From assembly GCF_004135625.1 (NCBI RefSeq), contig NZ_SDPV01000001.1, positions 1,238,501 to 1,302,500 on the forward strand: a stretch of DNA of 64,000 bases, read 5' to 3'. This document shows, piece after piece, positions 1 through 64,000 of this stretch. The first letter of the stretch is position 1. Each line of letters starts with the position of its first letter. Position numbers and translations under genes: made by a program. Origin of the DNA: Pelagerythrobacter rhizovicinus. GTDB lineage: Bacteria > Pseudomonadota > Alphaproteobacteria > Sphingomonadales > Sphingomonadaceae. Below the pieces are notes generated by a model. That model ran no database searches. It had not been told where the DNA came from and was given only the letters and a program-made list of their open reading frames with translations.

Positions 1-1241
1 TCGCGCCGTAGCGGCAATCCCCGTGCGAGCGCCAGGTCGGTGGCGAAACGCGCTTCCACCCCAACGACGACGGCAAACTGTGCCTCGCCTTCGGCCGCAA
101 CCCCCTCGGTCAGGCGCGATACCGTCAGCCAGTGATCGGGCGCCGCTTCCGCGACCTCGGGCGCAATCTCCTGCACGCACCATTCGCCCGCGCGTTCGAA
201 GGTCCGGTGAACATGCCAGAGCGGGCAGCTTGTTTCGGATTCGAGGAAGGTCGCCCCGCTCGCCCCGGCGAACCGCTTGGAGAACTGCCCCGCCCGGTCG
301 AGCCGCGCCATGAAGAAGGGCAAGCCGCGTTGCCCAACCCGCTGCAGCGTGGTCAGTCGATGCGCTAGCTGCTCGAAGCTAACGCCGAAGCGTCGCATCA
401 GGACCGGAAAGTCGTACCCGGTCGCATCGCACGCGCGCAGGAACCGGTCATAGGGCATGATCAACGCTGCGGCGAAGTAGCCTTGCAGGTGCCGCTCGAA
501 CAGCTTGCGCGCATCCTCGCTCTGGAACTGGCCGCCCGCAGCAAGCATCCGGATCGCCTCGCGCTGTTCGAGTTGTGCGAGTTGCACCGCGATCTGGAAA
601 TTGCGCGAGGCGGGTGAGAGCATTTCGGAGAGCTGCAACTGGCGCGCATGCAGATCGAGCCGCCGGATGGTCTCCGGCATGACTTCGCGCGGCAGGATAC
701 GCAGCGCGATCTGGTGCCGCTCTCGCAGGCGCTCCACCAGTGCCGTACCGATGTCCGCACGGGACAGCCGTAGTTCGTCCGCCAGTTCCTCCGCAGCGGC
801 ATCGAGGTCGGCGAAGTGATTGCGCCAGCGCTCGATTTCGCGCCGCGAGGCGGCAAGCGGATCTTCCCCTGCCGTCCTTCCTTCGCCCGCGGTGTCGTAA
901 AGCTGTGCGAAAGCGGCAGCGAAGTGCGGTGCCATGGCCAGCACTTCCCCGATCTCGTCTCGGTCGATGGCGAGCCCGGTGAAACGCTGGTCGGCAAGCC
1001 GGCGGGCGAGCCCGTCGACTCCGCCGACGCTTTCGGACTCCCGCAAACGGCGGGGGTCGAAATCGAACCGCTCCACGACCTGCATCATGACACGCGCCGT
1101 CAGTGGGCGCTGGTTGCGCTCTATGAGATTGAGATAGCTGGGTGAAATCGAGAGCTGCGCGGCCATGGCGGCCTGGGTCAGCCCCTCGCGCTTGCGCAGG
1201 CGGCGCAAGGCGGGTCCGGCGAAGACAGCTTCCTCGGCCAT
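1..1241 (-). CDS. ScfR-type XRE family regulator of short-chain acyl metabolism (3' end cut by window edge)
   Basis: The gene starts at ATG 1241 and runs off the left edge, so about 413 codons are visible and the C-terminus is missing. Residues 8-70 form an XRE-type helix-turn-helix (SPSYLNLIERNQRPL is the recognition part). The middle has an IrrE-like helical region, and the visible end (LMRRFGVSFEQLAHRL, then LPFFMARLDRAGQFSKRF) matches the DUF2083 domain of the RamB/ScfR family. Family members control acetate, propionate and glyoxylate genes in response to acyl metabolites. Here the gene diverges from isocitrate lyase, which supports that role. A palindromic site overlaps its start codon, so autoregulation is likely. 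The family assignment is firm; the exact effector is inference. Confidence 0.85.
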   Translation of the reverse strand, partial: MAEEAVFAGPALRRLRKREGLTQAAMAAQLSISPSYLNLIERNQRPLTARVMMQVVERFDFDPRRLRESESVGGVDGLARRLADQRFTGLAIDRDEIGEVLAMAPHFAAAFAQLYDTAGEGRTAGEDPLAASRREIERWRNHFADLDAAAEELADELRLSRADIGTALVERLRERHQIALRILPREVMPETIRRLDLHARQLQLSEMLSPASRNFQIAVQLAQLEQREAIRMLAAGGQFQSEDARKLFERHLQGYFAAALIMPYDRFLRACDATGYDFPVLMRRFGVSFEQLAHRLTTLQRVGQRGLPFFMARLDRAGQFSKRFAGASGATFLESETSCPLWHVHRTFERAGEWCVQEIAPEVAEAAPDHWLTVSRLTEGVAAEGEAQFAVVVGVEARFATDLALARGLPLRR

Positions 1242-1264
1242 GTAAATTCCTTTACATATTTACA
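1241..1264. promoter_or_regulatory. Probable operator of the ScfR-type regulator
   Basis: TGTAAA (1241-1246) and TTTACA (1251-1256) form a perfect inverted repeat with a 4-nt spacer, and a second TTTACA follows at 1259-1264. The three hexamers lie immediately upstream of, and touch, the regulator start codon, about 130 nt upstream of the aceA start. The position suits autorepression and control of divergent aceA. That the ScfR-type protein binds here is inference. Confidence 0.55.
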
Positions 1265-1390
1265 GCACATCATGATCTCCTTCGTGCAATTAGACAAGAA
1301 ACTTTGTAAGTTTCGCTGTCCCGAAGCCTGCGTTCGAGCGATGGATGTACCGAAGCCGGTACCCGGCCGAACGATCAGGAGACGAGCGAC

Positions 1391-2989
1391 GTGACCTACC
1401 AGGGCAAGATCGACGAATTCAGGACCACCATCGCCGCGCAGGGCGCACCGTGGAATGCGATCGACGCCGAGGCGGCCGCGCGCATGCGGATCCAGAACCG
1501 CTTCCCGACCGGGCTCGAGATCGCACACCACACCGCGAAGATCATGCGCGAGGACATGGCCGCCTACGACGCCGACCCGGCAGCCTACACCCAGTCGCTC
1601 GGATGCTGGCACGGGTTCATCGGGCAGCAGAAGCTGATCAGCATCAAGAAGCATTTCGGCACAACGAAGGGCAAGTACCTCTACCTGTCCGGGTGGATGA
1701 TCGCCGCGCTGCGCAGCGAGTTCGGCCCCCTGCCCGATCAGTCGATGCACGAAAAGACCTCCGTGCCTGCGCTGATCGAGGAGCTCTATACCTTCCTGCG
1801 CCAGGCCGATGCGCGCGAGCTCGGCATGCTGTTTCGCGATCTCGATGCGGCGCGCGAGCGCGGCGACGAGGTCGAAGCCAAGCGTCTCGAGCACGCGATC
1901 GAGAACCACGAGACACACGTCGTGCCGATCATCGCGGATATCGACGCCGGCTTCGGCAATGCCGAGGCGACGTACCTGCTCGCGAAGAAGATGATCGAAG
2001 CCGGCGCCTGCGCGCTGCAGATCGAGAACCAGGTCAGCGACGAGAAGCAGTGCGGCCACCAGGACGGCAAGGTCACCGTGCCGCACGAGGACTTCCTGCA
2101 GAAGATCCGCGCGATCCGCTACGCCTTCCTCGAACTCGGCGTGGAGGACGGGATCATCGTCGCCCGCACCGACAGCCTCGGCGCGGGGCTGACCAAGCAG
2201 ATCGCCTACAGCACCGAGCCGGGCGACCTCGGCGACCAGTACAACAGCTTTCTCGACTGCGAGGAGGTCGACCCCGCGCAGATCGGCAACGGTGACGTGC
2301 TGATCACGCGGAACGGAAAGCTGCTGCGCCCCAAGCGCCTGCCGAGCAACCTCTATCAGTTCCGCCCCGGCACGGGCGAGGACCGCTGCGTGCTCGACTG
2401 CGTGACCGCGCTCCAGAACGGCGCAGACCTGCTGTGGATCGAGACCGAGAAGCCGCACATCGGCCAGATCGGCGGAATGGTCAGCCGCATCCGCGAGGTC
2501 ATTCCGGACGCGAAGCTGGTCTACAACAACTCGCCGAGCTTCAACTGGACGCTCAACTTCCGCCAGCAGGTCTACGACGCCTGGGAAGCGGAGGGCCGCG
2601 ATCTCTCGGCCTACGATCGGGCGAAGCTGATGAGCGTGGACTACGACGGCACCGAACTCGCCGCCGAGGCCGACGCGCGCATCCGCACCTTCCAGGCCGA
2701 CGCGGCGCGCGAGGCGGGGATCTTCCACCACCTCATCACGCTGCCGACCTACCACACCGCGGCGCTCAGCACCGACAACCTGGCCAAGCGCTACTTCGGC
2801 GAGGAAGGAATGCTCGGCTACGTCAAGCAGGTGCAGCGTGAAGAGATCCGCCAGGGCATCGCCTGCGTGAAGCACCAGAACATGGCCGGCTCCGACATCG
2901 GCGACGATCACAAGGAGTACTTCGCCGGCGAAGCCGCGCTCAAGGCCGGGGGCGCGCACAACACGATGAACCAGTTCGCGGCCGCCTGA
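1391..2989 (+). CDS. aceA: Isocitrate lyase
   Basis: The enzyme splits isocitrate into glyoxylate and succinate, the first step of the glyoxylate shunt, and is needed for growth on acetate or fatty acids. The 532-residue protein belongs to the longer bacterial type of about 530 residues. The catalytic cysteine motif is visible as KQCGHQDGK near residue 220, and the metal-binding region as IIADIDAGFGNAEAT near residue 180. The start is GTG 1391, preceded by an AGGAGA ribosome-binding site. No malate synthase is present in the window. The gene diverges from the ScfR-type regulator and is followed 70 nt later by a small conserved-looking ORF. Confidence 0.96.
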   Translation: MTYQGKIDEFRTTIAAQGAPWNAIDAEAAARMRIQNRFPTGLEIAHHTAKIMREDMAAYDADPAAYTQSLGCWHGFIGQQKLISIKKHFGTTKGKYLYLSGWMIAALRSEFGPLPDQSMHEKTSVPALIEELYTFLRQADARELGMLFRDLDAARERGDEVEAKRLEHAIENHETHVVPIIADIDAGFGNAEATYLLAKKMIEAGACALQIENQVSDEKQCGHQDGKVTVPHEDFLQKIRAIRYAFLELGVEDGIIVARTDSLGAGLTKQIAYSTEPGDLGDQYNSFLDCEEVDPAQIGNGDVLITRNGKLLRPKRLPSNLYQFRPGTGEDRCVLDCVTALQNGADLLWIETEKPHIGQIGGMVSRIREVIPDAKLVYNNSPSFNWTLNFRQQVYDAWEAEGRDLSAYDRAKLMSVDYDGTELAAEADARIRTFQADAAREAGIFHHLITLPTYHTAALSTDNLAKRYFGEEGMLGYVKQVQREEIRQGIACVKHQNMAGSDIGDDHKEYFAGEAALKAGGAHNTMNQFAAA

Positions 2990-3059
2990 GCAGGCCGCAG
3001 CCACTTCGCGGCGGCCCCGTCCCCCTTAGCCGCCGCGGAACCGCCGAAGGAGAGGCATC

Positions 3060-3230
3060 ATGAGCACCGAAACGCTGCCCCGAGAACCGTCCCGCGCCCG
3101 CGCGCTATTCTCGACCGCGGACTTCAAGCTGCTGCGCGCCGCGCTGGCCAGCCATGCCCGCACAACCGAAGATCGCGACGAGCTCGCCCGTATCAACGCC
3201 CTGCATCACCGGCTGGGCACCTACAGCTAA
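3060..3230 (+). CDS. Small 56-residue protein downstream of aceA
   Basis: This short ORF starts at ATG 3060 behind a strong AGGAGAG site and ends at TAA 3230. The product is basic and helical in character (STADFKLLRAALASHARTTE, then ELARINALHHRLG), with no signal peptide or membrane segment. It is probably in the aceA transcript, 70 nt behind it. I do not recognise a function. The good ribosome-binding site and normal codon use make it more likely a gene than chance. Confidence 0.6.
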   Translation: MSTETLPREPSRARALFSTADFKLLRAALASHARTTEDRDELARINALHHRLGTYS

Positions 3231-3251
3231 CGATCTCCTGGGGAGGAGAGT

Positions 3252-3286
3252 ACGGCCGTCGGGGTTCCTCGGACCTCGGCGGCCGT
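3252..3286 (+). terminator. Possible hairpin terminator after the aceA unit
   Basis: ACGGCCG (3252-3258) and CGGCCGT (3280-3286) form a 7-bp stem followed by the weak T-rich run ATACTTTTC. It lies between two convergent genes, where a terminator is expected. The stem is short for its 21-nt loop. Confidence 0.4.
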
Positions 3287-3306
3287 CATACTTTTCCCCT
3301 GCCGGA

Positions 3307-4665
3307 TTACCCGCCGCTCGCCGGCAGCAGGTCGAGCGTGGCCGCGGTCAGCGCCTCGGCTGCAGTCGCGATCACCTTCTCCGCATCGGGCGCCCAGAAT
3401 GGGCTGTGCAGCGACGGCAGCGTTCCCTCGCCCCGCTGCGCAGCGTCGAACTGCTCCTGCGGCACGCCACCGACCCAGAAGATCAGCGACTGCGTGTCGT
3501 CGGGCGAGGCGCGCAGGAACTGGCCGAAGTCCTCCCCACCCATGACCGAGGGGACCTGCATCACGCGATCCTCGCCGAAGCGAGTCTTGAACCGCGCCAT
3601 CACCTCCTCGGTGAACTCGGGCGTGTTGAAGGTCGCCGGCGTGTAGGGATCTGCGACCGTCACCGTCGGCATCTTGTCCTCCGGCATACCGGACGCGATC
3701 GCCTCGCCGCGCGCGATGCGGGCGATGCCGTCGAGCAGCAGCTTACGCGATTCGTCGCTGTAGGAGCGGACTGTGAGTTGCAGCTTTGCCTCGTCGGAAA
3801 TGATATTGTGCTTGGCGCCCGCGCGGAAGCTACCCACGGTGACCACGGCCGGATCGAGCGGACTGCTCTCGCGGCTGACCAGCGTCTGCAGCTTCATCAC
3901 GATCGCACTCGCCAGCACGACTGGATCCTTCGTCGTGTGCGGATAGGCGCCGTGCCCGCCGATGCCCGGGATCACAATGTCGACGCTGTCGACGTTGGCC
4001 AGCGCGTATCCGGGCGAATAACCGATCATTCCCGCGGGAAACTGGGCCGCGTCATGAAACGCGATGACGTAGTCCGGCTTGGGAAAGCGCGTGTAGAGCC
4101 CGTCCTCGATCATCGCCAGGGCGCCCTCGCCGATCTCCTCCGCCGGCTGGAGGATCATCACCAGCGTGCCCGACCATTCGTCCTTGCGCTCGGCGAGCTG
4201 CTGCGCTGCGCCGATCCACGCGGTCATGTGCGTGTCGTGTCCGCAGGCATGCATCACGCCGGTCTCCACGCCGGAGGCAGGAACGGCCACTTCCTTCGAG
4301 GCGAAGGGAAGTCCGGTCTGTTCGACCACCGGCAGCCCGTCCATGTCGGCGCGCAGCATGACCGTTGGCCCCTCGCCGTTCTCCATCACCGCGACCACGC
4401 CGGTCTTGCCGACGTTCTCGGTCACCGCGAAGCCGAGATCGCGCATGCGGGCAGCGAGCTTCCTGGCCGTGTCGAATTCCTCGAAGCTCAGTTCCGGATG
4501 GGCATGGAGATCGCGATAGAGTTCCATCAGGGCGGGCATGTCGGCCGCCACCGCATCGCGCAACTCGTCGGCATGGGCCGGAGCAGCGAGCGTCAGAGCC
4601 AGGGCCGAAGCTGCCAAGGCTGACACTCGACGGGCAAATGCGTTCGGCGATCCTGCTGCAATCAT
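3307..4665 (-). CDS. Secreted M20 family amidohydrolase (hippurate hydrolase / N-acyl amino acid amidase type)
   Basis: This is a metal-dependent hydrolase that removes acyl groups from amino acids or cleaves short amide bonds. The 452-residue protein starts at ATG 4665 with an AGGGG site; a signal peptide is visible at residues 1-32 (ALALTLAAPAHA, cut after AHA), so it acts in the periplasm or outside. Metal ligands are visible in HACGHDTHM, PAEEIGEGA, FHDAAQFPAG and the final SLHSPFWAPD, and the dimerisation domain starts around GGHGAYPHTTKDP. All key residues are intact. The natural substrate cannot be told. It is separated from the SLC13 permease by about 200 nt, so co-transcription is possible. 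Confidence 0.88.
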   Translation of the reverse strand: MIAAGSPNAFARRVSALAASALALTLAAPAHADELRDAVAADMPALMELYRDLHAHPELSFEEFDTARKLAARMRDLGFAVTENVGKTGVVAVMENGEGPTVMLRADMDGLPVVEQTGLPFASKEVAVPASGVETGVMHACGHDTHMTAWIGAAQQLAERKDEWSGTLVMILQPAEEIGEGALAMIEDGLYTRFPKPDYVIAFHDAAQFPAGMIGYSPGYALANVDSVDIVIPGIGGHGAYPHTTKDPVVLASAIVMKLQTLVSRESSPLDPAVVTVGSFRAGAKHNIISDEAKLQLTVRSYSDESRKLLLDGIARIARGEAIASGMPEDKMPTVTVADPYTPATFNTPEFTEEVMARFKTRFGEDRVMQVPSVMGGEDFGQFLRASPDDTQSLIFWVGGVPQEQFDAAQRGEGTLPSLHSPFWAPDAEKVIATAAEALTAATLDLLPASGG

Positions 4666-4868
4666 TGAATAATCCCCTGGTTGTCGTGACCTTCCGTGCC
4701 GACGGTCACACGAGTGTGACTTTCGACTGTCACCTTGGGGTTTGGCCGTCAGCTCCAGGCCCACGACCGCCCCTCTCGCCCTCGCACGTGTCATCGGAAG
4801 GGATCATTGCAGATCAAGGACGTGTAGGAAAGACCGTGCCGTGCGCCTCGGCGGAGGCGTGGCGGCCC

Positions 4869-6671
4869 CTACATCCCGTAGGTCGTGACCAGCAGAATCG
4901 AGAGCGTCGTCACCATCAGGAGCACGAGCGGCACGCCGGTGCGGATATAGTCTTTGAACTCGTATCCGCCTTCCGACATGATCAGCATGTTCGTCTGGTA
5001 CGCGATCGGCGTCGCGTAGCAGAGATTGCAACCGAACAGCACCGCAAGGATCAGCGGCTCGGGCGGCAGGCCGAGCTGATGCGCGATGTTGAAGGCGATC
5101 GGCGTGCCCACGGTGGCCGCGGTCGCGTTCGAGGCGAAGTTGGTCAGCAAGGTGACGAACAGCATTATCGCGGCGAGCACGACCGCGGGCGGAAGGAACT
5201 GCAGGCCCGACGCCATCAGTTCGCCGAGCCACGCCGCCGCCCCGCTTTCGAGGATGATCCGGCCGATCGCGATGCTCGCGGCCACCAGCACGATCACCTG
5301 CGCCGAAAGCGCGCGGCCGACACGATCGAACTTCACGCACCCGGTGACGAACATCAGGATCGCGCCCGCGAGCGCCGAGATGGCGATCGGCAAGAGTCCG
5401 ATCGACGCGAGCCCGACCGAGCCCAGCATGATGCCGCCCGCGAGCACCGCCTTTGATCGGCGGGGAAGCTCGCGCATGCCCTCCAGCGTCAGGAGGCTGT
5501 CGGCGCGCGCGAAGTTGGTGAGATCCTGGGGAATACCCATCACCAGCAGCACATCGCCTTCCTCGATGCGCAAGTCGCCGCCTTCGTTGTAGCGGTCCCG
5601 CTCCCCCACCAGCCGCTGCGGCCGGTGAATGCCCAGCACCGCCACGCCGTAAAGGTCGGCGATGCCCGAGGTCGGCAGGGTGCGGTTGATCAGGCGCGAG
5701 TCCGCGGTCACCGTCATCTCGACGACCGCGATGTCTTCGCCGCTGGCCGACGAACTGCGGCGGATGCGGTCGAGGACCCAGTCCGGCGCCACCTCGCCCT
5801 TGAGCGTGCGCATGGCTTCTTCCAGCGCCTCGTGGGTGCCGGATACGCTGAGCCGCTGCTGCGGCTGGATCGGACCCTGCGGCGCGTCGTGGAATTCGAG
5901 ATCCGCGGGCAGTTTCGGCATGATCGACGCGAGAACCTGGCCGTTCAGCGCGCTGTCGTCGCCCACGCGCAGCCGGGTCTGGAATCGGCGTGCCGCGTGG
6001 TTGTCCTCCGTCCGATTATCGCCGAGGAGGCGCGGCATGACGAGCCACAGGTAGGGCAAGGCCACCAGCGCCGCGACGAGCACGATCGGCGTGTAGTGGA
6101 ACACCCCCATCGGGGGCATGCCGAGGTCGCGCGCGATCGAGACGACGAGGATATTGGTCGAAGTGCCAATGGTGGTCGCCATTCCGCCGATCAGCACCGC
6201 CGCATTGAGCGGAATCAGGGTCTTCGAAGCGGGCATGGCGCCGCGCGCCGCGAGGCTGACGAAGATCGGCAGCAGCAGGACCAGCACCGGCGTGTCGTTC
6301 ACGGCCATCGAAAGCCCGAAGGCGATCAGCAGCGAGATCAGCAAGCCGAGCTGGAGATTGATCTTGAACACCCGCTCGAGGAACCGCGCGGCAGGCTCGA
6401 GCGCGCCCGTCGTCACCAGGCCGCGGCCCATGACCATCAGTGCGCAGATGGTGATCAGCGCGTAGTGCCCGAAACCGGAAAAGGCGAGCTGAAGCCCATC
6501 GGTGGGCCCGTTGCCTTCGAGCGGGAAGAAGTAGAGCCCGACCGCGATCACCGCGATGGTCAGCAGCGAGATGATCTCGGTCGACATCCGCCCGCGCGCG
6601 AAGGCCACGAACATCGCGACCGTGACCAGCATGGCAGCGATCGCGTGGAAAGATGGAACCCCGGGAAACAT
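4869..6671 (-). CDS. SLC13/DASS family permease with TrkA-C (RCK_C) domains
   Basis: This 600-residue inner-membrane anion symporter has the layout of bacterial SLC13 proteins: an N-terminal membrane half (residues 5-215), a central soluble part of about 190 residues with two RCK_C-like modules (one includes AVVEMTVTADSRLINRTL), then a C-terminal membrane half. The paired substrate and sodium motifs are IGTSTN in the first half and NFASNATAA in the second. The family carries sulfate, dicarboxylates or other anions, and the substrate cannot be told here. The start is ATG 6671 with a GGTGG site. No partner gene is adjacent. Confidence 0.88.
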   Translation of the reverse strand: MFPGVPSFHAIAAMLVTVAMFVAFARGRMSTEIISLLTIAVIAVGLYFFPLEGNGPTDGLQLAFSGFGHYALITICALMVMGRGLVTTGALEPAARFLERVFKINLQLGLLISLLIAFGLSMAVNDTPVLVLLLPIFVSLAARGAMPASKTLIPLNAAVLIGGMATTIGTSTNILVVSIARDLGMPPMGVFHYTPIVLVAALVALPYLWLVMPRLLGDNRTEDNHAARRFQTRLRVGDDSALNGQVLASIMPKLPADLEFHDAPQGPIQPQQRLSVSGTHEALEEAMRTLKGEVAPDWVLDRIRRSSSASGEDIAVVEMTVTADSRLINRTLPTSGIADLYGVAVLGIHRPQRLVGERDRYNEGGDLRIEEGDVLLVMGIPQDLTNFARADSLLTLEGMRELPRRSKAVLAGGIMLGSVGLASIGLLPIAISALAGAILMFVTGCVKFDRVGRALSAQVIVLVAASIAIGRIILESGAAAWLGELMASGLQFLPPAVVLAAIMLFVTLLTNFASNATAATVGTPIAFNIAHQLGLPPEPLILAVLFGCNLCYATPIAYQTNMLIMSEGGYEFKDYIRTGVPLVLLMVTTLSILLVTTYGM

Positions 6672-6988
6672 CCACCGGGCAATTCCCAGAGCCGCCAGCC
6701 AAGATCAAGCCAATTCCGCCGGACGGAAAGGGAACCCTTCAAATAGGCCCTTGCAGTTGCGGGAAATTCTGACGTTCAGGAGGCGGACGCAGGTACCGTG
6801 CTGGACAATCAGCGGACTCGCGCCAAAGTGTGTCGGAGCCGTGCACAGCGGCCCGAACGCGCGTGGTGTCAAAACTACATTCGCGAGTATGTCTCGAAGC
6901 AACGCACTGCAGACGTTGGACTGCGGAGACGCTAAAGGATCAAGATGAAGGCGGCGCCCGCCTCAGCAGAACTCCTCTGGACGTCCTG
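6672..6988. other. Intergenic region without a supportable gene
   Basis: This 317-nt stretch lies upstream of the SLC13 gene and downstream of the entericidin-like gene. A 65-codon frame on the minus strand overlaps it but has no ribosome-binding site and no recognisable protein character. It probably holds the promoter of the SLC13 gene; no clear hairpin or repeat was seen. Confidence 0.4.
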
Positions 6989-7123
6989 CTAGCAGTTCCC
7001 TTCCACTCCATCGACGCAATCCCCGACGGATTCTACGTCTTCACCAGCCCCTTCGACGGTGTTGCAGGCCGGCAGGAACATAACTGTGCCGCCCAAAGCC
7101 AGCATTGTCAGAAGCTTCTTCAT
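6989..7123 (-). CDS. Entericidin-family small lipoprotein
   Basis: This 44-residue ORF starts at ATG 7123 with a GGAG/GAGAAG site and ends at TAG 6989. It begins MKKLLTMLALGG, followed by a lipobox ending FLPAC at residue 20. The mature part NTVEGAGEDVESVGDCV closely follows the entericidin A/B pattern (NTVxGAGxDV). Such lipopeptides sit in the cell envelope and are linked to stress or programmed lysis in enterobacteria; in alphaproteobacteria the role is unclear. Two extra cysteines near the C-terminus could form a disulfide. No paired second entericidin gene is adjacent. Confidence 0.8.
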   Translation of the reverse strand: MKKLLTMLALGGTVMFLPACNTVEGAGEDVESVGDCVDGVEGNC

Positions 7124-7262
7124 TCTTCTCACTCCCGATGCACGGATCAAATCCGTTTCGTGTCGTCACAACGAAAGCGCGCAGCGGTAGTTCCGTTGCG
7201 GCTGCGTCCTTCATTATCCGGAGTGTGCGGGAGGCCGGAGATCGACCGTCCTTCAGGCTGTG

Positions 7263-7347
7263 TGGTGCCCCTGGCCGGACTCGAACCGGCACTTCCGTGG
7301 AAATTCGATTTTGAGTCGAACGCGTCTACCAATTCCGCCACAGGGGC
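7263..7347 (-). tRNA. tRNA-Leu (CAA)
   Basis: The minus strand reads a class II tRNA of 85 nt including an encoded CCA. The acceptor arms GCCCCTG and CAGGGGC pair perfectly, the T-arm GGTTCGAGTCC is canonical, and the anticodon loop CTCAAAA gives CAA. The long variable arm fits leucine. Confidence 0.96.
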
Positions 7348-7411
7348 ACTGGTGCGGGAGGGCGCGGATAGCGGAGCCGCATCCCCCCGGCAAGAACGCA
7401 CTTGATCTCGG

Positions 7412-7560
7412 TCCTCCCCATTTTGCGAAGCCAAATGGGGAGGTGGGCGACGCCGCAGGCGTCGGTCGGAGGGGTACTGGCACGCAAAGCCCCTCCACCA
7501 CGAGCCGCTTCGCGTCCCGCGGTTCCCCTCCCCGTTTGACCCTCGGCAAAACGGGGAGGA
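7412..7560. repeat. Multi-hairpin interspersed repeat, copy A (full length)
   Basis: This element of about 150 nt begins with a hairpin of CTCCCCATTTT and AAATGGGGAG arms. It continues with a GACGCCGCAGGCGTC hairpin, a GGAGGGG and CCCCTCC pair, and a final hairpin of CCTCCCCGTTT and AAAACGGGGAGG arms. Copies B (12930-13083) and C (23128-23216) share the order and most of the sequence. It lies between tRNA-Leu and the inositol-phosphatase family gene and ends 1 nt before that gene's stop codon at 7562. Confidence 0.85.
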
Positions 7561-7561
7561 T

Positions 7562-8380
7562 TTAGGCCTTCAGTGCACCCGCCAGGAGCTTGTGCAGCCT
7601 GGAATGCAGGCTGTCGTTGGCGGCGAGGACCTGCTTCGCGTGGATCGGCTGGGAGCGGCCGCGGTAGTCACTGACGAAGCCGCCGGCCTCGCGAACGAGC
7701 AGGCAGCCGGCGGCCGTGTCCCAGTCCGCGAGATCGCTTTCCCAGAACCCGTCGAAACGGCCCGCGGCGAGCCAGGCAAGGTCGAGCGAGGCGGCGCCGT
7801 AGCGGCGGATGCCGGCGACCTGCGGGCCGATCGCGGCGAAGATCCGGCCCCATTCACCGAAATCGCCGTGGCCGCCGTAGGGAATGCCGGTGCCGATCAG
7901 CGCCTCGGACAGGCGCGAGCGCGAGGAGACGCGCAGCCGCCCGTCGTGCAGCCATGCGCCGCGCGATTTCTCCGCCCAGAACGTCTCGTCGGTGATCGGC
8001 TGGTAGACGACGCCCGCGGTGACTTCGCCCCAGCCCGACCCATCGAGCTTCGGCTCCTGCGCCGCGATCGAAATCGCGAAATGCGGGATGCCGTGGAGGA
8101 AGTTGCTGGTGCCGTCGAGCGGATCGACGACCCAGCGCGGCTTGGTCGGGTCGCCCTCGATCGTGCCGGCTTCCTCCATCACGAAGCCCCAGTCGGGGCG
8201 CGCGTGGAGCAGTTCGTCGTAGATCGTGCGTTCGGCGATCCGGTCGGCCTTGGACACGAAATCCGAAGGCCCCTTGCGGCTCACCTGCAGGTGTTCGATC
8301 TCGCCGAAATCGCGCCGCAGGCGGCCGCCCGCCTTGCGCGCGGCGCGTTCCATCACGCGGATCAGTCCTGGAAGAGCCAT
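7562..8380 (-). CDS. suhB: Inositol monophosphatase family protein
   Basis: This 272-residue Mg-dependent phosphatase belongs to the inositol monophosphatase/SuhB family. The first metal site is visible as FVMEEAG, the core motif as WVVDPLDGTSNFLHGIPHF, and the C-terminal metal aspartate in LADWDTAAGCLLVREAGG. Length and motifs are complete. Substrate could be inositol phosphate or another sugar phosphate; in enteric bacteria SuhB also acts in rRNA antitermination. The gene follows efp and a small hypothetical gene on the same strand. A second, more diverged family member lies at 42080-42877. The symbol is by similarity only. Confidence 0.88.
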   Translation of the reverse strand: MALPGLIRVMERAARKAGGRLRRDFGEIEHLQVSRKGPSDFVSKADRIAERTIYDELLHARPDWGFVMEEAGTIEGDPTKPRWVVDPLDGTSNFLHGIPHFAISIAAQEPKLDGSGWGEVTAGVVYQPITDETFWAEKSRGAWLHDGRLRVSSRSRLSEALIGTGIPYGGHGDFGEWGRIFAAIGPQVAGIRRYGAASLDLAWLAAGRFDGFWESDLADWDTAAGCLLVREAGGFVSDYRGRSQPIHAKQVLAANDSLHSRLHKLLAGALKA

Positions 8381-8396
8381 TCTATGTCCGTACTCG

Positions 8397-8750
8397 TCAG
8401 TCGAGCGCGACGCGGATCGATCGCGCGGTCAGTTCGATTTCACCCCAGCCGCTCGAGATATTGGCATAGTCGCCCTCGATCGTGGCCGAGTAGATGTCGC
8501 TGTAGTTCACTTCGCCCCCTTCGTCGGGACTGGCCTTGCGCAGGCGCAGGTCCTCGAGATCGGCGAAGCGGATGAAGCCCTTGCAGTAGCAGCCGTCGGC
8601 CCCGGCCTCCGGCGGCTGGAACCGCGGGTGCGATTCGAAGAGGCGGAAATCCATCTCGAGCGTGAGCGACTCGTCGTCGTAGATCACGCCCAGGACATAG
8701 CTGCCGGGAAGATCGATCCCGGCCAGCTTCGGATCGCCGCCTTCGCTCAT
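8397..8750 (-). CDS. Conserved-looking hypothetical protein, 117 residues
   Basis: This acidic soluble protein has no signal peptide or membrane segment. It starts at ATG 8750, 1 nt after the efp stop codon, so it is translated with efp. Visible features are YVLGVIYDDESLTLEMDF, a pair of cysteines in DGCYCKG near residue 55, and a beta-rich C-terminus. I do not recognise the family. Context (efp upstream, inositol phosphatase downstream) does not point to a function. Confidence 0.7.
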   Translation of the reverse strand: MSEGGDPKLAGIDLPGSYVLGVIYDDESLTLEMDFRLFESHPRFQPPEAGADGCYCKGFIRFADLEDLRLRKASPDEGGEVNYSDIYSATIEGDYANISSGWGEIELTARSIRVALD

Positions 8751-8751
8751 C

Positions 8752-9315
8752 TCATCCGGCCTTGCCCACGTAAGTCCGCTCGTAGACGTCGACCACGATG
8801 CGGGTGCCGCTTTCGATGTGCGGCGGCACCATCACGCGCACGCCGTTGTCGAGCACGGCCGGCTTGTAGCTGGAGGAGGCGGTCTGCCCCTTCACGACCG
8901 CGTCGGCCTCGACGATCGTCGCCTCGACCTGTTCGGGCAGCGCGACCGAGATCGGCTTTTCGTCCCACAGTTCGAGCGTGACCTGCATCCCGTCCTGCAG
9001 GAAGGCCTTGGCATCGCCGAGCAGGTCGGCGGACAGGTTGATCTGCTCGTAAGTGTCCTGGTCCATGAACACCAGCATCTCGCCGTCCTCGTAGAGGTAC
9101 TGGAAATCCTTGGTGTCGAGCCGCACGCGCTCGACCGTGTCGGCGCTGCGGAAGCGGACGTTGGTCTTGCGGCCGTCCTGCAGGTTCTTCATCTCGACCT
9201 GCATATAGGCCCCGCCCTTGCCCGGCTGGGTGTGCTGGATCTTGGCGACCTTCCAGATGCCGCCTTCGTATTCGAGGATGTTGCCGGGACGGATGTCCAC
9301 GCCGCTGATTTTCAT
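8752..9315 (-). CDS. efp: Elongation factor P
   Basis: EF-P binds ribosomes stalled at polyproline and promotes peptide-bond formation. The 187-residue protein has the three beta-barrel layout of the family. The tip of domain I reads [15 protein letters not shown], with Lys33 at the position that is modified in the lysine-type EF-Ps (E. coli Lys34). The modifying enzyme EpmA is not in this window. The C-terminal signature region includes [18 protein letters not shown]. The gene is followed almost without gap by the 117-residue hypothetical gene. Confidence 0.97.
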
Positions 9316-9447
9316 GGTTCAAGGAGCCTTCGTTGGAAGAGCGGGACAAATCCCGCCCGCAATCGCGCGCCGCGCCTTAGCGGAGCCATGAAGCGCGGGC
9401 AAGGTCGCTGGCGCATACGGGGCGGCGCTGTTAGGAGCGCATGCGAC

Positions 9448-9813
9448 ATGCGCCGCACCATCCGACCTCTCGCCGCACTTGCCGTTCTGTCCCTCGCTCT
9501 GCCCGCGCAATCCGCACCGGGCGGCAAGCTCGGGACGCTCCCGCACGGCACCTACGTCTGCTCGACGCCCGGCGATGCGATGGGCGCGCCGTGGAACGTG
9601 ATTCCGGACGGCGAGTTCACCATCGACACCGCTTCAACCTACCGGACCGCGACCGGATCGGGCACGTACCTGCTGACCGACGACCGGCTCGTCTTCACTC
9701 GCGGCCCGCTCAGGGGCGAGCGCTTCGTCCGCACGGGAACCACGACGCTGCAGCGGACCGATCGCGAAGGTGTCCCGCGCCGGGTGCGCTGCGTCCGCGG
9801 ACCGTCGCGCTAG
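9448..9813 (+). CDS. Secreted hypothetical protein, 121 residues
   Basis: The ORF starts at ATG 9448 with an AGGAG site 10 nt upstream. Residues 1-23 are a signal peptide (LAALAVLSLALPAQSA). The mature part is a small beta-rich domain (LPHGTYVCSTPGDAMGAPW, later TYRTATGSGTYLLTDDRL, FTRGPLRGERFVR) with two cysteines that could be bridged in the periplasm. I do not recognise the family. It overlaps the end of the convergent M23 peptidase gene by 4 nt. Confidence 0.65.
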   Translation: MRRTIRPLAALAVLSLALPAQSAPGGKLGTLPHGTYVCSTPGDAMGAPWNVIPDGEFTIDTASTYRTATGSGTYLLTDDRLVFTRGPLRGERFVRTGTTTLQRTDREGVPRRVRCVRGPSR

Positions 9814-10493
9814 GGCGCCTTGGCCGTCAGCAGCGGATAGGGGTTCACCGCGTTTGCCGGCTCCCACCAGTCGGCGTCGGCGGTGGTGCGCAGGATCGCG
9901 AAATGGAGATGCGGCGCGTCCTCCGAGGCGTTGCCGGTGCTGCCGACCGAACCGAGCCGCTGCCCGCGGCGGATGCGCTGCCCTTCCCGCAGCCCTTCGG
10001 CGTACTTGTCGAGATGGGCGTAGTAATAGATCGTCTGCCCGTCGTTCGAGCGGATGTAGATCGTATTGCCGCCGGCTTTCGAACGGAACAGCTTCTCGAT
10101 CCGCCCCGGCGTCGCCGCGATCACCGTGGTGCCGCGGGGGGCCATGATGTCGATCGCCTCGTGCAGACGCTGCGTGTCGGCGCGTTCGTCGGTGAAGGTA
10201 TCGGTGAGGTCCTGAGCACGCACGTTGAGGACCGGGATGACCAGCTCGTGCAGCTCGATGGCACCGGGTGAGCCGGCGGCCGCGGCGTCGAGGGCGTCCG
10301 CCCGCCGCGCGGCGCCGTCCTCGTCCGGTGGCGGAGTCGGGCTGGGCGCCGCTTCGGCCGGGCGCGTCGCGTCGCGCTGGTTTTCGCCATCGGCCAGCTC
10401 GATCAGGCTGCCGCCCGCGATGATCCACACGGCCGAAGTGAGCGTGGCCGTGACCACCACCGTGAGCATCCTGTCGACGAAGTTCAGCGCCAT
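9810..10493 (-). CDS. Membrane-anchored M23 (LytM) peptidoglycan endopeptidase
   Basis: The 227-residue protein has an N-terminal membrane anchor (residues 8-30), a proline-rich linker, and a C-terminal LytM domain from about residue 110. The zinc ligands are complete: HEAIDI (HxxxD) and HLHFAI (HxH). It should cut peptide cross-links in the periplasm. The ATG at 10493 overlaps the stop of the L,D-transpeptidase gene as TGATG, so both are translated together and probably act together on the wall. A longer frame extends upstream but its start would sit inside the transpeptidase gene. Confidence 0.85.
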   Translation of the reverse strand: MALNFVDRMLTVVVTATLTSAVWIIAGGSLIELADGENQRDATRPAEAAPSPTPPPDEDGAARRADALDAAAAGSPGAIELHELVIPVLNVRAQDLTDTFTDERADTQRLHEAIDIMAPRGTTVIAATPGRIEKLFRSKAGGNTIYIRSNDGQTIYYYAHLDKYAEGLREGQRIRRGQRLGSVGSTGNASEDAPHLHFAILRTTADADWWEPANAVNPYPLLTAKAP

Positions 10494-11677
10494 CAGGCCT
10501 CGAATAGCACTTTTGTGCTCCCCGTCACCATTTCCGCGAGCCGGGCCGCATCCCAGTTGGTCAGCCGCACGCAGCCATGGCTCTGGGTGCGGCCGATCGT
10601 CTGCGGCTCGGGCGTTCCGTGGATGCCATAGTGTTCCTTGGTGAGATCGATCCAGACCACCCCGACAGGGTTGTTGGGCCCCGGCGGGATCTGCTGCTCC
10701 TCCTCGTGGTCGGGCACGTCCCAGAACAGCGAAGGATCGTAGGCGAAGGGCGGGTTGAAGGCGACGCCGTTCACGCCCCACTCGCCAAGCGGCAACGGGT
10801 CGTGCTCCGAGCCCGAGGTGACGGTGAACAGCGCCACGAGGTTGTCCTCGCCATCATAGGCGCGCAGCGTGCCCTTGGACTTGCTGACGACGATCCGCGA
10901 GACCTCGGGCTGCTCACTGCCGACGCCGAGCATCTGCAGCGTGCGCTGCCAGTCCGGATTCTCGATCGCCCCCGGCGCGATCCGGTCCGCGCCGATGTTG
11001 GGAACGCGCACGAGCTGCCCCGCCGTGAACTTCGCCTGCCGTTCGCCCTCGCCGCCGCGGCCCGCTGCGCCCGTGGTCGCAGATTTTTCGGCGGCCCCGG
11101 TCATGCCCGCTGGCTTGCCGCCGGGATTGAGCGTTTCGAGCACCTCGACGGTCGTGTGAAACCGCTCGGCCAGCTTCTCGGCCAGCGTTTCGTAGCCAAG
11201 CCGCTCCATCTCCGCCTGCTCGGCCGGATCGTCGGGAACCGGCGCGAAGGTGAGCTTCCCCCACGCCTCGGGGATGCGGACCACGCGCGTCGCGGCGATG
11301 TTGTCCCATTGCGCGAGAGCCTGGCGCGTCGATTCGTCCAGCTCGCCGGTCGCCTCCAGCTCGTTCGCTTCCTGAAAGCCGCGCAGCGCGTTCTCCGTGC
11401 TCATACCCATGGCGCCGTCGATCACCCCGGGCCCGAAGCCCTGCCGGTCGAGCACCACCTGCACCTGCATCAGAGGGCGCTCCTCGACGTCGGGAATCTC
11501 GGGCACCACGCGCTCTCCCGGCGCGGGATCGCGCGAGGCCATCGAATCGGCGAGGTTGTCGTCCGCCGGCGCGGTGGGAGCCGCGGTCGCTTCGCTGTCG
11601 GCCCCGTCGCCGTCGGTGCCGTTCAACCCGCAGGCGGACAGGACGATCAAGGAAGCGGCGGCAAGTGCAAGGCGCAT
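10493..11677 (-). CDS. L,D-transpeptidase lipoprotein with PG-binding and LysM-like domains
   Basis: This 394-residue envelope enzyme starts at ATG 11677 (site GGGAGAA). A lipobox ends LIVLSAC at residue 16. It is followed by a low-complexity acidic linker, a PG_binding_1 domain (VQVVLDRQGFGPGVIDGAMG), a LysM-like segment (RFHTTVEVLETLNPGG, later FTAGQLVRVPNIG) and a YkuD catalytic domain. The active site is complete: HYGIHGTPEP and RTQSHGCVRLTNWDA with the nucleophilic cysteine. It should form 3-3 cross-links or attach proteins to peptidoglycan. It is coupled to the M23 peptidase downstream. Confidence 0.9.
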   Translation of the reverse strand: MRLALAAASLIVLSACGLNGTDGDGADSEATAAPTAPADDNLADSMASRDPAPGERVVPEIPDVEERPLMQVQVVLDRQGFGPGVIDGAMGMSTENALRGFQEANELEATGELDESTRQALAQWDNIAATRVVRIPEAWGKLTFAPVPDDPAEQAEMERLGYETLAEKLAERFHTTVEVLETLNPGGKPAGMTGAAEKSATTGAAGRGGEGERQAKFTAGQLVRVPNIGADRIAPGAIENPDWQRTLQMLGVGSEQPEVSRIVVSKSKGTLRAYDGEDNLVALFTVTSGSEHDPLPLGEWGVNGVAFNPPFAYDPSLFWDVPDHEEEQQIPPGPNNPVGVVWIDLTKEHYGIHGTPEPQTIGRTQSHGCVRLTNWDAARLAEMVTGSTKVLFEA

Positions 11678-11790
11678 GGAGTTCTCCCGGTTGCCGGGAC
11701 GCGACCCGCCCCTCGCCCCGAAGAACGCGCGATGCCGGGGATATTTCCGCGTCTGCCGCGCAAATATCCGGAAAGCGGGGAAAAAGGCGC

Positions 11791-12432
11791 CTAGTCCTTC
11801 GGCGCCGCAGCGGCGATCGCGCGGTGGAATGCACGCACGGCCTCGGCCTCGTCCCCGCCCCACACGGCATGGCTCACCGCGAGGAAGTCGGCGCCGGCCG
11901 CCACCAGCGGACCGCAGTTCTCCGGCGTAATGCCGCCGATCGCGACGCAGGGAATCTCGACTACCGCCTGCCACCAGGCGAGCAGATCGAGATCGGGCCG
12001 ATGCTCGCTCGCCTTGGTCTCGCTCGGGAAGAAGCTGCCGAAGGCGACGTAGTCCGCCCCGGCCTCACCCGCTTCGAGTGCCAGGTGCCTGGAGGCGTGG
12101 CAGGTGACGCCGATCTGCGCCTCCCGCCCGAGGGCTTCGCGCGCATCCTTCGGCGAACCGTCGGACTGCCCGAGATGCACGCCGTCCGCTCCGAGCCGCT
12201 TCGCAAGCGCGACCGAATCGTTGACGATGAAGGCGCAGTCGTGCGCGGCGCAGATCTCCTGCAGCGGCGCGGCGAGCCGGGCTTCGTCGTGCTGATCGAG
12301 GCCCTTCACGCGAAACTGGAACGCAGCGACCTCCCCCGCATCGAGCGCGCGCGCCAGACGGTCCGGGAAGCTGCCGCCGACGTCCTGGGGCGAGATGAGG
12401 TAGAGGTGTGTGGTGTGGGGCGTGTCGGTCAT
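11791..12432 (-). CDS. thiE: Thiamine phosphate synthase
   Basis: This TIM-barrel enzyme joins the pyrimidine and thiazole phosphates of thiamine. The 213-residue protein starts at ATG 12432. Family signatures are visible: HLYLISP at the N-terminus, FQFRVKG for the pyrimidine side, FIVNDSVALAKRLGADGVHL for the pyrophosphate site, and AIGGITPEN near the C-terminus. The frame is open upstream of 12432 but lacks a better start. No other thiamine gene is near. In related genomes thiE often lies between an aldolase gene and efp, as here. Confidence 0.88.
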   Translation of the reverse strand: MTDTPHTTHLYLISPQDVGGSFPDRLARALDAGEVAAFQFRVKGLDQHDEARLAAPLQEICAAHDCAFIVNDSVALAKRLGADGVHLGQSDGSPKDAREALGREAQIGVTCHASRHLALEAGEAGADYVAFGSFFPSETKASEHRPDLDLLAWWQAVVEIPCVAIGGITPENCGPLVAAGADFLAVSHAVWGGDEAEAVRAFHRAIAAAAPKD

Positions 12433-12522
12433 CGCGCGGTAGGTAGTGCGGCCGAGGGGATTCGTCACGCGCTCGTCACACGTTCAGGGCCCGGAAAGCG
12501 GCCTTGCGCGTTTACTGTGCTC

Positions 12523-12924
12523 ATGAACCGCCCACGCACCCTCGCCTTCGCCGGCCTCGCCTCGCTCTCGCTCGCCGCCTGTGTGGTGGTCCCCGACGCG
12601 CCGAACGTGGAGAGGACGCCGATGCCCGCGGGTTACGCGGTGCCGATCGGGCAACCGGTTCAGGTCGGCGATCTCGTAGTCACGCCCAAGGGCGTGGTGG
12701 AGGACAGCCGCTGCCCAGAGAACGCGCGCTGCGTCTGGGCCGGACGGCTGATCGTGAAGACGCAGGTCGACGGCGCGGGCTGGCGCGACACGACCGACAT
12801 CACGCTCGGCGAGACCTACGGCACCCACGGCCGCGTGATCGCGCTGGTCTCGGGCATTCCCGAGAAGAAGGCCGATCGGGAAACCCGGCAGGAGGAGTAC
12901 CGGTTCGTATACGAGGCGCGGTAA
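12523..12924 (+). CDS. Small lipoprotein with SRCP...CVWAG motif
   Basis: This 133-residue protein has an N-terminal export signal ending LSLAAC at residue 20 (lipobox). The mature part contains EDSRCPENARCVWAGR, a two-cysteine motif seen in a family of uncharacterised envelope proteins, within a beta-rich domain. It starts at ATG 12523 and diverges from thiE. The stop is 5 nt before repeat copy B. Function is unknown; the two cysteines may form a disulfide. Confidence 0.75.
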   Translation: MNRPRTLAFAGLASLSLAACVVVPDAPNVERTPMPAGYAVPIGQPVQVGDLVVTPKGVVEDSRCPENARCVWAGRLIVKTQVDGAGWRDTTDITLGETYGTHGRVIALVSGIPEKKADRETRQEEYRFVYEAR

Positions 12925-12929
12925 TCAGG

Positions 12930-13083
12930 TCCTCCCCAATTTTTGCGCAGCACAAATGGGGAGGTGGCGCGCGCCGTAGGCGCGTGACGGAGGGGCGAAG
13001 TCACGCAAGACCCCTCCACCCCGAGCCGCTTCGCGTCTCGCGGTCCCCCTCCCCATTTGCGCCTTCGGCGAAAACGGGGAGGA
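12930..13083. repeat. Multi-hairpin interspersed repeat, copy B (full length)
   Basis: This is the same element as at 7412-7560, with the same order of hairpins (CTCCCCAATTT and AAATGGGGAG; GCGCGCCGTAGGCGCG; GGAGGGG and CCCCTCC; CCTCCCCATTT and AAAACGGGGAGG). It fills the gap between two convergent genes, starting 5 nt after one stop codon and ending 2 nt before the other. Confidence 0.87.
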
Positions 13084-13085
13084 TG

Positions 13086-13973
13086 TCAGGCCACGCTGGC
13101 CGCGTGGATGCGGTCGATCGCCGCCCCTAGCGTGGCGTCGAATTCCTCGTCGCTCTGGGTCGCGCGCAAGTCCTGGAGCAGGCCGCGGCTGAAGCTGGCG
13201 ATCATGCCGGGGTTCTTCGCCAGCTCGGCGCAGGCTTCCTCGGTGCTGTAGCCGCCCGAGAGCGCGACCACGCGCAGCACGGCAGGGTGTTCGATCGCGG
13301 GGCGATAGAGGCCCGCCTCGGCCGGGATCGACAGCTTGAGCATGACCTGCTGCCCTTCCGGAAGCGCGTCGAGCCCTTCCATGATCGCTTCGAGCAGGAC
13401 CTTCTCGCCCTCGGCGCGGTCCGGCGACTTGATACCGTATTCCGGCTCGAGAATCGGCATCAGGCCCATCGCCAGGATGCGTGCGCCCTCGGCGAACTGC
13501 TGGCGGACGACCGCCTTGATCCCCGCCGTGTCGTTCGCCTTGATGACCGAGCGCATCTTGGTGCCGAACACGCCCTTGTCCCGCGCACGGGCAAGCAGGC
13601 TTTCGAGGTCCGGCATCGGCTTCATGAGCTGGACGCCGTTCGCCTCGTCCTCCAGCCCCTTGTCGACCTTGAGGAAGGGAACGATGCCGCGCTCCTTCAG
13701 GCGGTCGGGCACCGGCTTGCCGCCGCTCGTGCCGTCCATGGTCTTCTCGAACAGGATGGCGCCCAGGACCTTGCCGTTGCCGAAGCAGGGGCTCTCGATG
13801 ATGCGGCTACGCATCTCGTGGATCAGCGCGAACATCTCGTCGTCGCCGTTCCAGGCGCCGTCCTCGATGCCGTAACCGCGCAGCGCCTTCGGGGTGGACC
13901 CTCCCGATTGGTCGAGCGCGGCGATGAAGCCCTGGCCCGTTGCGATGCGATCGGTCATTTCCTGCTGATTCAT
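13086..13973 (-). CDS. fda: Fructose-bisphosphate aldolase class I
   Basis: The enzyme cleaves fructose-1,6-bisphosphate into two triose phosphates in glycolysis, and works in reverse in gluconeogenesis. The 295-residue protein is a bacterial class I (Schiff-base) aldolase: it has GFIAALDQSGGSTPKALRGY near the N-terminus, AILFEKTMDG, the lysine-bearing VMLKLSIP strand and ALSGGYSTEEACA at the phosphate site. ATG 13973 is preceded by GGGGTAG. It lies downstream of the tkt-gap-pgk group on the same strand and is the last gene before repeat copy B. Confidence 0.93.
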   Translation of the reverse strand: MNQQEMTDRIATGQGFIAALDQSGGSTPKALRGYGIEDGAWNGDDEMFALIHEMRSRIIESPCFGNGKVLGAILFEKTMDGTSGGKPVPDRLKERGIVPFLKVDKGLEDEANGVQLMKPMPDLESLLARARDKGVFGTKMRSVIKANDTAGIKAVVRQQFAEGARILAMGLMPILEPEYGIKSPDRAEGEKVLLEAIMEGLDALPEGQQVMLKLSIPAEAGLYRPAIEHPAVLRVVALSGGYSTEEACAELAKNPGMIASFSRGLLQDLRATQSDEEFDATLGAAIDRIHAASVA

Positions 13974-14046
13974 CGTCTACCCCTTGGCTTATGCATTCGT
14001 ATGCGCGCGAGCCCTTAGCCAGCGTCTGCCGTCCGGGCAACCGGGT

Positions 14047-14508
14047 TCAGGCGCGCGTGCCGGAAACCTTGCGAATGATCCCGTCGAAGCGCAGCACGGG
14101 CTGGCCGTCGGCCGTGACGATACCCTGCACGAACACCGTCTTGCCGCCCGCGCGCACGACCTCTCCGCGTGCCTCGATCAACTGGCCCACGCGGGCAGGA
14201 TCGAGGAAATCGCCCGTCAGGTGGAGCGTGACGCCGCGGCTGTCCCCCATCGCCTTGCGGGCAATCGTGAAGATCGCCGAATCGGCAAAAGTCATCAGGC
14301 ATCCGCCGTGCATGAAGCCGGCGCCGTTCATGTGCCGCTCTTCAGCGCGAAAGGCGGAGATGAACGAGCCATCCTCCAGTTCCTTGTCGTAGAACGGGCC
14401 TGCGCGCTCCTCGAACGGGTCGCCGATCCATCTGGACCAGCCGGCCCACTCACCTTCGGTGATCAGGGTGAGCCCGCTTCCCTCGCTCACCGCCGATGCC
14501 TCGCTCAT
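14047..14508 (-). CDS. PaaI-like hotdog thioesterase
   Basis: This 153-residue protein has the single hotdog-domain layout of PaaI/YbgC-type acyl-CoA thioesterases. The characteristic helix start GFMHGGCLMTFADSA (residues 79-93) and the strand SRGVTLHLTGDFLDPAR are visible. It is cytoplasmic. Substrate is unknown. It lies between the serine hydrolase and fda genes on the same strand and may share their transcript. Confidence 0.83.
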   Translation of the reverse strand: MSEASAVSEGSGLTLITEGEWAGWSRWIGDPFEERAGPFYDKELEDGSFISAFRAEERHMNGAGFMHGGCLMTFADSAIFTIARKAMGDSRGVTLHLTGDFLDPARVGQLIEARGEVVRAGGKTVFVQGIVTADGQPVLRFDGIIRKVSGTRA

Positions 14509-14536
14509 GCCATTCTTCTCCAGACGGTCGTCCAGT

Positions 14537-15607
14537 CTACTCCGCGTAGCGTTCGAGGAATTGCCGGGCGACAGGGCTTTCGGAAACCTCGGCCTTGACC
14601 AGCGAATTGCCCCACCACAGCGCCTCGGTATTGGCGAGAACGATCAATGTCAGGCGCTTGCCCGGGACTTTGAGATAGAGCGCCGAATATCGCTTCTCGT
14701 CCCAACCCGAGTGCCACATCAGGCGCTCGCCGTTCCAGTCCTCGAGCCACCAGCCCTGCCGGTAGTCGCCGAGTGGACCGATCTCCACGTCTTCCAGCAG
14801 ACGCTTCCGCAAAGCCGGCGGGATCAGCACCCCGGCATCGTAAGCGATATCGAACGCGGCGAGCGCCCGCGGGGAGGCTTTGATCCCGGCCGCGGCCCGG
14901 AAATCGTCGTCGGATATCGCCTGCTTGACCGGGCGTCCGTCGATCACGTGGAACGGGGGTGCGAGGAACCGCAGCGCATCCCCGCCTTCGGGATCGTGCC
15001 ATCCCAGCGCAACGTTGCGCATACCTGACGGCTCAGCCACGCGGTCGCGCACGATCGCCCTCAGGGTCCGGCCGCCCGCGCCCGAAATCGCACGGTCGAT
15101 CCGGGCGAAGGCGATCGGGTTGTAGACGAACGAGTCACCGTTGGCGCGCATGTCGAGCATCTCGGCGAGCGTCGTCGGCCGGGCGCAATCTATCGGCGCT
15201 ATGGGATTTCCGAGACGGTCAACGCCCCCGCCGCCGAACGGGATCGGTGATCCCGACAGCCATTCGCAGGTGTCGGCCCAACCCGGGTCCGCGCTCATGG
15301 GAGTGTCCAGGGCGAGAGCGCCGGCAAGACCTTCGGCCAGAATCGCGGTGGCTGCGATGGGCTTCGTTACCGAGGCGATCGAATAGGTCGTGTCGGCCGT
15401 CGTCGGAAGATCCCCCTCGTCGTCGTATGTCCCGAAGTAGCCTTCCCAGGCGATCCGGCCATCCTTGACGATAACCGCGCTGAGTGACGGTGTTGCGCTA
15501 TCCTTGCGGAACTGTTCGAGGAACGCTCCGAACTCCGCGTAGTCGTCCTGAGCGGAGGCCGGCAGGGATATCACTGCCAGCACGAGCGCGACCAGCCATC
15601 TCAACAC
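14537..15607 (-). CDS. Exported serine hydrolase of the beta-lactamase/class C family
   Basis: This 356-residue protein carries a signal peptide (residues 1-19, [11 protein letters not shown]). The SxxK motif is visible as [11 protein letters not shown] near residue 93, a Y-x-N-like element as FVYNPIAF, and the third motif as HSGW near residue 315. The fold is that of class C beta-lactamases and D-alanyl peptidases or esterases; resistance should not be inferred. The GTG start at 15607 lies inside the last codons of pgk, a 7-nt overlap, which implies translational coupling. Confidence 0.84.
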
Positions 15608-16800
15608 GTCAAAGCCGCCACGCCGGGAAGCTCCTTACCCTCCATCCATTCGAGGAAGGCGCCGCCGGCGGTTGAAACGTAAGTAAAATCCTTCGCCACG
15701 CCTGCATGGTTGAGCGCCGCAACGGTATCGCCGCCCCCGGCCACGGAAATGAGCGAGCCGTCCTGCGTCAGCGCCGCGGCAGTGCGGGCGAGCGCGACGG
15801 TGGCGGTGTCGAACGGCTCGGTCTCGAACGCGCCGAGCGGGCCGTTCCACACCAGCGTGCGGCAGGTCTTGAGCACGTCGGCCAGCGCCTCGGTCGCCTG
15901 CGGGCCGATATCGAGGATCATCTCGTCGACGGCGACCTCATGCACGTTGCAGGTGCGCAGGCTCGGCGGGTTGGCGGCGAATTCCTTCGCCACCACGACG
16001 TCGTAGGGCAGATGCACGGTGCAGCCGGCGTGATCGGCCTTGTCCATGATGGCGTTGGCCGTCGCGGTGAGCTCGTGCTCGCACAGCGACTTGCCGACAT
16101 CGACCCCGCGCGCGGCGAGGAAGGTGTTGGCCATGCCGCCGCCGATGATCAGGTGCTGCACGCGCCCGACCAGGTTTTCGAGCACGGCGAGCTTGGTCGA
16201 GACCTTCGCCCCGCCGACCACGGCGGCGACCGGCTGCTCGGGATTGCCGAGCGCCTTGTCCAGCGCGGTCAGTTCCTTCTCCATCGCCCTGCCGGCATAG
16301 GCGGGCAGCAGGTGTGCCAGCCCCTCGGTGCTGGCATGCGCGCGGTGCGCGGCGGAGAAGGCGTCGTTGACGTAGAAGTCGGCGTTCGCCGCGATGCCCT
16401 TCGCGAACTCGGGGTCGTTCGCTTCCTCGCCCGGCCAGAAGCGGACGTTGTCGAGCAGGCCGATGTCGCCGTTGCGCAGGATCGAGATCGACTGTTCGAC
16501 CACCGGGCCCGCCACCTCCGAGATGAACATGATCTCGCGTCCGAGCACGCGCGACACGTCGCCCTGGACGTAGCTCGTGCTCATCGTCGAATGACGCTGG
16601 CCCTTGGGCCGGCCGAAGTGCGCGAGTAGCAGCACCTTGGCGCCCGCGTCCGCCAGCTCGAGGATCGTCGGCATGCTCGCCTCGACGCGGGTGACGTCGG
16701 TTGCGGAACCGTCCTTCATCGGCAGATTGAGATCGACGCGCACGAGCGCGACCTTGCCGGTCACGTCGCCGAGATCGTCGAGAGTCTTGAACTTCGCCAA
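15601..16800 (-). CDS. pgk: Phosphoglycerate kinase
   Basis: The enzyme transfers phosphate between 1,3-bisphosphoglycerate and ADP in central carbon metabolism. The 399-residue protein has the normal two-domain length. Visible motifs are [20 protein letters not shown], the hinge [11 protein letters not shown] and the nucleotide-site [12 protein letters not shown]. The start is TTG 16800 with a GGAGG site 6 nt upstream. It follows gap after a gap filled by a composite REP element. Confidence 0.96.
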
Positions 16801-16810
16801 ACCAAACCTC

Positions 16811-16915
16811 CGTTCGCCCTGAGCCTGTCGAAGGGCCGCTTTTCTTTCGGGCGTTGCGCTAGAAGAAAGTGCGGTGCTTCGATCCTTCGGCAGGCTCAGG
16901 ACTCAGCACGAACGG
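16811..16915. repeat. Composite REP-type palindromic element between gap and pgk
   Basis: Two inverted units face each other: CGTTCGCCCTGAGCCTGTCG at 16811 and the complementary arrangement ending near 16915 (CAGGCTCAGGACTCAGCACG). They are separated by a spacer of about 40 nt with a CCGCTTTTCTTTC start. A second composite copy with the same architecture lies inside bkdB (24098-24189). The element starts just 10 nt upstream of the pgk start. Confidence 0.85.
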
Positions 16916-16925
16916 CTTCTCCAGC

Positions 16926-17933
16926 TCAGATCAGCCCCGCCATCACGCCGGCGGTGTCGATCATGCGGTTGGAGAAGCCCCACTCGTTGTCGTACCAGCT
17001 CACCACGCGGGCGAGCTTGCCTTCGAGCACGGCGGTCTCGAGGCTGTCGACGGTCGAACTCGCCGGATAGTGGTTGAAGTCGCTCGAGACGAGCGGCTGG
17101 TCGGTGTAGTCGAGCACGCCCTTCATCGCGCCTTCCGAAGCGGCCTTGAGCGCGGCGTTGAGCTCCTCCGCGCTGGTATCGCGGCCGGGGGTGAAGACGA
17201 GGTCGATCAGGCTGACGTTCGGCGTCGGCACGCGGACCGAGGAGCCGTCGAGCTTGCCCTTGAGCTCCGGCAGGACGAGCCCGACCGCGCGCGCGGCGCC
17301 GGTGGTGGTAGGGATCATGTTCTGCGCGCCGGCGCGGGCGCGGCGCAGATCCTTGTGGATCTGGTCGAGCATGCGCTGGTCGTTGGTGTAGCTGTGGATC
17401 GTGGTCATGAAGCCGCGCTCGATGCCCACGGCCTCGTGCAGCACCTTGGCGACCGGCGCGAGGCAGTTGGTGGTGCAGCTCGCGTTGGAGACGATCACGT
17501 CGTCCGCGGTCAGCGTGTCCTGATTGACGCCGAACACGATGGTCTTCGACACGCCCGTCGCGGGGGCGGAGATCAGGACGCGCTTGGCGCCCGCGTCGAG
17601 GTGCGGACGGCTCGCCTCGTCGGACTGGAAGAAGCCGGTGCACTCGAGCACGATGTCGATACCGTTCGCCTTGTGCGGCAGCTTGCCCGGCTCGCGCTCG
17701 GCGGTGACGTGGATGCGCTTGCCGTTGACGACCAGGTCGTTGCCATCGGTCTCGACCTTGCCGGGAAAGCGGCCGTGCGTGCTGTCGAAGCCGAACAGCA
17801 GCGCGTTGGACTCGGTGTCGGCGAGATCGTTGATCGAGACGAGTTCGAGATCATGGTCGTCGCGCTCCAGGATGGCCCGCGCCACGAGCCGCCCGATACG
17901 TCCGAAACCGTTGATCGCAACCTTGGTCGCCAT
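16926..17933 (-). CDS. gap: Glyceraldehyde-3-phosphate dehydrogenase, type I
   Basis: The enzyme oxidises glyceraldehyde-3-phosphate to 1,3-bisphosphoglycerate with NAD. The 335-residue protein shows the Rossmann start INGFGRIGRLVARAI and the catalytic SNASCTTNCLAP with the active cysteine; the end reads SWYDNEWGFSNRM. The start is ATG 17933 behind AGGAGC. The tkt stop is about 15 nt upstream, so tkt and gap are co-transcribed. Confidence 0.97.
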   Translation of the reverse strand: MATKVAINGFGRIGRLVARAILERDDHDLELVSINDLADTESNALLFGFDSTHGRFPGKVETDGNDLVVNGKRIHVTAEREPGKLPHKANGIDIVLECTGFFQSDEASRPHLDAGAKRVLISAPATGVSKTIVFGVNQDTLTADDVIVSNASCTTNCLAPVAKVLHEAVGIERGFMTTIHSYTNDQRMLDQIHKDLRRARAGAQNMIPTTTGAARAVGLVLPELKGKLDGSSVRVPTPNVSLIDLVFTPGRDTSAEELNAALKAASEGAMKGVLDYTDQPLVSSDFNHYPASSTVDSLETAVLEGKLARVVSWYDNEWGFSNRMIDTAGVMAGLI

Positions 17934-17947
17934 ATGAAGAGCTCCTG

Positions 17948-19921
17948 CTAAAGGCCGAGTTTGGCCCGGATTTTGGGAACGATGGCTTCAGCGGTGAAGC
18001 CGAATTTCGCGAACAATTCCTCCGCCGGTGCGGAGGCGCCGAAGCGGTCGAGGCCGATCTGCAGCCCGTCCGTGCCGGTGTACCGCTCCCACCCGAGGGT
18101 CGAGCCGGCCTCGATCGAGACCTTAAGCGTGCCCGCCGGCAGCAGATCGCGCCGGTAGGCTTCGTCCTGGTCCTCGAACAGTTCCATGCACGGCATGGAG
18201 ACCACATCGGCGCCGATGCCCTGGCTTTCAAGCGCATCCGCCACATCGCAGGCGACCTGCACTTCGGAGCCGGTCGCGATCAGCACGACCTTGCGCTCCG
18301 CCTCGGCCGCGCGCAGGCGATAGGCGCCCTTGGCGCTGAGCATCTCGCCCTCATGGCGGAGTTGCGGCAGGTTCTGCCGGCTCAGCGCCAGGACCGAGGG
18401 CGTGCCCTTGGTCTGGAGCGCGAGGTTCCAGCACTCGGCGGTCTCGATGACATCCGCCGGGCGGTACACGTTGAGGTTCGGGATCAGCCGCAGGCTCATC
18501 ACCTGCTCGATCGGCTGGTGAGTCGGCCCGTCCTCGCCCAGCCCGATCGAATCGTGCGTGAAGACGTAGATCACCCGCGCCTGCTGCAGGGCGGAGAGGC
18601 GGACCGCGTTGCGGCAATAGTCGCTGAAGATCAGGAACGTGCCGCCGTACGGGATCACGCCGCCGTGCAGCGCCATGCCGTTCATCGCCGCGGCCATGCC
18701 GAATTCGCGGATGCCGTAATAGACGTAGCGCCCGCCGTAATTGTCGGCCGTGAGCGGCTCCATCGCCTTGGTCTTGGTGTTGTTCGATCCGGTGAGGTCG
18801 GCCGAGCCGCCGACCATCTCGGGCAGACGCGGCGTGAGGACCTCGAGCGCCAGCTCCGAGGCCTTGCGGGTGGCGACCTTCTGGTCCTTCCCGAGCCACT
18901 CGGCGAAGGCCCTAGCGGCGTCCTCGCCCGCGGGGAGGTCGCCGGCCATGCGCCGTTCGAACTCGGCCTTGCGATCCGAAGCCGCGAGCCGGGCATGCCA
19001 GTCGCCACGAGCCTTCGCACCGCGCTCGCCGGTCGCGTGCCAGTCGGCGAGAATCGCTTCGGGAATCTCGAATGGTTCCGCGGTCCAGCCCAGTTCCTCG
19101 CGCGCCGCGGCGATCTCCTCAGCGCCGAGCGGCGCGCCGTGGGTCGCGGACGTGCCCTGCTTGTTGGGCGCGCCCTTGCCGATCACGGTGCGGCAGGCCA
19201 CCAGCGACGGACGCTCGTCCGCAAGCGCCTCGTCCAGCGCGCGCTGGATATCGGCCGGGTCGTGCCCGTCGCAGGCGACCGTGTGCCAGCCCGTCGCGTC
19301 ATAGCGCGCGCGGATGTCCTCGCTCGTCGAGAGATCGGTCGAGCCGTCGATGGTGATGCGGTTGTCGTCCCACAGCACGATCATGCGGCGGAGCTTGAGG
19401 TGCCCGGCGATCCCGATCGCTTCGTGGTTGATGCCTTCCATGAGGCAGCCGTCGCCCGCGACGACCCAGGTGCGGTGATCGACCAGATCGTCGCCGAACT
19501 CGGCGTTGAGGTGCCGCTCGGCGACCGCCATGCCGACCGCCATCGCCAGACCCTGGCCGAGCGGACCGGTCGTGCATTCCACGCCGTCCAGCAGGAAATT
19601 CTCCGGATGGCCCGCGCAGGGGCTGCCGAGCTGGCGGAAATTCCTGATCTCCTCCATCGTCGGATGCGCGTAGCCCGACAGGTGGAGCAGCGAGTAGATC
19701 AGCATCGAACCGTGCCCGGCGCTGAGCACGAAGCGGTCGCGGTCCGCCCAGTCGGGCGTGGACGGGTCGAATTTCAGATACTTCGACCACAGGACCGCGG
19801 CGACGTCGGCCATGCCCATCGGCATGCCGGGATGCCCCGAATTCGCCGCCTGCACCGCATCCATCGACAGCGCCCGGATGGCATTGGCCATCGGCGCCAG
19901 GCGGGTCGGATCGAGGCTCAT
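17948..19921 (-). CDS. tkt: Transketolase
   Basis: This thiamine-diphosphate enzyme moves two-carbon units between sugar phosphates in the pentose-phosphate pathway. The 657-residue protein has the full three-domain length. Visible motifs include AANSGHPGMPMGMADVAAVL, the TPP-binding GDGCLMEGINHEA, and the pyrimidine domain with FLIFSDYCRNAVRLSAL. ATG 19921 is preceded by AGGAG; a longer open frame upstream lacks family similarity. It is the first gene of the tkt-gap-pgk group and diverges from the zapA unit. Confidence 0.96.
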   Translation of the reverse strand: MSLDPTRLAPMANAIRALSMDAVQAANSGHPGMPMGMADVAAVLWSKYLKFDPSTPDWADRDRFVLSAGHGSMLIYSLLHLSGYAHPTMEEIRNFRQLGSPCAGHPENFLLDGVECTTGPLGQGLAMAVGMAVAERHLNAEFGDDLVDHRTWVVAGDGCLMEGINHEAIGIAGHLKLRRMIVLWDDNRITIDGSTDLSTSEDIRARYDATGWHTVACDGHDPADIQRALDEALADERPSLVACRTVIGKGAPNKQGTSATHGAPLGAEEIAAAREELGWTAEPFEIPEAILADWHATGERGAKARGDWHARLAASDRKAEFERRMAGDLPAGEDAARAFAEWLGKDQKVATRKASELALEVLTPRLPEMVGGSADLTGSNNTKTKAMEPLTADNYGGRYVYYGIREFGMAAAMNGMALHGGVIPYGGTFLIFSDYCRNAVRLSALQQARVIYVFTHDSIGLGEDGPTHQPIEQVMSLRLIPNLNVYRPADVIETAECWNLALQTKGTPSVLALSRQNLPQLRHEGEMLSAKGAYRLRAAEAERKVVLIATGSEVQVACDVADALESQGIGADVVSMPCMELFEDQDEAYRRDLLPAGTLKVSIEAGSTLGWERYTGTDGLQIGLDRFGASAPAEELFAKFGFTAEAIVPKIRAKLGL

Positions 19922-20112
19922 GCGGGGTATGCTCCTGGAGGACGTGAGATAATGCGCATGCCCGGTCGATTCGGGCGCGCGAAGCCTTTGCGGACGCACA
20001 GGCGCAGGTCAACAGCGCGCCGCGACACGTCCCCTGCCTCCAAACCAGTCCAACTTATCAACAGGCGACGACAAGGCTTTGCTCCGTCACATATTTGCGA
20101 TAGTTTGGCCTT

Positions 20113-20307
20113 ATGAATGGCGAGCGTATCGAACGCGCCGTGCAGCGCATCGAAACCGCGCTCGGCCGGATCGCCAAGGCGGCGGACGACTACCGCCCCG
20201 CTCCGCCCTCGGTCTCCGGCCTCGTGGTCGAGCACGGACGGCTGCGCGAAGCGGCCACCGGCGCGCTCAAGGAGCTGGACGAACTGATCGAGAGGCTGGA
20301 ACGATGA
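20113..20307 (+). CDS. Small coiled-coil protein upstream of zapA (DUF4164-like)
   Basis: This 64-residue protein is made of two short amphipathic helices (IERAVQRIETALGRIAKAAD and ATGALKELDELIERLER) joined by a proline-rich loop. Its last codons overlap zapA as ATGA. In many alphaproteobacteria a small coiled-coil protein precedes zapA, and this one fits by position and character. A role with ZapA at the division site is plausible but not shown by sequence. Confidence 0.72.
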   Translation: MNGERIERAVQRIETALGRIAKAADDYRPAPPSVSGLVVEHGRLREAATGALKELDELIERLER

Positions 20308-20762
20308 GCGAGGTCAAGCTCCTGATCGGCGGTCGCGAATATATGGTCGCCTGCGCCGAGGGCGAGGAAGCACACGTTGCCCGCCTGGGGGAGACTGTCG
20401 ACGCCAAGCTGCAGCAGCTCGGAAGCAATCTCACGGCCCGGGACGCTCAGAACCTGCTCTTTGCCGCGCTCCTGCTGGCGGACGAGCTGCACGAGCAGCG
20501 GGGCGGCGCATCGGTGGACCGTGAGGAGGAGGTCAAGCGGCTTCGCGCCGCGCTGCAGGACGCCGAAGTGGACGCTGCGGCGGCGCGGGCCGAGATCGAG
20601 ACAGCGCGCCGGGAACTCGATGAACTGAGAGCGAAGCCTGGAGCGGGTTCCCCCGCTCCCGATCTGTTTCGCGATCCGGGACTCGCCCCCGCTCTCGAGC
20701 GTTTCGCCGACCTGCTCGAGAATTGCGCCGAGAAGCTTGAGAGCAAGGCGGCGGCGCACTAG
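20304..20762 (+). CDS. zapA: Cell division protein ZapA
   Basis: ZapA binds FtsZ and stabilises the Z ring. The 152-residue protein has the ZapA head at residues 1-75 (VKLLIGGREYMVACAEGEEA, LGSNLTARDAQNLLFAALLL) and then a coiled coil (REEEVKRLRAALQDAEVDAA). The C-terminal extension from residue 110 is longer than in E. coli ZapA, as is common in alphaproteobacteria. It is coupled to the small upstream gene by ATGA and is followed by the 6S RNA region. Confidence 0.9.
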   Translation: MSEVKLLIGGREYMVACAEGEEAHVARLGETVDAKLQQLGSNLTARDAQNLLFAALLLADELHEQRGGASVDREEEVKRLRAALQDAEVDAAAARAEIETARRELDELRAKPGAGSPAPDLFRDPGLAPALERFADLLENCAEKLESKAAAH

Positions 20763-20799
20763 ATAGAGGCTGGCGGGACTGCCCGGCACGAGCCGCTAG

Positions 20800-20930
20800 A
20801 ATATCCCTGAGGCTATAAGCAATCCAACGGGAGCTGTCCCTGCCTTGGTCCACTGGTTCGTCCGGGGGGCCCGGGCATACGGCGCCCACCTGACGTTTAG
20901 GCGTCAGAGGATTTCGCCGGCAAACGACCC
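20800..20930 (+). ncRNA. ssrS: 6S RNA (approximate ends)
   Basis: The 200-nt gap between zapA and the 5-formyl-THF cyclo-ligase gene is the usual place of 6S RNA in proteobacteria. It contains a GC-rich long-hairpin region with the stretch CCCGGGCATACGGCGCCCAC, which resembles the conserved 3' half of alphaproteobacterial 6S RNA, and CCCTGA and TCAG segments that can close the stem. 6S RNA binds the housekeeping RNA polymerase in stationary phase. The boundaries are estimates. Confidence 0.75.
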
Positions 20931-20962
20931 ATGGTGGTTCCGCCACTCGATTTCCCCGATAT

Positions 20963-21541
20963 ATGCAGGACATGACCAAGGCCGAACTGAGGAAGGCGCT
21001 GCGCGCCGCGCGCCGCGAGCATGTCGCCGCCTTGCCCGAGCAGATTCGCGCGCTCGTGTTCCACCGCCCGCCCGCGCCGCTGCTCGAACGCATTCCGGAC
21101 GGCGCCGCGATCGGCCTCTACCTCGCGCATCCGCACGAGGCGCCGGCCGCGTCCTATGCCCGGTTCTTCGCCGAGCGCGGGCACCCGGTCGCCCTTCCCC
21201 GTTTCGCCACGCGCGAGGCACCGATGGAATTCGCCCGGCATACCGATCCGTTTGGGGAGAGCGATCTCGTCGACGGCCCGTTCGCGATTCGCCAGCCCGC
21301 AGCCGATGCCGAAGCGATCGAGCCGCAGGTGCTGTTAATGCCGCTGCTCGGCTTCACCGATCGCGGCGACCGCCTGGGACAAGGCGGGGGACACTACGAC
21401 CGCTGGCTGGCCGCGCACCCGGACACGCTGCGGATCGGCCTCGCGTGGGATAGCCAGCTCGTCGACGAACTGCCGGTCGAACCGCACGACATGCCGCTCG
21501 ATCTGGTCGTCACGCCCACCCGGCTCTACGGACCGTTCTGA
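20963..21541 (+). CDS. 5-formyltetrahydrofolate cyclo-ligase
   Basis: The enzyme converts 5-formyl-THF to 5,10-methenyl-THF with ATP. The 192-residue protein has the family start KAELRKALRAARREHVAALP and the signature RGDRLGQGGGHYDRWLA near residue 140 with the phosphate-binding GQGGGHYDR. An alternative ATG lies three codons downstream. It follows 6S RNA, the conserved order zapA-ssrS-cyclo-ligase, and its stop overlaps the next start by 1 nt. Confidence 0.93.
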   Translation: MQDMTKAELRKALRAARREHVAALPEQIRALVFHRPPAPLLERIPDGAAIGLYLAHPHEAPAASYARFFAERGHPVALPRFATREAPMEFARHTDPFGESDLVDGPFAIRQPAADAEAIEPQVLLMPLLGFTDRGDRLGQGGGHYDRWLAAHPDTLRIGLAWDSQLVDELPVEPHDMPLDLVVTPTRLYGPF

Positions 21542-21756
21542 TGCGCGAAGAACCGAGCTGGCGCCTCCCGGTGGGGATCCTGGGGCTGCTTGCCGGCCTG
21601 ACGGTCTACGGCCTGCTGATCGCGCGCTACGTGCCCGATCTCATCGACGGCTGGCCGGCCTGGGCACAGACTCCGATCTACCTCGCGCTGGGCCTCGTCT
21701 GGCTGCTGCCGCTCAGGCGCTTCCTGATCTGGATGGAAACCGGCCGCTGGGGGTGA
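21541..21756 (+). CDS. DUF2842-type small membrane protein
   Basis: This 71-residue protein has two membrane segments (residues 10-29 and about 44-60) separated by a short loop with WPAWAQTPIYLALGL. Length, position behind the cyclo-ligase and the ending of the LPLRRFLIWMETGRW type fit the DUF2842 family of alphaproteobacteria. Its start overlaps the cyclo-ligase stop (TGATG). The function is unknown. Confidence 0.8.
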   Translation: MREEPSWRLPVGILGLLAGLTVYGLLIARYVPDLIDGWPAWAQTPIYLALGLVWLLPLRRFLIWMETGRWG

Positions 21757-21810
21757 CCCGTTGCGCGGTGTTGCCATCACTCACGATCAAATCTGGAAGA
21801 AAATCCCAAG

Positions 21811-21887
<77 letters not shown>

Positions 21888-22065
21888 GCATTCTCGGGCG
21901 GTGCACCGCTTGGGAGCCGCGCCACTAGGGCAGCCGGAAAGGGCTGTCAATGGCCTCGCGCGCGGCTTTTTCACGTGTTGAAAAGCACCCGTGCGGACGC
22001 GTTCGTTAACCATATTTTCGTCTGTTCGCGTCATCTCGGAGCCCGAGGAGACGAAGGGGGAAACC

Positions 22066-22524
22066 ATGCGTATCGGCCTCGTGATCGGCAGCCTCGCCTG
22101 CTTCGCCGCGAGCGGCGTGGCGGCACAATCCGCGAGCGGCATCTCGCGCGCTGTCTACGTGGAGCGCGTCGCGACCACACCCGGCGGAGAGCGGGTTCGC
22201 ACGATCGAGCCGGCCGAGAACCTGCGGCCCGGCGACAAGGTCGTGCTGATGGTCGAATGGCACGGTTGGCGGAGCGGCGATCCGGTCACGGTCTCCAGCG
22301 CAATACCGCGTGCGCTCGCCTTCCAGCGGAGCAGTTCGGACGTGCTCGAGGTCTCGATTGATGGCGGGCGAACCTGGGGCCGGCTGGGCAGGATGCGGAT
22401 CACCGACCGCGACGGCAGCCGCCTCGCCTCGCCCGAGGACGTGACGCACTTGCGCTGGCGCTTCAACGACGGCAGCGCCGCCTCGAGCGCCGCCCGCGTG
22501 ACCTACAGCGCCATCGTGCGCTGA
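22066..22524 (+). CDS. Secreted hypothetical protein, 152 residues
   Basis: The ORF starts at ATG 22066 behind AGGGGGAAACC. Residues 1-20 are a signal peptide (GSLACFAASGVAAQ). The mature domain is beta-rich (NLRPGDKVVLMVEW, FQRSSSDVLEVSIDGGRTWG, THLRWRFNDG), which suggests an immunoglobulin-like or DUF11-like fold in the envelope. I do not recognise a named family. It stands alone between tRNA-Asp and a convergent gene. Confidence 0.7.
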   Translation: MRIGLVIGSLACFAASGVAAQSASGISRAVYVERVATTPGGERVRTIEPAENLRPGDKVVLMVEWHGWRSGDPVTVSSAIPRALAFQRSSSDVLEVSIDGGRTWGRLGRMRITDRDGSRLASPEDVTHLRWRFNDGSAASSAARVTYSAIVR

Positions 22525-22533
22525 GCGGGCCGA

Positions 22534-23109
22534 CTAGCAGCCTGCGTACTTCCAGTTGCGCTTCTTGCCCTCGCCGAGCCACTCAACGGCAGTGGCGATG
22601 CGCTTCGCGCGCGTTTCCGGGCGCTTCGCCTCGAGGATCCATTCCAGGTACTCGCGGCGGTAGGACGGCGCGAGCGTGCCGAAGAACGCGCGCGCCTGCG
22701 GCGCAGCCTCGAGCGCGCTGCCGAAGTCGTCCGGCATCGCGATCTCCGGCTTGGGTTTCGCCGCGCGCGTCGATGCTTTTCCTGAAGCGAACGCATCGGC
22801 AGCCGCCCGGAAGCGTGCCGCGAGGTTCTCGTCCGGCGGCAAATCTCCGAGCGCGCCGATCTTGCCGAGAGTGCCCATGCCTTCCGCCGAGTCATCCTCG
22901 CCGTGAATCATCACTGCCGCATGCGCCCTGAACGCCGCCATCCCGACCACGTTCTTACCGCCCACCGTGAAGTGCGGCATGCCCCATTTGATCGCCTCCT
23001 CCGCCTCCGGGAGCGCGGAATGCACGAGAGCGCGGACATGCCGAAGGATCGGCTGCGCGAAGGGCTCGGCCTTGTCGATATAGGCGTCTACGCGGGGGTC
23101 GGTGGCCAT
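22534..23109 (-). CDS. YdeI/DUF1801 family protein
   Basis: This 191-residue protein has an N-terminal DUF1801 domain (residues 5-110; EAEEAIKWGMPHFTVGGKNV) and a C-terminal YdeI-type helical domain (FFGTLAPSYRREYLEWILEA, RAKRIATAVEWLGEGKKRNW). YdeI-like proteins are annotated as bacteriocin-protection or OmpD-associated, but the biochemical role is unknown. The protein is soluble. Its ATG 23109 lies 19 nt from repeat copy C. Confidence 0.85.
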   Translation of the reverse strand: MATDPRVDAYIDKAEPFAQPILRHVRALVHSALPEAEEAIKWGMPHFTVGGKNVVGMAAFRAHAAVMIHGEDDSAEGMGTLGKIGALGDLPPDENLAARFRAAADAFASGKASTRAAKPKPEIAMPDDFGSALEAAPQARAFFGTLAPSYRREYLEWILEAKRPETRAKRIATAVEWLGEGKKRNWKYAGC

Positions 23110-23127
23110 GAAAACGAGCCTACCCGA

Positions 23128-23216
23128 TCCTCCCCATTTTCGCGAAGCGCAAATGGAGAAGTGGCAAACGCCGCAGGCGGCTGACGGAGGGGCATTGGTG
23201 CGAAGGCCCCTCCACC
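23128..23216. repeat. Multi-hairpin interspersed repeat, copy C (right part missing)
   Basis: This 89-nt copy has the first hairpin (TCCTCCCCATTTT and AAATGGAGAA), the ACGCCGCAGGCGGCTGACGG part and the GGAGGGGC and GGCCCCTCC pair, but lacks the final hairpin present in copies A and B. It ends 2 nt before the bkdB stop codon. Confidence 0.82.
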
Positions 23217-23218
23217 GG

Positions 23219-24577
23219 TCAGTCCGCCAGCAGGAGCACCGGCGTCTCGAGCAGCTTCTTCAGCGCCTGGACGAAGCTGGCCGCGTCGTAGCCGTCGACC
23301 ACCCGGTGATCGCAGCTGATCGAGACGTTCATCAGCTTGCGCTTCTCGATCCGCTCACCGCCCACGCCATCCGGCACGAACATCGGCCGCTCGATGATCC
23401 GGTTGGGTCCGATGATCGCGACTTCGGGGCGGTTGATGACCGGCGTCGTCGCCACGCCGCCCAGCGGACCGAGCGAAGTGAGCGTGAGCGTCGAGCCGGA
23501 GAGCTCCTCCGACTTCGCGGACCCGTCGCGCGCGGCGTCCGCCAGGCGGCCGATCTCGCGCGCGAGCTGCCACAGGTTCTTCGCCTGTGCGTCGCGGATC
23601 ACCGGGACCATCAGGCCCTTGTCGGTCTGCGTCGCCATGCCGAGGTGGACGGCGCCGTGGCGCGTGACCACGCCCGCCTCGTCGTCGTAGCGCGCGTTAA
23701 TCATCGGGAAGTCCGGCAGCGTCCGGCAGATTGCGGAGATCAGCAGCGGCAGCATGGTGAGCTTCGGCTTGTTCCCACGGTTCGCGTTGAGATCGGCGCG
23801 CAGCCGCTCAAGCTCGGTCACATCGCATTCCTCGACGTAGGAGAAATGCGGGATGTTGCGCTTTGATTCAGCCATGTTCTGCGCGATGCGCTTGCGCAGG
23901 CCGATGACCTTGATCTCCTCGTCAGCCCGTGCGCGGCCCGCGGACGAGAACCCGCTGCCGGCGTTGTAGGCTAGGAAGCTGTCGAGATCGGCGTGACGCA
24001 CGCGCCCGTCCTCGGCCGGCTTTACTTCGGCGAGGTCGATGCCGAGGTCCTTCGCGCGGGCACGCACGGCAGGAGAGGCAAGAACCTTCTTCCCCCCCGT
24101 TCGTGCTGAGCTTGTCGAAGCACCGCTTTTTTCTTCCGGCGCCGCGCCAGAAGTGGAGGACGGCCCTTCGACAAGCTCAGGGCGAACGGGTTTGGCGTCT
24201 TGAGGCTGTTCCGCCGCAATCGCATCGTCGGCGTCGCTCGCATCCGAGGTCTCCACCTCGATCCGTTCCTCGACCTCATCGGCTTTCGGCGCGGGCGCGG
24301 CGTCTTCTGCCCCCTGCACGTCCTCGGGCACCTCGCCCTCGGTCTCGATCACCACCAGCATCGAGCCGATCGCGATCGTGTCGCCGATCTCGCCGGCAAC
24401 CTCGACGACCTTGCCCGCGACCGGGCTTTCCATTTCGACGGTCGCCTTGTCGGTCATCATGTCGGCGAGGCGGTCGTCTTCCTCTACGCTATCGCCGACC
24501 TTGACGTGCCAGTCGACGATCTCGGCCTCGGCAATGCCTTCGCCGATGTCGGGAAGATTGAAGGTGAATCTGGCCAT
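23219..24577 (-). CDS. bkdB: Branched-chain 2-oxoacid dehydrogenase E2 (lipoyl acyltransferase)
   Basis: E2 is the core of the complex; it accepts the acyl group on lipoate and passes it to CoA. The 452-residue protein has a lipoyl domain (1-80, lipoyl-Lys44 in MTDKATVEME), a linker of about 85 residues, an E3-binding domain (164-206, LASPAVRARAKDLGIDL) and the catalytic domain with SCDHRVVDGYDAA (His424, Asp428). ATG 24577 is 5 nt after the E1-beta stop. The linker at residues 129-161 is encoded by an inserted composite REP element (VRPELVEGP and STSSARTG). The operon lacks an E3 gene. A pyruvate dehydrogenase E2 is less likely given the E1 types. Confidence 0.92.
   Translation of the reverse strand: MARFTFNLPDIGEGIAEAEIVDWHVKVGDSVEEDDRLADMMTDKATVEMESPVAGKVVEVAGEIGDTIAIGSMLVVIETEGEVPEDVQGAEDAAPAPKADEVEERIEVETSDASDADDAIAAEQPQDAKPVRPELVEGPSSTSGAAPEEKSGASTSSARTGGKKVLASPAVRARAKDLGIDLAEVKPAEDGRVRHADLDSFLAYNAGSGFSSAGRARADEEIKVIGLRKRIAQNMAESKRNIPHFSYVEECDVTELERLRADLNANRGNKPKLTMLPLLISAICRTLPDFPMINARYDDEAGVVTRHGAVHLGMATQTDKGLMVPVIRDAQAKNLWQLAREIGRLADAARDGSAKSEELSGSTLTLTSLGPLGGVATTPVINRPEVAIIGPNRIIERPMFVPDGVGGERIEKRKLMNVSISCDHRVVDGYDAASFVQALKKLLETPVLLLAD
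24098..24189. repeat. Composite REP-type element inside bkdB
   Basis: CGTTCGTGCTGAGCTTGTCG at 24098 and its inverted partner CGACAAGCTCAGGGCGAACG near 24189 flank a spacer of about 45 nt with a GCTTTTTTCTTCCGGCGC start. The same composite architecture is seen at 16811-16915. The whole element lies in frame within the E2 linker and keeps the reading frame open on the coding strand. Confidence 0.88.
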
Positions 24578-24582
24578 CTGCG

Positions 24583-25641
24583 TCAGTCCTTCAGAAGCTT
24601 GTCGATCGCTTCGCCGATGCGAACCGGGCCGGGGAAATAGGCCCATTCGAGGCTGTGCGGATAGGGGGTGTCGAAGCCGGTCACGCGCTCGACCGGGGCT
24701 TCGAGGTGATAGAAGCAGCGCTCGGTGACGAGCGCGGAGAGTTCCGCGCCGAAGCCGGAGGTGCGGGTCGCCTCGTGCACGATCAGGCACTTGCCGGTCC
24801 GTTCGACCGAGGCTTCGATCGCCTCGATGTCGATCGGCACCAGCGTGCGGAGGTCGAGGATCTCCGCTTCGACGCCCTTCTCGCGGCAGACCGATTCGAC
24901 TACGTGGACCATCGTGCCGTAAGTCAGCACGGTCATCGCGTCGCCCTCGGTCACCGTGCGCGCCTTGCCGAGCGGGATCTTGTAGTATCCCTCGGGCACC
25001 ACGCTCTGCGGATGGCGCTTCCACGGTTCGGCCGGCTTGTCGTAGTAGCCGCTGAACGGCCCGTTGTAGATCCGCTTCGGCTCGAAGAAAATCACCGGGT
25101 CGTTGTCCTCGATGCACGAGATCAGCAGCCCCTTGGCGTCATAGGGCGTCGAAGGGATCACGGTCTTGAGACCCGAGACGTGGGTGAAGATCGCCTCCGG
25201 GCTCTGGCTGTGGGTCTGCCCTCCGAAAATGCCGCCGCCGAACGGCGAGCGCACCGTCATCGGCGCAATGTACTCGGTCGCGGAGCGATAGCGCAGACGG
25301 GCCGCTTCGGAGATGAGCTGGTCGAGCCCCGGGTAGATGTAGTCGGCGAACTGGATCTCGGGCACGGGCCTGAGGCCATAGGCGCCCATCCCGACCGCGA
25401 CGCCGATGATCCCGCATTCGGAAATCGGCGTGTCGAACACCCGCGTCTTGCCATGCTTCTTCTGCAGGCCGGCGGTGCAACGGAAGACGCCGCCGAAGTA
25501 GCCGACATCCTCCCCCATCACGATCACGTCGGGGTCCCGCTCCAGCATGATGTCGAGCGCGTCGTTGATCGCCTCGATCATGTTGAGGCGGCGCTCGGTG
25601 CCGCTCTGCGCCGCCTGGTTTTCCTTCACTTCGGCGCTCAT
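24583..25641 (-). CDS. bkdA2: Branched-chain 2-oxoacid dehydrogenase E1 beta subunit
   Basis: The E1 alpha2-beta2 enzyme decarboxylates branched-chain 2-oxoacids with thiamine diphosphate. The 352-residue protein carries the beta signature VMGEDVGYFGGVFRCTAGLQ, typical of branched-chain rather than pyruvate E1-beta, then RVFDTPISECGIIGVAVGMG and APMTVRSPFGGGIFGG. Its ATG overlaps the E1-alpha stop as ATGA. E2 follows after 5 nt. Confidence 0.93.
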   Translation of the reverse strand: MSAEVKENQAAQSGTERRLNMIEAINDALDIMLERDPDVIVMGEDVGYFGGVFRCTAGLQKKHGKTRVFDTPISECGIIGVAVGMGAYGLRPVPEIQFADYIYPGLDQLISEAARLRYRSATEYIAPMTVRSPFGGGIFGGQTHSQSPEAIFTHVSGLKTVIPSTPYDAKGLLISCIEDNDPVIFFEPKRIYNGPFSGYYDKPAEPWKRHPQSVVPEGYYKIPLGKARTVTEGDAMTVLTYGTMVHVVESVCREKGVEAEILDLRTLVPIDIEAIEASVERTGKCLIVHEATRTSGFGAELSALVTERCFYHLEAPVERVTGFDTPYPHSLEWAYFPGPVRIGEAIDKLLKD

Positions 25642-26939
25642 TGCGGGCGCCCTCCGTGGAACTTGATGAGCCGCTCGCGCGTCGCCTGCTCCGCCTGTTC
25701 CTTGAGGTGCCAGGGCAGTTCCTCGAACACGTCTTCGAACATGGTGCGGAAGGGCTGGTGCATGCCGTGGCCGAGAACGCCGTTCTTCTCGGCCTCCTTG
25801 GTCGCGGCCTTGACCCGCTCGGCCGCCTCGCGGTCCATCGCCTCCTGCCGCTCCTCGTCCCATTCGCCGAGCGCAATCAGGTGGTTCTTGAGCCGCATGA
25901 CCGGATCACCCAGCGGCCACTCCTCGCGCTCCTGCGCGCTGCGGTAGCCGGTCGGATCGTCGGAGGTCGAGTGCCCCTCGGCGCGATAGGTGAAGTATTC
26001 GATCAGCGTCGGCCCGGCATTGGCCCGCGCACGGTTGGCTGCCCAGCGCTGCGAGGCGTAGACAGCGAGCGCATCATTGCCGTCGACCCGCAGCCCCGCG
26101 AGTCCATAGCCCAGCGCCCGCGCGGCAAAGGTCGTCCGCTCCGCGCCGGCGAAACCGGAGAAGCTGGAGATCGCCCACTGGTTGTTGATAACGTTGAGGA
26201 TAACCGGTGCATTGTAGACGGTTGCGAAGGTGCAGGCCGAATGGAAGTCGCCTTCCGCCGTGCTGCCCTCGCCCACCCAGGTGGCGGCGATGCGGCTGTC
26301 GCCCTTCATCGCGCTCGCCATCGCCCAGCCGACCGCCTGCGGAGTCTGGGTCGCGAGATTGCCGCTGATCGAGAAGAAGCTGTGCTCGCGGCTCGAGTAC
26401 ATGATTGGGAGCTGCCGGCCCTTCAGCTTGTCGCCCTTGTTCGAGTAGATCTGGTTGATCATCTCGACCAGGTCGTAGCCGCGCACGATCAGTACGCCCT
26501 GCTGGCGATAGCTGGGGAACACCATGTCGTCGCTCGCCAGCGCCATCGCAGCGGCGACCGAGGTCGCCTCCTCCCCGGTGCACTTCATATAGAAGCTGGT
26601 CTTGCCCTGCCGCTGCCCGCGGAACATGCGCTCATCGAAAGCGCGTACGAGCGCGAAATGGCCGAGCATGGTGCGCAGGGTGTCCGGGTCGAGCTTCGGG
26701 TCCCAGGGGCCATGCGCGTGATTGTCATCGCCCAGAACCCGGATCAGATCATGGCAGAGCGGCGCGGTTTCCCTGGCGTCGCACGCCTCGTCAGGGCGCG
26801 GCTGCGCGCCGGGCTCGCTGACCTGGATATGACTGAAGTCCACCGTGTCGCCGGGGCGGAACTTGGGTTCGGGAACGTGAAGCCGGAGCGTGGGCTTGTT
26901 GGCCCCTGCTTCCCGGTCCGCGTCGGGCCTGTCGGCCAT
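25638..26939 (-). CDS. bkdA1: Branched-chain 2-oxoacid dehydrogenase E1 alpha subunit
   Basis: This 433-residue protein is the first gene of the bkd operon. After an N-terminal extension of about 95 residues, also seen in Pseudomonas-type BkdA1 (LHVPEPKFRPGDTVDFSHI), it shows RGQRQGKTSFYMKCTGEEAT, the TPP motif WVGEGSTAEGDFHSA...NNQWAIS, and the phosphorylation-loop-like YRAEGHSTSDDPTGYR. The ATG at 26939 has GGGAG 9 nt upstream; a TTG 15 nt further upstream would overlap that site. Branched-chain acyl-CoA made here can feed branched fatty acids or catabolism. Confidence 0.93.
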   Translation of the reverse strand: MADRPDADREAGANKPTLRLHVPEPKFRPGDTVDFSHIQVSEPGAQPRPDEACDARETAPLCHDLIRVLGDDNHAHGPWDPKLDPDTLRTMLGHFALVRAFDERMFRGQRQGKTSFYMKCTGEEATSVAAAMALASDDMVFPSYRQQGVLIVRGYDLVEMINQIYSNKGDKLKGRQLPIMYSSREHSFFSISGNLATQTPQAVGWAMASAMKGDSRIAATWVGEGSTAEGDFHSACTFATVYNAPVILNVINNQWAISSFSGFAGAERTTFAARALGYGLAGLRVDGNDALAVYASQRWAANRARANAGPTLIEYFTYRAEGHSTSDDPTGYRSAQEREEWPLGDPVMRLKNHLIALGEWDEERQEAMDREAAERVKAATKEAEKNGVLGHGMHQPFRTMFEDVFEELPWHLKEQAEQATRERLIKFHGGRPQ

Positions 26940-27025
26940 AGGGTGATCTCCCAAAGCGTGAGACGCATTCTTATACGTGTGAGTTATTTTATTTCACAGC
27001 TCGGGAGGGGTCAAGCTCTCCCGTC

Positions 27026-27982
27026 TCAGACCGCCACGGGGGCCTTGATCGCCCCCAGCGGCGTATAATTGCGGACCTCGAAGTCCTCGAGGCGGTAGTC
27101 GAAAATCGTCTCGGGCCGCCACACTATTTCAAGCCGCGGCCGCCCCTGCGGTTCCCTCGAAAGCTGTTCGGTAATCAGGTGTTCGTGGTTGAGATAGAGG
27201 TGCACGTCGCCCCCCATCCACACGAACTCGCCGGGCTCGAGATCGACCTGCTGCGCGATCATCCGCTGCAGCAGCGCGCCGGACCACAAGTTGAACGGCA
27301 GGCCCAGCGCCACGTCGCAACTCCGCTGATAGAGCGCGCAGTTGAGCCGCCCGTCGGCAACGTGGAACTGGTAGGTCTTGTGGCATGGCGGCAGCGCCAT
27401 GCGGTCAAGCTCGGCGACGTTCCATCCCTCGACGATATGGCGCCGGCTACCCGGGTCGGTCCGCAGCGATTCGATCACCTGCGCGACCTGGTTAATGCCC
27501 GGCCCCTTCTCGTACGTGCCGTCGGGGCGATAGCGGTAGGTTGGCCAATCGACCCATTGCTTGCCATAGACCGGGCCGAGATCGCCCCAGCGTTCGGCGA
27601 AGACCTCGTCCTCGGCGATCCGCTGCACGAAATCGTCGAGCGCAATCACATCACCCGTCTCGCGCACATAGCGGGCATGCGGCCACTCGTTCCAGATCTT
27701 CACGCCCTGGAGCACCAGCGGGCGAATGTTCGTCTCGCCGGTGAGAAACCACAGCATCTCGCGCGTTGCGGTCTTCCAGTAGACCCGCTTGGTGGTGAGG
27801 AGCGGCATCGCGCCGTCCGTGAGATCGAAGCGCAGCATCGCACCGAACACCGACCGCGTGCCGATACCGGTGCGGTCCACCCGCTCGCTCCCCTCGTTCC
27901 AGATGCGCCGCATCAGGTCGAGATACTGCTGTTCGGGATGGTCGCGATTCGAAGAATCGGCAGGAAGTGCGGCGCTGGCCAT
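27026..27982 (-). CDS. thyA: Thymidylate synthase (ThyA type)
   Basis: ThyA methylates dUMP to dTMP using methylene-THF. The 318-residue protein is longer than the E. coli enzyme because of an insertion after residue 100 (GDVIALDDFVQRIAEDE), as in long ThyA variants such as the Lactobacillus one. The catalytic cysteine is in ALPPCHKTYQFHV, and the nucleotide-binding QRSCDVALGLPFN and HLYLNHEHL are visible. It starts at ATG 27982 and is followed on the same strand by the bkd operon. Confidence 0.96.
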   Translation of the reverse strand: MASAALPADSSNRDHPEQQYLDLMRRIWNEGSERVDRTGIGTRSVFGAMLRFDLTDGAMPLLTTKRVYWKTATREMLWFLTGETNIRPLVLQGVKIWNEWPHARYVRETGDVIALDDFVQRIAEDEVFAERWGDLGPVYGKQWVDWPTYRYRPDGTYEKGPGINQVAQVIESLRTDPGSRRHIVEGWNVAELDRMALPPCHKTYQFHVADGRLNCALYQRSCDVALGLPFNLWSGALLQRMIAQQVDLEPGEFVWMGGDVHLYLNHEHLITEQLSREPQGRPRLEIVWRPETIFDYRLEDFEVRNYTPLGAIKAPVAV

Positions 27983-28092
27983 GCCAACTTCCTAGACTTG
28001 CAATTGCCGGCTTGCCACCCCGGCGCGCGCTGCCTATAGGGCCCGCCTTGCCTCGACCCGCACGGCACTTCGCCGGACGGGACCGACACGGT

Positions 28093-28169
28093 CGGGGAGT
28101 AGCTCAGCCTGGTAGAGCACTGTCTTCGGGAGGCAGGGGCCGGAGGTTCGAATCCTCTCTCCCCGACCA
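28093..28169 (+). tRNA. tRNA-Pro (CGG)
   Basis: This 77-nt tRNA has encoded CCA. Acceptor arms CGGGGAG and CTCCCCG pair perfectly. The D-arm is AGCTCAGCCTGGTAGAGC, the T-arm GGAGGTTCGAATCCTC. The anticodon loop TTCGGGA gives CGG. Confidence 0.96.
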
Positions 28170-28218
28170 GTTTTCCGTGACTCGTGAATGTCCGGCGGAC
28201 ATTCACGGCCGGAAAACT
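28170..28218 (+). repeat. Long near-perfect hairpin directly after tRNA-Pro
   Basis: GTGAATGTCC and GGACATTCAC form a 10-bp perfect stem with a GGC loop. It is enclosed by a second pair, AGTTTTCCG and CGGAAAACT. The structure begins at the CCA end of the tRNA and ends just before the phosphatase gene's ribosome-binding site. There is no T run, so an intrinsic terminator is doubtful; tRNA processing or attenuation is possible. Confidence 0.6.
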
Positions 28219-28244
28219 CCCAAGCGCAAGTGCGGGAGGAGATC

Positions 28245-28709
28245 ATGATGACCACCCCCGCCGTCCTGTTCGTCTGCCTTGGCAACATCTGCCGCTCTCC
28301 GCTCGCGGAGGCGGCGTTTCGCGATGCCGCGGCGCGCGCGGGAGTTGATGTCACAGCCGACAGTGCCGGGACCGCGGACTACCACATCGGCGAGCAGCCC
28401 GACCCGCGCAGCATCGCCACGGCGAAACGGTACGGGATCGACATCTCGCATTATCGCGGGCGCCAACTCGCGATGGATGATTTCGACCGGTTCGATTGGA
28501 TCGTCGGCATGGACCGCTCGAACATGCGCGATATCGAACGCCTCCGGCCGGCGAACAGCAGGGCGAAGGTCGCCATGCTCATGGATCTCGTGCCTGGCCG
28601 CGAAGGGGCGGAAGTCGCCGATCCCTGGTACGGCGGCGAGGACAATTTCATCTACACCTGGGAAGACGTGAGCCGCGGCGCCGAAGCGCTCGTGGCCATG
28701 CTGCGCTAA
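28245..28709 (+). CDS. Low-molecular-weight protein tyrosine phosphatase
   Basis: This 154-residue cytoplasmic phosphatase has the P-loop CLGNICRSPLAEAAF near the N-terminus (nucleophile Cys and Arg) and the catalytic aspartate in VADPWYGGEDNF near residue 125, so it is likely active. GGAGGAG lies just upstream; two consecutive ATG codons (28245, 28248) are possible starts. The stop overlaps the convergent recG stop by 3 nt. Targets are unknown; in some bacteria such enzymes act on exopolysaccharide tyrosine kinases, none of which is seen here. Confidence 0.92.
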   Translation: MMTTPAVLFVCLGNICRSPLAEAAFRDAAARAGVDVTADSAGTADYHIGEQPDPRSIATAKRYGIDISHYRGRQLAMDDFDRFDWIVGMDRSNMRDIERLRPANSRAKVAMLMDLVPGREGAEVADPWYGGEDNFIYTWEDVSRGAEALVAMLR

Positions 28710-30766
28710 CCCCCGCGCAGCAGTTGCACACCCCAGTCGCGCTCGAACAGATAGAGCAGCACGCGGGCCGCCGTGCCGCGTTCGCCCTCAAGCCCGCCGT
28801 CGCGTTCCATCAGCAGGCGCGCGTCGTCATGCGCGAGGGGGAGCAGGCGCTGGATCTGGTCGAGGGTGGCGACGCGGAACGGCGTGTCGCCCGACTGGCG
28901 CGTGCCGAGCAGTTCACCGCCGCCGCGCAGGCGCAGGTCTTCCTCGGCGAGGCGAAAGCCGTCCTGCGTCTCGCGCATGAGGGCGAGGCGTTCGCGGCCG
29001 GTTTCGGATAGCGCGTCGGCGCGCAGCAGCAGGCAAGTCGATTTTTCGCTTCCCCGCCCCACCCGGCCGCGCAACTGGTGGAGTTGTGCGAGGCCGAAGC
29101 GTTCCGCCTGCTCGATCACCATCAGGGTCGCCGCTGGCACATCGACGCCGACTTCGATCACCGTGGTCGCAACCAGCAGCTTCGCCTCGCCACGCGCGAA
29201 TCGCTCCATCGCGGCATCCTTCAGCTCCGGCTTGAGCTGCCCGTGGACCAGCACGACCGTATCGCCGAAACGTTCGCGCAGGGTAGCGTAGCGCGCCTCG
29301 GCCGCGGCAATGTCCTCGCTCTCGTGCTCGCGCACCATGGGACAAACCCAGTAGGCCTGCTGCCCACCCGCGATGTGCCGGCCGACGGCCTCGGCGACGT
29401 CCTGCAGCCGTTCCTGCGCCACCACGCGGGTGTCGATCGCCTGACGTCCGGGCGGCATCTCGTCGAGGCGGCTGACATCCATCTCGCCGTACTGCGCGAG
29501 GGTGAGCGTGCGCGGGATCGGCGTTGCGGTCATCGCCAGGATGTGCGGCGTGCGGCGCCCCTTGCCCGCAAGCTGCAACCGCTGCGCGACGCCGAAGCGA
29601 TGCTGCTCGTCGATCACGACCAGCGCGAGGTCCCGGTAGGCGACGCTCTCCTGAAAGATCGCGTGGGTGCCGACGACGATGTCGATGCTGCCGTCCATCA
29701 GCCCCATCAGGATCGACTCGCGCGCCCTGCCCTTGTCGCGGCCGGTCAGCAGGGCGATCTCGACCCCGGTCGGCCGCGCCATGGCGCGCAGCGTTTCGAA
29801 GTGCTGGCGCGCGAGGATCTCAGTGGGGGCGAGTAGCGCCGCCTGTCTGCCAGCCTCGACCGCGATCAGCATGGCTTCCAGAGCCACCACCGTCTTGCCC
29901 GCACCGACGTCACCCTGGAGCAGGCGCAGCATGGGCGCTTCCTGTGCCAGATCGCCCTCGATCTCGGCGGTCGAGCGCTTCTGTGCGCCGGTGAGCGGGA
30001 ATGGCAGTTGCAGCTTCGCACGCAGAGCGCCGTCGCCCTGCAGTGGCTGACCGCGCCGGCGGCGATTGTCCGCCCGTACGAGCATCAGAGCGAGGCTGTT
30101 GGCGAGGAGCTCGTCGTAGGCGAGCCTCTCGCGCGCGGCCGCATGCTCATCCTTGTGCGCCAGTTTGAGCGCGTCGGCCCAGGCCGGCCATTTCTGTCGC
30201 GCGAACTGCCCCGGTTCGATCCATTCGGGGAGTTCGGGCAGCCGCGCGAGCGCTTGCTCGACGAGGCTGGCAACCTTCGGCTGCGTCAGCCCCTCCGACA
30301 GCGCGTATACCGGTTCGCAGAGCTGACCGAGCGCGTTGTCGCCCTCTTCCGAGACGTGGTCCGGATGGACGATCTGGAGCATGTCGCCGTAACGATCCAG
30401 GCGGCCCGCCACCCAGCGCTTCTCGCCCACCGGGAGCTGCTTCTTCGCCGTATAGGATGCGCGGCCGAAGTAGGTCAGCGCGCAGACGTTGCCGACCGCA
30501 TCCTGCGCGAGGACCCGGTAGGGGCCGCGGCCGCTGCGCGGGGCGCGATGCTCCGTCGGGGTAAGTGCGATCACGATCTGCTCGCCCTCGCTCGCGGCGT
30601 CGAGGTTCTCGACCGGGCGGCGGGTAACGAAGCGTTCGGGCAGGTGATAGGCGACGTCCTTCACCCGCGTTAGGCCGAGCTTGTCGAGCGGCTTTTGCAG
30701 CTTGGGCCCGACGCCGTCGAGCGTCGCGGTCTCGGCGAACAGCGGGTTGAGGATGTCGGGGCGCAT
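28706..30766 (-). CDS. recG: ATP-dependent DNA helicase RecG
   Basis: RecG reverses stalled replication forks and processes Holliday junctions. The 686-residue protein has an N-terminal wedge domain (residues 1-160) and a superfamily 2 helicase core: Walker A LLQGDVGAGKTVVALEAM, DEQHRFG, the TATPIPRTL motif and QLRGRVGRG. It starts at ATG 30766. The order recG, then sdhE and mfd on the opposite strand, is common in alphaproteobacteria. Confidence 0.96.
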   Translation of the reverse strand: MRPDILNPLFAETATLDGVGPKLQKPLDKLGLTRVKDVAYHLPERFVTRRPVENLDAASEGEQIVIALTPTEHRAPRSGRGPYRVLAQDAVGNVCALTYFGRASYTAKKQLPVGEKRWVAGRLDRYGDMLQIVHPDHVSEEGDNALGQLCEPVYALSEGLTQPKVASLVEQALARLPELPEWIEPGQFARQKWPAWADALKLAHKDEHAAARERLAYDELLANSLALMLVRADNRRRRGQPLQGDGALRAKLQLPFPLTGAQKRSTAEIEGDLAQEAPMLRLLQGDVGAGKTVVALEAMLIAVEAGRQAALLAPTEILARQHFETLRAMARPTGVEIALLTGRDKGRARESILMGLMDGSIDIVVGTHAIFQESVAYRDLALVVIDEQHRFGVAQRLQLAGKGRRTPHILAMTATPIPRTLTLAQYGEMDVSRLDEMPPGRQAIDTRVVAQERLQDVAEAVGRHIAGGQQAYWVCPMVREHESEDIAAAEARYATLRERFGDTVVLVHGQLKPELKDAAMERFARGEAKLLVATTVIEVGVDVPAATLMVIEQAERFGLAQLHQLRGRVGRGSEKSTCLLLRADALSETGRERLALMRETQDGFRLAEEDLRLRGGGELLGTRQSGDTPFRVATLDQIQRLLPLAHDDARLLMERDGGLEGERGTAARVLLYLFERDWGVQLLRGG

Positions 30767-30782
30767 GTGGTGCTCTTAACCG

Positions 30783-30865
30783 CTATCGTCGTCCCAGCGA
30801 AAGCCGGATCGCATGTCCGGCGCTGCTCAATGGAGAGCGATGTCAGCTTGCGCTGGCATGACGTG
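30783..30865. repeat. REP-like palindromic sequence upstream of recG and sdhE
   Basis: The stretch contains GTCGTCCCAGCGAAAGCCGG and, inverted, CTTGCGCTGGCATGACG, with a small hairpin TCCGG...CCGGA type core between. It belongs to the common GTCATCCCAGCGAAAG repeat seen again at 31159-31186 and in part at 34803-34925. It occupies most of the divergent recG-sdhE intergenic space. Confidence 0.65.
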
Positions 30866-30882
30866 GAAGATAGGCGCCCCAC

Positions 30883-31146
30883 ATGGCCAACCCCACCCGC
30901 CTCTCCCGCGCCCGCTTCCGCGCCTGGCACCGCGGCACGCGCGAGGCCGACTACATGATCGGCGGCTTCTTCGACCGCTATCACGCCGATTGGGGCGACG
31001 CTGAGCTGGCCTGGTTCGAGGCGCTGTTGGAAGAGGACGACGTCGACGTGATGGCATGGGCGCTCGGCACCCGGGCAGTGCCGGATCGGTTTGCCGGCGC
31101 ACAGATGGCGGCGATGCAGAAGCTCGACTACGTCGAGATTTCGTAG
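30883..31146 (+). CDS. sdhE: FAD assembly factor SdhE (succinate dehydrogenase)
   Basis: SdhE helps attach FAD covalently to succinate dehydrogenase. The 87-residue protein has the conserved RG motif region (FRAWHRGTREADYMIGGFF), then the WFEALLEEDDVDVMAWALG segment typical of the DUF339/SdhE family. It is short, soluble and complete. It lies between divergent recG and downstream mfd. Confidence 0.92.
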   Translation: MANPTRLSRARFRAWHRGTREADYMIGGFFDRYHADWGDAELAWFEALLEEDDVDVMAWALGTRAVPDRFAGAQMAAMQKLDYVEIS

Positions 31147-31158
31147 CTCACCAAACGT

Positions 31159-31186
31159 CGTCATCCCGGATTTCGCTGGGATGACG
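31159..31186. repeat. REP-like hairpin after sdhE
   Basis: CGTCATCCC (31159-31167) and GGGATGACG (31178-31186) form a perfect 9-bp stem. The sequence is an inverted short form of the repeat at 30783-30865. It may also act as the sdhE 3' end. Confidence 0.7.
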
Positions 31187-31304
31187 GGTGGGCAAATCGC
31201 CCCGAATGTCTATGTGAGGCGCTGGGACCCACCCGCTCGAATCCCTCGGGCGGGTTTTCGCTCGTGCGCGGAACGCGGGCGCGGCAACACGATTTGGACA
31301 GGAC

Positions 31305-34300
31305 ATGCCCGACCTCCACCGTATCCTGAAGGCCGAGAGGCCGCTCACGCTCGCCTCGGTCGCGCGGGGTGCGCAGCCTCTCGTGATGGCCGATCTCGCG
31401 CGCGCGGCGAAGGGCCGCGCGGTGTTCATCGCGGCGGACGAAGCGGCAATGCACGCGGTGACGGAGGCGGCGCAGTACTTCGCGCCCGAGCTGGAAGTCA
31501 TCGAGTTCCCGGCCTGGGATTGCCTGCCCTACGACCGCGCGAGCCCGGCTCTTACCGTCAGCGCCCGCAGGCTTTCGGCGCTGCATCGCCTCCAGGCAGG
31601 CAAGGCCGGATCGCAACTGCTCGTGACCACCGTCAACGCCGTGCTCCAGCGCGTGCTGACACCGTTCCGGATTCGCGAAAGTGTGCGCGAGTTCAAGCCG
31701 GGGATCGAGATCGGCCGCGAAAGCCTTGCCGCGCTGCTTCAGCGGCAGGGCTACAGCCGAACCGACACCGTGATCGACAAGGGTGAGTACGCGGTACGTG
31801 GCTCGATAGTCGACATCTTCCCCTCGGGGCTCGACGAGGGACTGCGGCTCGACTTCTTCGGCGACGAGCTCGAAAGCCTCCGCAGTTTCGATCCCTCGAC
31901 CCAGATGAGCACCGGCGTGCTCAAGTCGCACCTGCTGCTGCCGGCGAGCGAGGCGCTGCTCGACGAGGACAGCATCAAGCGCTTCCGCACCCGCTACCGC
32001 GAGATGTTCGGCGCCAACGCGACGCAGGACCCGCTCTACGAGGCGGTCAGCGAAGGCCGCCGTCTCGCGGGCATGGAGCATTGGCTGCCGCTGTTCGAAG
32101 AGCGGATGGCGACGCTGTTCGATCACCTCGGCGATGGCGACAGGGTGGCGATCGATTCCGCGGCGCTCCAGGCCGCCGAGGAGCGGCTGTCGGACATCTC
32201 CGACTATCACGAGCAGCGCAAGACCACCGGAGGGCAGGCCAAGGGAAGCTACCGCCCGCTGCCCGCCGACGCGCTTTATCTGACGGAAGATGAGTTCGGC
32301 GCCGCGCTGGAGGAGAAGCCCGTCCACCGCGCGACCATCTTCGCCGAGCCCGAAAGCGATCGCGTGATCGACTTCGGCTTCTCCTCCGCAAGAGATTTCG
32401 CACCCGAGCGCGCGCGAGGCGACAACGTCTACGAGGCCGCGGCCAAGCACCTCGGCGCGATCGGCAGGAGCGGGAAGAAGGCGCTGTTCGCCGCCTATTC
32501 CACCGGCAGCCGCGCCCGCATCGCGTCCATTCTCTCGGAGGCCGGGGCGAAGACGCAGCTTGCCGATAGCTGGCAGGAAGCGCTCGGCATGGCCGCCAAG
32601 GGCCAGGCGGTGGCGTTGGTCCTGCCGCTCGAAACCGGCTTTGCGAACGACGAGCTGGAGCTGCTTACCGAGCAGGACGTGCTCGGCGACCGCCTCGTCC
32701 GGCGCCGCAAGAAGCGCAAGGACTCCGACGCCTTCCTGGCCGAGCTGTCCGCGCTCAACCGGGGCGATCTGGTCGTCCATGTCGAGCACGGGATCGGCAA
32801 GTATCTCGGGCTCGAGCCGATCGCGGTCGGCAAGAGCCAGCACGACTGCGTGATGCTGGAGTACAAGGGCGGCGACAAGCTCTACATCCCGGTCGAGAAC
32901 ATCGACGTCCTCAGCCGCTACGGCAGCAGCGAGGAAGCGGTCATGCTCGACCGCCTCGGCGGCGAGGCGTGGCAGAAACGACGTGCGCGTCTGAAGGAAC
33001 GCATCCGCGAAATAGCGGGCGAGCTGATGCAGGTCGCAGCGCAGCGCGCGCTCAAGAAGGCTCCGGTGCTGGCGGCGGAGGAGGCGAGCTTCAATCAGTT
33101 CGTCGATCGTTTCCCATGGCAGGAAACCGACGATCAGGACCGCGCGATCGAGGACGTTCTGGGCGATCTCGAAGCCGGCCGGCCGATGGACCGTCTGGTC
33201 TGCGGCGATGTGGGCTTCGGCAAGACCGAGGTCGCGCTACGCGCCGCCTTCGTCGCGGCGATGGCCGGGCAGCAGGTGGCGGTGGTCGCGCCGACCACAC
33301 TGCTCGCGCGGCAGCACTACGCGAACTTCATGGAGCGTTTCGCGGGCTTCCCGCTGCGGATCGGGCGCCTCTCACGCCTCGTGCCGGCCAAGGAGATGGA
33401 GGAGACCCGCGAGGGTCTCGCGGACGGCAAAGTCGATATCGTGATCGGCACCCACGCGATCCTCTCGAAATCCACGAAGTTCCGCAATCTCGGCCTCGTG
33501 ATTGTGGATGAGGAGCAGCGCTTCGGCGTCACGCACAAGGAGAAGCTCAAGCAGCTCCGCGCCGATGTCCACGTCCTCACCCTCACCGCCACGCCCATTC
33601 CGCGCACCTTGCAGATGGCGATGTCCGGCCTTCGTGAGCTTTCGACCATCCAGACCCCGCCGGTCGACCGGCTCGCGGTCCGCACTTACGTGATGGAATG
33701 GGACGACATGGTCATGCGCGAAGCACTGCTGCGCGAGCATCATCGCGGCGGACAGAGCTTTATCGTCGTGCCGCGCATCTCCGACATGGAATCGCTGTCG
33801 GACTGGCTGCACGAGCATGTGCCCGAAGTGAAGTTCGTCGCCGCGCACGGCCAGATGGCCGCCGGCGAGATCGAGGAGCGGATGAGCGCGTTCTACGAGG
33901 GCAAGTACGATGTGCTGCTATCGACTACGATCGTCGAGAGCGGGCTCGATCTGCCGAGCGCCAACACGATCATCATCCACCGGGCCGACATCTTCGGCTT
34001 GGCGCAGCTCTACCAGCTCCGCGGGCGCGTGGGCCGGTCGAAGCTGCGCGCCTATGCTTATCTGACTTACGAGAAGGACGTCGCGCTGTCCGAGGTCGCG
34101 GAGAAGCGGCTGAAAGTACTCGGCGACCTCGACAGCCTCGGCGCCGGCTTCCAGCTCGCCAGCCATGACCTCGACATCCGCGGCGCGGGCAATCTGCTGG
34201 GCGACGAGCAGTCGGGCCATATCCGCGAGGTCGGATTCGAACTCTACCAGTCGATGCTGGAGGACGCGATCCTCGCGGCCAAGGCCGGCGATGCCGGGCT

Positions 34301-34799
34301 GGAGCGCGGCGGCGATCCGCTGAGCCCGCAGATCACCGTCGATGCGCCGATCATGATCCCGGAGGACTACGTGCCCGATCTCGCCGTTCGGATGGCGCTC
34401 TATCGCCGCCTCAACGACGCCAACGACAGCGCCGAGATCGAAGCGATGGCCGCCGAGATGATCGACCGCTTCGGCCCCCTGCCCGACGCCACCGCGAATC
34501 TCATCCGCCTGATCGAGATCAAGCATCAGGCGATCGTCGCCAACATCGCGAAGGTCGATGTCGGCGCGCGCGGAACGTTGGTGACGTTCCACAACGACGA
34601 CTTCCCCGATCCCGCGGGCCTGCTCGCCTATGTCGAGCGGCTGAAGGACACCGCCAAGCTGCGGCCCGACATGAAGCTTGTGATCAACCGCGCCTGGAGC
34701 GATCCCAAGTCACGGCTGAACGGACTGTTCCAGTTGACGAAGGGCCTGAGCGGTATCGTCCGCAAGACGAAGAAGCGCGAGAAGGAACTGGCTGCCTAG
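31305..34799 (+). CDS. mfd: Transcription-repair coupling factor
   Basis: Mfd removes RNA polymerase stalled at DNA damage and recruits UvrA. The 1164-residue protein is full length: an N-terminal UvrB-like module (residues 1-340), the RNAP-interaction domain (LNRGDLVVHVEHGIGKYLG, around residue 490), the translocase core (GDVGFGKTEVALRAAF, DEEQRFGVTHKEKL, TATPIPRTLQMAMSGLREL) and the C-terminal TRCF domain. It starts at ATG 31305 with AGGAC just upstream. Neighbours recG and sdhE give the usual order. Confidence 0.97.
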   Translation: MPDLHRILKAERPLTLASVARGAQPLVMADLARAAKGRAVFIAADEAAMHAVTEAAQYFAPELEVIEFPAWDCLPYDRASPALTVSARRLSALHRLQAGKAGSQLLVTTVNAVLQRVLTPFRIRESVREFKPGIEIGRESLAALLQRQGYSRTDTVIDKGEYAVRGSIVDIFPSGLDEGLRLDFFGDELESLRSFDPSTQMSTGVLKSHLLLPASEALLDEDSIKRFRTRYREMFGANATQDPLYEAVSEGRRLAGMEHWLPLFEERMATLFDHLGDGDRVAIDSAALQAAEERLSDISDYHEQRKTTGGQAKGSYRPLPADALYLTEDEFGAALEEKPVHRATIFAEPESDRVIDFGFSSARDFAPERARGDNVYEAAAKHLGAIGRSGKKALFAAYSTGSRARIASILSEAGAKTQLADSWQEALGMAAKGQAVALVLPLETGFANDELELLTEQDVLGDRLVRRRKKRKDSDAFLAELSALNRGDLVVHVEHGIGKYLGLEPIAVGKSQHDCVMLEYKGGDKLYIPVENIDVLSRYGSSEEAVMLDRLGGEAWQKRRARLKERIREIAGELMQVAAQRALKKAPVLAAEEASFNQFVDRFPWQETDDQDRAIEDVLGDLEAGRPMDRLVCGDVGFGKTEVALRAAFVAAMAGQQVAVVAPTTLLARQHYANFMERFAGFPLRIGRLSRLVPAKEMEETREGLADGKVDIVIGTHAILSKSTKFRNLGLVIVDEEQRFGVTHKEKLKQLRADVHVLTLTATPIPRTLQMAMSGLRELSTIQTPPVDRLAVRTYVMEWDDMVMREALLREHHRGGQSFIVVPRISDMESLSDWLHEHVPEVKFVAAHGQMAAGEIEERMSAFYEGKYDVLLSTTIVESGLDLPSANTIIIHRADIFGLAQLYQLRGRVGRSKLRAYAYLTYEKDVALSEVAEKRLKVLGDLDSLGAGFQLASHDLDIRGAGNLLGDEQSGHIREVGFELYQSMLEDAILAAKAGDAGLERGGDPLSPQITVDAPIMIPEDYVPDLAVRMALYRRLNDANDSAEIEAMAAEMIDRFGPLPDATANLIRLIEIKHQAIVANIAKVDVGARGTLVTFHNDDFPDPAGLLAYVERLKDTAKLRPDMKLVINRAWSDPKSRLNGLFQLTKGLSGIVRKTKKREKELAA

Positions 34800-34802
34800 C
34801 AC

Positions 34803-34925
34803 ACGTCCCCGCGAAAGCGGGGGGCCTCAGGCAACCCGACGTCACCCGAGCCCCAGCGCAGGCCGGGCCTCCCTCCATCAGCGGAGCGCCAGTGGCCTGA
34901 GATCCCGGCCTTCGCTGGGATTCGG
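34803..34925. repeat. Degenerate REP-like hairpin region after mfd
   Basis: CCCCGCGAAAGCGGGG forms a compact hairpin at the left end, and CCCGGCCTTCGCTGGGA lies at the right end. Between them CCTCAGGC and GCCTGAG can pair over a longer distance. Parts resemble the GTCATCCCAGCGAAAG repeat. It fills most of the gap between the convergent mfd and EAL genes and may serve as their common 3' structure. Confidence 0.55.
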
Positions 34926-34954
34926 CAGGGCGCGGGCGAACGCTGCTTCCCCCG

Positions 34955-35764
34955 TTATCCGGACTGCGCGAATTCCTCGAACGCCTGCGCAGTCATCGGC
35001 CGCGCGCGCAGGAAACCCTGGAACGCCGCGCAGCCTTCATTGCGCACCTTCTCCAGTTGCGCTTCGTCCTCGATCCCCTCGGCGATCACGGCGATGTCGA
35101 GCGCCCCGGCCATGGCGACGATCGCGCGCAGCACGGCCAGATCGCGCTCATCCGTGACTATCCCCTCCACCATGGATCGGTCGAGCTTGAGATAATGGAG
35201 CGGCAGGACCTTGAGATAGCGGAAGTTGCAGAAGCCCGCGCCGAAGTCGTCGAGCGCGATGCGCATACCCTGGCCGGCGAGCCGCGCGAGTTGGGCCGCG
35301 CTGCCGTCGATGTCGCGCACCAGCGCCTGTTCGGTAAGTTCGAGCGTCAGTCGTTCCGCCGGAAAACCTGATTCCCGCGCCAGTGCGCCAAAGGCGTCGG
35401 CGAAATTCTCCGCGGCGATATCGGCGGCGGTGACGTTGAGCGAGAGGCGCAGCGGATCGGGCCAGCGTGCCGCGGCCGCCAGCGCCCGACCGGCGATGTG
35501 GTGCGTGAGCGCTGCAGCGTCGGCTGCGTCCCCGGCGAGCGCGAACAGGGCATCGATCCCGCCCGTCCCCCGGCGCTGGTGGTTCCAGCGCGCCAACGCC
35601 TCCGCGCCGATCAGCCTCTCGTCGCCGCATGAGAACTGCGGTTGAAAGACAATTTCCACCTGCCCTCCGTCGATCGCGGAGAACAGCTCCTGCGAACGCC
35701 CGGCGCCGCTTCGCCGGCGGTCGGTGGGGGAGCGGCGATCGAGATTCGAAGCCATGAAATCCAT
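34955..35764 (-). CDS. EAL-domain protein (c-di-GMP phosphodiesterase)
   Basis: This protein of about 269 residues is a stand-alone EAL domain with a short basic N-terminus. Catalytic motifs look intact: IGAEALARWNH (EAL), SLNVTAAD, LELTEQAL, ALDDFGAGFCNFRYL, YLKLDRSMV and VIAEGIED. It should hydrolyse c-di-GMP to pGpG. There is no signal peptide, membrane segment or sensor domain. Two starts are possible: ATG 35764 with GGCGGG close by, or ATG 35755. It diverges from NAD kinase. Confidence 0.87.
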   Translation of the reverse strand: MDFMASNLDRRSPTDRRRSGAGRSQELFSAIDGGQVEIVFQPQFSCGDERLIGAEALARWNHQRRGTGGIDALFALAGDAADAAALTHHIAGRALAAAARWPDPLRLSLNVTAADIAAENFADAFGALARESGFPAERLTLELTEQALVRDIDGSAAQLARLAGQGMRIALDDFGAGFCNFRYLKVLPLHYLKLDRSMVEGIVTDERDLAVLRAIVAMAGALDIAVIAEGIEDEAQLEKVRNEGCAAFQGFLRARPMTAQAFEEFAQSG

Positions 35765-35874
35765 TTCCCGCCGTTGACCCAATCTGTCCCCTGCGTCTGC
35801 CCGCGTGCGGCGCGCGTTGCAAATCGAGACGGTGCCCCATAGGGTGCGCCGGGCACGACGGAGTTCCAAGCACC

Positions 35875-36663
35875 TTGGGCGTTTCCAATGGATACACGCG
35901 GCTGGCGATGATCGCCTCGGACACCGAGCGCGCGCAGGAAGCGGCGCACGAGCTGCGCCAGTCGCAGGCGTTCTGTCCGATCGACGAGGCGGAGGCGGTG
36001 GCCGTGATCGGCGGCGACGGCTTCATGCTCCACACGCTGCACCAGATGCTCGACAGCGGCGATGTGAAGCCGGTCTACGGCGTCAACCTGGGCACCGTCG
36101 GTTTCCTGATGAACAAGTATCGCAAAGGCGGCAAACTGCTCGACCGGGTAAACCGCGCGCGTTCGATCGCCATCGCTCCATTGCGCATGGAAGCCGTGAC
36201 GCAGGACGGTGCAAAGACGACGTTCTGCGCGATCAACGAGGTCTCGCTGCTGCGCGAAACGCGCCAGACCGCCAAGATCGAGGTTTCGGTCGACGACCGG
36301 GTGCGGATCGACGAGTTGGTGTGCGACGGCGTGCTGGTGGCGACCCCCGCCGGATCGACCGCCTACAACCTGTCCGCGCATGGGCCGATCCTGCCGCTCG
36401 ATTCGAACCTGCTGGCGCTGACTCCGATCAGCCCGTTCCGCCCGCGGCGCTGGAACGGCGCGCTGCTGCCCGATCGCAGCCGCATTCTGCTCCGCGTGCG
36501 CGAGCCGTCGAAGCGGCCGGTCTCCGCCGTCGCGGATCAGAAGGAAGTGCGCGACATTGCCGAGGTGACACTCGAGGTGGCTCATGAATCCGAGCTGGCG
36601 CTGCTGTTCGATCCCGGCCACGCGCTGGACGAGCGGATCGTCGCCGAACAGTTCATCGCCTGA
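35875..36663 (+). CDS. nadK: NAD kinase
   Basis: The enzyme makes NADP from NAD. The 262-residue protein shows the GGDG motif (VIGGDGFMLHTLHQML), NLGTVGFLMN, and the conserved DGVLVATPAGSTAYNLSAHG. The most likely start is TTG 35875 with GGAG 11 nt upstream, because the first strand (YTRLAMIAS) begins before the next in-frame ATG at 35908. A strong intrinsic terminator follows. Confidence 0.92.
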   Translation: MGVSNGYTRLAMIASDTERAQEAAHELRQSQAFCPIDEAEAVAVIGGDGFMLHTLHQMLDSGDVKPVYGVNLGTVGFLMNKYRKGGKLLDRVNRARSIAIAPLRMEAVTQDGAKTTFCAINEVSLLRETRQTAKIEVSVDDRVRIDELVCDGVLVATPAGSTAYNLSAHGPILPLDSNLLALTPISPFRPRRWNGALLPDRSRILLRVREPSKRPVSAVADQKEVRDIAEVTLEVAHESELALLFDPGHALDERIVAEQFIA

Positions 36664-36690
36664 ACCCTGCCCAGGCAGATCCCGACATGA

Positions 36691-36728
36691 GAAAAGGGCG
36701 CGGCGAGAAAATTCGCCGCGCCCTTTTT
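36691..36728. terminator. Strong rho-independent terminator after nadK
   Basis: GGGCGCGGCG and CGCCGCGCCC form a perfect 10-bp stem with an 8-nt loop, extended by A and T runs on both sides (GAAAAGGG and CCCTTTTTC). It can work in both directions and so may also end the tRNA-Asn transcript from the other strand. Confidence 0.92.
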
Positions 36729-36747
36729 CATTGCCGTTTCAGGATGA

Positions 36748-36822
36748 TGGCTCCCCGAGTTGGATTCGAACCAACGACCAAGTGATTAACAGTCACCTAC
36801 TCTACCGCTGAGCTATCGGGGA
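36748..36822 (-). tRNA. tRNA-Asn (GTT)
   Basis: The minus strand folds as a 75-nt tRNA with encoded CCA. Acceptor arms TCCCCGA and TCGGGGA pair perfectly. The D-arm is AGCTCAGCGGTAGAGT, the T-arm GTTGGTTCGAATCCAAC. The anticodon loop CTGTTAA gives GTT. Confidence 0.96.
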
Positions 36823-36915
36823 GCAGCCCGTGCAGGCAGAGCGCGCGTATATGGTCGAGCTTCGGAGTTTGCAACCCCATCGTTGCGATAGCCGAAGGAT
36901 TGCCGACGACGCTCC

Positions 36916-39663
<2,748 letters not shown>

Positions 39664-39755
39664 GAAGTGGTCCTGTCCGGACTGAGAATGGATGGAAGCC
39701 GCCCGCGCACGCTCGGCGCCGGCAGCGGATCACGTCGAAAGGTGCGGAAACGCGC

Positions 39756-40028
39756 CTATTCGAAGGCGCGGTCGGGGCCGAACTGAACGGTCGGAATATA
39801 GATCGTGACGGGCTTGCGTACCTTGCAGCTTGGCGCGGGATCGGCCTTCGCGGGCAACTTGCTCTTGCGCGAGGCGGCATCGCACCGCTGCGCCTTGCCG
39901 GGCTGCGCCTCGGTCGCCCGGTCGCTCACCTCGGCGCTCAGCGCCTGGGCAAACGCCGCATTCGCCGGCGTGCCGGCAGCGGCAAGTCCAGTAATGAGCG
40001 CAAGGCAGGCGAGAAGGCGGGTCAGCAT
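39756..40028 (-). CDS. Secreted hypothetical protein, 90 residues
   Basis: The ORF starts at ATG 40028. Residues 1-24 are a signal peptide (LLACLALITGLAAAGTPANA). The mature part has two cysteines (KAQRCDAASRKSK and APSCKVRKPVTIYIP) and is otherwise polar. No family is recognised. It lies between the TonB_C-like gene and secA, all on the minus strand. Confidence 0.6.
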   Translation of the reverse strand: MLTRLLACLALITGLAAAGTPANAAFAQALSAEVSDRATEAQPGKAQRCDAASRKSKLPAKADPAPSCKVRKPVTIYIPTVQFGPDRAFE

Positions 40029-40076
40029 TTCGCCGCAAGATAGGTGCTTGTCACCGCGATGTCCATGCGCGGAACG

Positions 40077-40757
40077 TCACTCGGGCAAGGGTTCGTGGAC
40101 GACCTGCTGCATTATACGAACCTTTACCCGCATGGGTTGTCCTTCATCATTCAACACAGGCTCGAACTCGGGCAGATCGCAGAATTGGTATTCAGCGGCC
40201 CACCCTTCGGCCGCCGAGACCTCGCACTCGGACCCGGTACCGTCCTTCTCGATGATGTAGGTGCCGATCAAACGGCCAGCGGGGGCGACATCGGCCAACC
40301 GCTTCTTGGGAATTTCCCATCGGATCGCGCTCGACCATTCGGCCTCGACCGGCTTCCCTGCCTCGGAGAACGCCGGCACAAATTTCGCGCGGCGCATCAC
40401 CAGCGGACAGACCCGCGCGTCGAGCCGCGATGATCCGCTGCTGCTGTTGATCCTGCAGTTCGTCGGGTGACCCTCAGCATCAATCGAGAGGGTAAAGCTG
40501 GTCACTCCTTCTTCGCCGGCATTGATGGCGGCCTCCGGATAGTCGTCGGTCGTGACCCATCTTCCGGGATTGCATCTAGGCGTGGGGTTGGAAGGATACT
40601 CGTCAGGTGCGTCATAACCGCTCGGACAGGTAGGATCAGCGTCACCCGTGCCTACGACCCGAACCTCGCCCTCCGCCGGCTCCGCCAGACGCACCGATGT
40701 CGGCGCGATCGCTGGGTGCAACGACCCGACCATGAGCGAAATCCCGGCGATAATCAT
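40077..40757 (-). CDS. Exported protein with two TonB_C-like domains
   Basis: This 226-residue protein starts at ATG 40757 with a purine-rich GGGGGAACGA region. Residues 1-22 look like a signal peptide or anchor. Residues 70-145 match a TonB C-terminal-like domain (DYPEAAINAGEEGVTSFTLS, then CRINSSSGSSRLDARVCPLV, RRAKFVPA). Residues 155-225 look like a second, degenerate copy (GTYIIEKDGTGSECEVSAAE). It lacks the proline-rich spacer of true TonB, so it is not a typical energy transducer. Such proteins are frequent and uncharacterised in Sphingomonadales. Confidence 0.72.
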   Translation of the reverse strand: MIIAGISLMVGSLHPAIAPTSVRLAEPAEGEVRVVGTGDADPTCPSGYDAPDEYPSNPTPRCNPGRWVTTDDYPEAAINAGEEGVTSFTLSIDAEGHPTNCRINSSSGSSRLDARVCPLVMRRAKFVPAFSEAGKPVEAEWSSAIRWEIPKKRLADVAPAGRLIGTYIIEKDGTGSECEVSAAEGWAAEYQFCDLPEFEPVLNDEGQPMRVKVRIMQQVVHEPLPE

Positions 40758-40856
40758 GCTGTCGTTCCCCCCTTTGCGCAATCGCACACAGCTTGCCGCG
40801 CTCCGCCCCGAATGGCAACGCTTGCCACGACTCCGCACGTTGCATAGGCGGCAGCG

Positions 40857-42083
40857 ATGGACCTCGAACGCTCTCCCCTCGCGCAGCCCTTTCCCGAGAT
40901 GCCCTCGATCGCGGGTGTCGTACCGCGCGTGGCCCGTGCCGGGTACAAGGATTGGGGACGCTGCGATCTCACCTACGTCGAACTCGCCGAAGGCACCGCG
41001 GTCGCGGGCGTGTTCACGCGGAACGTGTGTTGCTCGAGCGAGGTCGAGCTGGGGCGGCGGCAGGTCGAGCGCGGCCATGCGCGGGCGCTGGTGGTCAACG
41101 CAGGCAACTCCAACGCATTCACCGGCTATCGCGGGCGTGAGGCCGTCGAGGCGATCATGGTGCAGGTTGCCGAGCACCTCGGCTGTCCGACGGAAGAGGT
41201 GTTCGTCTCTTCCACCGGCGTGATCGGGGTGCCGCTCCCGAAGGACAAGGCGCGCACCGGTATCGCCGCGGCGCTCGAAGCTGAGGAGTGCTCCTGGGAG
41301 GAAGCGGCCGCAACTATCGGAACCACCGACACTTTCCCCAAGGGTGCCACCGCACAGGCGGTGATCGGCGATACCACCGTGACCCTCTCTGCCATCATCA
41401 AGGGCAGCGGCATGATCGCGCCGGACATGGCGACGATGCTCGGTTATATTTTCACCGACGCGGCCGTCGAGCCCGCATTCCTGCAGCGCCTGCTGTCGGA
41501 AGCGAACGAACGGACGTTTTCCTGCATCACTGTCGACAGCGATACCTCGACCAGTGACACCGTGCTCGCCTTCGCGACGGGCAAAGCCGGCAACGCCCCT
41601 CTCACCTCGTTCGATGATCCGGGCGCCGACGCCTTCGCCGCCGCGCTGCACGACGTTTGCCACCAGCTTGCGCATCTCGTGGTTCGCGACGGCGAAGGGG
41701 CGCGCAAGTTCATCGAAATCGCGGTGACGGGCGCGGTGTCCGACGAGAGCGCCCGCAAGGTCGGCCTCGCCATCGCCAATTCGCCGCTGGTCAAGACCGC
41801 CATCGCGGGCGAGGACGCGAACTGGGGTCGTGTGGTCATGGCGGTGGGGAAGGCCGGTGAGCCGGCCGACCGCGACAAGCTTTCGATCGGATTCGGCGGC
41901 CACTGGACGGCGCGCGAGGGCCTTCCCCTCGCCGACTATGACGAGGCACCGGTTGCCGAGCATCTCAAAGGATCCGAGATCCGGATCGACGTCGATCTGG
42001 GTCTTGGCGACGGCCGAGCCACCGTGTGGACCTGCGATCTCACGCACGGCTACATCGCGATCAACGCGGACTACCGGTCGTGA
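40857..42083 (+). CDS. argJ: Glutamate N-acetyltransferase / amino-acid acetyltransferase ArgJ
   Basis: ArgJ recycles the acetyl group in arginine synthesis by moving it from N-acetylornithine to glutamate. The 408-residue precursor cleaves itself; the site is visible as GSGMIAPDMATMLGY, with the threonine nucleophile in ATML near residue 197. The oxyanion-hole region (FVSSTGVIGVPLP) and the C-terminal GYIAINADYRS are present. It overlaps the next gene as GTGA. Confidence 0.95.
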   Translation: MDLERSPLAQPFPEMPSIAGVVPRVARAGYKDWGRCDLTYVELAEGTAVAGVFTRNVCCSSEVELGRRQVERGHARALVVNAGNSNAFTGYRGREAVEAIMVQVAEHLGCPTEEVFVSSTGVIGVPLPKDKARTGIAAALEAEECSWEEAAATIGTTDTFPKGATAQAVIGDTTVTLSAIIKGSGMIAPDMATMLGYIFTDAAVEPAFLQRLLSEANERTFSCITVDSDTSTSDTVLAFATGKAGNAPLTSFDDPGADAFAAALHDVCHQLAHLVVRDGEGARKFIEIAVTGAVSDESARKVGLAIANSPLVKTAIAGEDANWGRVVMAVGKAGEPADRDKLSIGFGGHWTAREGLPLADYDEAPVAEHLKGSEIRIDVDLGLGDGRATVWTCDLTHGYIAINADYRS

Positions 42084-42877
42084 GCCTGCTCGACCGCGAA
42101 ATTCTCGCCTTGATGCGGCGGGTGAGCGAGGAAGCGATCGTACCGCTCTACCGCGCGCTTGCGGACGACCAGATCGTTGCGAAGGCGCCGGGCGACGTGG
42201 TGACGGTGGCGGATCACGCGGCCGAAGCTATGCTGGCTGAGGCGCTGGCCGCGTTCGAGCCCGCCCTGCCCGTCGTCGGCGAAGAGGCCTCGCATGCCGA
42301 CGCGTCGGTACAGGATGCGCTCTCCGGCGAATGCTGGATCGTCGACCCGCTCGACGGCACCCGCAATTTCGCGCGCGGAGAACCGCCGTTTGGGATCATC
42401 ATCGCGCGCGCCGAAGGCGGCGTGGCGCGCTCTGGCTGGATCTACGACTGTTTGAGCGGACGCTTCTGCGCCGCGCACGAGGGTGGCGGCGCGTTCGTCG
42501 ATGGAGAGCGGATCGCAGCGAAACCCACCGGAGAGACACCGCCGGTCGCAGCGATCTCGCTGATCTTCATGGACGAAACGCGGCGCGAGGCGGTCAAGCG
42601 GCAGATCGCGCCGCACTACCGCCTGACCGACATCCCCTACTGCGCAGCGGAGCAGTATCCGCGCCTCGCGCTGGGCGTGAACGACGTCTCGATCTTCGAA
42701 CGCACGCTCGCCTGGGACCATGCCGCCGGGGTGCTGTGGCTCAACGAGGCGGGCGGGAAGGCGGCGCGGCCAGACGGTTCGGTCTATCGGGTCGACGAAT
42801 GGCAAAAGCCGGGCCTGCTGGGTGCTGCGAGCCCGGCGCTGTGGGACAAACTGGCGGAGCGGATGACCGGGATCTGA
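42080..42877 (+). CDS. Inositol monophosphatase family protein (possible histidinol phosphatase)
   Basis: This 265-residue Mg-dependent phosphatase has VVGEEASH, the core WIVDPLDGTRNFARGEPPFG, and the third metal site in TLAWDHAAGVLWLNEAGG. GTG 42080 overlaps the argJ stop (GTGA), so the two are translated together. The close coupling to an amino-acid gene makes a HisN-type histidinol phosphatase a possibility, but the sequence alone does not decide. The other family member is at 7562-8380. Confidence 0.83.
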   Translation: MSLLDREILALMRRVSEEAIVPLYRALADDQIVAKAPGDVVTVADHAAEAMLAEALAAFEPALPVVGEEASHADASVQDALSGECWIVDPLDGTRNFARGEPPFGIIIARAEGGVARSGWIYDCLSGRFCAAHEGGGAFVDGERIAAKPTGETPPVAAISLIFMDETRREAVKRQIAPHYRLTDIPYCAAEQYPRLALGVNDVSIFERTLAWDHAAGVLWLNEAGGKAARPDGSVYRVDEWQKPGLLGAASPALWDKLAERMTGI

Positions 42878-42896
42878 GAAGGAACCCGGATGGCTC

Positions 42897-43217
42897 TCAA
42901 AGCTCGCCTTCGAGCCACCCCTTGAGCTGGCTTTTGGGCGCAGCGCCCAGCTTCTGGGCAACCGGCTTGCCATCCTTGAACAGCACCATCAGCGGGATCG
43001 ACTGGACGCCGATCTGACCGGGAACGCCGGTGTTCTCCATGATGTCCATCTTGGCGATCGTCACCTTGTCGGCCAGTTCCTCGCTGATTTCCTCGAGCGC
43101 GGGCGCGATCATCTTGCAGGGGCCGCACCAGTCGGCCCAGAAATCGACCAGCACGGGCTTGTCGCTGTCGAGCACATCGGCCTGGAAGCTGGCATCGGTG
43201 ACGTTGACGGTCGCCAT
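42897..43217 (-). CDS. trxA: Thioredoxin
   Basis: This 106-residue cytoplasmic disulfide reductant has the active site DFWADWCGPCKMIAPAL and the cis-proline SIPLMVLFKDG. It starts at ATG 43217 with AGGAGATTCCCC upstream. It is the last gene of the divL-tsaE-amgK-murU-addB-addA group, 25 nt behind addA. Confidence 0.97.
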   Translation of the reverse strand: MATVNVTDASFQADVLDSDKPVLVDFWADWCGPCKMIAPALEEISEELADKVTIAKMDIMENTGVPGQIGVQSIPLMVLFKDGKPVAQKLGAAPKSQLKGWLEGEL

Positions 43218-43242
43218 GGGGAATCTCCTGTTCTGTTGCCCT

Positions 43243-46200
43243 CTATTTAGGGCCGCGATCTGCCGGCTCAACGGGCGCGCGGCCAAAGCTTTCCTGCGCT
43301 ATGGACAAGGCGGTTTTCTGCGCGGCCAGAACCTCCGCCGGGATCGCGATCAGCCGCGGCGCCTGCGTGTAGAGCACGGCCGCGGCGATCTCCCTGCCCG
43401 GATAGATCTGCGCAAGGGCGGCGGCGTACGCGGCCATCTGACGAAGGGTGGATGACGGCACCTGCTCGAGGTTTTGGGGCGGACGCCGCGCGGTCTTGAA
43501 ATCGACCACGGTTACGCGGTGGGGCTCGACCAGCAGGCGGTCCGCCGTGCCGGCGACGACCTGACCCTCGACGATCGCCGCGAGTGGAACCTCGGCCAGC
43601 GCCCCTGGAGCGAAGACATGCGCGAAAGCGGCATCGGCCATCACCGCGAGCGCGGAGGCGAGCACCTCGTCGCGCATATCGGCGGAAAGGCCCTGCCCCT
43701 GCCGCTCCAACCATTCGCGCCCGACCCGCTCGCGCTCGCCGACCGGCACCTCGGGCAGGCGCTCGAGCAGCTTGTGCGTCAGCGTGCCGCGCAGCGCCGC
43801 CTCGCGCAGCATGTCCGAGGGCAAGGGCGGGTCGGCGCCGGTGTCCTCGCCTGCGGCTGACGGCGCGAGAGGACGCGGCGGGCGCGGCTCGGGACCGACC
43901 GGCGTCACGGCCCAGGCGGGCAGCGCAGGCTCCGCCTTCCGCTCGGCCGGGTCCTCGACCGGCAGCGGCGGCGCCGGCGCGCCGATCTCCCACCGCGCAC
44001 CCCACAGGTCGTCCGCGAGACCGTCGCCCTCGAACAATGGGCGAAGGCGCGCGTACCAGCTATCCGCGTGCGGCTCCCCCTTTTCGCGCGGGCCGAGCGA
44101 TCCGCCGATGAACAAGGCCTCCTCCGCCCGGGTCATGGCGACGTAGAGCAGGCGCCAGTGCTCGCACATCTCCTCGGTCCTCGCCGTTTCGTGCGCGGCG
44201 GCGATGGGGCCGAGGCGCTGGTTCTTCGGCAAGCCGGGGATCGGCACGCCGCGGCCCTTGCCGCCGCCCGGAACCGGCTCCACGAGCGTCAGCGGGCCGC
44301 CCGAAGGAGGCGTTCCGGTCGCGTCTGCCAGGATCACGATCGGCGCCTGCAGCCCCTTGGAACCATGCGCAGTCATGACCCGGACGAGATCGCCCCCCTC
44401 GCCCGCCTCGCGCTTGAGTTCGCCCTCGCCCGCATCGAACCAGCGGATGAAGCCCTGCAGGCTTGCCGGATGCGCGGCGGCATAGGCGTGCGCGGCATTG
44501 AGCAGCTCGTCGATCGGATCGTTGACCTCGCTCCCGAGCCGCGCGACCAGCCTGCGCCGTCCCTGCCATGGCCCCACGAGAATCCAGTGGAGGAGCGCTT
44601 GCGGCAGCTCGAAATCGGCCCGCGCGAGCAGTGCGCCGATCCGTTCGAGCGTCTCCACCACGAGCGGTTCGCGCGAGGCGCGCAAGTGCGTCCACAAGCG
44701 GACGCCCTTCGGCCGATATCCGTGCTCGAGCAGGTCGTCCTGGCTCCACCCGCCGAGCGGCGAGACGAGCAGATTGGCGAGATTGAGATCGTCCAGCGGC
44801 TGCGCGGCGAATCGGAGCGCCGCCATCAGGTCCTTGACCCCGAGCGGCGCGCCGAGGCGCAGGCGGTCCACGCCCGCGACGGGCACGCCCGCCGCATGAA
44901 GCCGCGCGACGATCAGACCGGCAAGCTCCTTGCGCTTGCGCACCAGCACCATGATGTCGCCCGGGCTGGCGTTCCGGGGCGCTCCCTTCGCCAGTGGGAA
45001 GCCATCATCGAGCCAGCGCCTGACCTGCCGTGCGATCCGGTCGGCCATCTGCCGGTCGTGGCGCGAAAGCCAGCCCTCCTCGCCCTCGTCGTCCCCACTC
45101 TCTAGGGTCTCGCCGGTGACCGGCTGCCAGAGCGTGACGAGCCCGGGCCGCGCCTCGCCGACATGCGGCTCGGACGGCGTGCCGAGCCCCAGCTCCGCGA
45201 ATCCGATCGCTTCGATCGCGCGGTCGACGAAATCGAGCACCGGTTGTCCGGTGCGGAAGGAATGGCCGAGGCCGTACTCCTGCAGGCGGCGGACCGGCAC
45301 GCCCGCGCGCGACCGTTCAGCCGCGTCGGCCGCCGCTTCCATCTCGCGCTTCACGCGGTTGCGCGCGGCTTCGAAGTTCTCCGGGCTGGTGCCTTGGAAG
45401 CGGAAGATCGCCTGCTTGTAATCGCCGACGGTGAAGATCGTGCGCAGCTTGCCGTCGTGCGCACCCTCGCCGCTGAAGAAGTCGTCGATCAGCGCGAAGA
45501 CGATCGCCCACTGCTCGGCATTGGTGTCCTGCGCCTCGTCGATCAGGATGTGGTCGAAGCGGCGGTCGAGCTTGTAGCGGATCCACGCCGCCATGTCAGA
45601 GCGGCCGAGCAGGTCCGCGGCGCGGCGGATCTGGTCGTCGAAATCGACCAGTCCCTCGCGCGCCTTGGCCTCTTCCCACAGCAGGGCGAACTTGCGGCCG
45701 AGCTCAAGCAGCGGTGCGATGCTTTCCGCCAGCGCCAGAAGGCCGAGGAACTCGCGCACTTTGCCGATGCATTCGCTCGCCCGCGCGCTCGCGCCGGAGA
45801 ATGCGGGATCGGCGGACTTGGGCAGCTTGGGGTTGCCGTTCTTGTAGAACAGCGCGTCGGCCAGCGCCTCGATCCCTGCGGCGCGCATCGAGACATCGCC
45901 TTCGAGCCAGGCGCCGATCGCCTCGACCGCCGCCGCGCCGGTCTTGCCCTTCCACTCGCGATACCGCGCAAGGCAATCGCGCAAGGCCGCGACATCGAAG
46001 CTCTCGTCCGCGCAAAGCGTCGCCGCATCCTCAGGCCGGGCATCGGCTTCCAGCCCGAGGAGCCGGTTGACGCGCGGACGCATCGGCGGCTGCCAGGCGC
46101 CGGGGCCGAACCAGAGCTCGCTCGCACCGGCGCAGCGCATGAGCCAGGCCCGCACTCCATCAGGCCCCTTCTCACGGCTGAGGCGGGCGATCGCGTCGAG

Positions 46201-46731
46201 CGTCGCCGTGTCGCCCTCGCGCTCGGCTGCGAGCAGCATCTCGGCCAGCACGTCATGCGAGAGCAGCTCGCGCTCTCGGTCCTCCATCGGGCGCGAGCCG
46301 GGGACGATCCGCGCTTCCTCCGGGAACGTGGCGAGCAGCCATTGCGCAAAGGCGTGGATCGTGTCGATCCTGAGCCCCCCGCCCGGCGTATCGAGCACGC
46401 TGGCGAAGAGCGTACGGGCGCGGGCTCTGATCTCCGGCGTTGCCTCTGCGCCAATGTTGCGGAGTTCGTTGAACAGGTCCCCGTCCGGCATCCGCACCCA
46501 GCGCGCGAGCACGTCGTTGACCCGCACCGCCATCTCCGCCGCGCCCGCCTTGGTGAAGGTGAGGCACAGGATCTGCGACGGGTCGGTGTCCGGTTGAAGC
46601 AGCAGGCGCAGCACGCGGGCCGAAAGAACCTGCGTCTTGCCCGTTCCCGCCGAGGCGGAAAGCCAGACGCACTCGCGCGGATCGACCGCCGCGCGCTGGT
46701 TGCCGTGGAGCGGATAGACCTTGCCGCTCAT
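43243..46731 (-). CDS. addA: Double-strand break repair helicase-nuclease AddA
   Basis: AddA with AddB resects double-strand breaks for RecA. The 1162-residue protein has a UvrD-like helicase core (LSASAGTGKTQVLSARVLRL, ILIDEAQDTNAEQW, VMTAHGSKGLQAPIVILADA) and a C-terminal nuclease with VTVVDFKTARRPP and QMAAYAAALAQIYPG. ATG 46731 overlaps the addB stop as ATGA. Confidence 0.95.
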   Translation of the reverse strand: MSGKVYPLHGNQRAAVDPRECVWLSASAGTGKTQVLSARVLRLLLQPDTDPSQILCLTFTKAGAAEMAVRVNDVLARWVRMPDGDLFNELRNIGAEATPEIRARARTLFASVLDTPGGGLRIDTIHAFAQWLLATFPEEARIVPGSRPMEDRERELLSHDVLAEMLLAAEREGDTATLDAIARLSREKGPDGVRAWLMRCAGASELWFGPGAWQPPMRPRVNRLLGLEADARPEDAATLCADESFDVAALRDCLARYREWKGKTGAAAVEAIGAWLEGDVSMRAAGIEALADALFYKNGNPKLPKSADPAFSGASARASECIGKVREFLGLLALAESIAPLLELGRKFALLWEEAKAREGLVDFDDQIRRAADLLGRSDMAAWIRYKLDRRFDHILIDEAQDTNAEQWAIVFALIDDFFSGEGAHDGKLRTIFTVGDYKQAIFRFQGTSPENFEAARNRVKREMEAAADAAERSRAGVPVRRLQEYGLGHSFRTGQPVLDFVDRAIEAIGFAELGLGTPSEPHVGEARPGLVTLWQPVTGETLESGDDEGEEGWLSRHDRQMADRIARQVRRWLDDGFPLAKGAPRNASPGDIMVLVRKRKELAGLIVARLHAAGVPVAGVDRLRLGAPLGVKDLMAALRFAAQPLDDLNLANLLVSPLGGWSQDDLLEHGYRPKGVRLWTHLRASREPLVVETLERIGALLARADFELPQALLHWILVGPWQGRRRLVARLGSEVNDPIDELLNAAHAYAAAHPASLQGFIRWFDAGEGELKREAGEGGDLVRVMTAHGSKGLQAPIVILADATGTPPSGGPLTLVEPVPGGGKGRGVPIPGLPKNQRLGPIAAAHETARTEEMCEHWRLLYVAMTRAEEALFIGGSLGPREKGEPHADSWYARLRPLFEGDGLADDLWGARWEIGAPAPPLPVEDPAERKAEPALPAWAVTPVGPEPRPPRPLAPSAAGEDTGADPPLPSDMLREAALRGTLTHKLLERLPEVPVGERERVGREWLERQGQGLSADMRDEVLASALAVMADAAFAHVFAPGALAEVPLAAIVEGQVVAGTADRLLVEPHRVTVVDFKTARRPPQNLEQVPSSTLRQMAAYAAALAQIYPGREIAAAVLYTQAPRLIAIPAEVLAAQKTALSIAQESFGRAPVEPADRGPK

Positions 46732-49700
46732 GCGCCGTCTCCGTCGTCGAGACGCGCCTGCCACTCGTCGAGGCGCATGAGCTGGTCGTAGTCGGCATAG
46801 CCCGGATAGTCGGGGTTCTTGCGCGCGGTAAACGGTTCGGTGCCCTTGATGTAGTCGCCGATCGCCTCGTGCAGCTTCTTTTCGGTCAACGGGAGGAAAC
46901 TCTCGGGCGCGATGCCGACGCGCTTGGTGCCGATCCTCAGCGGGGTTTCGACATAGCCGAAATCGCCTTCGCGATTCTTTGCGAGCGACCAGTATTCGAA
47001 CGCGGTTGGTTCGCCGGAGACGCCCTCTATCCCTCTAGCTCGCGCCATCATACCGATCAGACCGAGCTGGAGTGCGAATCCTTCCTGCACCATCGCCCAG
47101 CTCGGAGGCTTTCCGGTCTTGTAATCCACGATCGCGAGCTCGCTGCCCGGCAGGCGGTCGATCCGGTCCGCGCGCCCGTGAATGCGGACACCGTCAACGA
47201 TCATCTCGCCCTTGCGCTCGACCGCGACCACCGTCCGCTCGGGCTGCGCATCGATCTGCGCCTCGACCCATTCGAGCGCCGCCATCAGCCGGGGGCGCCA
47301 CAAACCGCGCATCAGCGGATGGGCGTTCATCTCCTCCAGCACATCTTCGGCGATCGGCTTGAGCGGAACCCGGGGATCGCTCTCGCGGGCCAGGTGCCAG
47401 CGTTCGAGGATCTCGTGCGCCGCCGTCCCCTGCCATGCAGCGGAGGGCTCGGCATCGAGCGCGTCGAGGCGGCGCAGGCCGAGGATCGCGCTGGCGTAGA
47501 ACTGATAGGGGTCGCCGAGCAGCCGGTCGAGTGCGGTGACGGCGATCGGCACGTCGCGCTGCTCGGCGCTCGGGCGCGGCGCGGGGCGCGGATAGGGCGG
47601 CGGCTCGCCCGATGCGGCGTCGAGCGCCCGCGCCAGCTCCACCGCGGCCTTCTCCCGGTGCGATTCGAGCAGCGTCTCGCCCAGAAGCGCCTTGACCCGC
47701 AGAAGGAAGCGCGATGGGATCGCCGGACCGCTCTCGTCCCGCGCGGCCCGGCTCAGCACGACTTCAGGCGCGCCGAGAGCGCCGGCGAGATCGTGCGCCG
47801 ACAGCCCGATGCGGAAGTCCGCGCCGGGCACCCCGAGCGCCCGCATCACCGGCGGCGCGAGCAGCGGATCGGGTGCGGGGCGCGGCGGCCAGCTCCCTTC
47901 GTTGAGGCCGCCGCAGATGACGAGGTCCGCCCGGCTCATGCGCGATTCAAGCAGGCCGTAGATCGCGACGCGGGGATGCCCGCCATAGGGTGGCCGCACG
48001 GCCACGCGCTCCATGGCCTCGCGCAGGACGGTGGGCAGATCCGAGGGGCCCAGCTCGAGGCCCGCCTCCCGCGCATGCAGGCGCAGGTCGTCCACGAAGG
48101 CCGAGAGGGCGCGCCCATCCTCGCGCGCCCAGAGCTGCTCGCCGCACAGCGCCTCGCCCGCTGCGGCGAGCGCGTCGAGCTGGTCGGCGAGCGACGGTTC
48201 GCCGTCCCCGCGGGAGAACAGCGGCGCGAGGATCGCTTCCGCCTCGCGCCACCATTCCTCGATGCCCCGCGCCTTCGCAGCCCTGCCCTGAACCAGGCCG
48301 CGCAGGGGAGCGAGACCCGGCGCCGGGCGGGGGCCGCGCAGCGCCAGCTCCAGCGCGCGCGCATTGTCGAGCCAGTCGGCACGCCCGAAGGGGAGCCCGG
48401 CCAGCGGATGCTCCAGCAGCGACATCAGCGGGACCGGTGCCGCCTCCTCGGCCGCCACTTCGGCGAGCAGGAGCAGAAGCCGCCCGGCCGGCGTCTTGGA
48501 AAGGGGCCGACCGGCCGAATCGTCCGCCTCGATATTCCAGCGCCGCAGGTGCGCCGCGACGCGGGCCGCCAGCCCGCGGTCGGGCGTGACCACCGCCACG
48601 CGCTTGCCGGGCACCTCCAGCGCCTCGCGCACGAGCAAGGCGATAGCCTGCGCCTCCTCCTCGGGGTTCGCGCTTTCCATGATCCGCACGCCTGCGAGAC
48701 GGCGCTTCTCTGGCGGAAGGTCGACCCAGCCCGTGCTTGCCTGCGGCGGCAGGAAAAGGCTGGAGATCGCGTGGCTGCGCTCGGGCTCCGCCGCGCCGAG
48801 CCCCCGGCGGTGCCAGGGTCGGACCTCGCCGCGCGCCACGCCCATGCGGTTGAGCAGCAGCTTCAGGTGGTACTGCGGGTGGGTCACCGCATCGCCGGGC
48901 GCAAAGGCCGTGTCGTCGGCACTGTCGCCGCGGCCCGCACGGCCAAGCTCGTCCCACACGGAATCGTCCAGCGCGAGATCGAAATCGGGCAGCACGACGG
49001 CGCCATTGGGCAGGTCTGCGACCACTCTCAGAAGCTTCGCGAGTTCGGGCGCGGTGCTGGTCACACCTGCCGCGACGATGGGGCTCCCAGGCGGCCGCTC
49101 GCGCCAGCGCTTCGCGGCGCGCGCGAACAGCATGTTCCGGCGCGTGGCGGCGTCCACCATGCCGAGCTGGCGGAGCTCGGCCAGCCACATCGTCTGCACG
49201 GTGTAGAAAAGCTTGGTGTTCTCGGTCCAGTGGGCGGCGACTTCGGCGAGCGCCTGCATCACCGGCTCCTTCCACAGGTCGTCCGGCGCGATGCCTTCGA
49301 CCAGCAGCCGGTCCATCGTCTGCCCGATCTCATGCGCGATCCGCAGCCGGCCGGCCGGCGTCGGCCGCGGATCGCGCCCCAGCGCCGCCATCGCCTGATC
49401 GACGAGCTGCGCCAGCGTCAGCCAGCGCCGCGTCGGCTCCACAGCCGGAGGAATGTCGCTCGCGCCCAGCGGGTCGAGCAGCGTACCGAGCATCTCGTCG
49501 AGATCGAGGTCGCCGACCACCGCCATGCGCGGCATCAGCATTCCAGGCTGACTTTCGGCCCCGAAGTGGCGAATGAACGCTCCGGTGACGGTGCGGACCG
49601 CCCGGGTGCTTGGCAGCAACAGCATCAGACGCGCAAGGCCGAGATCGGGTTCGGCGTAGCGGGGGACGAGGCCGGCTACCAGCGCATCGGCGAAACCGCG

Positions 49701-49745
49701 GTGCGCGGCGATCGAATAGACGCTCGGCCCGCTCCGTTCAGCCAC
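46728..49745 (-). CDS. addB: Double-strand break repair protein AddB
   Basis: This 1005-residue protein is the alphaproteobacterial AddB type: an inactivated helicase-like body (GLARLMLLLPSTRAVRTVT, VAVVTPDRGLAARVAAHLRR) and a C-terminal RecB-type nuclease with ELAIVDYKTGKPPSWAM followed by LQLGLIGMMA. No iron-sulfur cysteine set as in Bacillus AddB was noticed. The GTG start at 49745 lies 8 nt inside murU. A longer upstream frame reads through murU antisense-like sequence and is not credible. Confidence 0.92.
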   Translation of the reverse strand: MAERSGPSVYSIAAHRGFADALVAGLVPRYAEPDLGLARLMLLLPSTRAVRTVTGAFIRHFGAESQPGMLMPRMAVVGDLDLDEMLGTLLDPLGASDIPPAVEPTRRWLTLAQLVDQAMAALGRDPRPTPAGRLRIAHEIGQTMDRLLVEGIAPDDLWKEPVMQALAEVAAHWTENTKLFYTVQTMWLAELRQLGMVDAATRRNMLFARAAKRWRERPPGSPIVAAGVTSTAPELAKLLRVVADLPNGAVVLPDFDLALDDSVWDELGRAGRGDSADDTAFAPGDAVTHPQYHLKLLLNRMGVARGEVRPWHRRGLGAAEPERSHAISSLFLPPQASTGWVDLPPEKRRLAGVRIMESANPEEEAQAIALLVREALEVPGKRVAVVTPDRGLAARVAAHLRRWNIEADDSAGRPLSKTPAGRLLLLLAEVAAEEAAPVPLMSLLEHPLAGLPFGRADWLDNARALELALRGPRPAPGLAPLRGLVQGRAAKARGIEEWWREAEAILAPLFSRGDGEPSLADQLDALAAAGEALCGEQLWAREDGRALSAFVDDLRLHAREAGLELGPSDLPTVLREAMERVAVRPPYGGHPRVAIYGLLESRMSRADLVICGGLNEGSWPPRPAPDPLLAPPVMRALGVPGADFRIGLSAHDLAGALGAPEVVLSRAARDESGPAIPSRFLLRVKALLGETLLESHREKAAVELARALDAASGEPPPYPRPAPRPSAEQRDVPIAVTALDRLLGDPYQFYASAILGLRRLDALDAEPSAAWQGTAAHEILERWHLARESDPRVPLKPIAEDVLEEMNAHPLMRGLWRPRLMAALEWVEAQIDAQPERTVVAVERKGEMIVDGVRIHGRADRIDRLPGSELAIVDYKTGKPPSWAMVQEGFALQLGLIGMMARARGIEGVSGEPTAFEYWSLAKNREGDFGYVETPLRIGTKRVGIAPESFLPLTEKKLHEAIGDYIKGTEPFTARKNPDYPGYADYDQLMRLDEWQARLDDGDGA

Positions 49746-50454
49746 GCCTGAGCGCTTCTTCGGTCGGCTTGATGGCCTCCGGCGTCCCCACCTCGAACCA
49801 CAGGCCGGTGAAGACGGCGCCGTAGAGCCGTCCCTCGGCGATCGCGCGCTCCCACAGCAGCATCGTGCCGAACGGGCCGTTCGGCGGGTCGCGCAGCAGG
49901 CGGTGCGAGACGAGCTGGATGCCAGTGTAGATGAACGGCGCAACACGGCCCGGCAGGCGCCGCTTCAACCGCCCCACCGGGTCCATATGGAAGTCCCCCA
50001 GGCCGCGGAAATTGCTCGCCCGCGCATGGGGAACCACAAGCAGCAGCGCGTCCATCTCGTCCGGGTTCCAGAGCTCCGACAGATCGGCGAAGGCATTGCG
50101 TGGCCCGTCGAGCCAGATGTTGTCGGCGTTGAGGCAGAAGAAGGGGTCCGGCAGGTGCGGCAGCGCCTTCACCATACCGCCACCCGTCTCGAGCAGCAGG
50201 TCGCGCTCGTCCGAGATCGTGACTTTCGGCTTGGCGCGCTCTTTCAGATGCGCCTCGAGTGAATCGGCGAGGTAATGGACGTTGACCGCCGCTTTCGCCA
50301 CGCCGGCGTCGGCGAGGCGATCGAGCGTGTGGTCGATCAGCGGCTTGCCGGCGACCCGCACCATCGGTTTGGGCTGACTCGCCGTCAGCGGCCGCATGCG
50401 CTTGCCAAGGCCCGCGGCCATGACCATCGCGGTGTCGGAGGCGAGCGTAGTCAC
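49738..50454 (-). CDS. murU: Nucleotidyltransferase, likely N-acetylmuramate-1-phosphate uridylyltransferase
   Basis: This 238-residue protein starts at GTG 50454 (GGGGAG, 6 nt upstream) and carries the sugar-nucleotidyltransferase signature MVMAAGLGKRMRPLTASQPK, then ETGGGMVKALPHL and FFCLNADNIW. Next to an AmgK-type kinase it fits MurU of the peptidoglycan-recycling pathway, which makes UDP-MurNAc and bypasses de novo synthesis. The function comes from family and context. It overlaps genes on both sides. Confidence 0.87.
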   Translation of the reverse strand: MTTLASDTAMVMAAGLGKRMRPLTASQPKPMVRVAGKPLIDHTLDRLADAGVAKAAVNVHYLADSLEAHLKERAKPKVTISDERDLLLETGGGMVKALPHLPDPFFCLNADNIWLDGPRNAFADLSELWNPDEMDALLLVVPHARASNFRGLGDFHMDPVGRLKRRLPGRVAPFIYTGIQLVSHRLLRDPPNGPFGTMLLWERAIAEGRLYGAVFTGLWFEVGTPEAIKPTEEALRRG

Positions 50455-51440
50455 TGAATCTCCCCGCCGAACGTATCGCGGATATTGCGCGGGATGTTGA
50501 GATCGAACCAGCTTGCGACGGGCGCGAGCGCGGGATGCGCGAGATCGCGCTCCATCGCTTCCCACACGCGCGGAATCATTGCGAGGTAGCGCGCCTTGCC
50601 GTCGCGCTTCCACAGGCGGGTGAAGATGCCGACGATCTTCGCATTCCGCTGCGCGCCGAGCCGGGCGTAGTCTGCCTCGAACTCTTCACCGGGCGCGCCG
50701 CGTGCGATGTAGCGGTCGAGCATGGCCCGTTCGAGCTCGGCCGAAACATCGCGGCGCGCATCCTGCAGCAGCGAAACGAGGTCGTAGGCGCGATGGCCGA
50801 CGAGCGCGTCCTGAAAATCGATCAGCCCCTGCGCACCGATCCCGTCCGGCGCGGGCCCGAGCAGCATGATATTTTCCGCATGATAGTCGCGCAGCACCGT
50901 GACCCCGGGCCGCTGACGATCGAGCAGCGGGCGGAGCGTCTCCGTCCACGCGGCGGCGTAGCCCCCGGTGTCGACGGTCAGGCTCATCGCCGGGCAATAC
51001 CACTCGGTCAGCAGCGCGGCTTCGCGTTGATAGACCGTCATATCATAGGGATCGAACGGCCCTGGGGGCGCGCGGTGCAGCTCGACCAAAGCGTCGATCG
51101 CAGCCATGTAGGCATTCGTCTCGCCTTCAGGGTTCTCGTCCAACCAGTCGCGCATCCGGTCGACCCCGAAATCTTCGAGCAGGATCCAACCCGCTTCGGC
51201 ATCCTCGGCGATGATCTCTGGGGCCCGCTGCCCGTGTGCGGCGAGCCAGCGCGCCACGTCAAGGAAGGGACGCGGGTCCTCCTCAGGTGGGGGCGCATGC
51301 ATCAGCATCGCCCTGCGGTCGTCGCCGCGAACGCGAAAATAGCGGCGGAAGGACGCGTCGCCGGGGATCGGATCGATCGTCGTCCCTCCCCATCCTGCGC
51401 TTTCGAGAAATTGAATCAAGCCATCGGGCAGTTCGCTCAT
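50451..51440 (-). CDS. amgK: Aminoglycoside-phosphotransferase fold kinase, likely anomeric MurNAc/GlcNAc kinase
   Basis: This 329-residue protein has the APH kinase fold: ILLEDFGVDRM for the hinge, the catalytic loop VLRDYHAENIMLLG and the metal-binding GLIDFQDALVGHRAYDLVSL. With murU directly downstream it fits AmgK, which phosphorylates recovered MurNAc at C1. Despite the fold name it should not be read as antibiotic resistance. ATG 51440 overlaps the tsaE stop, and its stop overlaps the murU start. Confidence 0.88.
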   Translation of the reverse strand: MSELPDGLIQFLESAGWGGTTIDPIPGDASFRRYFRVRGDDRRAMLMHAPPPEEDPRPFLDVARWLAAHGQRAPEIIAEDAEAGWILLEDFGVDRMRDWLDENPEGETNAYMAAIDALVELHRAPPGPFDPYDMTVYQREAALLTEWYCPAMSLTVDTGGYAAAWTETLRPLLDRQRPGVTVLRDYHAENIMLLGPAPDGIGAQGLIDFQDALVGHRAYDLVSLLQDARRDVSAELERAMLDRYIARGAPGEEFEADYARLGAQRNAKIVGIFTRLWKRDGKARYLAMIPRVWEAMERDLAHPALAPVASWFDLNIPRNIRDTFGGEIQ

Positions 51441-51877
51441 GGTAGGCGCCCTAGCCAATCCGCGCCGGGTTCGACAATCGCCTTGCGCGCGCCGCCGGCA
51501 ATTACCAGTGCCACCGAGAGGCAGCCCCGCTCGTGTGCGAAACCGCCGGCGTTCTCGGGCCACTCCGCGATTAGCGCCGCGCCCTCGCGATAGTCGTCGA
51601 GGCCGATCTCCACCGCTTCGTCCGTGCGTTCGAGCCGATAGAAGTCGGCGTGGACGAGCGGCGGGTCGAGCGCGTCGTAAGTCTCAACAATCGTAAAGGT
51701 TGGCGACGGCACCTCCCCCTCGTGGCCAAGGGCCAAGACGATCGCGCGCGCCAGCGTCGTCTTGCCCGCACCGAGGTCCCCCGAGAGGGCGATCACATCA
51801 CCCGCTCGCAACCGGGCGGCGATGCGTTTGCCGAACGTTTCCACCGCGGCGAGGTCATGAAGGCCCACTTCGTACAT
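51437..51877 (-). CDS. tsaE: tRNA threonylcarbamoyladenosine biosynthesis protein TsaE
   Basis: TsaE is the ATPase partner of TsaB/TsaD in making t6A of tRNAs. The 146-residue protein has Walker A LSGDLGAGKTTLARAIV and the family's PSPTFTIVETYDALDPPLVH and FYRLERTDEAVEIGLDDY. ATG 51877 overlaps the divL stop as TGATG; a GTG one codon upstream is an alternative. Confidence 0.94.
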   Translation of the reverse strand: MYEVGLHDLAAVETFGKRIAARLRAGDVIALSGDLGAGKTTLARAIVLALGHEGEVPSPTFTIVETYDALDPPLVHADFYRLERTDEAVEIGLDDYREGAALIAEWPENAGGFAHERGCLSVALVIAGGARKAIVEPGADWLGRLP

Positions 51878-54219
51878 CACGGCAGCTCGATAGTCACCGT
51901 CGTGCCCACGCCCTCGCGCGAGACGATCTCAAGCGTGCCGCCGTGCGCCTCGATGAGTTGGCGGGCAAGCGGGATACCCAGTCCCTGGCGGCGCACCAAC
52001 CCATTGCCGTCGGACGTCGTGCGAAGCCCGTCGAGCGCATGGGCGAGTTCCTTAGCCGTCATCCCCTTCCCGTTGTCCGAGATCACGATGCGGGCGCCCT
52101 CCGCCTTGCGCGTAAGGTCGACCACGATCTTGCCGCCCTTGCCGGTCGCCGCGATTGCATTGTCGAGCAGATGTCCTATCGCGCGGCCGAGCTGGCGGGG
52201 GTCCGCATCGACTTTGCCCGCCGCACTGCCGCGCAAGTCGAGGCTCAGCCCATCGCTCAGGATCGCCTGTTCTCGCTCGCGCACGACCTTCGTCACGAGC
52301 GGCATCAACGCAATTCGCTCCTTCGCAATCGGTAACAGCCCGGCCTCGCTCTGCGAGAGATCGAGCACGTTCTCGACCTGGTCGGCCAGCCTTGCGACCG
52401 ACTCCAGAATGGCGCGGACATAGTCCTTGCCCTGGTCAGAAAGTTCGCCTGCCGCACCGCTCTCCAGCAGTTCGGCGAATCCGCCGATCGAGGTCAGCGG
52501 CGTGCGGAACTCGTAAGACATGTTCGCGAGGAAGCGGGTCTTGACCTGATCGGCCTCCTCCAGCGCCATGTTCCGTTCGCGCAGCGCTTCTTCCGCCTTC
52601 TGCGAGTCGGTGATGTCGAGCACGGTTAGCAGGCCGTTGCCGTCGGGCAGCGGCACACCCGCGAATTCAAGCGTGCGCCCATCGGCGAGCTGAATTCGAC
52701 CGCCCTGCTCCTTGCGGTCAAGCGTTGCGGCACGGATCACCTCACCAATCGCCGCGGCTTGGTTTGGCTTCGAAAGATTGGACGCGATCGCTTCGAGCAG
52801 GCGATCCGCGGAAGGATGCGTATCCATCAGATCCGAATCGAGCCCCCAGGTACCTGCAAAGCCGCGGTTCCAGAGTTGCAGGTTTCCGTCCGGTGCGAAC
52901 ACCGCAAGCGCTTCGAACAGGCTGTCGAAGGTCGCGGTGCGTGTCCGCAGCAGGGTATCGCGCGTGGCGGAGAGCGCCAGTTGCTCAGTCCGGTCTTCGG
53001 CAATCAGAACCAGCCCGCCGTCCGGCATCGGATTGGCAACGACGCGCAGATGGGTCTTGTCGGCCAGCGGCCACGCCTCTTCGTGCGGGGCGCCGGCGCT
53101 GAACCACTCAGCATGCTCGCGGCGCCAAGCCGGGAAATCGCGCACCTCGGGGGTCTTCCCTGCGTCCCGCGCATCGCTGAGAAAGCGCTCGAAATCCAGC
53201 CCGGCCGCAATCGATCCGGGGGCTACGCCGAATATGCGACGGAACGGCTGATTGGCAAAAGTCAGGCGACGGCGCGGGTCGAACTGGGCCACACCGACCG
53301 ACAGCTGGTCGAGGATCGAACGCTGCGCCTCGCGGAAGGCGCGAAACTCGCGGGCGAGTTCCTCCTGATCCTCGATATCGATCGCGTAGCCGGCGATCCC
53401 GTCCCGCCCGAGAGGTAGGTCGCTGACTCGAAGCGAGCGCCGTTCGCCAGCCACCGTCGTCGCGACGATCCGCTCGATCGGCGTGTTCTGCTCGGCCGAC
53501 TGGCGGGCGACTTGCGCCGCCGTCAATCCGTCGGTCACCTCTATCAACTCGAGCTGGCGCTCGACGACATCGGCCGCGCTGGCTGCGCCGACTGCTTCGA
53601 CGTAAGCCGTATTGACGAGCTGCAGCCGCGCGTCCGGCCCACGGAACCACATTGGCATGGGCGCCCCTTCGATCAGGCCGACCAATGCCGCGAAATCACC
53701 ACGGGCACGCGCCGCCTCCTCGCGCAGGAGGGCGAGTTCGCTCTCGCTTTCGCTGAAATCGAACACCCAGACGAGCGCCGCGCCGCCGGGCGAGACCTGC
53801 GGATCGGCCAGAGCACCGCGCAAGGCCAGGCTGCGCTTCGACCCCGGCGGCGTAATCGCCATTCGAAACGGTGCCGCCGTCTTCTGCGCGCGGCGCACGT
53901 TCTCGGTCAGCTCCGCGAGTTGCCCTTCGGATAGGCCCTCGCCGTTCCGACCAGCCAGTTCACTCAAGTATGCGGGCAGCTTGGGGAACCCGAGCCACGC
54001 GGCGAGCCGCTCCGATGCCTCGATCCGCATGTCGGCACGCACCAGCAACGGAATGGCCGGTGCCTCGTCGATCATGCGGGCCATGCGGCGCGCGGCGCGG
54101 CGGCTGGTTTCCGCCCCTTTGGCCTTCCCTGCGGCCGCGATCATCAGCCAAGCTGCGCCGGCCGTCCAGGCTGCGAGCAGCAGCCCGATCAGAGCCAGCG
54201 CGGTAGGGGAGAGATCCAT
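51877..54219 (-). CDS. divL: DivL-type PAS histidine kinase homologue with Tyr in place of the phospho-acceptor His
   Basis: This 780-residue protein has one N-terminal membrane segment (7-29), then about four PAS-like regions (50-150, 175-285, 300-415, 430-540), a DHp domain and a catalytic ATPase domain. The H-box reads FLANMSYEFRTPLTSIGGF: Tyr569 (codon 52513-52515) stands where kinases have His. The N box (HLLDNAIAATGKGG), DNGKGM and GLGIPLARQLIEAHGG are present. Caulobacter DivL has the same layout and substitution (Tyr550) and controls CckA in the cell cycle. The ortholog call is inference from layout, residue and neighbours. The gene follows ahcY and overlaps tsaE. Confidence 0.87.
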   Translation of the reverse strand: MDLSPTALALIGLLLAAWTAGAAWLMIAAAGKAKGAETSRRAARRMARMIDEAPAIPLLVRADMRIEASERLAAWLGFPKLPAYLSELAGRNGEGLSEGQLAELTENVRRAQKTAAPFRMAITPPGSKRSLALRGALADPQVSPGGAALVWVFDFSESESELALLREEAARARGDFAALVGLIEGAPMPMWFRGPDARLQLVNTAYVEAVGAASAADVVERQLELIEVTDGLTAAQVARQSAEQNTPIERIVATTVAGERRSLRVSDLPLGRDGIAGYAIDIEDQEELAREFRAFREAQRSILDQLSVGVAQFDPRRRLTFANQPFRRIFGVAPGSIAAGLDFERFLSDARDAGKTPEVRDFPAWRREHAEWFSAGAPHEEAWPLADKTHLRVVANPMPDGGLVLIAEDRTEQLALSATRDTLLRTRTATFDSLFEALAVFAPDGNLQLWNRGFAGTWGLDSDLMDTHPSADRLLEAIASNLSKPNQAAAIGEVIRAATLDRKEQGGRIQLADGRTLEFAGVPLPDGNGLLTVLDITDSQKAEEALRERNMALEEADQVKTRFLANMSYEFRTPLTSIGGFAELLESGAAGELSDQGKDYVRAILESVARLADQVENVLDLSQSEAGLLPIAKERIALMPLVTKVVREREQAILSDGLSLDLRGSAAGKVDADPRQLGRAIGHLLDNAIAATGKGGKIVVDLTRKAEGARIVISDNGKGMTAKELAHALDGLRTTSDGNGLVRRQGLGIPLARQLIEAHGGTLEIVSREGVGTTVTIELP

Positions 54220-54277
54220 GCCGATCAGCTATGCGGCATGTGGAAAGGATGCAACGGCTATCCCGATGCAGGTATTC

Positions 54278-54309
54278 GCTGCCGAACACCCGTCTTGGTG
54301 TCCGGCAGC
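54278..54309 (-). terminator. Hairpin between ahcY and divL
   Basis: GCTGCCGAACACC (54278-54290) and GGTGTCCGGCAGC (54297-54309) form a 13-bp stem with one mismatch and a 6-nt loop. It lies 17 nt after the ahcY stop. There is no T run, so it may attenuate transcription or protect the ahcY mRNA rather than end it fully. Confidence 0.45.
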
Positions 54310-54325
54310 GGAGGCTGCGCTTTGC

Positions 54326-55738
54326 TCAATAGCGGTAATGATCGGGCTTGAACGGCCCGTTCTGCGGCACGCCGATGTAGTCGGCCTGCTTCTTGCTGAG
54401 CTGCGTCAGCGCCACGCCCAGCTTCTCGAGGTGCAGCGCCGCGACCTTCTCGTCTAGGTGCTTGGGCAGGACGTAGACGTCGTTCTGGTACTCGTGGGAC
54501 TTCGTGAACAGCTCGATCTGCGCCAGCGTCTGGTTGGTGAAGCTGCTGCTCATCACGAAGCTCGGATGGCCGGTCGCGCATCCAAGGTTTACGAGACGGC
54601 CCTTGGCGAGCACGAGGATCGACTTGCCGTCGGGGAAGGTGACCAGATCGGTGCCCGGCTTGATTTCCTTCCAAGTGTAGTTGTCGAGCGCGGAGATCTG
54701 GATCTCGCTGTCGAAGTGGCCGATGTTGCACACGATCGCCATGTTCTTCATCGCCTTCATGTGCTCGGCGGTGATCACGTCCTCGTTGCCGGTCGCGGTG
54801 ACGAAGATGTCGCAGCGCGTGACCGCCTCTTCCATCGTCACGACCTCGAACCCGTCCATCGCCGCCTGGAGCGCGCAGATCGGGTCGATCTCGGTCACCA
54901 TCACGCGCGCGCCGCCGTTGCGCAGCGATGCAGCCGAGCCCTTGCCGACATCGCCGTAGCCCGCAACGCAGGCGACTTTGCCGGCCAGCATTACGTCGGT
55001 GGCGCGGCGGATCGCGTCGACCAGCGATTCCTTGCACCCGTAGAGGTTGTCGAACTTGGACTTGGTGACCGAGTCATTGACGTTGATCGCGGGGAACGGG
55101 AGCTTGCCCTTCTTGGCGATCTGGTAGAGCCGCATGACGCCGGTAGTCGTTTCTTCGGAAACGCCCTTGATGTTCTGCACCGCCTTCGTGAGATAGCCCG
55201 GCTTCGCCTTCACGAAGGCCTTGAGCGCGCGCTGCATCTCGATCTCTTCGGCGTTCTGCGGCTCCGGCATTTCCTCACCCGCCTCGATCCGCGCGCCCCA
55301 CAGCGCGAACATCGTTGCGTCGCCGCCGTCGTCGAGGATCATATTGGCAGTGCAGTCCGCGTCGTCGGCAGTCGACCAGTCGAAGATCTTGCCCACATAG
55401 TCCCAATAGTCTGCAAGGCTCTCGCCTTTGACTGCGAAGACCGGGATGCCCTGCGCCGCGATCGCCGCCGCGGCATGATCCTGCGTCGAGAAGATGTTGC
55501 AGGTCGCCCATCGGACTTCGGCTCCGAGTGCGACCAGCGTTTCGATCAGCACCGCGGTCTGGATCGTCATATGCAAGCTGCCGGTGATCCGGGCGCCCTT
55601 GAGCGGCTGAGCCGCACCGTACTCCTCGCGCAGCGCCATCAGGCCCGGCATCTCGGTTTCGGCGATCCCAATTTCGTCGCGCCCGTATTCGGCGAGGGTG
55701 ATGTCCTTGATGATATAGTCGTGCTTGGCGTCGGCCAC
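54326..55738 (-). CDS. ahcY: Adenosylhomocysteinase
   Basis: The enzyme splits S-adenosylhomocysteine into adenosine and homocysteine and keeps methylation reactions running. The 470-residue protein has [18 protein letters not shown], the NAD-binding [31 protein letters not shown] and the C-terminal FKPDHYRY. The start is GTG 55738 with AGGAG 9 nt upstream. A SahR-like operator lies 95 nt upstream. The divL operon follows. Confidence 0.97.
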
Positions 55739-55832
55739 GAATGATCTCCTGCAATTCTGCTACGTCCGGCCCCGCGCGAAGGGGCCGCCTCATGATCGGT
55801 CGCGATGTAGCGATCGGTCCGTTTCGAGGCAA

Positions 55833-55852
55833 ATATAAAGCGATCTTTATAT
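55833..55852. promoter_or_regulatory. SahR-like operator upstream of ahcY
   Basis: ATATAAAG and CTTTATAT form a perfect 8-bp inverted repeat with a CGAT spacer. The pattern matches, from memory, the operator of SahR, an ArsR-family regulator that responds to S-adenosylhomocysteine and controls methionine-cycle genes in proteobacteria. It lies between divergent ahcY and a peroxiredoxin gene; ahcY is the natural target. The regulator itself is not in the window. Confidence 0.75.
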
Positions 55853-55927
55853 GATGCCATATTGCCGTGCAGAACGCAGGCTCTATATCGAGCGCGAGCG
55901 GATGGGACGACGAAAGGAAATTTCCCG

Positions 55928-56407
55928 ATGACGATTTCGGTAGGCGACAGAATTCCCGATGTGACGCTGGTCAAGGCGACCGAGAACGGGCCCGAGAAGG
56001 TCCAGTCAGGCGACTACTTCAAGGGCAAGAAGGTGGCGCTGTTCTCCGTCCCCGGCGCGTTCACCCCGACCTGCTCCGCTCGGCATCTTCCCGGCTATGT
56101 CGAGAAGGCGCAGGACCTGAAATCGAAAGGCGTCGACGAGATCGCCTGCACCGCCGTAAACGACGCCTTCGTGATGGGCGCCTGGAACCAGAACGCCGGC
56201 TCGAGCGACATCACCATGCTCGCGGACGGGAACGGCGAATTCGCCGAAGCGGTGGGACTGACGATGGATGGCAGCGGCTTCGGCCTCGGCAAGCGCGGCC
56301 AGCGCTACTCGATGATCGTCGAGGATGGCGTGGTCAAGGAACTCAATGTCGAGCAGCCGGGCGACTTCTCGGTCTCGAGCGCGGAGCATATGCTCGGCCA
56401 GCTCTGA
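55928..56407 (+). CDS. Peroxiredoxin of the Prx5/AhpC-TSA (redoxin) type
   Basis: This 159-residue thiol peroxidase reduces hydroperoxides. The peroxidatic cysteine is in VPGAFTPTCSARHLPGYVEK. The enzyme looks like the Prx5 group (GEFAEAVGLTMDGSGFGLGK). It starts at ATG 55928 with AAAGGAAAT upstream; the open frame extends further up but has no other good start. An intrinsic terminator follows, so it is monocistronic. Confidence 0.94.
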   Translation: MTISVGDRIPDVTLVKATENGPEKVQSGDYFKGKKVALFSVPGAFTPTCSARHLPGYVEKAQDLKSKGVDEIACTAVNDAFVMGAWNQNAGSSDITMLADGNGEFAEAVGLTMDGSGFGLGKRGQRYSMIVEDGVVKELNVEQPGDFSVSSAEHMLGQL

Positions 56408-56432
56408 TCCGATCATCAGCGGTGTTTTCATG

Positions 56433-56463
56433 AGCCGGGGCGCCCAAGCGCTCCGGCTTTTTT
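56433..56463 (+). terminator. Rho-independent terminator after the peroxiredoxin gene
   Basis: AGCCGGGGCGC and GCGCTCCGGCT form a stem with one mismatch around a CCAA loop, followed by a run of six T residues. Confidence 0.92.
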
Positions 56464-56555
56464 GCGCTCACGTACTAAGCCTCTTAACCTAGGATAAAAT
56501 AACTTTTTCTTTTCAGCTATTTAGGAACGAACACCGGTTGCCCTGATTTCACTGG

Positions 56556-57869
56556 ATGAGCCCCGAGGACACTCATCTGCAGGACAGGACATTCCGCATG
56601 GCTTTCAATCCGTTGGCTGAAAAAGGCATCCCGATAGAACGGCAGTTCCGCAACTGGTCGGAGCTGACCGGGCACACCTACAACACGAACGACGTTCACC
56701 CCTACACCCGCTGCCGCGTCATTCTGATGAACGGCATCGAGGTGGAAGCGATCGTCAATTCGCACAATGCCGCACGCCGGATCGCCGACACGGGGATCAA
56801 GCAGATGCTCGCTCTGGTGCGCAAGGCGGAACAGCAGCAACAGAAGGCGGTGAACTGGTTGATCCCCGGCAGCGAGAGCACGATCGCCAACACCATCGGC
56901 TATGAACAAGTGGCGGTAGATCTCACCAGTTGGATCGCACGGCACGAGCCCGACCCCTACCTGAACCAAGTCTACGAGTTCGGGGTGCTGGAGGATTACG
57001 ATCACCTCTACCGCTACGCCAATCTGATGGACCTCATGGGCGAGCGGCGGAAGGCGGAAGAGATCACCGGCGACCTGACCGAGATCCTGCCCGGCCGGCC
57101 GACAATCTTCCACCATCGCCATCCGCACGACGAATTGCGCCGGCCGATGACGGTGGAAGCTTCGAACTTCCAGTCGATCCTCAATGCGCTGACGGTCGTC
57201 TCCGCCGAGCAGCAGACGATGAATTACTACATGAATGTCGGCAATCGACCCGAGGACCCGATGGCACGCGCGCTCTATTGCGAGATCGCGATGGTCGAGG
57301 AGCAGCACGTCTCCCATTACGAGTCCATACTCGACCCGACCACGCCGGAACTCCTCAACCTGGCGCTGCACGAGTACAACGAGTGCTGGCTATACTGGTC
57401 GTGCATGCAGACCGAACCCGACCCGCGCATCCGCCAGGTCTGGGAACTGCATCTGGCAATGGAGATCGAGCATCTCCGCCTCGCCTGCGAGATGATGAAG
57501 GAAGTCGACCGCATCGACCCGGAGGAGATCTTCCCCCGCGACGGTGTGAGCGAACCCATGACCTTCGAGCCCAACAAGCGCTACGTCCGCGACGTCCTTG
57601 CCAGGACGCTCGACCTTACCGCCTACGATTCCGAGTTCGTCCCCGTCGGCGATCTGCCCGATGATCATCGATTCTTCGGATACCAGAACACCGTCAATGC
57701 CGGCGGTGTTCCGAGCGAGGAAGTGATCCGCAGACACCGCGAGGAAACAGGCGGCGAGTACCGCGTTGCGACGGAAGGCGAGCATCCCAATGCTTCGCTG
57801 CGTGAGAGCGGCACCTGCGAAGAAACGCCGTACGCCAAAGTCGAACAAGAGCACCTGGAGAACGCGTGA
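56556..57869 (+). CDS. Uncharacterised protein with ferritin-like diiron motifs
   Basis: The 437-residue soluble protein is not a named family that I recognise. Residues 195-315 contain a full four-helix diiron set: Glu218 (SAEQQ), E248xxH251 (MVEEQHVSHYE), Glu273 (LHEYNE) and E303xxH306 (AMEIEHLRL). The first half (90-165) repeats the pattern in weaker form (GYEQVA; VLEDYDHLYRY), so it may be a double ferritin-like protein. The C-terminal 60 residues are polar (VIRRHREETGGEYRVATEGE). A second possible start is ATG 56598. It overlaps the DUF4142 gene, also ferritin-like, so a joint role in oxidative or metal stress is inferred. Confidence 0.8.
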   Translation: MSPEDTHLQDRTFRMAFNPLAEKGIPIERQFRNWSELTGHTYNTNDVHPYTRCRVILMNGIEVEAIVNSHNAARRIADTGIKQMLALVRKAEQQQQKAVNWLIPGSESTIANTIGYEQVAVDLTSWIARHEPDPYLNQVYEFGVLEDYDHLYRYANLMDLMGERRKAEEITGDLTEILPGRPTIFHHRHPHDELRRPMTVEASNFQSILNALTVVSAEQQTMNYYMNVGNRPEDPMARALYCEIAMVEEQHVSHYESILDPTTPELLNLALHEYNECWLYWSCMQTEPDPRIRQVWELHLAMEIEHLRLACEMMKEVDRIDPEEIFPRDGVSEPMTFEPNKRYVRDVLARTLDLTAYDSEFVPVGDLPDDHRFFGYQNTVNAGGVPSEEVIRRHREETGGEYRVATEGEHPNASLRESGTCEETPYAKVEQEHLENA

Positions 57870-58417
57870 TGACCGGCAACGACGAGAAGCACGAGGGAGT
57901 GCGGCGCACGATGGACAAGGCCGGCGATGTGGTCGGCGGGATGGTTGGACGGATGACAGCCAGCACCGCCGGCTCCACCAGAGCAGACGAGTTCGTGAAG
58001 AGCGCGGCGATCGGCGACTTGTACGAGATCGCCGCGGCCAGGCTCGCGCTGCGGCGCTCCCGCACCGATGAAGTCAGGGCAGCGGCGACCAAGATGATAG
58101 CCGACCACACCACGAGCACGCACCACCTTCGCTCAGCGCTGCGGATGAATTCGACTCGCGGACTTCCAGCGCCGCCGCTCGAAATGGACGAAAGACGCAA
58201 GACGATGATCGACCACCTCAAGGCGGCGCCGGACGACAAGTTCGACAAGACCTACGTCGACCAGCAGGTTCTCGCGCATAAGGAAACCGTCGATCTGATG
58301 ACCGGCTTTCGCGAACACGGCGACAGCCCCCAGCTTCGCTCGCTCGCCGCGGGAACCGCGCCCGTTGTTCAGCGACACCTTGCGCATATGGAACGGCTGA
58401 GAGCACGGCTGGCGTAA
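57869..58417 (+). CDS. DUF4142-type ferritin-like protein
   Basis: This 182-residue protein starts at ATG 57869, which overlaps the previous stop (TGATG), with GGAG 7 nt upstream. It has helical repeats of the DUF4142 type (DEFVKSAAIGDLYEIAAARL, AATKMIADHTTSTHHL, FDKTYVDQQVLAHKETVDLM, VVQRHLAHMERL), each with the histidine pattern of that family. No signal peptide is seen, unlike many DUF4142 proteins. The role is unknown; members are linked to stress. Confidence 0.82.
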   Translation: MTGNDEKHEGVRRTMDKAGDVVGGMVGRMTASTAGSTRADEFVKSAAIGDLYEIAAARLALRRSRTDEVRAAATKMIADHTTSTHHLRSALRMNSTRGLPAPPLEMDERRKTMIDHLKAAPDDKFDKTYVDQQVLAHKETVDLMTGFREHGDSPQLRSLAAGTAPVVQRHLAHMERLRARLA

Positions 58418-58545
58418 GGTACCCCGCGAGAAGCGGAACAAAACCTTATCTGTGTCATTGCGGTCTTATCCTCGATCGATCGCTCGCAAGCATCGATGGC
58501 AGAGAGACCGTACGTGCTCCCGCTTGCAAGACTGGGGTGCACGAC

Positions 58546-59304
58546 ATGCCGCCGCACGGTTCTACCAATCTCCTCCCATTTCTGAATCGTCTGTTGAAAC
58601 GATCTCTCCTTTCGGATCGTGAGCAGGGGGAGATCCTCGATCTTCCGGTTCGCGTGAAGCAGGCTCAACCAAACGAAGATTTCGTAGGACTTGGAGAGAA
58701 GGTCGATCACGCGTGCTTCGTCCTGGAGGGGCTGGTGGGCCGCTTCGATCAGAACTCGCGCGGCGATCGTCAGATTACCGCATTGTATATTCCAGGTGAC
58801 ATGCCGGACCTTCATTCGGTGGTGCAGCCGACCGCGACCTCAGCGTTGCAGGCACTGTCGACCAGCATCGTCCTGGCAATTCCTCATGCCGCGCTGCGGG
58901 AGGCATCGCGCCAGCATCCCGCGATAGCCGAAGCATTCTGGCGCGATTGCATGGTCGACTCGATGGTTCTCGCGCAATGGGTCGTGAACGTGGGGCGCAG
59001 GGATGCGAAATCGCGCGTGGCGCACCTGCTTTGCGAGATGGCCCGGCGTTACGGGGTTGCGCCCACGGCCGGAAGGCTGGTGTTCCATCTGCCGATGACG
59101 CAGTGGCAATTGGCAGACGCGGCCGGGCTGACCCCTGTTCACGTCAACAGAACGCTCAAGGCACTGGCAAACATAGGGACTTCCTTCCGCATGAAGATGG
59201 TGCAGATCGACGACTGGGCTGCACTCGTCGAGCTCGGCGATTTCGACCCGACGTATCTGCAGGATGAAATGGAGCCCGAAGAGCGGATCAGGATCGTGCA
59301 ATAG
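58546..59304 (+). CDS. Crp/Fnr family transcriptional regulator
   Basis: This 252-residue protein has an N-terminal cyclic-nucleotide-type sensor domain (residues 20-140, HACFVLEGLVGRFDQNSRGD) and a C-terminal helix-turn-helix (MTQWQLADAAGLTPVHVNRT). It lacks the cysteine set of FNR, so it is not an obvious oxygen sensor. ATG 58546 has GGGG 8 nt upstream; GTG 58537 is an alternative. It may regulate the ferritin-like pair just upstream; that is inference from position. Confidence 0.9.
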   Translation: MPPHGSTNLLPFLNRLLKRSLLSDREQGEILDLPVRVKQAQPNEDFVGLGEKVDHACFVLEGLVGRFDQNSRGDRQITALYIPGDMPDLHSVVQPTATSALQALSTSIVLAIPHAALREASRQHPAIAEAFWRDCMVDSMVLAQWVVNVGRRDAKSRVAHLLCEMARRYGVAPTAGRLVFHLPMTQWQLADAAGLTPVHVNRTLKALANIGTSFRMKMVQIDDWAALVELGDFDPTYLQDEMEPEERIRIVQ

Positions 59305-59901
59305 CGAGGGTGGGGCGGCGTTCGCGCAGACGTCCGGCTCGGATCAATCCCACGCAGCCGCAAGCGCGATGACAATGGCCACTTCGGTAAAGTTTCCGCG
59401 ATAGAAGAAAGTTCGGCCCTGCAGATAGACAGTCACGCAATGGCCGGCGAGACACTTCCCGACCGCCTCGCGAACGCTGTTGTGAGACAAAAAAGTCGTT
59501 CCATTTCGCCACGCATCTCTGCGCAGTTCAGCCACACCCTAGACAATAGAGTTTTTCCGAAATTGCGATCCTCTTTGGAACAGATCATGACCATAGAGTA
59601 GACAGCAGGAGGATTGGGACAATAAAGTTCTTCCATTTCTGAGCTGCCAAATCGGGAGATTTCCGCCGTTCCGTTCTCCGAATCGGCCCGATTTCGCATC
59701 AAAGATTCTGCTCCCCGCGGGCTACCTCGCAGGTAAGGGCTTTCGTCCGCTCCGGCCCTTTATCCGCCAACTACGCTCTAGCGACCTATGGCCGGCCCTC
59801 ACCACAAACGCTGTCTCGTGAGTTCGAAATTGGAAGGTAACCTTCTGAGGCGCATGGACGGCAGAGGCGTACCTCACCACCTGTCCGCCGGCTCCGTAAT
59901 C
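59305..59901. other. Gene-poor stretch with an imperfect direct repeat
   Basis: No supportable gene is seen. A 63-codon frame on the minus strand (GTG 59535 to 59344) lacks a good ribosome-binding site and any known family. Two related 26-nt sequences, at 59482-59507 and 59614-59639, match at 21 positions (shared core GACAA, AAAGT and TTCCATTTC). Base composition is lower in GC than in neighbouring genes. The stretch looks like decayed DNA. Confidence 0.5.
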
Positions 59902-60120
59902 TTACGCGATCTTCAGCGCCTCCACCTTCTCGACTTCGTCCTTCCTCTGCACTGCCACGATCGCCAGGTCATAGGCCTGCTGCAAGTTCAGTCACATCTT
60001 CGGCGACGTGCCGAGCAGGCGTGCGAGCATGAGCGCCATCACGGAGGTAATCGCCGACTTGCCGGCCAGAATGTCGTGCAGCGCCTCACGGGAGATGCCC
60101 AGCTTCCCTGGCGATCCGAG
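59902..60120 (-). pseudogene. Broken HigA-family antitoxin
   Basis: Read on the minus strand, the fragment gives LGISREALHDILAGKSAITS, then ALMLARLLGTSPKM, a TGA stop, LNLQQAYDLAIVAVQRKDEV and a final TAA at 59902. This is the C-terminal part of a HigA-type antidote. The TGA replaces the usual TGG (Trp) before LNLQQAYDL. The N-terminal part is missing: a TAA stop lies a few codons upstream of the fragment. No higB toxin is seen nearby. Confidence 0.85.
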
Positions 60121-60783
60121 GCGTTAGGCACCGTAGCGGATACCGTTCGAGATTAAGGCACAGCAGTATCCCTTTTTTCCTATATTGTTGTCGAAAGGCG
60201 CAGCGTTCTATATTATATCAAATAGCGTGATTCTTACGATTCTTGTCTTAATACTGCAATACTATTATCCTAGAGGTCTCTGTGGACGCGCCAAGCCCTT
60301 CCAAACTTCACTCGGCGCGTCCACTTCTCCCTTAAGTCTCTCTTGACGTTCCGCCGTTACCCCACAAGTTGCCAACCCGAGCTGATGAGCCAGCGCATAG
60401 TCGCAGCCCCAAGGTCACGGTCCAGTTGGGCGGTCGCCAAGACGAAAGTGCCTGCATCCGATGAACAGCACTCGATTGACTTTCGTTCACCACATGCCTT
60501 GCTGCTCGCTTTCCCGGTTGGCCTTAAGCTTCTCAACTACGACTTTCCAAACCCATCTTCGGCGGATCGGCTACCGCCGACGACGTGCCTTCCTGCACGC
60601 TACTTTCAGGGGGCCGCTGCCGTAGTATTGCAGGACTTCATGCAAGCCGAAGTCAACCACCTTTTGAAAGCCTTCGATCGACGGCACCGCCAGCGCTGTA
60701 GCAAACGGTTCAACACGGGACTGCGGCCAGGATGAGATCGGCCAGAGGCATGGTCGCTCAGCTCCTTCTCCGTGCGGCCTGTT
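60121..60783. other. Gene-poor, partly AT-rich stretch
   Basis: The left part (60170-60280) is clearly more AT-rich than its surroundings (for example TCTATATTATATCAAATAG). A perfect 10-bp inverted repeat, TGGACGCGCC (60283-60292) and GGCGCGTCCA (60314-60323), follows. A minus-strand frame near 60590-60720 reads KVVDFGLHEVLQYYGSGPLK without a start and with stops on both sides, perhaps a gene remnant. Nothing else is supportable. Confidence 0.5.
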
Positions 60784-61398
60784 CTACGAGGCCGGAGTAT
60801 TCGCCGGCGAGGCTTGCTGCTGAGGCAGCCGCTCTCGTTCGAAGGTGATCGTCTGGATACGGGCATCCAGCCGCCGAACGACATCTGGGGTGAGGTCGTT
60901 GGCGAAGTTCCCTCCAAGCGCTGAGTTCCGATCGAGGATGAGACCGCATCCCTTCTCACCATAGACTTCCGCAATCACGGGCTGGGCCTCGCTCGCAATG
61001 CGCTCCAGCGCCTTGGCGCGGGTCGCCGCGATCTCGCGACTGCTGTGCGCGGCACGTTCCTGAAGTGCCTGCCAGCGCCTGGCGAGTTCCTCGCGGCGCT
61101 GGCGCGTCTCGGCATTGTCTGGTTGTCCTTCCAGTGCGCGTGCCTCGGTCTCGACCTGCGTGCGCTCGGCGTCAATCTCCGCCTGTGCGGTCTGGGCCAG
61201 CTCCTGCAGCCGCGCGGTGGCGGCCTTTCCGACCGCGGCGTTGGCGAACATCGCCTCCCGTGAGAGGAGACATACGCCCGGCACGACCGGGCCGCCAAGC
61301 GGCTGCACCGCCGGCGTGGGTTCATTGACAGTCTGCGCCGGAGCCGCCGTGGCGGCGCCGATCAGGAGAACGAAAGAAGCAACGGAACGGCGGATCAT
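60784..61398 (-). CDS. OmpH/Skp-family periplasmic protein
   Basis: This 204-residue protein starts at ATG 61398, overlapping the sapC stop (ATGA). Residues 1-22 are a signal peptide (FVLLIGAATAAPAQT). The mature part has the Skp/OmpH pattern: VCLLSREAMFANAAVGKAAT, a long charged coiled-coil (RQRREELARRWQALQERA) and a C-terminal EKGCGLILDRNSAL strand. Skp binds unfolded outer-membrane proteins in the periplasm. Being coupled to SapC and next to a large exoprotein, it may serve their export; this is inference. The main cell skp is usually near bamA, which is not here. Confidence 0.85.
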   Translation of the reverse strand: MIRRSVASFVLLIGAATAAPAQTVNEPTPAVQPLGGPVVPGVCLLSREAMFANAAVGKAATARLQELAQTAQAEIDAERTQVETEARALEGQPDNAETRQRREELARRWQALQERAAHSSREIAATRAKALERIASEAQPVIAEVYGEKGCGLILDRNSALGGNFANDLTPDVVRRLDARIQTITFERERLPQQQASPANTPAS

Positions 61399-62204
61399 GC
61401 GGGCACCTTCTTCGGCTTGGGTTCGTGCACGGGCTCCGGCGCGGCTTCGGATGCGTCTGCGCGCGCCTGGCGATCGAGGAGGCTGGAGAAGCGGTCGAGC
61501 GAGGCGAGGTGGAAGTGAACCCAAGCCAGATAGCCGTTCCCGTGCCACTCCTTGACTGCCTCGTCCGGCAGCCTGGCGAACCTCTCGCGGTCGACGATCT
61601 GGAAGCCTTCGAGCCCGAGCTTGCGCCCATCCGGCAGGGTCGCGTCGACACGGCGATCGATGAGCAGGTCCTCGGCCTTCAACGCTTCGGCGAAGGCGCG
61701 CGTCGCCCTGGCGTCGGACTGGAAGGCATCGCAAAAGGCGAGAGCCTGCCGGGTCAGCTCGGCGGGCTTGCCGTCCTCGAACAGCGGCGTGCCTTCACCG
61801 CCCGAACGCTCGATCCGCTCCGACGCGGCATCGACCGCCAGCACGAACTCGTCGGGTTTGCCGGTGGCGATGAAGCCGAAAGGATAGCGGCGCACATAAG
61901 CCGGAACGTAGCAGTCCAGGCTCCATTGACCGTCCTTTACGAACAGGTTCCGGCGCTGCAGTCCGAGCACCGCGACCAGCTGCGCGTCACCGGCGGCGAA
62001 CACGACCGGGTAGCAGCGTGCGGCGGCGGTCAGTTCCGCAGCCACAATGGGGACATAGGCCGCCTCTGCGGCGAAGGAGGCATCACCGCTCTTGAGCCGC
62101 CAATCGGCGTGGGCCGACGACGAAAGCGGCTGCGGATCGCGGTAGAACAGCGGAAGGCCGGCCTTGCCGGTGCCGCCCGCTTCGGGTGCAGGTTGAGTTG
62201 CCAT
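61395..62204 (-). CDS. SapC family protein
   Basis: This 269-residue protein matches the SapC family: PLSSSAHADWRLKSGDASFA, YVPIVAAELTAAARCYPVVF, YVRRYPFGFIATG, and FQIVDRERFARLPDEAVKEW. SapC proteins are encoded with S-layer or other surface proteins (first in Campylobacter), but their biochemical role is not clear. There is no signal peptide. The C-terminal tail is proline- and lysine-rich. It lies between the giant exoprotein gene (67 nt) and the OmpH gene (ATGA overlap). Confidence 0.9.
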   Translation of the reverse strand: MATQPAPEAGGTGKAGLPLFYRDPQPLSSSAHADWRLKSGDASFAAEAAYVPIVAAELTAAARCYPVVFAAGDAQLVAVLGLQRRNLFVKDGQWSLDCYVPAYVRRYPFGFIATGKPDEFVLAVDAASERIERSGGEGTPLFEDGKPAELTRQALAFCDAFQSDARATRAFAEALKAEDLLIDRRVDATLPDGRKLGLEGFQIVDRERFARLPDEAVKEWHGNGYLAWVHFHLASLDRFSSLLDRQARADASEAAPEPVHEPKPKKVPA

Positions 62205-62271
62205 GAACGTGCTCCTGGATGGGATAACCGAAGCCGCACTGACGGCTGCGGGGTGGATGCTCGCCTACGCC

Positions 62272-64000
62272 TCAGTTGTGAGCGTAGCGGCTGGGTTCGA
62301 TCATGATCGTGCGGTCGTCGATCAGCACCGCCCGCAAGCGATTGCGAAGAAGCCGTGAGATCGCCTGCTTGAGGGTCATCGACCCACGAAGGGGAGCGGT
62401 CCTGAAGTTGGCTGCGACATCGGTGCTGTAGAGGATGTTGTATCCAGACAGCCCGCCTATCTGCTGCATCGCCTCGTCAAGGTTCGTCGCCGCAATCTCG
62501 ACGTGCATTTTGCGTTCGGGCCAGGTCGGCTGCTGCCGGTCCGCTTCGGCCCGCTCTGCCCGCGAAGGCGTCGCATTCGAGGATTGTGAGGCACCCGGCG
62601 CGCACGCCTCGCGTCGGTCCCCCTCGCCGCAATCGCCATATCCGGTGACGCGAACCTCGATGATCGAGGGCGTGGTCGCGGCCGCGTTCTGGCGAACGGT
62701 TTCGGTGAGGCTTTCGAGAAGGTTGCTGCCAAGCAGCGACTTGCTGCCGAGGTCGCCCACGTCCAGCGACGTGGGCGGTGCGGCCGGCGCCTCGGGCAGA
62801 CCGGTCGTGCGGCCGGCCACGTCGATGTTGTCCGCCCCGAGGATTTCGATGGCGAAGACGTTGAGGTTGCCCGAGACGCGGATGCCCGCATCCCCCGCAT
62901 CGACGACGCCATAGTTCGCGACCAGATCGACGTCGGCGGGCGGCACGCCCGGGGTGGACGCCAGCGTGCCGATGCCGGCACCGGTCGGCAGACCGGCGGG
63001 CGAGCGGGTGAAGTTGGCGAGTTCGTCGATATGCCGTTCGAAGTAGGGCGGCGTCATCGAGGTTTTGGCGCCGTTGCCCGCGGCAATGCTGCCGAACGAC
63101 GACCACATCATGATATTGCCGCCCTGGGTGGTGAGCACGCGGGACTGGTTCACATCCTGGTCCCCATGGGTGAGGACGTTCACCTCGCCGCCGCCCTGCG
63201 TGACGATACCGGCGCGCAAGGCATCGCCCTGTGGGTTGGTCTCCGACGGCTGGCCGGTCTGATCGGCATTGGCCGCCGCGCTGGCGAGGCGGAAGAAGCC
63301 CCCCGGCGCAACCACCGAGACATCGCCGCCGGCGTTGGAGAGGATCCGGCTGGCGAAGGTCTCGAAGTTGCCCGCCCAGCGGGATTCGCCGTCCGCCAGC
63401 TGCTCGTCGGCGGCCTTCTGCGCGCCCGGGTAAAGCGTACCGATGGCCGTGTAGCCCCGGTTCACCGAACCCTGGCGTTCGTTGTCGGGATCGTTTGCCT
63501 CCCGGCTGGCGGTGCGCAGTTCAAGGAACAGCGCCGAGCGATAGAAGGGCGCCTTGTAGGCATTGTCCAGACCCTCCCAGTACGCCAGCGCCTCATCCAT
63601 GTAGGCGCGCTGCTCCTGCGCGGTCTCCAGCGGCTCCAGCCCCTGCATCTCACGCACGTAGTTGACGAGGCCCTGGCGCCGCTCCGGCAGGAAGAATTCG
63701 CCCCGCAGCCGCTCGGCCTGTGCCTGCTGGGCCGTGTAGCGCGGCACCAGAGTGTCGTAGGGCGTTTCCTGCGAGGCCGGAAGGGCGAGCCAGTACTCCC
63801 AGGCCTGTTCCAGGTAACCGCGCTGGGCCTCCTCCCCGGCCAGCGGCTCGAGCCCCTGAAGCGAGCGGATGTAGTTTACGAAGCCACCGGCCATGTCCTC
63901 GCTCACCAGTTCCACGGTCGCGCCGTTGCCGCGGGCGTAGAAGCGGTCGAACAGGTACATGGGCATTTTCTCGCCGTCGCCCAGTTCACCGAGCAGGTAA
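62272..64000 (-). CDS. C-terminal end of a filamentous-haemagglutinin-like exoprotein (DUF3739) with an STN domain (5' part outside window)
   Basis: About 576 codons are visible and the frame stays open to the right edge. Two copies of a 35-residue module (LVNYVREMQGLEPL type) lie at 63778-63882 and 63565-63669. The middle part has the DUF3739 features of giant secreted haemagglutinin-like proteins: GGDVSVVAPGG, GGGEVNVLTHGDQDVNQSRV, GIGTLASTPGVPPADVDLVA, VDAGDAGIRVSGNLNVFAIE. The last 80 residues form an STN domain (ATNLDEAMQQIGGLSGYNIL, GSMTLKQAISRLLRNRLRAV), usually found in secretins and TonB receptors. It is presumably secreted or surface-bound. SapC and OmpH genes follow. Confidence 0.88.
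   Translation of the reverse strand, partial: YLLGELGDGEKMPMYLFDRFYARGNGATVELVSEDMAGGFVNYIRSLQGLEPLAGEEAQRGYLEQAWEYWLALPASQETPYDTLVPRYTAQQAQAERLRGEFFLPERRQGLVNYVREMQGLEPLETAQEQRAYMDEALAYWEGLDNAYKAPFYRSALFLELRTASREANDPDNERQGSVNRGYTAIGTLYPGAQKAADEQLADGESRWAGNFETFASRILSNAGGDVSVVAPGGFFRLASAAANADQTGQPSETNPQGDALRAGIVTQGGGEVNVLTHGDQDVNQSRVLTTQGGNIMMWSSFGSIAAGNGAKTSMTPPYFERHIDELANFTRSPAGLPTGAGIGTLASTPGVPPADVDLVANYGVVDAGDAGIRVSGNLNVFAIEILGADNIDVAGRTTGLPEAPAAPPTSLDVGDLGSKSLLGSNLLESLTETVRQNAAATTPSIIEVRVTGYGDCGEGDRREACAPGASQSSNATPSRAERAEADRQQPTWPERKMHVEIAATNLDEAMQQIGGLSGYNILYSTDVAANFRTAPLRGSMTLKQAISRLLRNRLRAVLIDDRTIMIEPSRYAHN

Follow-up and report, generated by a model that had tools for sequence, protein, structure and literature searches.

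The window, the whole 64,000-nucleotide stretch that we analysed (G000:C1:1238501-1302500), ends on its right inside an exoprotein gene, with genes for SapC and an OmpH/Skp-type protein following on the minus strand (Table 1). The sequence and its translations bear out the gene order that the earlier note had described: 67 nt separate the exoprotein stop from the SapC ATG, which starts at 62204, and the SapC stop (61395-61397) shares an ATGA with the OmpH ATG (61396-61398), OmpH ending at 60784. Taken with the genes past the exoprotein, the order of transcription is ECF sigma factor, FecR, a gap of roughly 440-570 nt, ExbB (in which a DUF2341-LamG part precedes the membrane domain), ExbD, TonB, TpsB, Porin_5, a coiled-coil protein, the exoprotein, SapC and OmpH. 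The note had mentioned neither the TonB/ExbBD and FecI/FecR genes, which lay beyond its view, nor the STN domain, which falls within the window. From ExbB through OmpH the intergenic gaps are at most about 80 nt, with the start codons as chosen in the analysis, and a single operon is therefore likely; between 60300 and 62500 we found no sigma-70 promoters or terminators. Past the sigma gene (L004:9380-14972) lie a TnsA-like endonuclease gene on the same strand and then, on the opposite strand, a TonB-dependent receptor and a PhoD phosphatase.

Table 1. Features of the exoprotein locus (plain positions are those of the window; L002 and L004 are separately extracted segments).
Feature	Position	Strand	Details
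OmpH/Skp-type protein	60784..61398	-	204 aa; PF03938 E 2e-21; two conserved cysteines
SapC	61395..62204	-	269 aa; Pfam PF07277 E 1.6e-64; no evident signal peptide
Exoprotein (TpsA) gene, 3' part	62272..64000	-	stop 62272-62274
C-terminal STN signalling domain	62293..62532	-	about residues 4268-4347; PF07660 33.7 bits, cut-off 28.4
TonB-box-like strand PSIIEVRVTGYG	62635..62670	-	residues 4222-4233; from the alignment of 101 exoproteins
DUF3739 domain	62794..63123	-	residues 4071-4180; PF12545 E 7.5e-30
Whole exoprotein gene	L002:3273-16334	-	4353 aa; extends ~11.3 kb past the right end of the window
Upstream genes: coiled-coil (150 aa), Porin_5, TpsB, TonB, ExbD, ExbB (DUF2341-LamG), then FecR and ECF sigma	L004:388-9153	-	same direction as the exoprotein

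The exoprotein (4353 residues) has a signal-peptide-like start, a TPS domain near its N-terminus (PF05860, E 4.7e-25 in Pfam), a long middle, DUF3739, a tail strand and finally the STN domain; the Pfam scan found in it no domain of an outer-membrane beta-barrel receptor with plug. Once the full gene was extracted, a TpsB was found upstream, carrying POTRA_2 (PF08479, 2.6e-15) and the ShlB/FhaC barrel (PF03865, 5.6e-23), as the earlier proposal of a secretion system with a TpsB-like transporter had anticipated. These domains mark the locus as a DUF3739-type two-partner (type Vb) secretion system, with secretion by TpsB predicted. The accompanying suggestion of a surface-layer system did not hold up: only the SapC name points there, and the Pfam scan of the locus genes gave no S-layer protein or S-layer secretion gene. 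DUF3739 was found in 12 of 150 genomes sampled from the family, 8 of 387 from the class and 19 of 397 from the phylum; the own genome has one such exoprotein. A different genome (G444) has nine DUF3739 exoprotein places (L029, L035, L037-L043). Loci were annotated with profiles of our own locus, in stitched 40-kb segments around 21 loci, in 80 named loci (one scan) and in upstream stretches for five of the 80. The majority of the named loci were collected by a single scan that started from three STN-fused sequences, with a bias toward their relatives, and many show only 10 kb per side, where missing upstream genes carry no meaning.

STN is the signalling domain used by iron receptors to switch genes on, and its fold is widespread. 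The AlphaFold model of the exoprotein STN (pLDDT about 90) has as its best Foldseek matches the signalling domains of FpvA and PupB, with FecA and PupA also close and a TM of up to 0.85 to the PupB domain of the PupB-PupR complex; its PDB sequence matches are transducers only. It could bind something other than FecR. The fold is that of the transducers that act with FecI-FecR, whereas its place differs, being the C-terminus of a secreted protein here and the N-terminus of a beta-barrel receptor in FecA, FpvA and PupB. A survey of more than 8,000 proteins found STN on the N-terminal side of the other domains in every case but PupR's own C-terminal STN (PMC7186176, 2020). A C-terminal STN on DUF3739 exoproteins looks new, and our literature search found no paper combining an STN domain with a filamentous haemagglutinin and none on DUF3739. 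STN-fused exoproteins comprise this one and nine relatives in Sphingomonadales and Caulobacterales, which form one clade in the DUF3739 tree (support 100/99), most DUF3739 exoproteins being without STN. The STN matches of the own genome are only this exoprotein and two proteins of TonB-dependent-receptor size with FecR adjacent; none is a VreA (STN plus a TonB/TolA C-terminal domain). In a decayed locus of the same genus (G004, L065-L066) only the last 794 exoprotein residues are left, STN included, and TpsB, ExbBD, TonB, SapC and OmpH are missing; that STN was kept despite these losses counts against its being read as part of a signalling receptor.

DUF3739 exoproteins also have in common a TonB-box-like strand in the tail (PSIITVEVLGYG), seen in 101 exoprotein ends from Proteobacteria and Verrucomicrobia. 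Between variable columns its consensus is P-S-[IVL]-I-[TS]-V-[EQ]-V-L-G-[YF]-G, in which V and G are conserved in 97/101 each and the Y/F and G in 93/101 each; a strict regular expression matches 72/101, and most of the others carry the strand with substitutions on inspection. The strand is predicted to be disordered. It resembles TonB boxes, judged by eye only, and binding by TonB is hypothetical. Its conservation on these exoproteins looks new, and among the papers listed by our search none links two-partner secretion with a TonB box in this sense. A dedicated TonB-ExbBD occurs in most DUF3739 loci with full flanks, the TonB match being weak in our own locus (E 0.0033) and clearer in relatives. 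Another way to view the strand and the STN domain is as devices for energised export or retention, in which the pull of TonB-ExbBD on the tail would drive the exoprotein out, hold it or release it, with signalling secondary. The dedicated TonB-ExbBD and the conservation of the strand even in exoproteins that lack STN speak for such a role; we regard it as improbable, however, as it leaves the STN domain with its FecI-FecR, and the partition with VreA described next, unexplained.

An ECF sigma factor and FecR adjoin the exoprotein operon in the own genome. FecI-FecR lies beside the exoprotein in 7/7 intact STN-fused loci examined, from Tsuneonella to Asticcacaulis, with VreA in none, and in the 14 loci with a separate VreA (STN plus a TonB-like domain) the exoprotein has no STN, the partition being counted among loci with sigma factor and FecR in sight. 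A scripted count had given 7 loci with the fusion only, 13 with VreA only, 0 with both and 2 with neither; the Fisher value of 0.0002 belongs to these uncorrected counts and ignores kinship. Three corrections followed: G141 does have a VreA, whose TonB match fell under the script threshold; the Hyphomonadaceae exoprotein on the same contig is STN-fused (L111); and G004 was excluded, its FecI-FecR adjoining a receptor and its exoprotein being a fragment. An ordinary DUF3739 two-partner system, with STN as a periplasmic anchor or stop that holds the exoprotein at the surface and FecI-FecR as an unrelated neighbour, would fit the lack of STN in most DUF3739 exoproteins, and there is a precedent in CdrA, a TpsA with a known periplasmic C-terminal tail (review PMC5422565). 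Against this the FecI-FecR pair recurs at every intact STN-fused locus across that range of genera, the linked FecRs cluster, and fusion and VreA exclude one another, and we consider the anchor unlikely.

The nearest published counterpart is the P. aeruginosa PdtA/PdtB system with PUMA3 (VreA-VreI-VreR) and ExbB2-ExbD2-TonB4, which likewise has a TpsA, TpsB, ExbB, ExbD, TonB homologue, ECF sigma factor and FecR-type anti-sigma factor (PMC2729926, PMC4971064), a likeness that rests on published gene content, not on PdtA sequence. It differs in that no VreA was found here and the STN role appears to have moved onto the exoprotein, and in that a PpiC-type isomerase is listed for P. aeruginosa in place of SapC-OmpH. 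The linked FecR is homologous to PupR over the periplasmic domain (E 2.5e-15). FecRs of STN-fused loci cluster (83/82) and lie outside the VreR clade (100/97), their nearest relative being a receptor-linked FecR of S. gei; these placements suggest that two different signalling modules have been joined to DUF3739 exoproteins. A common origin of the VreA-type and STN-fused FecRs is not favoured, but grouping the two together is not rejected either (AU p 0.08), which permits a single origin. Upstream of the operon in STN-fused loci we found no shared sigma-factor promoter motif clearly above shuffles, and in the own locus no pho box beyond chance. A VreA-type relative (G089, L073-L074 stitched) has a perfect pho-box match, CTGTCATCCCACTGTCAT, at position 11452, between vreA and tpsB and upstream of TpsB.

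Signalling is the reading that we think reasonably probable on the gene and domain content: a DUF3739 two-partner system with its own TonB-ExbB-ExbD, whose exoprotein is also a cell-surface-signalling receptor. The exoprotein would probably inform a gene switch of its own about the state it is in. In this scheme TpsB would export the beta-helical body while the C-terminus, made up of the TonB-box-like strand, linker and STN, would remain in the periplasm; a fully secreted exoprotein would carry its STN outside the cell, and we infer the periplasmic position, for which the tail of CdrA offers a precedent (PMC5422565). There the STN would touch the periplasmic domain of FecR, as PupB does with PupR, and this contact would change with what has happened to the exoprotein (completed secretion, binding of a ligand, or a pull by TonB), releasing the sigma factor to drive this operon. 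The linked OmpH may act as a holdase in the periplasm, for the exoprotein while it is unfolded or for its transporter, and SapC as a cytosolic accessory factor. Because the signalling domain of a transducer can shield the anti-sigma factor until the signal comes (PMC11637429), we assign no sign to the effect of STN. A more specific version, which we put forward tentatively and hold somewhat less likely true than not, makes the exoprotein a TonB-coupled transducer: the dedicated TonB would pull the periplasmic tail strand, STN would control FecR and the ECF sigma factor, and the cell would sense the state or ligand of its own fibre, while VreA, in the systems that have it, may use its TonB-like domain to bind that strand.

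If true, the signalling reading would add another type of receptor to cell-surface signalling. It would also suggest that the proton-motive force may be linked to two-partner secretion, a process considered to work without a classical energy source (PMC5422565). In P. aeruginosa PUMA3 the inducing signal and the partner of the unusual receptor VreA are both unknown (PMC4971064, PMC2729926). A sister system with STN fused to its exoprotein puts the exoprotein forward as a candidate, and the conserved strand in the tail as a candidate contact site.

The gene order exoprotein-SapC-OmpH recurs at 11 loci, spread over 10 genomes from two orders (the own genome, G099, G008, G089, G140, Tsuneonella flava, a Sphingomonas MAG, S. 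gei, Asticcacaulis endophyticus and, with two loci, Sphingomonas sp. ERG5), and the association is thus above chance. Elsewhere, OmpH alone stands behind the exoprotein of G080a, UBA2476 has SapC in two pieces and then the contig end, and the remaining loci with the flank in view, including several in the same family, have neither gene. The earlier expectation that the three genes stay together in relatives is thus borne out in these 11 loci and fails in most DUF3739 loci, which makes SapC-OmpH an accessory of part of the family. On the DUF3739 tree the SapC label takes five changes, four of them forced by well-supported branches, a count inflated by the decayed G004 and by L111, whose contig stops at the exoprotein. 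Taken further, the note's idea of one system would make SapC and OmpH indispensable components of a single secretion or surface-layer machine that includes the exoprotein. The recurring trio, the grouping of the linked SapCs and OmpHs away from most of their other copies and the loss of both genes from the decayed locus would suit it; we nonetheless hold it very improbable, given the DUF3739 loci without them, several in the same family, and a scan of the locus genes that yielded no S-layer evidence. No alternative chaperone gene recurs at the operon end of the other loci among the ORFs listed.

The exoprotein-linked OmpH is not the only skp copy: there is a separate bamA-linked OmpH, and a third copy, with the same two cysteines, lies behind a YadA-type trimeric autotransporter (L013:3-5370, about 352.5-357.9 kb on C1). 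A bamA-ompH-fabZ copy is likewise present in every trio genome searched for OmpH (G140 was outside that search). The linked OmpH shares its Pfam family with bamA-linked Skp/OmpH and, judged by eye from the sequence, a signal-peptide-like start; it differs in following sapC, in its two cysteines and in forming a separate group in the sampled genomes, with one Caulobacterales bamA-linked copy excepted. This two-cysteine group, of exoprotein-linked copies, the own autotransporter-linked copy and the Asticcacaulis bamA-linked one, is split (99/100) from the other ten bamA-linked OmpHs, nine of which have no cysteine and one (L209) two elsewhere in the sequence. Since the two-cysteine paralogue differs from the bamA-linked Skp, which is present separately, a chaperone dedicated to the exoprotein, as the earlier note had suggested, is plausible. 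For SapC the AlphaFold model is poor (mean pLDDT 57, six sequences), with no Foldseek match under E 0.001 and no PDB sequence match. The trio-linked SapCs group with one from a Hyphomonadaceae MAG (91/74), apart from halogenase/receptor-linked and stand-alone SapCs. A second SapC of the own genome (L015:4949-12838, C1) sits in a cluster with two tryptophan-halogenase-like genes, a Cupin_8 gene and a TonB-dependent receptor.
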